Source of the DNA: a virus | IMG/VR virus record: IMGVR_UViG_3300020448_000025 | Span: 1-31,123 of that record | Reading direction: 5' to 3' (one strand) | DNA: 31,123 bases | Shown here: one piece after another, positions 1 through 31,123 of the stretch | How positions within the stretch are numbered: the first letter of the stretch is position 1 | How the letters are laid out: each line of letters starts with the position of its first letter | The notes under the pieces: generated by a model | What the model saw: only the letters and a program-made list of their open reading frames with translations | Database searches by the model: none | What the model was told of the DNA's origin: nothing | Translations under genes and position numbers: made by a program

Positions 1-525
1 CTGTCCGCACAGATGCCTTCGGAGAGCAGTTCCGTTGTGTCAAATGCAACCAATGGAATCGAACCACCTAGAGACTACTTGTCCATTAAAAAATCAAAGA
101 AGGGACCTCTTAAGCAGATTGTACCATCCTACCAGTCATTAAAGAATAATTACACACTACTATGGGATATGCCATCCAACGAGGGTTACATCAATGTCGT
201 AGCAGTGATGCAGAAGTTCTTTGATCAAGCAATCAGTGGTAACTGGGCATATAATCCAGAGAATTATCCTGATGGTGAGGTACCAGTAAGTGTGATGGCA
301 AACGATCTTCTTACCACATATAAAATGGGATGGAAGACATCTTACTACCAGAATACATATGATGGTAAGAAGGAAGAAGAACCAGCACATTCAATAGGAT
401 GGCATGAGGGTCAGTATCCTTTAGAAGATCTAAGTGAAGGTAGAGGAGAGGGTAATGATATCAATAAACTTATTGATGACCTAATGAATGCAGACGAATC
501 GGAGTGTGATGGTTGTTATGTTTAG
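1..525 (+). CDS. nrdA: Ribonucleotide reductase class Ia alpha subunit, C-terminal part (5' end outside window)
   Basis: C-terminal ~174 residues of the large subunit of aerobic ribonucleotide reductase, which reduces ribonucleotides to deoxyribonucleotides for phage DNA synthesis. The frame is open from base 1, so the gene starts upstream. Recognisable family features are the segment TNGIEPPR, the stretch SYQSLKNNYTLLWDMPSNEG, and a C-terminal tail ending SECDGCYV. The paired cysteines of that tail are the expected redox-active cysteines, which in this family pass electrons from glutaredoxin or thioredoxin to the active site. The beta subunit follows two genes downstream, and a glutaredoxin that could serve as reductant is at 20936. 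The stop overlaps the start of the heme oxygenase gene by 8 bases, suggesting coupled translation. Confidence 0.95.
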   Translation: MSAQMPSESSSVVSNATNGIEPPRDYLSIKKSKKGPLKQIVPSYQSLKNNYTLLWDMPSNEGYINVVAVMQKFFDQAISGNWAYNPENYPDGEVPVSVMANDLLTTYKMGWKTSYYQNTYDGKKEEEPAHSIGWHEGQYPLEDLSEGRGEGNDINKLIDDLMNADESECDGCYV

Positions 526-1207
526 TAAAGAGTTGAAAGAGGGAACTAAGAAGTCCCATAACGCAGCAGAGAATACTAAGTTTGTATCACAATTTCTCAA
601 GGGAGTATTAAATCCTGATGAGTATGTAAAGTTATTGACTGACTTCTGGTACGTGTATAGCACGATGGAAGAGTGTGTCAGTTCATCAACTGACCCCAAG
701 GTTAAGAATTTACAGCGATGGTCTGCTATACTGAACCGCACATCCTTCATTGAACGAGACTTGAGATACTTCAAGGGTCCAATGTGGAGGAATGATCTGC
801 ATCCTTCTGAAGCATGTAACACATACTGTTACAGAATTCGTGAGGTAGCAGAGCAAGATCCATACTTATTAATAGCACACCACTACACACGTTACATAGG
901 TGACCTGTCTGGTGGACAGATACTAAAAGGCATTGCTCAGAAGGCACTTCAACCACCAGTGGGTGAAGGTCTACACTTCTATGACTTCCCCAGTATTGAG
1001 GACTCTAAGGCATGGAAGACTGAGTATCGCACAGTATTGGACGGTTTAAATTTTGATGAGCATCAAAAGAATGCTCTTATTACTGAAGCAAACTATGCTT
1101 TCCGTCTAAACATGTATGTGTTTGATGAGTTGCAGTCTACAGATCCTTATCCTGTAGTGACTGCACTATGGAGAATATTAAAAAACACTATCCGAGGTTC
1201 TAAATGA
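518..1207 (+). CDS. ho1: Heme oxygenase
   Basis: 229-aa biliverdin-forming heme oxygenase. The family opens heme to biliverdin IX-alpha, CO and iron using ferredoxin; in cyanophages this feeds phycobilin synthesis. Visible features are the N-terminal helix LKEGTKKSHNAAE, with the probable proximal heme ligand His14, and the distal-helix signature GDLSGGQ at residues 128-134. Length is normal for cyanobacterial Ho1 (about 240 aa). ATG 518 is preferred over the upstream in-frame ATG at 488, because family homology starts at MFSKELKEG and 518 overlaps the nrdA stop by a few bases. No bilin reductase (pebS/pcyA) is visible nearby. Placement between nrdA and nrdB is notable. Confidence 0.93.
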   Translation: MFSKELKEGTKKSHNAAENTKFVSQFLKGVLNPDEYVKLLTDFWYVYSTMEECVSSSTDPKVKNLQRWSAILNRTSFIERDLRYFKGPMWRNDLHPSEACNTYCYRIREVAEQDPYLLIAHHYTRYIGDLSGGQILKGIAQKALQPPVGEGLHFYDFPSIEDSKAWKTEYRTVLDGLNFDEHQKNALITEANYAFRLNMYVFDELQSTDPYPVVTALWRILKNTIRGSK

Positions 1208-1440
1208 CACAACTTCCACAGGAAGATGATCCTCATGCATGGCGACTAGAATATCTGGAGATGAAAGTCCTCAGTAAACAACAACGAGAATTACTTGAGT
1301 ATGGACCTAAGAGTCTGTCTCAATCATGGTTACTCGGTGCTATGCATAATGATTACAAAAGGAAGAAGGGGATTAAGGATCCACCAGTAGGTAAGGGAAC
1401 TCCAAGCAACATAACAGAGGCATTGAAGAGATGGGATTAA
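1204..1440 (+). CDS. Small unknown protein between ho1 and nrdB
   Basis: 78-aa charged soluble protein that I do not recognise as a named family. Its start overlaps the ho1 stop (ATGA) and its end overlaps nrdB by 10 bases, so it is embedded in the same translational unit. The sequence is rich in Lys, Glu and Pro, has a Gln/Arg/Glu-rich helix (SKQQRELLEYG) in the middle, and has no signal peptide or membrane segment. A link to the reductase is only positional. Confidence 0.75.
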   Translation: MTQLPQEDDPHAWRLEYLEMKVLSKQQRELLEYGPKSLSQSWLLGAMHNDYKRKKGIKDPPVGKGTPSNITEALKRWD

Positions 1441-2567
1441 GTGTATTCAACTGCGAAAAGGTAGACACCAAGAAGCAACCAATGTTTTTTGGTAAACCTC
1501 TAGGAATGCAGAGGTATGATGAATACAAGTATCCTGACTTCGACAAGTTAACTCAGACACAACTGGGTTACTTCTGGAGACCCGAAGAGGTATCCCTTCA
1601 GAAAGATAGAGCTGATTACAAGACTCTATCTGAACAACAAAAGCATATCTATACTTCAAATCTGAAGTATCAAATACTCCTAGACTCTGTGCAAGGACGT
1701 GGTCCTGGCATGGCATTTTCACCTTACTGTAGTCTTCCAGAATTGGAAGGGTGCATGGGTGTCTGGGAATTCATGGAGCAGATCCACTCTCGCTCCTACA
1801 CTCACATAATAAAAAATGTATACTCTGATCCATCGGATGTATTCGATGCAGTATTAGATGATGATAAGATCATGGCTCGTGCAGAGTCAGTGACTAAAGC
1901 ATACAATGATTTCATTGAGTATGCTGGTCAGTATGCTAGTGGTAACCTATGGGCTAAAGATGCCAGGTCATCACCAAGTCATCAGTGGACAATAAAAGAT
2001 CTTAAACGTCAATTATACAGGGCAATATTAAATGTTAACATCTTAGAAGGCATTCGTTTCTACGTCTCCTTTGCTTGCTCCTTTGCTTTCGGTGAGTTAA
2101 AACTCATGGAAGGTAGTGCTAAGATCATCTCACTCATAGCAAGAGATGAGTCACAGCACCTTGCACTTACTCAGAAAATAATCTATAAGTGGAGGAAGGG
2201 TGATGATCCTATGATACAGGAGATTCATGAGGAAGAAAAGGATAATGTTATCCAAATGTTTAGGGATGCAGTTGAAGAAGAGAAGGACTGGGCTAACTAC
2301 CTATTCTCTCAAGGTCCTATGATTGGTCTTAATGAAAGATTACTTTGTCAATATGTTGAGTGGGTTGCTAATAGAAGAATGAAAGCAATAGGTATAGATC
2401 CCATCTATGATATAGCCGCCAAGAACAATCCATTGCCTTGGACGGAGCACTGGCTAAATAGTAAAGGTCAACAAAATGCTCCTCAAGAAACTGAGATTGA
2501 GTCCTATATCGTTGGAGGGATTAAACAAGATGTCGAATCTAATACCTTTAGTGGATTTAAGCTCTAA
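1431..2567 (+). CDS. nrdB: Ribonucleotide reductase class Ia beta subunit
   Basis: 378-aa R2 subunit that houses the diiron-tyrosyl radical cofactor of class Ia ribonucleotide reductase. Matched against the known E. coli R2 pattern, the ligands are present: Asp85 in LLDSVQGRGP, Glu116 and His119 in EQIHSRSY, the radical Tyr123, and the second half-site in IARDESQH. The N-terminal PMFFGKPL block and FWRPEEV are also typical. Length matches E. coli NrdB (376 aa). ATG 1431 lies inside the preceding gene, which is normal for this compact region. It works with the NrdA encoded just upstream. The final 38 bases are shared with the next ORF. Confidence 0.96.
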   Translation: MGLSVFNCEKVDTKKQPMFFGKPLGMQRYDEYKYPDFDKLTQTQLGYFWRPEEVSLQKDRADYKTLSEQQKHIYTSNLKYQILLDSVQGRGPGMAFSPYCSLPELEGCMGVWEFMEQIHSRSYTHIIKNVYSDPSDVFDAVLDDDKIMARAESVTKAYNDFIEYAGQYASGNLWAKDARSSPSHQWTIKDLKRQLYRAILNVNILEGIRFYVSFACSFAFGELKLMEGSAKIISLIARDESQHLALTQKIIYKWRKGDDPMIQEIHEEEKDNVIQMFRDAVEEEKDWANYLFSQGPMIGLNERLLCQYVEWVANRRMKAIGIDPIYDIAAKNNPLPWTEHWLNSKGQQNAPQETEIESYIVGGIKQDVESNTFSGFKL

Positions 2568-2781
2568 CCTCTGGCGAAAGGTTAGGGATCGATGGTTTGG
2601 AAAATTGAATGAGAAGAAGGACTCAGCAGGAGAAAGTGATTTCCTCGCTGAAAGACCAGAGAACTGGTATAAAGGACCACTTATATTTCCTAAAATCTTT
2701 GAAGAGGGATTTGAAAAGGAAACCGCACAACCTTATAGGACAAAAAAGGTTGGACTCTATAATGAAGAATGGTCTGACTGA
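2530..2781 (+). CDS. Small unknown protein after nrdB
   Basis: 83-aa protein starting inside the nrdB 3' end (ATG 2530; nrdB stops at 2567). The start was chosen because the frame upstream of it is simply the shadow of nrdB. It contains Trp-rich patches (NLWRKVRDRWFGK, ENWYKGP) and many charged residues, with no membrane segment or named domain. It closes the reductase gene run before a late-type promoter. Function unknown. Confidence 0.7.
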   Translation: MSNLIPLVDLSSNLWRKVRDRWFGKLNEKKDSAGESDFLAERPENWYKGPLIFPKIFEEGFEKETAQPYRTKKVGLYNEEWSD

Positions 2782-2816
2782 TGATAAGAAATGTAACAAG
2801 TAATACATTTTTATTG

Positions 2817-2824
2817 CATAAATA
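2817..2824 (+). promoter_or_regulatory. Probable T4-type late promoter (CATAAATA)
   Basis: CATAAATA matches the T4-family late promoter core (TATAAATA) at seven of eight bases. It lies in the 125-base gap after the nrdB-linked gene, about 85 bases upstream of the 58-aa gene at 2907. Expected transcription would run through both tiny genes to the terminator at 3254. Identified by motif only. Confidence 0.5.
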
Positions 2825-2863
2825 GTTAGGGTATGATAACATACCTATACGTTCATCCCAGAA

Positions 2864-2891
2864 GGGACGCAAGTAAGCCGACACGGAACGG
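2864..2891 (+). repeat. Leader motif, copy A (upstream of 58-aa gene)
   Basis: Ordered blocks GGGACGCAA, then CCGAC, then GGAACGG, ending 15 bases before ATG 2907. The same three blocks in the same order and nearly the same spacing recur at 3064-3091 before the next small gene. The repetition points to a shared RNA or translation element rather than coincidence. Confidence 0.55.
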
Positions 2892-2906
2892 ACATCGTTC
2901 ATCTCA

Positions 2907-3083
2907 ATGGAATTCCTAATTGCCACCGCCTTAAGTTGTGCAGATGTATCAGAAATGGTAGATCGAATCAACAAAAACACAACGGTATCTGGTGCTGAAA
3001 AGCAGGAGATAGTTGACATCTACAAGGTTCACCTAGTAGAGGCAACAGGTTTGGAATGTAATTGGGACGCAAATGCCGACTGA
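2907..3083 (+). CDS. 58-aa unknown protein
   Basis: Acidic 58-residue protein beginning MEFLIATALSCADVSEMV and ending WDANAD. It has two Cys residues and a hydrophobic N-terminal segment too short for a clear signal peptide. The rest looks like one amphipathic helical domain. It sits in a short late-type unit with the DUF4278 gene at 3123, and each of the two carries the same leader motif. I recall similar small ORFs in cyanophages and marine Synechococcus but cannot name a function. Confidence 0.65.
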   Translation: MEFLIATALSCADVSEMVDRINKNTTVSGAEKQEIVDIYKVHLVEATGLECNWDANAD

Positions 3084-3091
3084 AGGAACGG
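3064..3091 (+). repeat. Leader motif, copy B (upstream of DUF4278 gene)
   Basis: Second copy of the GGGACGCAA / CCGAC / GGAACGG block series. It overlaps the end of the 58-aa gene, whose stop codon lies inside it, and precedes ATG 3123 by 31 bases. Compared with copy A, the first spacer is 2 bases shorter and the second 2 bases longer, so total length is kept. Confidence 0.55.
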
Positions 3092-3122
3092 GTTTTATCC
3101 ACCCTAACTTCGGAGAAAGCCA

Positions 3123-3245
3123 ATGGCACAAGTTACTTACAGAGGTGTCAAGTACGACACTGACCGAGTACAACCTTCTAACAAGAAGGAAGTATCCCTC
3201 ACATACAGAGGGGTCAAGCTTGTTAAACAGTTACAAGCAGTTTAA
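3123..3245 (+). CDS. DUF4278-like small protein
   Basis: 40-aa protein made of two short copies of the same motif: TYRGVKYDT near the start and TYRGVKLV near the end. The YRG(V)xY motif is typical of DUF4278, a small family of unknown function common in cyanobacteria and their phages. A Shine-Dalgarno-like GGAG lies upstream of the ATG. A strong intrinsic terminator follows 8 bases after the stop, making it the last gene of its unit. Confidence 0.7.
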   Translation: MAQVTYRGVKYDTDRVQPSNKKEVSLTYRGVKLVKQLQAV

Positions 3246-3253
3246 TAAATAGT

Positions 3254-3279
3254 GGGGAGTTAACGCTCCCCATTTTTTA
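3254..3279 (+). terminator. Intrinsic terminator after DUF4278 gene
   Basis: Stem GGGGAG (3254-3259) / CTCCCC (3266-3271), 6-base loop TTAACG, followed by A and six T. A textbook rho-independent terminator. The next start codon is only 8 bases beyond it. Confidence 0.9.
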
Positions 3280-3286
3280 TGAACTT

Positions 3287-3580
3287 ATGAAGATAGATAC
3301 CCAAGGGATGAGTGGTCCTGCTGACCCTAACTATAAAGGGAAACCTTTAGCAGAGCAGCAAGAGAACCTTCCCAAAGCAATCATCACACCTAGAAGATTA
3401 TTTACTGAGAGTTATGTTAAGGAGATGAAGATCCTTATCAATGAAGTGTTGGATGAAAGACAATACCGAAAGGAATTGTCACAAGCGGTTGACAACCCCA
3501 CACCTCCTCGAATATCATACTTTGATGTAGATCATTTTAAACATAGAATTGATGAACCAGAACCTCCCTACGAAGCGTAA
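3287..3580 (+). CDS. 97-aa unknown protein upstream of purN
   Basis: 97-aa hydrophilic protein, Pro-, Glu- and Lys-rich, with an N-terminal disordered-looking part (MSGPADPNYKGKPLAEQQEN) and a central amphipathic helix (VKEMKILINEVLDERQY). No named domain recognised. It starts almost directly after the terminator at 3254-3279 and overlaps the start of purN by 29 bases, so it is probably co-translated with it. Function unknown. Confidence 0.75.
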   Translation: MKIDTQGMSGPADPNYKGKPLAEQQENLPKAIITPRRLFTESYVKEMKILINEVLDERQYRKELSQAVDNPTPPRISYFDVDHFKHRIDEPEPPYEA

Positions 3581-4235
3581 ACGCATCGGTGTTATGTGCT
3601 CTGGTAAGGGCACCAACTTTGAAAACATCGTTACCTCATGCAATAGGCACGAAGTTGTGCTTATGATACATGATAAAGAAAAGTGTGGAGCAGCAAAGAG
3701 AGCAGAGAAGTGGGGAATTCCACACGTAAGAATTAAGCACGACAGAGAAGACGAGATGATTGCACTCTTCCAGTCATGGAGAGTAGATCTAATAGTCTTA
3801 GCGGGGTACATGAGAATACTGAAGAGACCTTCAGACTTTCACTGCCCCATTATTAATGTACACCCATCACTGCTACCAAAGTATAAAGGATTACACGCAG
3901 TTGAAAGAGCCCTAGATAGTAATGATACCATAACAGGATGTACTGTACACTATGTGAATGAAGAGTTAGATGGTGGAGATATAATAGCTCAGAATAAAGT
4001 AGATATACTACCTGATGATACTGTTGACACACTGACCAGACGCATTCAACTACAAGAGTATGCACTGTTACCTTATGTGATTGAACATTATGAAACCCCA
4101 GTCAGCAAAAGCGAAAGGAAGACTCTTTCAGCAGTGGGTGCGAGACATGCTTATAGAGGAGAGGAATATACATCCAGAGGACATCGAGTCGAGATCGATG
4201 GGGGCGGGTGGAGAAGACTTGATTATGGCTCGTGA
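3552..4235 (+). CDS. purN: Phosphoribosylglycinamide formyltransferase
   Basis: 227-aa GAR transformylase, which transfers a formyl group from 10-formyltetrahydrofolate to GAR in purine synthesis. The N-terminal phosphate loop GKGTN is at residues 18-22. The catalytic triad matches E. coli Asn106/His108/Asp144 as Asn102 and His104 in NVHPSLLPKYKG and Asp140 in ELDGGD. The family core ends near residue 178 (RRIQLQEYALLPYVI). The last 48 residues, Arg/Gly-rich, are read in the DNA that also encodes the N-terminus of the following nuclease, a 146-base overlap. ATG 3552 is used; the TTG one codon earlier is less likely. It adds to the phage's nucleotide supply genes. Confidence 0.93.
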   Translation: MNQNLPTKRKRIGVMCSGKGTNFENIVTSCNRHEVVLMIHDKEKCGAAKRAEKWGIPHVRIKHDREDEMIALFQSWRVDLIVLAGYMRILKRPSDFHCPIINVHPSLLPKYKGLHAVERALDSNDTITGCTVHYVNEELDGGDIIAQNKVDILPDDTVDTLTRRIQLQEYALLPYVIEHYETPVSKSERKTLSAVGARHAYRGEEYTSRGHRVEIDGGGWRRLDYGS

Positions 4236-4425
4236 TGCTAGACAAAAGTTTCCTTTTAGTATAGAATGTAAGAACCAAGAGAAGTTAAATGTATATGATG
4301 CTTATGCTCAGGCAGAAGCAAACTCAGGAGACCACGAGCCTATCCTGTTTATGAAAAAGAATCGTAAGAAAGCTCTTGCTGTTGTTGATGCCGAGTGGTT
4401 TATAAAAAATTATGGCAGTCCATAG
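4090..4425 (+). CDS. PD-(D/E)XK-type endonuclease / resolvase-like protein
   Basis: 111-aa basic protein with a compact PD-(D/E)XK nuclease pattern. It has an N-terminal helix KGRLFQQWVRDMLIEE, then GGED with Asp43, then the E-x-K pair Glu59/Lys61 in IECKNQ, then a helix with YAQAEAN. This layout resembles small Holliday-junction resolvase or VRR-type nucleases; the exact family is uncertain. ATG 4090 is chosen because the KGRLFQQW helix is usual for such nucleases, even though it forces a 146-base overlap with purN. A start at the internal Met20 would shorten but not remove the overlap. Confidence 0.75.
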   Translation: MKPQSAKAKGRLFQQWVRDMLIEERNIHPEDIESRSMGAGGEDLIMARDARQKFPFSIECKNQEKLNVYDAYAQAEANSGDHEPILFMKKNRKKALAVVDAEWFIKNYGSP

Positions 4426-5017
4426 TATGTTTGAAGTCCCTATCGTTCACTACGAGATAGCGAATTGGGATTTGAATAAGAAGAAGATATTAGATGCACT
4501 CCCACCAGAGTGTGAAGAGCATGCAGATGCTCAGGACAATGGATTGTTCACAGATTTCTTTGTGAATGCTAAGGAAGGATCAACTGATCTACCTGAGTAT
4601 GGAGAGACAATAATCAGTGTGATTAAACCATACCTTGCTGACTTCTCTAGTCAGAGGAGGGTAGAGTTTACTGACATGTGGTACCAAAAGTATTACAAAG
4701 GGGTACAACATCAGGTGCACACTCATGGGCACAGTGGATGGTCCTGTGTAATGTATGTGGAGTTTGATCCACAGGTTCATGAACCTACTCAATTCTATTC
4801 ACCATTTAAGAATCCTTGGAATGGTAACCTAGAGACCTTCCAACCTCCTGTAAATGAGGGAGACATGGTAATCTTTCCTGCAACTGTAATGCATGAGGCA
4901 CCTGCAAATAGATCAGAGAAGAGAAGGACTATAGTATCATTTAATATCAGAGGTCATGTAGATGTAGTGAAGTATAAGTTATGGGAAGGTGATCCTATCA
5001 GGGTGGTGTCCTCATGA
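4412..5017 (+). CDS. 2OG-Fe(II) oxygenase family protein (1 of 8)
   Basis: Putative 2-oxoglutarate/iron(II)-dependent dioxygenase, about 200 aa, single cupin-like domain. The first metal motif is HTHGHSGWS, with His103 and His105. The second is PATVMHEAP with His161, and the 2OG-binding Arg is in RRTIVSFN (171-172). FP before the distal His and SFN near the end are typical of the 2OG-FeII_Oxy_5 type. Substrate unknown. An alternative start at 4427 (MFEVPIVHY) lies just after the nuclease stop and is nearly as good. The stop overlaps the next oxygenase start (ATGA). Confidence 0.8.
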   Translation: MAVHSMFEVPIVHYEIANWDLNKKKILDALPPECEEHADAQDNGLFTDFFVNAKEGSTDLPEYGETIISVIKPYLADFSSQRRVEFTDMWYQKYYKGVQHQVHTHGHSGWSCVMYVEFDPQVHEPTQFYSPFKNPWNGNLETFQPPVNEGDMVIFPATVMHEAPANRSEKRRTIVSFNIRGHVDVVKYKLWEGDPIRVVSS

Positions 5018-5568
5018 CATTCAATTTATTCCCTGTGCCTGTAGAGTATATTCCTAACGCAGTAACAGACTTAGAGATCTTTTACTTGCAGAAAAAGATT
5101 AAAGAAATTAAGCACATACATCATCAATCTATTAAGGGTAATGGTTTCAGCACTCATAATCCTCATGAGACATATCCATTACTCAGTCAGGACATACACA
5201 TTAAACTACAGTCCTATCTTGATGAGTATAATAATAAGGTAGGCAACGTCCCTAGTCTTATAACATATACTTGGTCTAACATACAGCACAGGGATAGTAT
5301 ACTTAAGGAGCACTGTCATCCACAGTCTCTTGTATCGGGTGCTCTCTATATAAATGTAGATGATAAGCAAAAGATATATTTCCATAACCCTAACCCATAT
5401 GTTTACTCCTCACCTAGAGAGAAGATCACTCCATATAATATGGAGCATCAATTTATTAAGGTTAATAAGGGAGACCTACTATTGTTTCCAAGTTGGTTGA
5501 GACATGGTAAGGATGATGAGGTAAACAATATGGATGATAGAACAGTAATTAGTTTTAATGCGACATGA
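5014..5568 (+). CDS. 2OG-Fe(II) oxygenase family protein (2 of 8)
   Basis: 184-aa paralogue of the preceding gene, beginning MTFNLFPVPVEYI, the usual N-terminus of this family. Metal motif EHCHPQSLVSGALY with His100/His102, distal His164 in FPSWLRHG, and 2OG-binding Arg176 in RTVISFN. It overlaps its neighbours on both sides by 4 bases (ATGA), so three oxygenases in a row form one coupled block. Substrate not predictable. Confidence 0.82.
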   Translation: MTFNLFPVPVEYIPNAVTDLEIFYLQKKIKEIKHIHHQSIKGNGFSTHNPHETYPLLSQDIHIKLQSYLDEYNNKVGNVPSLITYTWSNIQHRDSILKEHCHPQSLVSGALYINVDDKQKIYFHNPNPYVYSSPREKITPYNMEHQFIKVNKGDLLLFPSWLRHGKDDEVNNMDDRTVISFNAT

Positions 5569-6179
5569 GTATACCCGAAGAGTTTACAGTTTATAAAGAG
5601 TTACTTTGTAAGAAGGGCACAGACTTTGTATGGGGTAGACAGATACCTGACGAGGTATGCGATCACCTCATAGAATTTTGGGAAAACCAAAAATTCTTAC
5701 GTGTCCAACCAGGACAGGTGTATGCTCAAGGTGATGTTACTACTAACCATGAGCTCAAAGAGTCTATGGATTGTATAATACCTCATCAGGTAGCAATGCC
5801 TCACATCCAAGACTACCTTACTGAATTGCAGGGAGTGTTGGAGGACTATATAAAAGAGTTTCCTTTCTGTAATACTTCTAGGTTTCAAATCGTTGAACCT
5901 TTGAGTATGCAATGGTATCCTAAAGGTGGTGGGTTTAAAGAGTGGCATACCGAGAGGTTGAATGCTCTACCTGGTACTGCCTTTAGACACCTAGTCTTTA
6001 TGACATACCTTAATGATGTACCCGATGGTGGTACAGAATGGTATCATCAAGACCTTTACGTACCAGCAAAAAAAGGTTATACTGTTATATGGCCTGCTGA
6101 TTGGACTCATTTCCATCGTGGAAGAGTTAGTCACACGTCAGAAAAGCAAATCATAACTGGTTGGTTTGCTTATGTCTGA
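5565..6179 (+). CDS. Prolyl-4-hydroxylase-type 2OG-Fe(II) oxygenase (3 of 8)
   Basis: 204-aa oxygenase of a different subtype from its neighbours. The first metal motif is EWHTE (His128, Glu130), a conventional HxD/E. It is followed by FMTYLNDVPDGGTEW, which strongly resembles the prolyl-4-hydroxylase fold (YLNDV..GGET.F). The distal His is in ADWTHFHRG (182 or 184) and the 2OG salt-bridge residue is Lys194, as in P4H enzymes. Hydroxylation of a peptide or amino acid is possible but unproven. Ends the three-oxygenase block. Confidence 0.82.
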   Translation: MSIPEEFTVYKELLCKKGTDFVWGRQIPDEVCDHLIEFWENQKFLRVQPGQVYAQGDVTTNHELKESMDCIIPHQVAMPHIQDYLTELQGVLEDYIKEFPFCNTSRFQIVEPLSMQWYPKGGGFKEWHTERLNALPGTAFRHLVFMTYLNDVPDGGTEWYHQDLYVPAKKGYTVIWPADWTHFHRGRVSHTSEKQIITGWFAYV

Positions 6180-6188
6180 GGAAGTACT

Positions 6189-6383
6189 ATGAAAGACCAA
6201 GGGGCAATCCCAAAAGAGGGACAGGATGAATGTTTTAATCGAGCACTCGATATCTTCATTGAATCTGTCCATAAACCTGACGATTCACTACGCTCTTGTG
6301 CACACAACCAAAAGTGCTATAATGAACTGATGTGGATTCGAGATGACATTATCGATCACTTAAACACACTACGGAGAAAGTAA
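6189..6383 (+). CDS. 64-aa unknown protein
   Basis: Small soluble, mostly helical protein with three Cys (DECFNRA, RSCAHNQKCYN) and a charged C-terminal helix. Starts 9 bases after the oxygenase block and abuts the next gene exactly (stop 6381-6383, ATG 6384), so it is in the same operon. No family recognised. Confidence 0.75.
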   Translation: MKDQGAIPKEGQDECFNRALDIFIESVHKPDDSLRSCAHNQKCYNELMWIRDDIIDHLNTLRRK

Positions 6384-6719
6384 ATGACTTGTGGATTACA
6401 TGGAAAATTAGATACTGCTATCACAGCAGTAAAGGAAGCACTAACAGCAGCACTGGACGGTGACTTCACGGATAAAGACTTAGAGGATATCCTCTCAGCA
6501 TATAATACTCTTAAGTCTGTTAACAAAGGACTAGGGCATCATGATACAGGTATCACATTCACACCTGACTCTACGTTAGAAGATGCAATAACATTCAATG
6601 ATGATATCAATATTGATACAAGCAATGCGACATACGCAGCAGGACCAGTAAATTTTGACCTCGCATCCTATGGGAATGATGTCATAACTTTTGGTGATGA
6701 CATTAATAACGATTCCTAA
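6384..6719 (+). CDS. 111-aa unknown acidic protein
   Basis: Acidic protein with an Ala-rich helical N-terminal half (TAITAVKEALTAAL) and a C-terminal half built of loosely repeated DAITFNDDIN- and DVITFGDDIN-type segments, which look beta-rich or disordered. The two ITF(N/G)DDIN copies are an internal repeat about 42 residues apart. Begins at the base after the previous stop. Last gene before the hli promoter. Function unknown. Confidence 0.75.
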   Translation: MTCGLHGKLDTAITAVKEALTAALDGDFTDKDLEDILSAYNTLKSVNKGLGHHDTGITFTPDSTLEDAITFNDDINIDTSNATYAAGPVNFDLASYGNDVITFGDDINNDS

Positions 6720-6749
6720 TGGAGGTGTAGGTATCAACACCTAGTGGGC

Positions 6750-6778
6750 TTGACGGAATTTTATCTTTGCTATATAAT
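6750..6778 (+). promoter_or_regulatory. Near-consensus sigma70-type promoter for hli genes
   Basis: TTGACG (6750-6755), 17-base spacer, perfect TATAAT (6773-6778). The transcript would start near 6785, about 25 bases before the hli ATG at 6810. Host RNA polymerase could use it without phage factors, fitting early or light-responsive expression. The palindrome GTAACGTTAC (6782-6791) and the inverted pair TTAAC/GTTAA lie at the start site. Confidence 0.8.
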
Positions 6779-6809
6779 TATGTAACGTTACTTAACATAA
6801 GTTAACACG

Positions 6810-7019
6810 ATGACACAATCAGTGGCAAAACGGTACACAACTACCGAATCAGGTGGAAGGCAAAACATCTTCCCAACTGAACCAAGAATCGAAGTCGATT
6901 ACGACGCAGACTATTGGAAAAATGCTGAGTTACTCAATGGTCGCCTTGCGATGATTGGACTAGTAGCAGCAGTAATCAACTACTCCATCTTTGGATGGAT
7001 CATACCTGGATTTGCGTAG
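6810..7019 (+). CDS. hli: High-light-inducible protein (Hli/HLIP)
   Basis: 69-aa one-helix chlorophyll-binding protein. The signature ELLNGRLAMIGLVAAV is intact, including the Glu, Asn and Arg that bind pigment and pair helices in this family. After it comes a short hydrophobic tail ending IIPGFA. The N-terminal ~35 residues are polar. The family protects photosystems and dissipates excess energy in the thylakoid membrane; phage copies are thought to keep host photosynthesis running during infection. It has its own strong promoter and is followed 47 bases later by a second, shorter Hli. Confidence 0.95.
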   Translation: MTQSVAKRYTTTESGGRQNIFPTEPRIEVDYDADYWKNAELLNGRLAMIGLVAAVINYSIFGWIIPGFA

Positions 7020-7066
7020 TCGAACGCAGGTCTCTTTAAATTTCTACCCCTAACAATCTAAGAAAA

Positions 7067-7174
7067 ATGACACCAGAAGCAGAAAAGTTTAACGGATGGG
7101 CAGCCATGATTGGTTTTGTCGCAGCAATAGGTGCTTACGTTACCACAGGACAAATCATTCCTGGAATCTTCTAA
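7067..7174 (+). CDS. hli: Short high-light-inducible protein
   Basis: 35-aa minimal Hli consisting almost only of the transmembrane helix: EKFNGWAAMIGFVAA, then GQIIPGIF. Glu and Asn of the ExxNGR motif are kept but the Arg is replaced by Trp. A similar C-terminal IIPG motif occurs in the first Hli. Probably inserts in the thylakoid and pairs with another Hli or a photosystem subunit. Co-transcribed with the gene at 6810. Confidence 0.85.
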   Translation: MTPEAEKFNGWAAMIGFVAAIGAYVTTGQIIPGIF

Positions 7175-7176
7175 AG

Positions 7177-7184
7177 TATAAATA
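7177..7184 (+). promoter_or_regulatory. T4-type late promoter TATAAATA
   Basis: Exact TATAAATA, embedded in the palindrome AAGTATAAATACTT (7174-7187). It lies 27 bases before ATG 7211, with no other gene between. The bases after it (CTTATTCACAAAAG) closely match those after the TATAAATA at 20385, supporting a genuine late promoter with a shared initial transcribed sequence. Confidence 0.7.
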
Positions 7185-7210
7185 CTTATTCACAAAAGTT
7201 AACAATACAA

Positions 7211-7384
7211 ATGAGCGACTTTACAGCCGCAACAGACAGTATATCACCACTAGTAGCACTCCTCTGGGTATTTTATCCGATGGGTGCTTTAGTCGTAGTT
7301 GAACTACTTCTCCGTGCCATCAACAATGATGATGACGACGATAGAGATGGTGGTAAAATGATACCAGCAACATTACCTACTTAA
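7211..7384 (+). CDS. Small membrane protein with acidic patch
   Basis: 57 aa. One clear membrane helix (SPLVALLWVFYPMGALVVVELLL) is followed by a run of Asp (NNDDDDDRD) and a polar tail. Driven by the late promoter at 7177. First of a chain of tiny, mostly membrane proteins. Size and single helix recall low-mass photosystem subunits, but I see no specific match. Confidence 0.65.
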   Translation: MSDFTAATDSISPLVALLWVFYPMGALVVVELLLRAINNDDDDDRDGGKMIPATLPT

Positions 7385-7388
7385 TACT

Positions 7389-7463
7389 ATGCCTTTTATA
7401 GTTTTTGGTTGCGTCTTAGCCGCAACTGCATTCACTGACTTATCTTGGATGGTAATCCAATGA
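7389..7463 (+). CDS. 24-aa hydrophobic peptide
   Basis: Predicted micro-membrane protein of 24 residues (MPFIVFGCVLAATAFTDLSW...), essentially one membrane helix. Starts 4 bases after the previous stop and overlaps the next start by ATGA, the same spacing used by confirmed genes here. Short length makes it tentative. Confidence 0.45.
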   Translation: MPFIVFGCVLAATAFTDLSWMVIQ

Positions 7464-7699
7464 TCTTCCTAGCAAAACCATCCGTGTATACCTTACCAGG
7501 TACATGGGAGAAGCAACCTTTGATTGAACCTGGTCTTGCTATACCTATAATAATTGGAGTAATTGTTATAGGACTACTAGGTTATGGAATTTACATGACA
7601 TTCGGTAAAGGTAAGGAAGGACTCAGAGATGAGATCGATGAGCATTCTAAGATGCATGAGCTAGGCATAGCACATGGTCATAAACCTAAGAAGACATGA
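7460..7699 (+). CDS. 79-aa membrane protein
   Basis: One strong membrane helix (GLAIPIIIGVIVIGLLGYGIYMTF) follows a ~25-residue N-terminus, then a charged tail (GKGKEGLRDEIDEH) ending His/Lys-rich. ATG 7460 is preferred over the upstream in-frame ATG 7445 because it overlaps the previous stop. Ends in an ATGA overlap with the next gene. Function unknown. Confidence 0.7.
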   Translation: MIFLAKPSVYTLPGTWEKQPLIEPGLAIPIIIGVIVIGLLGYGIYMTFGKGKEGLRDEIDEHSKMHELGIAHGHKPKKT

Positions 7700-7848
7700 A
7701 ACTTCGTCTCCCACGAAAGAAATTATGGTTAGCTGCCTTGAAACTTCAAAGGTGGCCTGTCAAGTGGTGGGATGAGAAGGTGGAAGAGAGAAGAAATAAA
7801 GAAAAGATTCGTAAAGAAAAAGTAGCGAGACTTTATCCTAAAAAATGA
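7696..7848 (+). CDS. 50-aa highly basic protein
   Basis: Very basic, Trp-rich peptide (KLRLPRKKLWLAALKLQRWP, VKWWDEK) with a Lys/Glu/Arg helical tail. Could bind nucleic acid or lie on a membrane surface; neither can be decided. ATGA overlaps on both sides place it firmly in the chain. Confidence 0.6.
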   Translation: MKLRLPRKKLWLAALKLQRWPVKWWDEKVEERRNKEKIRKEKVARLYPKK

Positions 7849-8123
7849 CTTTTATTATAGCAGTAATGTCCTTTGCAAACTTTGTATTCTATCCTCTAGT
7901 GATAGGCACAATCATTGCAGTAATTATTGAGCAAATCTTTAGAGCAACAGGTAACCAAGATGACCCTAACGCAGTACGAAATGTTATACTCTCTATGGGA
8001 ATTAGAAAGTACCTTTATCGCCAAGCATGGCTCTTTAATATTATTTGGTTTGTCGGCTATGCGATCCTTTTATTTGTAGTAAGACCAGGGCAGGGAATGC
8101 CTGATATGATATGGCAGGGTTAG
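7845..8123 (+). CDS. 92-aa two-helix membrane protein
   Basis: Two hydrophobic segments: residues ~2-30 (FIIAVMSFANFVFYPLVIG...) and ~62-82 (WLFNIIWFVGYAILLFVV). They are joined by a polar loop with GNQDDPNAVRN and a basic patch (MGIRKYLYRQ). Start overlaps the previous stop (ATGA). No family recognised. Confidence 0.7.
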   Translation: MTFIIAVMSFANFVFYPLVIGTIIAVIIEQIFRATGNQDDPNAVRNVILSMGIRKYLYRQAWLFNIIWFVGYAILLFVVRPGQGMPDMIWQG

Positions 8124-8209
8124 AAACAACATTAATAACAATTCCTCAAGGGTGGCATCCCCTTCTAGAGCTTGCTCTTATAATTACTATTGGAGTAACG
8201 TTCGGATGA
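8111..8209 (+). CDS. 32-aa hydrophobic peptide
   Basis: Short peptide with an amphipathic start (MAGLETTLITIPQGWHPLL) and a hydrophobic end (LALIITIGVTFG). Overlaps the preceding gene by 13 bases in another frame. Plausible by context (chain of micro-membrane proteins) but too short for certainty. Confidence 0.45.
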   Translation: MAGLETTLITIPQGWHPLLELALIITIGVTFG

Positions 8210-8212
8210 GTC

Positions 8213-8374
8213 GTGTACCGTTTAGAGCAATGTATCAAGGAGGAGTGGATCCCCTTGCAAAAATACAGGAACCTTAGTAGAATGAAAGCTGACTTTCTCA
8301 TGAGCATCAGTAAGATGATGAAGAGAGAGGAAATATTATTGAGAATGGTTGATGAAACTAATCAGATTCACTAG
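8213..8374 (+). CDS. 53-aa charged helical protein (GTG start)
   Basis: Read from GTG 8213, this frame gives a coherent helical protein (YRLEQCIKEEWIPLQKYRNL, then MKREEILLRMVDETNQIH). A GGATGAG Shine-Dalgarno-like sequence lies just upstream. It overlaps the following oxygenase start by 23 bases. Preferred over an alternative of two tinier ORFs (8206-8277 and 8282-8374 from an internal ATG), because one continuous charged helix is more protein-like. Confidence 0.5.
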   Translation: MYRLEQCIKEEWIPLQKYRNLSRMKADFLMSISKMMKREEILLRMVDETNQIH

Positions 8375-8999
8375 TGGTGAGACTTATACTCCTTTCGCAG
8401 CTGCGTGGGAGTATTTCTTTTGTGAAGATGATCTTAAGATACCCCTAGAAGAATTAAAGAAAGAGATATTAGATAAAGAGAAGGGTATAATAGATCAGTA
8501 TGAGTTTGAGGATGACTGGGGTACCAAACTAGGTTCCAAGAGTCTTACTGCTAGATCAAATAAATATAATCTACTCAACTTTGATAGTGCTTTACCATTA
8601 AAGATTGCTATCAAGAAGACACATGATAAATTTATCACAGAGTTGGGTGCACCTGAGATACCTCCAATATATGTCCAGTGTTGGGCTAATGTTATGAGAG
8701 AGGGTGATCAGATAGCAGTCCACTCACATGGTAAGGATCCATATGGATACCTGAGTGGTCATGTGTGTGTCCAAGTTACTGATACTAATACAAACTATTA
8801 TAATCCTTATGGTGGAGACCCTTGGTCATCATCTAACAGTGCAGGTAAGATCACACTCTTCCCTAGTTGGGTTAGTCATGGTACTGATAAGGTAGTGGAC
8901 AATAAAGAAAGGGTCACAATAGCATTTGACATACTAACTGAAGATGGTTACAATAAGATTGTAAAAGATGACATGAAGGAGCACTGGGTTAAGGTATGA
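8352..8999 (+). CDS. 2OG-Fe(II) oxygenase family protein (4 of 8)
   Basis: 215-aa oxygenase of the HxH subtype. Metal motif HSHGKDPYGYLSG with His124/His126; distal His176 in FPSWVSHGT; 2OG-binding Arg187 in RVTIAFD. The N-terminal ~95 residues have no recognised domain. ATG 8352 is used rather than the TTG one codon earlier. It is followed by a small gene, two more proteins with oxygenase motifs and a halogenase, each overlapping the next by 4 bases. Confidence 0.8.
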   Translation: MKLIRFTSGETYTPFAAAWEYFFCEDDLKIPLEELKKEILDKEKGIIDQYEFEDDWGTKLGSKSLTARSNKYNLLNFDSALPLKIAIKKTHDKFITELGAPEIPPIYVQCWANVMREGDQIAVHSHGKDPYGYLSGHVCVQVTDTNTNYYNPYGGDPWSSSNSAGKITLFPSWVSHGTDKVVDNKERVTIAFDILTEDGYNKIVKDDMKEHWVKV

Positions 9000-9268
9000 A
9001 TGAAGACTATCGAATGGAGCAGAGACTAAACGAGAGGAAGATCTGTTTAGGATGCTTCGCTTCAAAACATATACCTATAACATCAGAGGTCTACCAATTT
9101 TCACACGACTTTGTAGAGAGTGGTCAACTTGATAAGTATATACCTACCAGAGAAGACCCATTACAAGACGAAGTTAATAAGTATGGTGGAGATTATTTCC
9201 AGATGGCATGCCAAGCAATACTAGAAGGGTGGGAGGAGCATAAGAAACGCTTCCCCAATAGAGTATGA
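8996..9268 (+). CDS. 90-aa unknown protein
   Basis: Soluble charged protein with a single CxxC (KICLGCFASK) near residue 17 and a C-terminal helix (MACQAILEGWEEHKKRF). A lone CxxC could be half of a metal site or redox-active; not determinable. ATGA overlaps at both ends couple it to flanking oxygenase genes. Confidence 0.75.
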   Translation: MNEDYRMEQRLNERKICLGCFASKHIPITSEVYQFSHDFVESGQLDKYIPTREDPLQDEVNKYGGDYFQMACQAILEGWEEHKKRFPNRV

Positions 9269-9873
9269 AAGTTATAGTACCTAAAAACTATGGTTGGATA
9301 GAGCATAAACTATATGAGCAGGAGTTTGATCATGTTAAGAGTTGTATTGATATACCATCAGAGTCTAGGATATCTCTTGCAGGTAATATAAAGGAGAGTA
9401 TTCTTCTACAAGATAAGGACAATTGGTTCTTTAATAATACTATTGTCCCATTAATTCAGACTTATACCCAAGAGTTTGGTAACCTAGGTAATAATATACC
9501 TCTTAACCAACACCATCCATATCGTATGAGTGATTGGTGGGTTAACTATCAGAAGCAACATGAGTTTAATCCATTACATTTTCACACTGGCATCTTTAGT
9601 TTTGTGATATGGATTAAGATACCTATTGATTGGGAAGAGCAGAATAAAGATAACCCAAGCAACATGCCATCTAAATCATCCTTTAAGTTTGTTTATACAG
9701 ATAACCTAGGAGAAATTAGATACTATGACTACAACCTAGATGCTAAGGCAGAGGGTGTGATGTTATTCTTCCCAAGTAAACTAAATCATATAGTATATCC
9801 TTTCTACAACTGTGAGGAGGAGAGAGTAAGTGTCTCAGGTAACATCGGAGTTGATACCACTATTAAATTATGA
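9265..9873 (+). CDS. Divergent 2OG-Fe(II) oxygenase-like protein (5 of 8)
   Basis: 202 aa. Keeps the family pattern in weaker form: HFHTG (His105/His107), FFPSKLNHIVYP with distal His175, and Arg187 in ERVSVSGN. The segment after HxH is FSFVIWIKI instead of the SGVYY type, so this is the most divergent HxH member here and may differ in substrate or be impaired. Coupled to oxygenase 6 by ATGA overlap. Confidence 0.7.
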   Translation: MKVIVPKNYGWIEHKLYEQEFDHVKSCIDIPSESRISLAGNIKESILLQDKDNWFFNNTIVPLIQTYTQEFGNLGNNIPLNQHHPYRMSDWWVNYQKQHEFNPLHFHTGIFSFVIWIKIPIDWEEQNKDNPSNMPSKSSFKFVYTDNLGEIRYYDYNLDAKAEGVMLFFPSKLNHIVYPFYNCEEERVSVSGNIGVDTTIKL

Positions 9874-10400
9874 TCACAGATTTATTCCCGACTAAAATAT
9901 ATGAGGCCAAGATCTCAAACTATGACATCATACAGGATGAGTTTGAGACTGTAGAGAAGGGTATCAACTGGCAAAACCTATGGGATACTCATTTTATATC
10001 TGATCCAAATTTTGAAGAGAATATATTACCTTATCATTTCTCACGAGAGTTAAGGAATCATTTATACAATTACACAGGGAGTGATGGTTGGAGTCAACAA
10101 GCATCTTGGATGGCATGTCTGGAACCAGGACACTATGCTCATGCACATCATCATGGACATGCAGATCTATCTGGTGTATACTATTACAAGACTACAGGAG
10201 ATGATGGAGATCTATTCTTCCAGACACCTAACCTAGCATCAACTACTAGTGTATGGTCTAACCAACCACATACTATCTCAATGAAACCAGAGCAAGGCAA
10301 GATAATATTATTTCCAGGTTACTTAATGCATGGTATACGTACCAATACAACACCACATACACGACTGAGTGTATCATTTAATATGAGGTTTGATAGATGA
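9870..10400 (+). CDS. 2OG-Fe(II) oxygenase family protein (6 of 8), next to halogenase
   Basis: 176 aa, starting MITDLFPTKIYEA as usual for 2OG-FeII_Oxy_5. Metal region HAHHHGHADLSGVYYY (His93/His95 best fit the family spacing; neighbouring His residues make it unusually His-dense), distal His154 in FPGYLMHG, Arg165 in RLSVSFN. Its stop overlaps the start of the halogenase at 10397, implying that both enzymes are made together. Confidence 0.85.
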   Translation: MITDLFPTKIYEAKISNYDIIQDEFETVEKGINWQNLWDTHFISDPNFEENILPYHFSRELRNHLYNYTGSDGWSQQASWMACLEPGHYAHAHHHGHADLSGVYYYKTTGDDGDLFFQTPNLASTTSVWSNQPHTISMKPEQGKIILFPGYLMHGIRTNTTPHTRLSVSFNMRFDR

Positions 10401-11860
10401 AGATTGTTATTGTAGGTGGAGGTACTGCTGCATGGATGGCAGCAGCAGCACTCGCTAAGACATTCCCAGAGTATGATATCACCTTGGTAAAGGGTGGTGA
10501 TCCTATTGGGGTGGGTGAATCTACAACACCACACATCAATCAATACCTAAAGTATATGGGTATAGATGACAAGACATTCCTTACAGCAGCGAGAGCAACA
10601 TACAAATCTACTAGTAGGTTTGAAAACTTTACTGAGTTAGGTCATGTCTTCCACTATCCTAATGGTCAAGCACCTGCTTTGAATCTAACTGATGCTACAT
10701 TCCATGACTGGATGTGTGCAAAGGCATTCGGTCAGGATCCACCTCCATTTGCTGATGTCTTTATGCCATTCGTAACGGTGGCAGAAGAGAAGAAGATGCC
10801 ATTAAATAACTCGTTGCTTATTCCATATGATTTATCTAAAGACAGATCGTTTCACATCGACGGAAGTAAATTCTCTGCCTATCTACAAGAAACTTTTTGT
10901 AGTAATGTTAGAGTGGTCGATAGTCAGGTTAAGTCAGTTGGTTATGACGGACAAAGAATATCAGGTGTCTTTCTGGAGAGAGGGCCGTACGATCTCAGGG
11001 CACCGTCAATTGATGCAGATCTCTATCTCGACTGTACTGGGCAAGCATCTACACTAGGTGGTGCTATGACTAGTTGGATGCCATTTGAATCTATTCCAAC
11101 AGACACTGCTATCGTAAGGAAGAGAGATTATATTGATAAAGATAAGGAGATGGTACCATACACCAACGCAAGGGGTATGAGTAGTGGATGGCAGTGGACT
11201 ATCCCAACGTGGGAATATATTTCAGAGGGATATGTATTCTCTAGTAAGTTTCAGACTGAAGAGGAAGCAAAGAAAGAGTTTGGTGAAGGTAAAGTAATTA
11301 AGTTTAGAAATGGTAGACAGAAGGAAGCATGGGTAGGTAACTGTGTGATGATTGGTCTAGCATATAGTTTCATTGAACCATTAGAATCTACCTCATTATT
11401 CTCAGCACATCATGGTATCCTTGCTCTTGTTGATAGTTTGAAGGAGGAACCTGGTATCAATCAGTTTATGAGAGATAGATTCAATCACAATATGAATGAG
11501 CACTGTGATGGATGGAAAGAGTTTGTTGAAGCACACTATTATTATTCTCGTAGGATAGACACACCATTCTGGGAGCATGTGACACAGAATACAAGGTATG
11601 AACTTCAAGGTGCTCACGATCTAGTCCAGTTTCACATGGTAGGGGGTGATCCAGTTCAACATGAGGCACACCCCATACTTTACATTTTGGGCGGAGCAGG
11701 GTATACTAGTGTTAGGAGGAGATCATATCAGTACTTCAACTACCCATCAGTACCCTCTAGTAAGGTTGACGGATGGAAACATCTTTACAATAAGAGAAAG
11801 AAGTTAGCTGAGTCTCTACCTACAATGTATAAATATCTAAAAGAAAACTACTTCTCATGA
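10397..11860 (+). CDS. Flavin-dependent (tryptophan-type) halogenase
   Basis: 487-aa FADH2-dependent halogenase. FAD-binding GGGTAAW at the N-terminus; GVGESTTPHI near residue 38; the catalytic Lys candidate is Lys70 in ATYKSTSRFENF. The signature GWxWxIP is present as GWQWTIP (264-270), and the active-site Glu330-Ser331 lies in EPLESTS. Enzymes of this family oxidise halide to hypohalous acid, which reacts through the Lys with an aromatic substrate. A cyanophage member, VirX1, has been reported to iodinate many substrates in vitro; this protein is probably related. No flavin reductase is seen nearby, so the host would supply FADH2. Preceded by a coupled 2OG oxygenase. Confidence 0.92.
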   Translation: MKIVIVGGGTAAWMAAAALAKTFPEYDITLVKGGDPIGVGESTTPHINQYLKYMGIDDKTFLTAARATYKSTSRFENFTELGHVFHYPNGQAPALNLTDATFHDWMCAKAFGQDPPPFADVFMPFVTVAEEKKMPLNNSLLIPYDLSKDRSFHIDGSKFSAYLQETFCSNVRVVDSQVKSVGYDGQRISGVFLERGPYDLRAPSIDADLYLDCTGQASTLGGAMTSWMPFESIPTDTAIVRKRDYIDKDKEMVPYTNARGMSSGWQWTIPTWEYISEGYVFSSKFQTEEEAKKEFGEGKVIKFRNGRQKEAWVGNCVMIGLAYSFIEPLESTSLFSAHHGILALVDSLKEEPGINQFMRDRFNHNMNEHCDGWKEFVEAHYYYSRRIDTPFWEHVTQNTRYELQGAHDLVQFHMVGGDPVQHEAHPILYILGGAGYTSVRRRSYQYFNYPSVPSSKVDGWKHLYNKRKKLAESLPTMYKYLKENYFS

Positions 11861-12150
11861 ACATCCTGCCAGAAATCTTTGACAAGCAAGCTAGGTTTAA
11901 ACCTTGGTTGTGGGAGAAGTATGGCGATACTTTTGACGATGAAAAGAATCGTCAGAAGACTAAAGAAAAGGAAGCAGAGTTGAAGTATAAAAAAGATCGT
12001 ATGATGCACGGTAAGAAGAAGACTGGGCACTCAAAAGATTCTCCAACCTACAAACAGTTTGTTGCTAAAGCAAAGGAGACAGGACTGAAGAGAGGAGAGG
12101 TCAAGAGATACGATAAAGATAAAAAGAAATGGATCTCTAATAAAAAGTAA
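11857..12150 (+). CDS. 97-aa Lys-rich unknown protein
   Basis: Very basic protein with an N-terminal aromatic part (ARFKPWLWEKYGD) and a long Lys/Glu-rich, probably helical and disordered remainder (RQKTKEKEAELKYKKDRM, DKDKKKWISNKK). Possible nucleic-acid contact by charge only. Overlaps the halogenase stop by 4 bases and the next start by 1. Confidence 0.7.
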   Translation: MNILPEIFDKQARFKPWLWEKYGDTFDDEKNRQKTKEKEAELKYKKDRMMHGKKKTGHSKDSPTYKQFVAKAKETGLKRGEVKRYDKDKKKWISNKK

Positions 12151-12485
12151 TGTATATCATCTTCCTCATCTGTAGTTGCTACTTATTCTATCAAGCATTT
12201 AGATTGATGTCGATGGGATGGAAAACAGCAAGTGAAGTTGCAGGACCAGTTAGGGTAGAAGAGAAGAAGAAACAGATCACTAGACCTCCTCACCCAGAGA
12301 TGGCAGATGTGAAACATGGTGATGAACTTCTTGTTGTTAATTTCAAGAGAGAAGTACCAAAAGACCCATTGCTTAAGGCATTGGATGAAAGAATATATAA
12401 TGGGCAAGAGATCGACGACCCTTGGGACGACGATGAAGATGATGGAGATGGTGACGTACCAGCACTACTAAAACCTAGAGTATAA
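12150..12485 (+). CDS. 111-aa single-pass membrane protein with acidic tail
   Basis: N-terminal hydrophobic segment (MYIIFLICSCYLFYQAF), either a membrane anchor or an uncleaved signal; then a polar region; then a strongly acidic stretch (DDPWDDDEDDGDGD) and a short basic end. Linked to neighbours by TAATG stop/start overlaps. Function unknown. Confidence 0.7.
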   Translation: MYIIFLICSCYLFYQAFRLMSMGWKTASEVAGPVRVEEKKKQITRPPHPEMADVKHGDELLVVNFKREVPKDPLLKALDERIYNGQEIDDPWDDDEDDGDGDVPALLKPRV

Positions 12486-12610
12486 TGGAAAGAGAACCTT
12501 GGGAATCACCTTTAGATGATGAAGAATGGTCTACTTCACAAGAGAGTGGAGACATTCTATTCGATGATGAACCTGTATTAAAACTAGACTTTCACGACTA
12601 CAAAGGATGA
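12485..12610 (+). CDS. 41-aa acidic protein
   Basis: Tiny acidic protein (MEREPWESPLDDEEW... ending LDFHDYKG). Overlaps the previous stop (TAATG) and the next start (ATGA), so its existence is well supported by packing. One of three consecutive acidic proteins ahead of psbA. No function visible. Confidence 0.6.
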   Translation: MEREPWESPLDDEEWSTSQESGDILFDDEPVLKLDFHDYKG

Positions 12611-12831
12611 CTTACTTCGCACCAGACAAAGTACCTTACGATGAATGGTTTGATCCTGATTACAAATACGAACCACACCCTTATGATAATTGGCCCATGG
12701 CAAAAGATAAAGACAAAGAATTAGAAGAAGAGGAAACTATACACGAGAAAATGTATAAGATTGCTACCTCTAAGTATAATCCCTTCGCAGTAGGTGGGTC
12801 AGAAGAGTGGCACGATTCTAAGCCAGGTTGA
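12607..12831 (+). CDS. 74-aa acidic, Tyr/Pro/Asp-rich unknown protein
   Basis: Aromatic and acidic N-terminal half (YFAPDKVPYDEWFDPDYKYE), a Lys/Glu helix (KDKDKELEEEETIHEKMYKI), then a Gly-containing end. Looks largely disordered. Last gene before the psbA promoter. Not recognised. Confidence 0.65.
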   Translation: MTYFAPDKVPYDEWFDPDYKYEPHPYDNWPMAKDKDKELEEEETIHEKMYKIATSKYNPFAVGGSEEWHDSKPG

Positions 12832-12848
12832 TAACTGGCACACACAGC

Positions 12849-12877
12849 TTGACAAGAAACAAAACTTCATATATAGT
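12849..12877 (+). promoter_or_regulatory. Sigma70-type promoter of psbA
   Basis: TTGACA (12849-12854), 17-base spacer, TATAGT (12872-12877). The transcript would begin near 12884, leaving a leader of about 95 bases before ATG 12979. This lets psbA be transcribed by host-type RNA polymerase independently of upstream genes. Confidence 0.8.
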
Positions 12878-12918
12878 AATAGTGTCTTCATTTTAAGACA
12901 TTCATCTTACTCCTGACC

Positions 12919-12955
12919 AGGACTAAACGGAGATATCAGTCCTTATTATACCGTT
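12919..12955 (+). promoter_or_regulatory. Structured psbA leader: hairpin with possible pseudoknot
   Basis: Stem 1 is AGGACT (12919-12924) with AGTCCT (12938-12943). The loop carries AACGG (12926-12930), which can pair with CCGTT (12951-12955), giving an H-type pseudoknot 24 bases before the psbA start. The only GGAG in the leader lies inside the loop. Conserved RNA motifs (PhotoRC-I/II) are described upstream of psbA in marine cyanobacteria and cyanophages; this may be one, but I cannot confirm which. Confidence 0.5.
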
Positions 12956-12978
12956 CACTTTAACGTTCTATTAATTAG

Positions 12979-14061
12979 ATGACAACTCTAACTCGTAAAG
13001 AGCAAGGATTGCTGTCAGGATGGACCGAGTTTTGTGAGTGGGTTACAAGTACAAACAACCGCATTTATGTTGGTTGGTTTGGAGTTCTTATGATTCCTTG
13101 CTTGTTAGCTGCTGCTACTTGCTTCATCGTGGCATTTATTGCTGCTCCTCCCGTAGATATCGACGGGATTCGTGAACCAGTTGCTGGTTCATTCTTATAT
13201 GGTAACAACATCATCTCTGGTGCTGTCGTTCCATCTTCCAACGCTATTGGATTACATTTCTACCCTATATGGGAAGCTGCCACACTAGATGAGTGGTTGT
13301 ATAATGGTGGTCCTTATCAGTTGGTTATCTTCCACTTCCTTATTGGAATCTCTGCCTACATGGGTAGACAGTGGGAGTTATCATATCGTTTAGGTATGAG
13401 ACCTTGGATCTGTGTTGCATATTCTGCACCAGTATCTGCTGCGTTTGCTGTATTCTTAGTCTATCCATTCGGACAGGGGTCATTCTCTGACGGAATGCCA
13501 CTAGGTATATCAGGTACATTCAACTTCATGTTTGTATTCCAAGCAGAGCACAACATATTAATGCACCCCTTCCATATGGCAGGTGTAGCAGGTATGTTTG
13601 GTGGGTCACTCTTTAGTGCTATGCACGGTTCTCTTGTTACTTCTTCTCTAATCAGAGAGACAACAGAAACTGAGTCACAGAACTATGGTTACAAATTTGG
13701 TCAAGAAACAGAGACCTACAACATCGTTGCTGCTCATGGATACTTCGGTAGATTAATCTTCCAGTATGCATCATTCAACAACTCAAGAAGTTTACACTTC
13801 TTCCTTGCTGTATTCCCTGTGGTCTGTGTATGGTTAACCTCTATGGGTATCTGTACAATGGCATTCAACCTTAATGGATTTAACTTCAACCAAAGTGTCG
13901 TAGATGCTAACGGTAAAGTTGTTCCTACATGGGGTGACGTGCTTAACAGAGCAAACTTAGGTATGGAAGTAATGCACGAGCGTAATGCTCATAACTTCCC
14001 ACTTGATTTAGCATCTGCTGAGTCAACTGAAGTTGCATTAACCGCACCTAGTGTTGGCTAA
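12979..14061 (+). CDS. psbA: Photosystem II reaction-centre protein D1
   Basis: 360-aa D1, complete and uninterrupted (no intron or homing endonuclease). It binds the chlorophylls, pheophytin, QB and manganese cluster of photosystem II in the thylakoid. Key residues (numbered one above the usual scheme) include Gln131 in YMGRQWELS (the Gln130-type variant), TyrZ162, Asp171 and His191 in [11 protein letters not shown]. The C-terminal [13 protein letters not shown] provides the Mn ligands, followed by a 15-residue extension cut off after Ala345. The phage copy replaces photodamaged host D1 during infection. It has its own promoter, structured leader and terminator. Confidence 0.99.
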
Positions 14062-14084
14062 TTCCTATACATATGTTATAGTTG

Positions 14085-14109
14085 GAGGGTCTAACGACCC
14101 TCTTTTTTT
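14085..14109 (+). terminator. Intrinsic terminator of psbA
   Basis: Perfect 7-bp stem GAGGGTC (14085-14091) / GACCCTC (14096-14102), 4-base loop TAAC, then seven T. It ends 2 bases before the next start codon (14112), leaving no room for a separate promoter or ribosome binding site there. Confidence 0.93.
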
Positions 14110-14111
14110 AT

Positions 14112-15284
14112 ATGAAAGTAGCAATCATCGGAAAAGGATTAGCAGGTATACTAACTGCAATGGCATGGAAAGCACACGTCCCTTCCTCCGAGATAGAAAT
14201 TTATTACGACCCCGATGCACCTATTGAACCTGTAGGGTCGGGGTCATGGCCTAATCTGTTAGATCTTATCACACAGTTTGAAGAGAGATCACCAGAGTCT
14301 TGGTCATCTATTGGTCCTATGTTGTATAATAATTGGCGAGATGCCAAGTGGGATCAAACAGTTAAGACAGGTATAAGTTACAGTGGATGGGGTGGTAAGG
14401 ATTGGTTCCATGACTTCGGTATTAACAGAGTGGCAATGCACTTTGATCCTAAGATGTTTTGTGATGACATGTCACAATACTTTAAGTGCATCCCTAAGAA
14501 GGTAGGATATAATATTGATGCTGATTACATCTATGATTGTGGAGGGTCACCCTTCAGTGGAAGGGAGTGTTCAAGTGAGTCATGGGATCGTTATACACTG
14601 CTGCAAAATCCCCTCAACAGAGTACTACTGGCCGAAACTGACCCATATACTAGAGTCTATTGCACCACTGATAATGTTGCCACTAAAGATGGTTGGTGTT
14701 TTGTTATCCCACTACAGAGTAGGACATCAATGGGATATCTTTTCAACAGTGACATCACAACTGATGAAGAGGCACTAGAGAATTTTCATGAGCAGTTTGG
14801 TGAAGCAAAGGTAACTGGTTGGAGATCATTCCATAACTATTGTGCAAAGAATCCTGTCATGGATGGTAGGATCTTTATGAATGGAAACAAATACTTCTTT
14901 ATTGAACCACTAGAAGCAACAAGTATTACAGGATATATGGTGTGGATTGAGAGAACCTTGCGTTATATTATGCAAGGTGCTAGTATACAAGAGATGGTTG
15001 CAGATAATCAGCGAGACATCTGTGAGAATGCTAACTTCCTTCTCTATCATTATGCACATGGATCTAAGTATGACACACCCTTCTGGGACTATGCTAAGAG
15101 TCTTTGGAAACCTACTGATACTTGGAATAATATATTAAAGGATGCAAAGCAAGGTAACTGGAAGCATAGGGTGCAAGGCACAGCATATAATTACAGTTAC
15201 TTTAGTTTCTTATCAGTCATTGCTACCTACTGCAACATGGAAACACAACAAGACTTCAAGTCTTTATTAAGGAATAATTGGTAA
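14112..15284 (+). CDS. Second, divergent flavin-dependent halogenase-like protein
   Basis: 390-aa relative of tryptophan halogenases, about 100 aa shorter than the one at 10397. N-terminal FAD motif GKGLAG; candidate catalytic Lys85 in TVKTGISYSGW; EPLEATS with Glu268 in place of EPLESTS. The GWxWxIP signature is altered to GWCFVIP (194-200), with the second Trp replaced by Phe, and GESTTP is replaced by GSGSWPN. It may be a halogenase with different substrate or halide preference, or a related flavin monooxygenase. ATG 14112 gives the family N-terminus MKVAIIG; upstream codons in this frame are the terminator. Confidence 0.78.
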   Translation: MKVAIIGKGLAGILTAMAWKAHVPSSEIEIYYDPDAPIEPVGSGSWPNLLDLITQFEERSPESWSSIGPMLYNNWRDAKWDQTVKTGISYSGWGGKDWFHDFGINRVAMHFDPKMFCDDMSQYFKCIPKKVGYNIDADYIYDCGGSPFSGRECSSESWDRYTLLQNPLNRVLLAETDPYTRVYCTTDNVATKDGWCFVIPLQSRTSMGYLFNSDITTDEEALENFHEQFGEAKVTGWRSFHNYCAKNPVMDGRIFMNGNKYFFIEPLEATSITGYMVWIERTLRYIMQGASIQEMVADNQRDICENANFLLYHYAHGSKYDTPFWDYAKSLWKPTDTWNNILKDAKQGNWKHRVQGTAYNYSYFSFLSVIATYCNMETQQDFKSLLRNNW

Positions 15285-15364
15285 TGATTCATTCAATAGC
15301 ATTAATTTTAATCGTAGTTTTATCAGTAACTATAATAGTATTAAAGGTATACAACCCTCACTAA
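15284..15364 (+). CDS. 26-aa membrane peptide
   Basis: Single hydrophobic helix (HSIALILIVVLSVTIIVLKV) with a short polar end. Start overlaps the halogenase stop (TAATG). Plausible micro-membrane protein; supported only by overlap and composition. Confidence 0.5.
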   Translation: MIHSIALILIVVLSVTIIVLKVYNPH

Positions 15365-15367
15365 ATA
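15361..15367 (+). promoter_or_regulatory. Possible late promoter variant (CTAAATA)
   Basis: CTAAATA, a variant of the T4 late box, lies 21 bases ahead of the start of the giant virion-like gene at 15389 and overlaps the stop of the 26-aa gene. A structural gene needs a late promoter and no better candidate is nearby. Motif-based only. Confidence 0.4.
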
Positions 15368-15388
15368 AAGTGTAGGTGTATGTAATGC

Positions 15389-18300
15389 ATGGCTGGCGAA
15401 ACCATAAGAGATATAGTAGAGAGGTGTTACTCAACACCGAGTGGGATACTGGCAGCGAATCCATTAGACCAGTTAAATCCTAGTGTACCTACTTCTGGAT
15501 CGTCAGGTAATGTTGTACCTCCTGTCAATCCTGGTGATGCAATAAGAAATATAGTTGGGAGATGTTACAGTGTCCCAGTTTATAACCTACCTAACGTATT
15601 GGATGAACAGAATCCAATACCAGTACAGATCCCTCCTACGGTACCACCCGACCCTAAACCTGGTGATGTCATAAGAAGGATAGTTGAGAGATGTTACTCT
15701 ACTCCACCAGAATTACCACAAATAATAGATCCACCAACACCCCCTGATATTGGATGGGGTTGGGAGTTACCTCCTTGGGGACCGTGGATGCACAGAGAGT
15801 TTGGATGGCTCCCTCCAATAAAAATAACACTTCATCCACCATACAAAGGTGGGTCAGCAATCATAGTCAAGACTGGACCTGAAGACCAGTGTGATAAGGT
15901 TAGGAAGTTATTAGAATTAAATTTACTCAGAGCATTAAAAGATTACAGTGAACCTGGATTCCCTTCACCTGGATGGTGGGAGCACATAGAAACTGGTGAG
16001 AAATATTATTGTGATTTAGATCAGGGATTACCTGGTGACCCATTCAAAACTTGTGTTAGGAATGCATTAGACTGTCTCTTTAGACCTTACCTTGGTGGTC
16101 AATGGGAACCACCCAAGGCAAACTGTGATGCTTACTGGCCTAATGGATGGAGTGGTAACCAGACTGAGGTATGTGTAGAGAATTGTTATCCAGATAGGAT
16201 ACCAATCTATGAATCAACCATGTCCACAGGGACATTAGCATTCTCATTTGATGGGTCGGGTAATCTAGTTGCTACTGGTAGTGGTACTGCTGTTGCGGTA
16301 CTAAAACTACAGTGGAATGATAACCCCAACACATATAATGTTGCCATCAATAATATTCAGATGGGAGGACAGCAGTGGACAAGGACAGGTAGATCTGGTG
16401 AAGAGATTCATACACTTAATATTACTGGTGCTGGTACCACATCTATCACTATGAATGGTAACTCTGGTGGGTTTACTATCGTTGATAACAACACCAGAAT
16501 ATGCATGAAGGATCTGGATGGTAATGATTGTAATGCTAACTTCAGTATCGTATCTATTAACACTGGTTCTGACCATGCATACGATCCTAATGGTGCCAAG
16601 TCAGGTTACACTTTAACTAATTCTAAACCAGCATTCTATATCCTTGCACAACCTATAGAAAATGTAACTGTCCCACTGTTTAGATTCTACTCAACAACAC
16701 AGCAAGATACATTCTTAACTACTAACCCAGGTCAACCTGATACTGCTGGTGCAGGTGAGAGAGCAACCATGAATGCTTCAGGTATGGCAGGTGGTGAAGT
16801 CTTAGGACATGTATTCCCAACTGCTAGTGCAATGAGAAGTTATCTACATGATGATGAGCAAGCAGAGGCACTCCATAGATTCTGGAGTACTAGTCCTTTC
16901 GATCACAAGTATACTATTGATGGTGAGATAGTAGGTGGTAACCCTCAGAAGATACCTAAGAGGTGGTGCTATCGTATACCTATAGAATCTAAGGCAGACC
17001 TTAACATCTCTATGGATGTTGAGAAAGGAGGAGCAGGATATGATAATGCACTTGGATTCTACCTAGCAGATGCTACAGGTCCTAAGTATGGACGCATCGT
17101 TGTAACTAGTGCTAGGAATGGTACCAATCTATACAACGCATGGATGACCAGTCTAAAACTCAACGAGTATGCTGGAGGGACGATGGGATTTTTCCTCATC
17201 CCTAATGGTGGTGGCCAGAATTCACTCAGCATCATGCAAGAGGTAACATTCAGTCCACTTAACTCTCCTTACTCAGGTGGTTTCAGTGCAGTAGGTATCA
17301 ATACAGCACAGAATAATTACTGTCTCTTCAGTGATAAGACATGGAATCCTATGCAGAAGGATCAAACTAAGTGGCAAGGAAAGAACAATCAATTCTGGGA
17401 AGACCTTATCGCTGGTGACGATGACTATGATGATCTAAGACTATGGCACAGGTTAGGGTGGACGTATGGTGGTTACACCTACGAGGGTATCCAATGCTAT
17501 TTGTATGAGGGTGCTGCACCAGAGAAGGTGATGAGAAAGATAGACCCTACTACAAAATGCGATGCTAGAATATTAAAGGCCAGCTTTAAGGATGTAATTA
17601 TGAGACGCATGGACTGTGGTAACAAAGTCCCTGCTGTCTTTGGTAACGATGTGGAATGGGAGTGTGGCACATGTAATGGTGAATACTCAGTCAAATTAAA
17701 TACCAACCAGAGTATTAAAGCAGCAGTCGGTGGTACCTTTAGGTTTGTATCTATGGGTGGTATTAATGGTGGTCTCTTCGGAGCATGTATGAAATTTACT
17801 GTGGAGATGAGGAAGAAGGACAAGGATGATGTTGTTACAACTCTATTCAATAAACAGTTTGAAGCACAGTATTGGCCTGCAATAGGTAGAGACTTATACG
17901 ATCAGGATATTATTTTAGAACCAACTGATGAGTTAACCTTTGAGGTAGTAAGTATTGATACAGGTGCAGTTACAGGTGACATATCACTAGAGGCAGCACT
18001 CTATGCTCTTGACACTACTATGTTTGAGGGTGCATTCAAGATCATGCTTGGCACTCAGTCACATGACAGTGTGATAGCAGCTCAAACAGGTAACCCAACA
18101 CTTAACCCAATTACTAAAGAGGGTGGACTGATAGAAGGATTTGCATTCTCATATAATCCTACCAACAGACTAGAGTTTGAGTGGGAAGCAGGTAGTAAAC
18201 TGTCTGAGACATGGAGTGAGGACAACGTGCCTGATCCAGGAGATCCATACACATATGTCTGGGCAAATAATATACCAGTGGCAATGCATGGATCACTCCA

Positions 18301-19183
18301 AGCAAACCCAGAGATACCAGGACAGAGTAGGATCATAGGTAACACTGCGATGCCTACATTACCTGGTGCTTACATAGACACAGGATATCTTTATGATGTT
18401 GAGTCTAACTATTTCTCTGCTACAGTACTAGAGTCTTATAACTATAGGAATCTCTCAGGAGTATACAATCACCTTGTTGAGGACTATCTCTTCACTAGGT
18501 TTGAAACTCTGAGTGGTACCAATATATCACAGGGATACAGAGACATCCTCAGTGAAGCAGCCCCCACCACGTTTGCAAGAGGAAGCAAACCGTGGTATAC
18601 TATTGGTGCTAACTCTGTTGGCAGTCATTACCTCACTGTGGTGAATAATATATGGGATGGTGCAGCACAAGCACCACAAAGAGATACATACTTCTCTCCT
18701 ATCACATTCATACAGGACTACACCCTTGATAACTATCATGGTACAGGTGGTGGTAACTATGCTGACGCTGCTAAGATACGTGTAGGTATCACATTCTACC
18801 CAGTTATCTTTGATCAGACTACCTCATCTAAACAGGTACACTACTGGCAAGCAATGATACATGTCATTGATGTTATAGATCAGGGTAAAGGATACACTAA
18901 AGGGTCAGAGTTTGTGTTAACATGGCCTCCGATGAGAGATAGAGCGAGTGAGGATCCCTCACAGACACCATACTATCCTGATCAGGAAGCAGGTTTCTCA
19001 TTCCCATTAGGTAAACAACTAGCATGGTGGGAGAATGAAGACCTAGTAAGAAGAAGTCTTAAGGAAGCCTTCTATCAAGAGTCACACAATAAAGACTCAG
19101 TTGTATGGTATTCAGGTACCGACAAAGCAAAATTCAGAGTTAGATTTAAAGTAACTCTCACACAATGTACAGATCCACCTTAA
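15389..19183 (+). CDS. Giant (1264 aa) probable virion/tail-fibre-like protein
   Basis: Large protein with the features of a phage structural or adhesin protein. Residues 3-106 carry three copies of a 15-residue motif of form G[DE]xIRxIVxRCYSxP (at 3, 49 and 92) joined by Pro-rich linkers. Next is a Trp/Pro-rich part, then a Gly/Thr/Asn-rich beta region (~278-391). At ~429-510 is a segment with FRFYSTT and HRFWSTSPFDHKYTIDG, resembling the FRFYN/DHFYT repeats of DUF5648. The rest is beta-rich with many Trp, Tyr and Asn. No signal peptide. A role in the virion or host attachment is inferred from size and composition, not from a specific match. Confidence 0.7.
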   Translation: MAGETIRDIVERCYSTPSGILAANPLDQLNPSVPTSGSSGNVVPPVNPGDAIRNIVGRCYSVPVYNLPNVLDEQNPIPVQIPPTVPPDPKPGDVIRRIVERCYSTPPELPQIIDPPTPPDIGWGWELPPWGPWMHREFGWLPPIKITLHPPYKGGSAIIVKTGPEDQCDKVRKLLELNLLRALKDYSEPGFPSPGWWEHIETGEKYYCDLDQGLPGDPFKTCVRNALDCLFRPYLGGQWEPPKANCDAYWPNGWSGNQTEVCVENCYPDRIPIYESTMSTGTLAFSFDGSGNLVATGSGTAVAVLKLQWNDNPNTYNVAINNIQMGGQQWTRTGRSGEEIHTLNITGAGTTSITMNGNSGGFTIVDNNTRICMKDLDGNDCNANFSIVSINTGSDHAYDPNGAKSGYTLTNSKPAFYILAQPIENVTVPLFRFYSTTQQDTFLTTNPGQPDTAGAGERATMNASGMAGGEVLGHVFPTASAMRSYLHDDEQAEALHRFWSTSPFDHKYTIDGEIVGGNPQKIPKRWCYRIPIESKADLNISMDVEKGGAGYDNALGFYLADATGPKYGRIVVTSARNGTNLYNAWMTSLKLNEYAGGTMGFFLIPNGGGQNSLSIMQEVTFSPLNSPYSGGFSAVGINTAQNNYCLFSDKTWNPMQKDQTKWQGKNNQFWEDLIAGDDDYDDLRLWHRLGWTYGGYTYEGIQCYLYEGAAPEKVMRKIDPTTKCDARILKASFKDVIMRRMDCGNKVPAVFGNDVEWECGTCNGEYSVKLNTNQSIKAAVGGTFRFVSMGGINGGLFGACMKFTVEMRKKDKDDVVTTLFNKQFEAQYWPAIGRDLYDQDIILEPTDELTFEVVSIDTGAVTGDISLEAALYALDTTMFEGAFKIMLGTQSHDSVIAAQTGNPTLNPITKEGGLIEGFAFSYNPTNRLEFEWEAGSKLSETWSEDNVPDPGDPYTYVWANNIPVAMHGSLQANPEIPGQSRIIGNTAMPTLPGAYIDTGYLYDVESNYFSATVLESYNYRNLSGVYNHLVEDYLFTRFETLSGTNISQGYRDILSEAAPTTFARGSKPWYTIGANSVGSHYLTVVNNIWDGAAQAPQRDTYFSPITFIQDYTLDNYHGTGGGNYADAAKIRVGITFYPVIFDQTTSSKQVHYWQAMIHVIDVIDQGKGYTKGSEFVLTWPPMRDRASEDPSQTPYYPDQEAGFSFPLGKQLAWWENEDLVRRSLKEAFYQESHNKDSVVWYSGTDKAKFRVRFKVTLTQCTDPP

Positions 19184-19186
19184 ATT

Positions 19187-19555
19187 ATGGCAGGTTTTAA
19201 TCCAAGAGAGGTCAATGCAGAAAGATCTCTAGAGAAATCATCAAAAGAGTTAAGGACTCTTAAGAAGGTCATCGAAAAGTATAAGGATGATCCGAAGGGT
19301 AAGAAGAAGATGCTCAAACAGATGCAGAAGTACTGGAGGAGTCCTCTAGCAGAGGTAAGGTCTCTCGACTACAAACCGAAGGGACCTAACTGGACACCGC
19401 CTAAAGATCTTGAGGCAAATCTGGAGGCAATGGCCGAATATGTTGACCCACGTAAGGAATGTGATGAAACCGAGATAAATAACAGTTCGTTAACACCTGA
19501 CCAAGAACAGGAGTTACGTGCTAAACTGTCCAAAACAAACAAAACCGATGATTAA
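19187..19555 (+). CDS. 122-aa Lys/Glu-rich unknown protein
   Basis: Starts 3 bases after the giant gene. The N-terminal half is a long charged helix, likely coiled-coil (ERSLEKSSKELRTLKKVIEK, KKKMLKQMQKYW); the C-terminal half is acidic and probably disordered (TPDQEQELRAKLSKTNKTDD). Might be a chaperone or partner of the giant protein by position alone. Ends overlapping the next start by 8 bases. Confidence 0.7.
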   Translation: MAGFNPREVNAERSLEKSSKELRTLKKVIEKYKDDPKGKKKMLKQMQKYWRSPLAEVRSLDYKPKGPNWTPPKDLEANLEAMAEYVDPRKECDETEINNSSLTPDQEQELRAKLSKTNKTDD

Positions 19556-19799
19556 TCTGGAGGAGAAGTATGGGTCTTACATAGGAAGTAGTAAGACTTT
19601 TAAAATTGATGGAGTAAGAGAACCAGTAACAGGGTATGGATACCACTGTGATGGGTCAGATATAAAAGGTTACTGGGTTAACACTCGTAACTATAAATTA
19701 TTCTACAATTTGAATGAACAATTCATTAAGATGGTACCATTAAATGACGTGGAATATACAGAACCTATTTCCAAAGCCCCTAGCATCGTCGAAGATTAA
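19548..19799 (+). CDS. 83-aa unknown protein
   Basis: Starts at ATG 19548 inside the previous stop region; the upstream in-frame ATG 19518 is less likely. Small Gly/Tyr-rich, beta-like protein (GYGYHCDGSDIKGYWVNTRN). Its last 56 bases are also the start of the following oxygenase in another frame. No family recognised. Confidence 0.65.
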   Translation: MINLEEKYGSYIGSSKTFKIDGVREPVTGYGYHCDGSDIKGYWVNTRNYKLFYNLNEQFIKMVPLNDVEYTEPISKAPSIVED

Positions 19800-20337
19800 T
19801 CCAGAGGTCTGTGACATTCTTACTGAGATGTTACAGGACTATGATTTCTCAGAGGATGAGGGTGGACTGAGTGCTGTTACTGTTAATAAGCATGTCTTAC
19901 AAAACAAAACAGCAGTCCACGACTACCTTTATAGGAAGGTGCGACAGGTTATATGTGAGTTAGGATATCATTGTGATGTCCAGATCACTACCTCTTGGTT
20001 TACTGCTACACTTAGTGGTGGGTCAGCAGATGAGCATGCACATTGCAACTCTTGGTTTTCTGCTGTAGTATATTTTGATGAGTATGATAAAGATACTTCT
20101 CCAATCCAGTTTGTAAACCCTCCACAAGGGGTCTACGTGAGTCCTTCACAGGACAATGATTATAATGCTACGGATGAGGTTATAGTACCTGAAAAGGGTA
20201 CTATATTATTGTTCCCTAGCAATGTAAGACATCGAGTGTTAAAGAATTACTCTCAGTATGAGAGATACTCACTAGCATTTAATGTGTTACCAAAAGGTTA
20301 TGTAGATGTAGGTGATTCATCCTACATGTATCAGTGA
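19744..20337 (+). CDS. 2OG-Fe(II) oxygenase family protein (7 of 8)
   Basis: 197-aa member of the HxH group. N-terminus MTWNIQNLFPKPL is family-like. Metal motif EHAHCNSWFSAVVYF (His98/His100), distal His163 in FPSNVRHRV, Arg174 in ERYSLAFN. It sits after the giant virion-like gene rather than beside a halogenase, so a virion-protein substrate is conceivable but speculative. Overlaps the preceding gene by 56 bases. Followed by a late promoter and terminator-flanked gene. Confidence 0.83.
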   Translation: MTWNIQNLFPKPLASSKINPEVCDILTEMLQDYDFSEDEGGLSAVTVNKHVLQNKTAVHDYLYRKVRQVICELGYHCDVQITTSWFTATLSGGSADEHAHCNSWFSAVVYFDEYDKDTSPIQFVNPPQGVYVSPSQDNDYNATDEVIVPEKGTILLFPSNVRHRVLKNYSQYERYSLAFNVLPKGYVDVGDSSYMYQ

Positions 20338-20384
20338 CACAACTGTCACAAGGGGGGTTGACGGATAACCCTAATGTATACTAT

Positions 20385-20392
20385 TATAAATA
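20385..20392 (+). promoter_or_regulatory. T4-type late promoter TATAAATA (with sigma70-like elements upstream)
   Basis: Exact TATAAATA, followed by CTTCTTAACAAAGG, which closely matches the bases after the TATAAATA at 7177. About 20 bases further upstream is TTGACG (20358-20363), which with TATTAT (20382-20387) could form a weaker sigma70 promoter. The leader to ATG 20513 would be about 115 bases. Confidence 0.75.
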
Positions 20393-20422
20393 CTTCTTAA
20401 CAAAGGACTCGAAATTATCGTA

Positions 20423-20482
20423 ACCCTGTGTTGGAATTTAAAGACTCCCATGTCGGGGAAGTCTATCATCCGCAGGGTTTTT
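20423..20482 (+). promoter_or_regulatory. Leader stem-loop with U-run (attenuator-like)
   Basis: An outer stem ACCCTG (20423-20428) / CAGGGT (20473-20478) encloses an inner hairpin AGACTCCC (20442-20449) / GGGAAGTCT (20456-20464, one bulged A), and is followed directly by TTTTT. This resembles an intrinsic terminator or attenuator within the leader, between the late promoter and the secreted-protein gene. It could instead be an mRNA-stabilising or translation-control structure. Confidence 0.5.
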
Positions 20483-20512
20483 CTATGCCCATGCGAGAAA
20501 CTAAAATCAAAA

Positions 20513-20869
20513 ATGATTAAATCAACAATCGCAGCTCTTGCTGCATCACCTCTACTACTCTCTGGAGCCGCTTTTGCTGGTCCATATGTGAATGTAGAAG
20601 CTTCAGGTTCATATCCAGACGGAGCATACACATCTGGTACAATTGAAACAGTAATCGGATACGAAGGCGAAACACCTAGTGGTCTTGGTTGGTATGTTTC
20701 TGGTGGTCCTACAGTAACTCACAGTGAGTCAAGTGATGACTTCGGTGACGTTGAATTAGTAGGTTACCTTGGTGGATCTTACGATAAGTTCTACGGAGAA
20801 ATCTCTGGTACAACTAACGAAGATGACATCGACTGGGGTGCTAAAGCAGGAGTTAAGTTTACTTTCTAA
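20513..20869 (+). CDS. Secreted beta-barrel-like protein
   Basis: 118 aa. Clear signal peptide (MIKSTIAALAASPLLLSGAA, cut probably after AFA), then a Gly/Tyr/Ser-rich beta-strand pattern ending in Phe (GAKAGVKFTF). A terminal aromatic residue preceded by alternating residues is typical of outer-membrane beta-barrels. Host-like export to periplasm or outer membrane is inferred. ATG 20513 is preferred over the in-frame ATG 20450, because the signal peptide begins here and the upstream frame lies in the leader hairpin. Transcribed alone, with its own late promoter and terminator, suggesting a highly expressed product. Confidence 0.82.
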   Translation: MIKSTIAALAASPLLLSGAAFAGPYVNVEASGSYPDGAYTSGTIETVIGYEGETPSGLGWYVSGGPTVTHSESSDDFGDVELVGYLGGSYDKFYGEISGTTNEDDIDWGAKAGVKFTF

Positions 20870-20893
20870 GTTAAACTTCATACTAAATAACAA

Positions 20894-20916
20894 GGGTCAC
20901 AGAGTGACCCTTTTTT
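20894..20916 (+). terminator. Intrinsic terminator after secreted-protein gene
   Basis: Perfect 7-bp stem GGGTCAC / GTGACCC with 3-base loop AGA, followed by six T. The glutaredoxin start lies 20 bases further on. Confidence 0.92.
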
Positions 20917-20935
20917 CTTTCCCACTTATAATAAT

Positions 20936-21187
20936 ATGGCCAAACAACCAGGTAACACCGCAATTTATACACGAGAAGGATGTGGATTTTGCACAAAGAT
21001 TAAGGAACTTTACAAAAGTAAGGGTTGGTCCTTTGCAGAATACAAATTAGATGTTAACTTTACTAGAGAGCAGTTCAAAACAGAATTTGGACAACGTGCT
21101 ACCTTTCCTCAAGTTATCATTGCTGGATATAAAATGGGTGGATGCACGGAAACTGTTAAATACCTCCGAGAAAACACTTATCTATGA
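20936..21187 (+). CDS. Glutaredoxin
   Basis: 83-aa glutaredoxin fold with active site CGFC (Cys16-Cys19), cis-proline segment TFPQVII, and GGCTE near the C-terminus for glutathione binding. The family reduces disulphides, classically regenerating ribonucleotide reductase. Here it can plausibly serve the NrdA/NrdB pair encoded earlier in the window, whose NrdA tail ends CDGC. It overlaps the next start by ATGA. Confidence 0.95.
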   Translation: MAKQPGNTAIYTREGCGFCTKIKELYKSKGWSFAEYKLDVNFTREQFKTEFGQRATFPQVIIAGYKMGGCTETVKYLRENTYL

Positions 21188-21540
21188 CATACATGGACCC
21201 CAACTCCGAAGAGCTTTATACTATTATTGATCGAGCAATCGATGAAGCGATGCTCAATGGTAGGTTCCTCTTTAATATGAAGTCGTATCTAACTGGCAAC
21301 AAGTGGACACGCAAACAAACAAAAGAATTAATAGACTCATCCTCTATGGTTGAGTTGACACAAGTAGTGGATGAGTTATCTCAATACATTGCTCGTGATA
21401 AGTATATGTCTGAGGCATATGGTAACGTACCTAAACCACAGGCAAGGAAGATCAGGAAATATTTCGAGACGGTTATAAATGATGCTAAAGAATATTATGA
21501 ACACCGTAGACCAGGCAGACCTAAGAAATCTGCTAAATAA
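21184..21540 (+). CDS. 118-aa unknown protein with C-terminal AT-hook-like motif
   Basis: Mostly helical, charged protein ending RRPGRPKKSAK, which has the core of an AT-hook (GRP flanked by basic residues) that binds the minor groove of AT-rich DNA. No other domain recognised. Co-translated with glutaredoxin by ATGA overlap. DNA binding is a reasonable but untested inference. Confidence 0.72.
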   Translation: MTYMDPNSEELYTIIDRAIDEAMLNGRFLFNMKSYLTGNKWTRKQTKELIDSSSMVELTQVVDELSQYIARDKYMSEAYGNVPKPQARKIRKYFETVINDAKEYYEHRRPGRPKKSAK

Positions 21541-21565
21541 AAAAAATTAGTAAGGGAGAAATCTT

Positions 21566-21808
21566 ATGTCCGACATGTCATTCATGTACATTGCTTTCTT
21601 CCTAACAATAGGTAGTTTTTTATTAGGTTTTGTGCTATCATGGAACCTAAAGGATGTCTTTGATACATGGAGAGAGGACGCAGAGTATGCCGCAATCGTT
21701 ATGCATCCTGAGATGCAGACCGATGATGGACCTGTTGACCCTAGTGAGTTACTATACTTGCGTATTCATGACGAAGATGATACAATGTATGATGACGAGA
21801 CTGAGTAA
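21566..21808 (+). CDS. 80-aa membrane-anchored acidic protein
   Basis: N-terminal membrane helix (MYIAFFLTIGSFLLGFVLSW), then an acidic soluble tail ending DEDDTMYDDETE. A GGGAG Shine-Dalgarno sequence lies 7-11 bases upstream of the ATG. Unknown function. Confidence 0.72.
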   Translation: MSDMSFMYIAFFLTIGSFLLGFVLSWNLKDVFDTWREDAEYAAIVMHPEMQTDDGPVDPSELLYLRIHDEDDTMYDDETE

Positions 21809-21810
21809 CT

Positions 21811-22251
21811 ATGAGACTTATGATTTCTGAGGTGCTTCAGAAGGCTCACAATGCCAAGACGAAAGCACAGAAGATAAAGATCCTACAGGATAACAATACT
21901 CCTGGACTACGATCTGTCTTCATTATGAACTTCGACGAGAGTTTAGAAGCACGTGTCCCATTAGGTGAGGACGTACCTTACCGCAAGAATGAGGCACCAA
22001 AAGGCACAGAGCATACACTATTAGAGAAGGAGTCTAAGAAACTCTATCGATTCTTTAAGGGTGGTGATGATGCACTGAAACCTATGAAGATAGAGAGTAT
22101 GTTTATACAACTACTAGAAGGACTTCATGAGAGTGAAGCAGAGGTAGTAGTAAAAGCAATTAACAAGTCGTTGCATAAGAGATATAGAATCACTAAAGCA
22201 ACAGTGCAAGAAGCATTCCCTTCTATAGAATGGGGTGGCAGAGGTAGATGA
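21811..22251 (+). CDS. 146-aa conserved T4-like phage protein of unknown function
   Basis: Helical, charged protein with a middle segment (FIQLLEGLHESEAEVVVKAI) and an end segment (ITKATVQEAFPSIEWG). They resemble a family widespread in T4-like phages (DUF6433, from memory). No catalytic motif visible. Starts 2 bases after the previous stop and overlaps the next gene by ATGA. A second in-frame ATG at 21820 is possible. Confidence 0.75.
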   Translation: MRLMISEVLQKAHNAKTKAQKIKILQDNNTPGLRSVFIMNFDESLEARVPLGEDVPYRKNEAPKGTEHTLLEKESKKLYRFFKGGDDALKPMKIESMFIQLLEGLHESEAEVVVKAINKSLHKRYRITKATVQEAFPSIEWGGRGR

Positions 22252-22562
22252 AGTTAACTGAAGAGCAGATCCTTCAGATTAATGAAGCAGGACAGGGTTG
22301 CTCCATCATTAAGACTGGATGCACACCTGATGCAGCTAACGATAAGACGTTGCCAACTAATGCATATCTGCTAGAATTAAAGGTGAAGGATGATACATGG
22401 TTTGACATAGTAATGGGTGAATCTGTTGGAATCTTTGACACCTACTATGATATGTTTGGTGACTGCATGCAGAAGATGTCCTATACCAAGGGCACCAGAC
22501 AACCAGGCATGTATAATAATCCTTTGACTACACTTCCTAAACCAAAAAAGAAAAAGAAATGA
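22248..22562 (+). CDS. 104-aa unknown protein
   Basis: Mixed alpha/beta-looking protein with three Cys and a Lys-rich C-terminal tail (PKPKKKKK). The tail is a simple repeat of AAG/AAA codons next to the pyrE start. ATGA overlaps on both sides. Not recognised. Confidence 0.72.
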   Translation: MKLTEEQILQINEAGQGCSIIKTGCTPDAANDKTLPTNAYLLELKVKDDTWFDIVMGESVGIFDTYYDMFGDCMQKMSYTKGTRQPGMYNNPLTTLPKPKKKKK

Positions 22563-23107
22563 CAGAAGATAAGCATAGATCAACTCTACTTCATCTACTG
22601 AAGGAGAGAGCATATAGATATGGGGAATATTTTCTATCATCTGGACAGAAGTCACACCATTACGTCAACTGTAAGCCTGTGACTCTATCGTGTGAAGGTA
22701 ACGCACTTCTATCACATCTAATGATCGACTTGATTGATCCTGATGCAGTAGCAGTGGGTGGACTGACACTAGGAGCAGACCCATTAGTCTGTGGTGTAGC
22801 ACAGAAGGCATACTACACAGGTAACAAGCACATCGATGCTTTAATTGTTAGAAAGAATGCCAAGGGATATGGTACAAAAGAATACATTGAGGGTAATAAA
22901 CCACCCGAAGGATCAGTTGTAACAGTCCTAGAAGATGTCACTACCACAGGTAGTAGTGCAATGCAGGCAGTCAGAGTGCTACGCAAGGCAGGTTATATTG
23001 TTAACCGTGTCGTTGCTATCGTTGATAGGATGGAAGATCATAAGACATGGAAGGATAATGATCTAGAATTTGTATCAATATTTAAGTTGGAGGACATTAT
23101 AGAATGA
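22559..23107 (+). CDS. pyrE: Orotate phosphoribosyltransferase
   Basis: 182-aa OPRTase, which makes orotidine 5'-phosphate from orotate and PRPP in pyrimidine synthesis. The PRPP-binding motif appears as VTVLEDVTTTGSSAMQAV. The N-terminal YFLSSGQKSHHYVNCK resembles the family's substrate-binding start (F.L.SG..S..Y.), and AVGGLTLGADPL is also typical. Normal length is about 200 aa, so this is compact. Together with purN, thyX and nrdAB it covers purine, pyrimidine and dNTP supply. Confidence 0.93.
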   Translation: MTEDKHRSTLLHLLKERAYRYGEYFLSSGQKSHHYVNCKPVTLSCEGNALLSHLMIDLIDPDAVAVGGLTLGADPLVCGVAQKAYYTGNKHIDALIVRKNAKGYGTKEYIEGNKPPEGSVVTVLEDVTTTGSSAMQAVRVLRKAGYIVNRVVAIVDRMEDHKTWKDNDLEFVSIFKLEDIIE

Positions 23108-23349
23108 CAGTATATTTTGACCCTCGGAAGGCAAACAAACCTGTCGAGGAAATGACAGAAGAAGAGAAGAATCAGGAGCTTGGTAAGCAAGCTGTGCAAG
23201 CAATCGCTAACCTAACTCTATCACCTTTGGTTCTTATGTTAGTATGGAATGCATGTATTCCAGGTATATTTGGACTAGCAACCCTAGGTTACTGGTCAGC
23301 AATGGGACTCTATATAGTCTCAAGAATATTATTGAGGAAGTATGACTAG
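23104..23349 (+). CDS. 81-aa two-helix membrane protein
   Basis: Soluble charged N-terminus (PRKANKPVEEMTEEEKNQEL) then two hydrophobic segments (ANLTLSPLVLMLVWNACIPG and IFGLATLGYWSAMGLYIVS). Ends Arg/Lys-rich. Overlaps pyrE by 4 bases and the next gene by 8. Unknown. Confidence 0.72.
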   Translation: MTVYFDPRKANKPVEEMTEEEKNQELGKQAVQAIANLTLSPLVLMLVWNACIPGIFGLATLGYWSAMGLYIVSRILLRKYD

Positions 23350-23509
23350 ATGGTGGAGGGTATGGAAGTATGCGTTGGGTTCGTTCTCTGATGAATCGAC
23401 GAAGCGGTATGATAATCTTGTATTGCTTGTACGATCTGGCATCTTTCTCACTTATCTCATTACTAATTGTTTTATTATTAGCGGAGTAATCAGGCATTGG
23501 AATGACTAA
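23342..23509 (+). CDS. 55-aa small membrane protein
   Basis: Trp-rich start (MTRWWRVWKYALGSFSDEST) followed by one hydrophobic segment (NLVLLVRSGIFLTYLITNCF). Overlaps the preceding stop by 8 bases and the thyX start by 8 bases, which fits the local packing. Function unknown. Confidence 0.6.
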   Translation: MTRWWRVWKYALGSFSDESTKRYDNLVLLVRSGIFLTYLITNCFIISGVIRHWND

Positions 23510-24209
23510 AGTATGTTTAGTGAGCGTCACACCTGACGCAGAAAAAACTATTGGATATGTTGCAAGAGTATCCAATCCAAATAATCAAGACAATCCAAAG
23601 GTAGATAAACTACTAGCGTATTGTATCAAGCATGGACACTGGTCTATCTTTGAGCAAGCACACATGACGTTGGAGATTAATACGACACGTGGTATTGCAG
23701 CACAGATACTAAGGCATAGATCATTTACATTCCAAGAGTTTAGTCAGAGATATGCTGACACTAATCTACTTGATCAACCAGAGGTACCTGACCTTAGAAG
23801 ACAGGATGATAAGAATAGACAGAATAGTATAGATGACATCGCAGAAACCGAGAAGGCGTACTTACAAGGCCGAATTTCGCAATATTTCAAAGAAGGGATG
23901 GACTTATACAATGACCTTCTATCTAAGGGCATTGCGAAGGAGTGTGCGAGGTTTGTTCTCCCCCTAGCAACACCAACTAGGATCTACATGACTGGCAGTG
24001 CTAGGTCATGGATGCACTACATACAGTTACGTACTGCTAACGGTACACAGAAGGAACACATGGACATAGCAAACCTATGTCGTGACCACTTCATCTGCAA
24101 CTTCCCAACCATTGCTAAGGCATTGGACTGGTGTCCCCAAGTAGAAGACGACTGTGACTGTCGCTACGATGGGTGGGATGACTTACAACCTTGTTTACGA
24201 ATAGACTAA
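23502..24209 (+). CDS. thyX: FAD-dependent thymidylate synthase
   Basis: 235-aa flavin-dependent thymidylate synthase, which converts dUMP to dTMP with methylenetetrahydrofolate and NADPH. The ThyX motif RHRxx[ST]xxxxSxR is present as RHRSFTFQEFSQR (71-83), and the HGHWSIFEQA block earlier is also typical. Length normal (220-250 aa). Replaces the classical ThyA used by many T4-like phages. Overlaps the following gene's start by one base. Confidence 0.96.
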   Translation: MTKVCLVSVTPDAEKTIGYVARVSNPNNQDNPKVDKLLAYCIKHGHWSIFEQAHMTLEINTTRGIAAQILRHRSFTFQEFSQRYADTNLLDQPEVPDLRRQDDKNRQNSIDDIAETEKAYLQGRISQYFKEGMDLYNDLLSKGIAKECARFVLPLATPTRIYMTGSARSWMHYIQLRTANGTQKEHMDIANLCRDHFICNFPTIAKALDWCPQVEDDCDCRYDGWDDLQPCLRID

Positions 24210-24439
24210 TGCCAACATACCCTGTCATAAATAAAGATACAGGAGAGAAAAAAGAACTCTCTATGTCTATGTCCTCTTACGATCAGTGGAGGAAGGACAA
24301 TCCCGAATGGGATAAAGACTGGTCTGAAGGGACTGGTGGAATAACATACGGAGATCCGAAGCAATCGGATGGATTTAAAGAAGTAATGAGTAAAGTCCAA
24401 GAGAAACACCCACGTGCTAACCTTTCGAGGTTTACTTAA
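24209..24439 (+). CDS. 76-aa FmdB-like small protein without zinc ligands
   Basis: Starts MPTYPVINKDTGEKKELSMS, the N-terminal pattern of small FmdB-type putative regulatory proteins. It then has SYDQWRKDNPEW and a C-terminal helix DGFKEVMSKVQEKHP. It contains no cysteine, so a zinc ribbon is absent. ATG 24209 overlaps the thyX stop; the upstream TTG 24191 is rejected. Function unknown. Confidence 0.7.
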   Translation: MPTYPVINKDTGEKKELSMSMSSYDQWRKDNPEWDKDWSEGTGGITYGDPKQSDGFKEVMSKVQEKHPRANLSRFT

Positions 24440-24441
24440 CT

Positions 24442-25200
24442 ATGGCAGTAAAGAAAAGGAAGAATGGTAACGGTAACGGAAACGGTACTGTGTCAAGAGC
24501 AATGAAGAGAAAACCACCCATCAACCTTGAGCATCTCAGGGTCATCGAACCTTTGACACCCAGTCAAGAAGATGTCTTCGCTGCGTTCAAGAGTGGCCAG
24601 AATCTAGTACTACATGGGTCAGCAGGTACAGGTAAGACATTTATCAGTCTCTACCTAGCATTACAGGCAGTATTGGAACCATCTTCTCCTTATGATAGAG
24701 TATATATTGTCAGGTCTCTTGTCCCTACAAGAGAGATCGGATTCCTACCAGGTGATGAGGAAGACAAGTCTTGTCTCTATCAGATCCCTTACAAACATAT
24801 GGTACGATATATGTTTAACATGCCTGATGAGGGAGCATTCAAAGTATTATATGAAAACCTAAGAAACCAAGGATCAATAGATTTTTGGTCTACTTCTTTC
24901 TTGCGTGGCATAACACTTGACAGAGCCATTATAATAGTAGATGAGTTCTCTAACCTAAACTTCCATGAGTTAGACAGTATTGTCACTCGTGTTGGTCAGG
25001 ATAGTAGAATCATATTTTCTGGAGATTACACACAGTCTGACCTCGTTAAGTCACATGAGAGGACTGGTGTGCTAGACTTTATGAAGATCACTCAGGCAAT
25101 GGAGTCATTCACTTGCACTGAGTTCGGTATCAATGATATCGTGAGGTCTGGTTTCATACGAGACTACCTCATCTGCAAACATGAAATGGGATTTGATTAA
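24442..25200 (+). CDS. phoH: PhoH family P-loop ATPase
   Basis: 252 aa. Walker A GSAGTGKT (59-66), Walker B IIIVDEFSN (163-171), and FSGDYTQSD as sensor region, all typical of PhoH. The N-terminal ~28 residues are basic, with an Asn-Gly repeat encoded by near-identical hexamers (24463-24486). PhoH is widespread in marine phages; its true role, possibly RNA metabolism, remains unsettled, and the older phosphate-stress link is weak. Stop and next start overlap by one base. Confidence 0.95.
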   Translation: MAVKKRKNGNGNGNGTVSRAMKRKPPINLEHLRVIEPLTPSQEDVFAAFKSGQNLVLHGSAGTGKTFISLYLALQAVLEPSSPYDRVYIVRSLVPTREIGFLPGDEEDKSCLYQIPYKHMVRYMFNMPDEGAFKVLYENLRNQGSIDFWSTSFLRGITLDRAIIIVDEFSNLNFHELDSIVTRVGQDSRIIFSGDYTQSDLVKSHERTGVLDFMKITQAMESFTCTEFGINDIVRSGFIRDYLICKHEMGFD

Positions 25201-25868
25201 TGTTTAATTATGTTGGTCCTGCTAAACCTCTTGAGGAGGTTGAGAGTAGGACCCTTGACTCTGGAAGATTCTATAAGATAGATGACAGATGGTGTCCTAG
25301 TGTCACCACAGTGTGTGGAAACCAATCGAAGCATGGTATACTAGCATGGCAGAAGCGTATTGGATTTGCTGAAGCAGAAAAGATCAGACGATCATCTGCA
25401 TGGCGAGGCACACAGTACCATAACTTAGTGGAGAAGTATCTTAAAAATGAATTGGAAGAAGATAAGAAGAGCGAGGGTCTTCCCACATACCTTTTTAGGT
25501 CTGCTCGTGAGACTCTTGATAGGATTAATAATATTCATGCTATTGAAGCCCCTCTTTTTTCTCGTAATTTATTTCTGGCTGGTCGTGTTGATGCTATTGC
25601 TGAGTTTGATAGGGAGCTTGCTATAATAGATTTCAAGACCACAAAGAATCTTAAAAAGGAAGAGCACCTTGATAAGTTCTTTGTCCAAGAAGCAGCGTAT
25701 GCTTACATGTATTACGAGCAGACTGGTGTAGAGGTTGACAAACTTGTTACAATATCAGTAGCAGAAGACGGAAGCATGCAAGTGGTAGAAAAGTATGATA
25801 AAATACCATACATAGACACTCTTATTGATTGGATAAGAGACTATCACAATGAGAAAACTGTAGCATGA
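25200..25868 (+). CDS. RecB/PD-(D/E)XK-type exonuclease
   Basis: 222 aa with the full set of RecB-like nuclease residues: His74 in GTQYHNLVEKY, Asp131 in AGRVDAI, Asp144 and Lys146 in AIIDFKTTK, and Gln163 in the QEAAYAYMY helix. Such proteins act as single-strand exonucleases in phage recombination, or in degrading host DNA. No helicase or Fe-S cysteine cluster is present, so it is the minimal form. Overlaps the following oxygenase start by ATGA. Confidence 0.85.
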   Translation: MFNYVGPAKPLEEVESRTLDSGRFYKIDDRWCPSVTTVCGNQSKHGILAWQKRIGFAEAEKIRRSSAWRGTQYHNLVEKYLKNELEEDKKSEGLPTYLFRSARETLDRINNIHAIEAPLFSRNLFLAGRVDAIAEFDRELAIIDFKTTKNLKKEEHLDKFFVQEAAYAYMYYEQTGVEVDKLVTISVAEDGSMQVVEKYDKIPYIDTLIDWIRDYHNEKTVA

Positions 25869-26494
25869 AGCAGGAAGTATTAGGTATCCCTTTCTTTAAG
25901 TTTGATATTAATCCAGACAAGATTGAGGAGATTGCTAAGATACTTACACTCCTACCTTGGAGAGAGAATGACACCAATCTAATTTGGGAAGGTGTTAGTC
26001 TTGATGGTCAAGGAGGTAGTGACCTCTATAAGAACCCAGACCTCGCCTATCTTTTCGACTGGATGCAAGACTGCATGGCCGAAGTGTGTGATGAGATGGG
26101 TATACCGAATAAATTGGTATGTAATGCTGCATGGGCAAATCTAAATAAAAAAGGTGATTGGTTTTACGACCATACTCATTCCAACTGTTTCATGAGTAGT
26201 AATTACTTTGTATCGGGTAATAGTGGTACTACTAAGTGGTATTATCCTAACCCATATTATGATAAGAGTAACATCTGGCCCTTTAATTCTAAGGACTGGG
26301 ATGATAAATTTAATCTAACTCATGAAGAACCAACTGTACCTGGTAGGTATATGGTTTTTCCACCTACTATTAGACACAGAGCTACCCCTAACAATGGTAC
26401 TTGTGATAGAATAACAGTAGCAGCAAATTGGTTCCCGACAGGGATCATCAACTCAAGTGGTGTATCCCACCTTAACATTCAGGTTATACAATGA
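25865..26494 (+). CDS. 2OG-Fe(II) oxygenase family protein (8 of 8)
   Basis: 209 aa, HxH group. Metal motif DHTHSNCFMSSNYF (His103/His105), distal His171 in FPPTIRHRA, Arg182 in DRITVAANW. The first ~90 residues contain a Trp/Asp-rich segment not shared with the others. Placed between a RecB-like nuclease and the late transcription factor gp33, all with 4-base overlaps. Substrate unknown. Confidence 0.82.
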   Translation: MKQEVLGIPFFKFDINPDKIEEIAKILTLLPWRENDTNLIWEGVSLDGQGGSDLYKNPDLAYLFDWMQDCMAEVCDEMGIPNKLVCNAAWANLNKKGDWFYDHTHSNCFMSSNYFVSGNSGTTKWYYPNPYYDKSNIWPFNSKDWDDKFNLTHEEPTVPGRYMVFPPTIRHRATPNNGTCDRITVAANWFPTGIINSSGVSHLNIQVIQ

Positions 26495-26736
26495 AAGAAA
26501 TTGAAGAGAAATTTATGACACAAGGTAAATTCACCTCGCTCGTTGAGGACAGGGTAAAGGACAGTAATGGTCTTATAAATTATATCGAGGGTGTAGCCTC
26601 AGTATGTGAAGAGTTTGAGATTGAGGTGGAGACAGTAGGTAAACTGATCTCTAAACCATTAAAAGACAAGATCAAATGGGACGCACAACAATTAAACTAC
26701 ATTAAAAGGACAAGTAAAGGCATTTTAAACCTATGA
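26491..26736 (+). CDS. 33: Late promoter transcription accessory protein gp33
   Basis: 81-aa protein matching the phage late-transcription coactivator family (T4/RB69 gp33), which binds host RNA polymerase and couples the sliding clamp and gp55 to late promoters. Recognisable stretches are FMTQGKFTSLVED and GKLISKPLKDKIKWDAQQ. Shorter than T4 gp33 (112 aa). The gene lies shortly before gene 32, as in T4. Its presence supports interpreting TATAAATA boxes in this window as late promoters. Confidence 0.82.
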   Translation: MKEIEEKFMTQGKFTSLVEDRVKDSNGLINYIEGVASVCEEFEIEVETVGKLISKPLKDKIKWDAQQLNYIKRTSKGILNL

Positions 26737-27098
26737 ATGACAATTTCTTTCAATCAGAAGTAGTGCAAGAGGAACTAGAGTCAATACAAGAGTGTTATAC
26801 TGAACTCTTGAAGATGTCTTCTGGTTTAAAGGAATTCAATCCACATGAGAGACTTGAGCACATCGAGAAGACATTAGAGTTAGTAGCGAAGCAAAAAGTA
26901 TTCTATGCACGGTTACAATTAGCAGCTAATGAGTTACAGGATGATGACTCAGCAAAAGAAATAAAGAATAGAATTGAGATGATGTCCACCGAGTATAGTG
27001 GTGGTCTTAACCTCAATATGGTACTAGATCAGATGGAAACAAAACTACGTCAGTGGAGAAAAGATCTTAAAGATGAGGGTGTTGACAAGCCTAAATAA
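26733..27098 (+). CDS. DUF1825 family protein
   Basis: 121-aa all-helical charged protein beginning MNDNFFQSEVVQEELESIQE, which matches DUF1825 (FF.SE.VQEE), a small cyanobacterial family also carried by cyanophages. C-terminal part LNMVLDQMETKLRQWRKDL is also typical. Function unknown. It sits between gp33 and gp32, where T4 encodes the helicase loader gp59. ATGA overlap with gp33. Confidence 0.85.
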   Translation: MNDNFFQSEVVQEELESIQECYTELLKMSSGLKEFNPHERLEHIEKTLELVAKQKVFYARLQLAANELQDDDSAKEIKNRIEMMSTEYSGGLNLNMVLDQMETKLRQWRKDLKDEGVDKPK

Positions 27099-27113
27099 CT
27101 ATGCTACTATAAT
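27082..27113 (+). promoter_or_regulatory. Possible promoter region for gene 32
   Basis: TTGACA (27082-27087) with TACTAT at 17 bases (27105-27110) or TATAAT at 20 bases (27108-27113), plus a CTAAATA late-type box at 27090-27096. Sits just before and across the end of the DUF1825 gene. Which element is active cannot be told from sequence. Confidence 0.5.
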
Positions 27114-27121
27114 CCAGTAGC
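27103..27121 (+). promoter_or_regulatory. Hairpin in gene 32 leader
   Basis: GCTACT (27103-27108) pairs with AGTAGC (27116-27121) around a 7-base loop, 33 bases before ATG 27155. T4 gene 32 is translationally autoregulated through a structured leader; this may be the counterpart, but no pseudoknot partner for the loop was found. It partly overlaps the promoter elements, so it would only form on transcripts from further upstream. Confidence 0.4.
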
Positions 27122-27154
27122 AATATCACAATACAAATTCGGAGACAAATACGA

Positions 27155-28072
27155 ATGTCATTTGCAAGTCTAAAGAGTAAGTCAGGTAAATTTGCCAAGC
27201 TTACACAACAGATAGAAAACCTTTCCAAGCCTCAAGGAAGGGGTCCAGACGAAAGACTCTGGAAACCAGAGGTAGATAAAAGTGGTAACGGTTATGCTGT
27301 TATCCGTTTCCTACCAGAGCCAGATGGAGAAGATCTCCCTTGGGCACAGGTATGGAGTCATGCATTTCAAGGACCAGGTGGTTGGTACATAGAGAATTCT
27401 CTTACCACACTTAACCAAAAGGATCCTGTAGGTGAATTAAATAGGACACTATGGAATAGTGGACTAGACGCAGATAAAGATACTGCACGTAAGCAAAAGC
27501 GTAAGCTTTCTTATTACAGTAACATCTATGTTGTAAAGGATCAACTTCATCCAGAAAATGAAGGTAAAGTATTCTTATATAAGTATGGTAAGAAAATTCA
27601 TGACAAGATTGCATCAGCGATGCAACCGCAGTTTGAAGATGAAACTCCAATCAATCCTTTCGACCTATGGAAGGGTGCTAACTTCAAGATCAAGATTCAG
27701 ACCATTGGTGGATACTGGAACTATGATAAGAGTGAGTTTGACTCACCCTCAGTGTTAGGTGGATTGGAAGATGATGCACTTGAGAAAGTGTGGAAGTCAC
27801 AGTACTCTCTTAAAGAGTTTACTGACCTTAAGAATTTCAAGTCCTATGAGGATTTATCATCACGTTTGAATATTGTGCTTAACAAGTCAACAAGACCTGT
27901 AGTACAAACTAATGAAGAGGACGAAGAACTAGCTCCTCTTACTAGTCCAGTTGTCAAAGCGGACCCTCCTGCACCCACAAAGTCAGGTTTTGGTGCTAAG
28001 ATAAAGGAAGTTGAAGAGGCAGGTGATTCACCTGATTTATCCTACTTCGCTGCCCTTGCTAACGAAGACTAA
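27155..28072 (+). CDS. 32: Single-stranded DNA-binding protein gp32
   Basis: 305 aa, same length class as T4 gp32 (301 aa), coating ssDNA in replication, recombination and repair. The N-terminal basic segment (SLKSKSGKFAKLTQQIENL) corresponds to the cooperativity domain. The core has YAVIRFLP, GGWYIE, the block KRKLSYYSNIYVVKD and ENEGKVFLYKYGKKI, all aligned with T4. The C-terminus is acidic and Pro-rich. There is no cysteine anywhere, so the T4 zinc site (His plus three Cys) is missing. GGAG lies about 10 bases upstream of the ATG. Confidence 0.95.
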   Translation: MSFASLKSKSGKFAKLTQQIENLSKPQGRGPDERLWKPEVDKSGNGYAVIRFLPEPDGEDLPWAQVWSHAFQGPGGWYIENSLTTLNQKDPVGELNRTLWNSGLDADKDTARKQKRKLSYYSNIYVVKDQLHPENEGKVFLYKYGKKIHDKIASAMQPQFEDETPINPFDLWKGANFKIKIQTIGGYWNYDKSEFDSPSVLGGLEDDALEKVWKSQYSLKEFTDLKNFKSYEDLSSRLNIVLNKSTRPVVQTNEEDEELAPLTSPVVKADPPAPTKSGFGAKIKEVEEAGDSPDLSYFAALANED

Positions 28073-28401
28073 TGAAGAAACTACTACTGCTCCCACTTCT
28101 ACTGATTGGTGTTGCTACACCAGTCCGTGCAGAAGCATTAACTTGGAAGGAATTCTGGGAGCCGTTTGTAGAATCTTATCATCATGGACATGATCATGGA
28201 GGTGGACACTGGCATGACTGGAAGTACGATCATCGTCATGGACACCGCCATCCTCATTACGGACCATACCGTAGGAGATGTGAAGTTACAATCACAAAGA
28301 AATACTGGGTACCAGGTCATTACCTAGGTCATGGCAACACATGGGTACCAGGATATTATGAGCGACGTGATGTGATTGAGTGGGAGCGTTGTAGACGCTA
28401 A
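28072..28401 (+). CDS. Secreted histidine-rich protein
   Basis: 109 aa. Signal peptide MKKLLLLPLLLIGVATPVRA, then a segment with 11 His in about 29 residues (YHHGHDHGGGHWHDW, DHRHGHRHPHY), then YWVPGHYLGHGNTWVPGYY. The last part is two copies of the YxWVPGxY-type motif seen in small exported proteins. Metal chelation in the periplasm is a fair guess, unproven. The start overlaps the gp32 stop (TAATG), an unexpected coupling with a DNA-binding protein. Last + strand gene before the convergent terminator. Confidence 0.78.
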   Translation: MKKLLLLPLLLIGVATPVRAEALTWKEFWEPFVESYHHGHDHGGGHWHDWKYDHRHGHRHPHYGPYRRRCEVTITKKYWVPGHYLGHGNTWVPGYYERRDVIEWERCRR

Positions 28402-28435
28402 CTCGTATATTATTCGACTTTTTGAACAAGCAAAA

Positions 28436-28463
28436 CCCCCGAAAAAATCGGGGGTATTTTTTT
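28436..28463 (+). terminator. Intrinsic terminator between convergent genes
   Basis: Stem CCCCCGA / TCGGGGG with 5-A loop, followed by TATTTTTTT on the + strand. On the - strand only four T follow, so it is mainly a + strand terminator, possibly weakly bidirectional for gp53 arriving from the other side. Confidence 0.92.
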
Positions 28464-28477
28464 GCTCTGTAGGTTTT

Positions 28478-29344
28478 TTAAGAACTTCCGTATTGATTAG
28501 TTGTAGATCCATCATCACTCACACCTGCTGTAGTATTTGATGTTACTACTGTACTGCCATCTGATAATACATCTCCTGCTTCAATACTAGCAGCAGAGGT
28601 GTCAAACTCTCTAGATGAGTAATCTGCCTCTGAAGCAAATTCGATAGAACTCGTTTCACCGATATTTGTGCTATAAGTCGGTTTAACGGTCTGAAACTGC
28701 TCTTGGGTAGTATTGAGTGATTTCTTAGCTCCTGTTGTATCGTCAGTTTCGCTATTTGGAAGATATCCGCATAAAGTGCTAAATTCTTCAATAAACCCAT
28801 TTATGAATTCTTTCTTCAAAAGGTAAATATTGCGTTTATAGTCATTTTTCATAGTTTCGTGGTCATAGACAGAAATGGGTCTAACTGTCTCTTCCTTTGG
28901 TATCAGTGTACCGTCAGGTCTGGTATATGTGTAATCTTCACCCACAACACGATCTTCTTTAACAAGAATACGTCCTCTTGTATCTGTGATTCTTTGAGTT
29001 ACCCAATGATGAATTGAATCAGCATCCTCTTCATATGTGTTGTCAATATACCTTTCTAACTCATCTTCTGCCATGGGCCATTCTTCATATACGTTAGTTA
29101 TGTTATTGCATAGCAAAACAATCCAATCAAATTGCATATTGCCATATTTCTTATAAGCAACTTGATCAGGTCTTTCATTGATGCTAATGGTATATTGGTC
29201 AAATCCCAATATGACATCTTCCAGTTTTTCACGTATTTTAATCCTTCTAAAGAGGTTTTTAGCAAGTTTATAAGGATCTACATTATTCTGACGATAACTA
29301 GATGTCCTGACCATTACGTCAGGTAAGTAAGTAAAATATGCCAT
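28478..29344 (-). CDS. 53: Baseplate wedge protein gp53
   Basis: 288-aa homologue of T4 gp53, which joins neighbouring wedges of the baseplate. The typical core is ERPDQVAYKKYGNMQFDWIV then LLCNNI, matching T4's RPEELANAIYGNPQLYWVLL / MCND. A C-terminal Ser/Thr/Glu-rich, low-complexity extension of ~90 residues (from about SETDDTTGAKKS) makes it longer than T4 gp53 (196 aa) and looks disordered. Start overlaps the gp48 stop (TAATG). Among the few - strand genes here. Confidence 0.88.
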   Translation of the reverse strand: MAYFTYLPDVMVRTSSYRQNNVDPYKLAKNLFRRIKIREKLEDVILGFDQYTISINERPDQVAYKKYGNMQFDWIVLLCNNITNVYEEWPMAEDELERYIDNTYEEDADSIHHWVTQRITDTRGRILVKEDRVVGEDYTYTRPDGTLIPKEETVRPISVYDHETMKNDYKRNIYLLKKEFINGFIEEFSTLCGYLPNSETDDTTGAKKSLNTTQEQFQTVKPTYSTNIGETSSIEFASEADYSSREFDTSAASIEAGDVLSDGSTVVTSNTTAGVSDDGSTTNQYGSS

Positions 29345-30372
29345 TATGCAGTCGAATTTGAATTGAATGAATTACCATAATTTAGAAGATCTCTTTGATT
29401 CAATTCATCTGTAGAAAGAGTTGAAAGAAATTCATTCTCCCTTTGTGTATATGCTTCTTTGGCATCGAAACCGTATGTTTCCTTTGTAAGGAATTCAGTC
29501 TCTTTGAAGTCTAATTTTAATGAATACTTTAAAGCACCAAAATCAAAGAATCTTTGGTTGCTCATTGCAGATCTCAAAGAAGTGAAATCTGGCATATTGA
29601 CAGAAACACCAGTGCAAACCATTTTGGTTGGGAATTGCATTACTTGACTTAAGATACCTTTTGAATCTCCCTGCTCAGGGTTAGCGATTGATTCGTTACC
29701 GCCACCTTTATCAACATATCTTACAGTAGTAAGACGGAAGTATTCTGGTAATGTTAACCAGTTATCTCCATCTTTACCAGGTAGTGAATATCCTCTAAAT
29801 TTACGAATAATGTCATATATGGTTAAAGCATCATCAGTGCTCTTTGGTACCATTTCCCAAGTCCAAGAATGTCCCCTGAAGTTACCCTGACCTTCGTATG
29901 TTGCTTCTGCATATGGGTTGAATATCGTTTTATTAACTATTGAGCTTAATTGATTCTTATTAAGACTTGCATCACCACCAGCAGTAGCAATAGCAGCATT
30001 AATTACCTTACTTGCTGCTGTATAACCTAATTGTGGTAGTGCTGCTTCTGCTGCATCCTGAATATCATCAGCAATCGAATCAGTGTTAATACCGCCATCA
30101 GCACCAACTACCTCACCTGCCATATCCATTAATGCATTTCCAAATTTTCCAAGTTCTACCTTACCCCACCCTTGTGAATGACTTTCACTTAGCGACTTGG
30201 GTAAATAGAGATATATCGTATCTAACAGCGTTTCTTCTTTATGGTGATATACATCAAATTTTAGATAATCGATTACTTCAGTCGGAAAAGCCGCACCATC
30301 TGTAATTGTTTCTCTACTATTTGCTGAATTGACACCTAGGGGTTTAGCTTTTGGAAATACTAAAGTTGACAT
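29344..30372 (-). CDS. 48: Baseplate tail-tube cap protein gp48
   Basis: 342-aa protein read from ATG at 30372 (MSTLVFPKAKPLGVNSANSR). Length and pattern fit T4 gp48 (364 aa), which caps the hub and starts tail-tube assembly: a conserved N-terminal FPK start, an Ala-rich central helical insert, and a later block FRGHSWTWEMVPKSTDDA followed by LTIYDIIRKFRGYSLPG. A longer start at 30417 would add 15 residues lacking family likeness and run further into the divergent gene 4. It is followed by gp53. The start codon overlaps that of gene 4 on the other strand. Confidence 0.82.
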   Translation of the reverse strand: MSTLVFPKAKPLGVNSANSRETITDGAAFPTEVIDYLKFDVYHHKEETLLDTIYLYLPKSLSESHSQGWGKVELGKFGNALMDMAGEVVGADGGINTDSIADDIQDAAEAALPQLGYTAASKVINAAIATAGGDASLNKNQLSSIVNKTIFNPYAEATYEGQGNFRGHSWTWEMVPKSTDDALTIYDIIRKFRGYSLPGKDGDNWLTLPEYFRLTTVRYVDKGGGNESIANPEQGDSKGILSQVMQFPTKMVCTGVSVNMPDFTSLRSAMSNQRFFDFGALKYSLKLDFKETEFLTKETYGFDAKEAYTQRENEFLSTLSTDELNQRDLLNYGNSFNSNSTA

Positions 30373-30805
30373 GGCATACAAAGGAAATTTTAGACCATCA
30401 AATAAACATAAGTACAAAGGTGATCACACTAATGTTATTTATAGAAGTTTGTGGGAAAAGAAGTTTATGATGTGGTGTGACCGCAATACCAACGTATTGG
30501 AGTGGGGTAGTGAAGAGATTATTATTCCTTATAGGTCTCCCTTGGATAATAGGGTTCATCGTTATTATCCTGATTTCTATGTCAGAGCGAGGACCAAGGA
30601 TGGAAGAATCGCCAAATCGATCATCGAAATTAAACCAGATGCACAAACTAAACCCCCTAAGCGTAAATCGCAGAAGGCACGGACTTTTATAACAGAAGTT
30701 AAGACTTGGAATGTAAATAGTGCTAAGTGGAGAGCAGCAAGACAGTATTGTGCTCATAAGAATATGCAATTTATTATACTGACCGAAAAACACTTAAATG
30801 TATGA
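30371..30805 (+). CDS. 4: Head completion protein gp4 (PD-(D/E)XK-like)
   Basis: 144-aa homologue of T4 gp4 (150 aa), required to finish packaged heads before tail joining. Conserved stretches: MAYKGNFRPSNKHKYKGD, YRSLWEKKFMMWCD, EWGSEEIIIPY, RYYPDFYV, and IIEIKP. PDF plus ExK form a PD-(D/E)XK nuclease-like pattern known for this family. ATG 30371 is chosen by homology over the upstream in-frame ATG 30329. The ATG overlaps the start of gp48 on the opposite strand (CATG). Followed by ATGA overlap. Confidence 0.9.
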   Translation: MAYKGNFRPSNKHKYKGDHTNVIYRSLWEKKFMMWCDRNTNVLEWGSEEIIIPYRSPLDNRVHRYYPDFYVRARTKDGRIAKSIIEIKPDAQTKPPKRKSQKARTFITEVKTWNVNSAKWRAARQYCAHKNMQFIILTEKHLNV

Positions 30806-31123
30806 GTATCTTCACAGACGTAAAAGACTTAGCAGGTGGTAAGTCACAGTCTAAACAATGGTATAGAGAGCAACTACAGTATGGACTGGAGTCATATCAA
30901 GGTGGATTTATTGTGGGTGATATCATATTCTTCAATTATTCAGCCCAGACACCAGATCTTAAATTTTGGGATACCTTCCCTATGGTACTAATCACAGATG
31001 TAGATTATGGGAATAGGCAGTTCTCTGGCGGTAATATGCACTATTTGAGACCTAATAGTAGGAAAAGTATGGCAAATACCTGGGCTGCTGGTAGTATTTC
31101 ATATCCTATGCGTTGCCATCATA
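30802..31123 (+). CDS. Conserved phage protein, N-terminal part (cut by window end)
   Basis: At least 107 residues, open at the window edge. Contains FIVGDIIFFNYSAQTPDLKF followed by WDTFPMVLITDVD, and HYLRP. The pattern of a D/W-x-x-P(L/M)V segment followed by a HYL(R/P)P motif recurs in a family of T4-like phage proteins of uncertain role, probably structural. Starts within the gp4 stop (ATGA). I cannot name it more precisely. Confidence 0.75.
   Translation, partial: MSIFTDVKDLAGGKSQSKQWYREQLQYGLESYQGGFIVGDIIFFNYSAQTPDLKFWDTFPMVLITDVDYGNRQFSGGNMHYLRPNSRKSMANTWAAGSISYPMRCHH

Follow-up and report, generated by a model that had tools for sequence, protein, structure and literature searches.

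We found that seven small, closely packed genes (positions 7211-8374), lying behind two genes for high light inducible proteins (Hli) in cyanophage DNA, encode a protein with a PsbN domain and members of two families that also occur beside hli genes in Prochlorococcus. We propose that these genes form a late-promoter-led operon for the assembly or repair of photosystem II (PSII), which would aid the phage D1 and Hli proteins, and we give this reading a probability of roughly 0.6. We read the cassette as a PSII assembly/repair kit because D1, Hli and the PsbN-domain protein share the same assembly stage. The window, i.e. the whole stretch of DNA that was analysed, is an entire IMG/VR record of 31,123 bases. 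Its gene content (psbA, heme oxygenase, formyl transferase and several 2OG-Fe(II) oxygenase genes) is that of a T4-like cyanophage, for which Prochlorococcus is the most likely host.

The genes of the region all lie on the forward strand. The first Hli (69 aa, 6810..7019; phrog_178, E 1.6e-22) scored 23.9 bits against the Pfam family Chloroa_b-bind (cut-off 22.3), and it is followed by a short Hli of 35 aa (7067..7174; phrog_178, E 8.7e-20). The cassette itself comprises p1 (57 aa, 7211..7384; phrog_7843), which ends in an acidic DDDDD-GGK tail; p2 (24 aa, 7389..7463); p3 (79 aa, 7460..7699), which carries the PsbN domain; p4 (50 aa, 7696..7848), a very basic soluble protein (pI 10.9, net charge +13); p5 (92 aa, 7845..8123; T4-GC285, phrog_10609), a two-helix membrane hairpin; p6 (32 aa, 8111..8209; T4-GC594 family, phrog_17067), a short hydrophobic peptide; and p7 (53 aa, 8213..8374), a soluble protein with a GTG start. 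Hydropathy analysis gave one helix in p1, p2, p3 and p6 (marginal in p6), two in p5 and none in p4 or p7, i.e. five membrane peptides among the seven proteins. Four-base ATGA overlaps join p2 to p3, p3 to p4 and p4 to p5, a 13-base overlap joins p5 to p6, and the 3' end of p7 overlaps the next gene, an oxygenase. This layout reads as that of a translationally coupled operon. The initial annotation had described just such a row, with exact coordinates and sizes, mostly overlapping and placed directly after two Hli genes, in which most proteins have one or two helices and one is very basic, and all of this was borne out.

Elsewhere in the window, psbA (12979..14061, forward strand; Pfam Photo_RC, 290 bits) encodes the PSII D1 protein, the presumed client of the cassette. 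It is flanked by two genes resembling flavin-dependent tryptophan halogenases at 10397-11860 and 14082-15284 (Pfam Trp_halogenase, 273 and 96 bits), and 2OG-Fe(II)-oxygenase-like genes occur at 4412-6179, 8349-8999, 9265-10400, 19744-20337 and 25865-26494, four of this list being confirmed by Pfam and the others identified by eye. A scan of positions 6000-9000 for RNA families returned a single weak match (22.1 bits versus a cut-off of 35), which we dismissed as chance.

To consider these ORFs as genes we relied on their relatives. Scans of IMG/VR with p3 (34 loci), p5 (best 80 of 316 loci) and p1 (33 loci) provided 147 loci, which were merged into 86 groups by shared 200-base words, and the group counts given hereafter are conditional on loci having been reached through p1, p3 or p5. 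All seven ORFs recur in the same order in the closest related contigs. Including the loci of isolates, the numbers of distinct proteins are 45 for p1, 39 for p2, 54 for p3, 2 for p4, 85 for p5, 43 for p6 and 7 for p7 (a few p1 and p3 entries being incomplete); five of the seven families thus count dozens of members, and p4 and p7 are found in close relatives. The median dN/dS ratios, calculated on the commonest length of each family after exclusion of pairs whose synonymous changes were saturated or very few, were 0.13 for p1 (6 sequences), 0.35 for p2 (35), 0.14 for p3 (8), 0.05 for p4 (3), 0.11 for p5 (51), 0.30 for p6 (16) and 0.15 for p7 (3). These values point to purifying selection on all seven ORFs, including the 24-aa p2, the estimates for p4 and p7 coming from three sequences each. 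The recurrence in related contigs and the purifying selection together confirm that the seven small ORFs are genuine genes.

The T4-type late-promoter motif TATAAATA occurs at 7177..7184 on the forward strand, 34 bases 5' of the p1 start. This T4 late motif has been described for cyanophages too (PMC2984593); a late promoter of this type would have NATAAATA at promoter distance and be bound by the phage protein gp55. Of 29 groups, 11 have the motif in the 60 bases preceding p1, at a distance of 29 to 43 bases, versus 57 of 8326 background tiles, and it precedes p2 in 1 of 29 groups, p5 in 0 of 60, the PsbN gene in 0 of 38 and p6 in 0 of 29. The number of motifs in the window as a whole is not enriched (4 versus 2.59 expected). 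Among isolates, P-SSM7 also has the motif before p1; P-SSM2, P-HM2, P-TIM68 and S-SSM7 have CTAAATA in its place; and in P-HM1 and P-SSM4 p1 starts right where the hli gene ends. We infer that the motif at 7177 is a putative late promoter of the cassette, which would then be expressed late.

The PsbN domain of p3 had been missed by the initial annotation. p3 scored 29.8 bits against the Pfam family PsbN (PF02468), above the cut-off of 25, and all 41 aligned members of its family matched PF02468 at E ≤ 0.1. Because it reached 28.3 bits against the NCBI PsbN equivalog model, far under the 70-bit cut-off, we term p3 a PsbN-domain protein only, and not a proven equivalent of host PsbN. It has the form of PsbN, namely a single N-terminal helix and a C-terminus that is hydrophilic and conserved (in the structural model, of overall pLDDT 73, the helix spans residues 24-48; the conserved stretch spans residues 43-62). 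About 40 residues align with host PsbN, covering the single helix and the following GYG/GFG...FG...L.D....H stretch. In contrast to host PsbN, p3 exceeds the usual length of about 43 residues by two added segments, VYTLPGTW at the N-terminus and MHELGIAHGH at the C-terminus, whereas 25 host ORFs (L164-L188) and the host psbN of Prochlorococcus sp. AG-418-C09 (L162) terminate at the H-[DE]-D of the core. Among 54 distinct phage PsbN sequences, HE[LM]GIAH follows the core in 49 and an N-terminal L[PS].TW segment is present in 33. The VYTLPGTW segment appears to behave like a movable module, because in S-SSM7 it forms part of an otherwise unrelated peptide with a single helix, T4-GC646, encoded beside gp45 (L156, 2001-2168).

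A possible PsbN in phages has been published since 2010 (PMC3037559), as T4-GC163 of Prochlorococcus cyanomyoviruses; PsbN is also annotated in P-TIM68, and psbN was listed among the most abundant photosynthesis genes of viromes in a 2021 survey (PMC8940887). T4-GC163 resembles p3 by its PF02468 domain and conserved core, the P-SSM7 member being 58% identical across 99% of p3. It differs by its location, among replication or tail genes in P-TIM68 and P-SSM7, whereas p3 lies in an hli cassette. A phage-type PsbN with LPGTW also occurs on a 188 kb contig of the flavobacterial assembly of Nonlabens xiamenensis (L160), where its neighbours are, by eye, terminase-like and tail-sheath-like phage genes; this sequence looks like cyanophage DNA within a flavobacterial assembly.

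According to a review (PMC4823308), PsbN is not a PSII subunit; in tobacco it is needed for joining pre-D1 to pre-D2 in the reaction centre and for recovery from photoinhibition, and its C-terminus is on the stroma side. In Synechocystis, PsbN seems non-essential, the psbH psbN double mutant being no worse than the psbH mutant (PMC4823308), and because of this resemblance PsbN may be dispensable in cyanobacteria. The likeness of p3 is to a PSII assembly factor. The initial annotation had instead compared the sizes of the seven proteins with those of low-mass Psb, Psa or Pet subunits. This comparison did not hold: Pfam scans of the family members (39 for p1, 37 for p2, 61 for p5 and 39 for p6) gave no meaningful match, the profile check against small Psb, Psa and Pet subunits yielding a weak PsaO_TMD match in 2 of the 61 p5 members (best E 0.029), and we rejected p1, p2, p5 and p6 as structural Psb, Psa or Pet subunits.

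p5, which is 74% identical to PSSM2_290 and 70% identical to PSSM7_226, both labelled T4-GC285, is assigned to T4-GC285. In 2010, GC163 (the possible PsbN) and GC285 were reported to be the only two genes both universal in, and exclusive to, the T4-like phages isolated on Prochlorococcus (PMC3037559). The exclusivity of GC285 may no longer be strict, because S-TIM4, isolated on Synechococcus WH8102, holds a copy of p5 with 33% identity. In the window, p4 alone separates the PsbN-domain gene from p5. This nearness is not general, because, of 60 groups, 15 have a PsbN gene whose end is no more than 1 kb upstream of p5 and 5 have one whose start is no more than 1 kb downstream, and because psbN and p5 are far apart in P-SSM7. 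In P-SSM2, P-SSM7, P-SSM4, P-HM1 and P-HM2, no more than about 2 kb separates p5 from psbA, and in P-RSM4 and P-RSM6 the two genes are not close to each other over the stretches examined. The AlphaFold2 model of p5 (pLDDT 86) is a hairpin of two helices (residues 2-35 and 41-78), and a fold search in the PDB gave no match with E below 1 (best E 2.4).

For the host side we searched the 201 genomes of the family containing Prochlorococcus sp. AG-418-C09. No p5 relative came from a scan of genome contigs, and the p5 family search found one in a single genome of the 201, a Prochlorococcus single-cell assembly, where it lies on contig C3. We read contig C3 as phage DNA because it bears a phage-type psbN, and the p5 family looks phage-only. 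So does the p2 family, for which 3 of the 201 genomes matched at E ≤ 0.1 (all about 0.05), one of these matches being contig C3. This contig of AG-418-C09 (L161/L163/L208) carries a phage-type psbN, hli, p1, p2, p6, p5 and a psbA-like gene, and the same single-cell genome has a separate host psbN; AG-418-C09 was probably an infected cell.

By contrast with these two phage families, p1 and p6 are common to phage and host: the p1 profile matched 63 of the 201 genomes (8 of them weakly only, with best E values of 1e-4 to 1e-3) and the p6 profile matched 61, although some matches of either profile may sit on phage contigs inside single-cell assemblies. The host copies match the same phage PHROGs, phrog_7843 for p1 and phrog_17067 for p6 (the latter was matched by 31 of 39 p6 members at E ≤ 0.01, and by the p6 of the window at 0.031), and NCBIfam assigned no family to the host p1 and p6 copies. 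It is worth noting that hli is present in 25 of 40 host p1 regions and p6 in 22 of 40, versus 0 of 20 for both in control regions of the same genomes picked blind to content. The commonest host order is hli, p6, p1. Fourteen of the 40 regions lack both hli and p6; 13 have p1 alone and one has an additional weak p5-like match. p1 and p6 thus resemble unnamed Hli-linked proteins rather than structural subunits, and the proposal that the cassette acts on thylakoids is supported as regards the PsbN domain of p3 and the p1 and p6 genes kept with hli by the host, but not as regards the likeness to structural subunits.

The p1 family is not wholly new, its member in Prochlorococcus MED4, PMED4_15491, having been described already as a transcribed short ORF that occurs in numerous Prochlorococcus and is absent from other cyanobacteria (Steglich et al. 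2008, PMC2518516). The phage homologues named in that paper, PSSM4_181 of P-SSM4 and PSSM2_278 of P-SSM2, are p1 loci, but the passages of the paper on this ORF make no mention of a link to p2, p6, PsbN or p5. Our literature search on locus tags and T4-GC numbers, supplementary files being outside it, returned PMC3037559 and PMC2518516 only. In a tree of p1 built from 83 rows and 66 columns, two changes of the phage label are required, and one group of eight host rows is placed among phage rows, a hint of phage-to-host transfer from which, given the short alignment and the many open forks, we draw no direction. Two host micro-proteins (L230, 2762-2893; L212, 6580-6753) have a p1-like DDDDxDGG end on a different helix, and p1 would be, with them, one of a broader family of membrane peptides with acidic tails.

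The host copies bear directly on a second suggestion of the initial annotation, that the peptides might help lysis by acting on the envelope. Small size, single helices and a possible late promoter are what one would expect of holin- or spanin-like proteins acting at the end of infection, but p1 and p6 are retained in host chromosomes beside hli, where a holin would do harm, one cassette gene has a PsbN domain, and scans against PHROGs and Pfam found no holin, spanin or endolysin family. We consider a lysis function, which thus finds no support, highly improbable.

In four host genomes (L194-L197), a gene for a PTOX-type alternative oxidase lies about 120 bases 3' of p1 on the same strand (54.3 bits against PF01786 for the L194 oxidase, the other three having been read by eye). 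This arrangement would suit a different role, in which the small membrane peptides would act on electron flow (PTOX or cyclic) around the plastoquinone pool and not on PSII assembly, with PsbN brought into the row by chance shuffling. The rise of both host hli and PTOX in the light during infection by P-HM2 (PMC5082946), and the position of PsbN, which differs between contigs, fit this role as well; the PTOX neighbour of p1 and the rise of hli and PTOX also count in favour of the PSII reading. However, in the larger set of 40 host regions around p1 the link to PTOX was found once, in the L194 genome, the linkage to hli being far commoner, and the Pfam scans of p1, p2, p5 and p6 revealed no quinone- or haem-binding family. 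We therefore regard a role in electron flow as quite unlikely, and, since PTOX accompanies p1 in one host group only, we rejected it as the chief partner of this protein.

The order of the genes across relatives has to be weighed in the same manner. The closest contigs keep the order of the window, but 14 arrangements occur in 31 groups. In addition, p4 and p7 are confined to close relatives, and Prochlorococcus-enriched genes have been placed in hot-spot regions (PMC3037559). The cassette could be a loose set of hypervariable-region genes devoid of a common function, the nearness of hli reflecting a shared insertion hot spot. This is at variance with the constancy of part of the set: in groups where p1 is followed by 400 bases or more, p2 follows p1 within 150 bases in 27 of 30 and p6 lies within 1.2 kb of p1 in 27 of 30 (p5 in 14 and the PsbN gene in 13 of the 30). 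Furthermore, hli and p6 are also near p1 in the host. In the phage groups with 400 upstream bases, an Hli motif was found within about 500 bases upstream of p1 in 21 of 26, as judged by a simple search pattern, which is bound to overlook some Hli. A shared hot spot as the sole explanation seems unlikely to us.

We thus favour the PSII assembly/repair operon, which could operate as follows. First, the late promoter at 7177 would drive the row of overlapping, translationally coupled small genes. Second, the PsbN-domain protein p3 would help unite newly made, phage-encoded D1 with D2 during the building or repair of the PSII reaction centre. Third, the Hli proteins encoded upstream would work at the same PSII assembly stage as p3; in this respect, a role of Ycf39-Hlip complexes, together with chlorophyll supply, at an early step of PSII assembly has been reported (PMC4823308). 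Fourth, p1 and p6 would be small thylakoid proteins common to phage and host, the normal companions of Hli under light stress. Fifth, p5 and p2 would be phage-made membrane partners, p5 probably of the PsbN-domain protein. More tentatively, the cassette might encode a dedicated device for assembling the PSII reaction centre, in which the PsbN core is extended on both sides of the membrane, by VYTLPGTW in the lumen and by MHELGIAHGH in the stroma. There, p5 would be a phage-only two-helix partner, p1 and p6 would make up, in host cells too, a so far unrecognised complex associated with Hli, and the 24-aa phage peptide p2 would be encoded by one of the smallest conserved phage genes. The PsbN extensions, together with p2 and p5, are the least explained parts of the cassette.

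PSII assembly in infected Prochlorococcus touches the energy supply of the phage, and its discussion usually focuses on D1, D2 and Hli. The cassette adds five further small-protein families, two of which are common to host hli clusters, including a conserved 24-aa gene, p2, that is present yet unannotated in the isolates P-SSM2 and P-SSM7. It offers a testable reason, PSII assembly with the help of Hli, for GC163 and GC285 being the reported hallmarks of Prochlorococcus phages, and it suggests a virus-built kit for sustaining photosynthesis during infection. Cyanophage photosynthesis gene cassettes, among which are photosystem I cassettes, are one of the closest known systems. Like those containing psbA and hli, the present cassette groups host-type photosynthesis genes in a phage, and it differs from them in that nearly all of its members are unnamed and shorter than 100 aa, two of the families looking phage-only.
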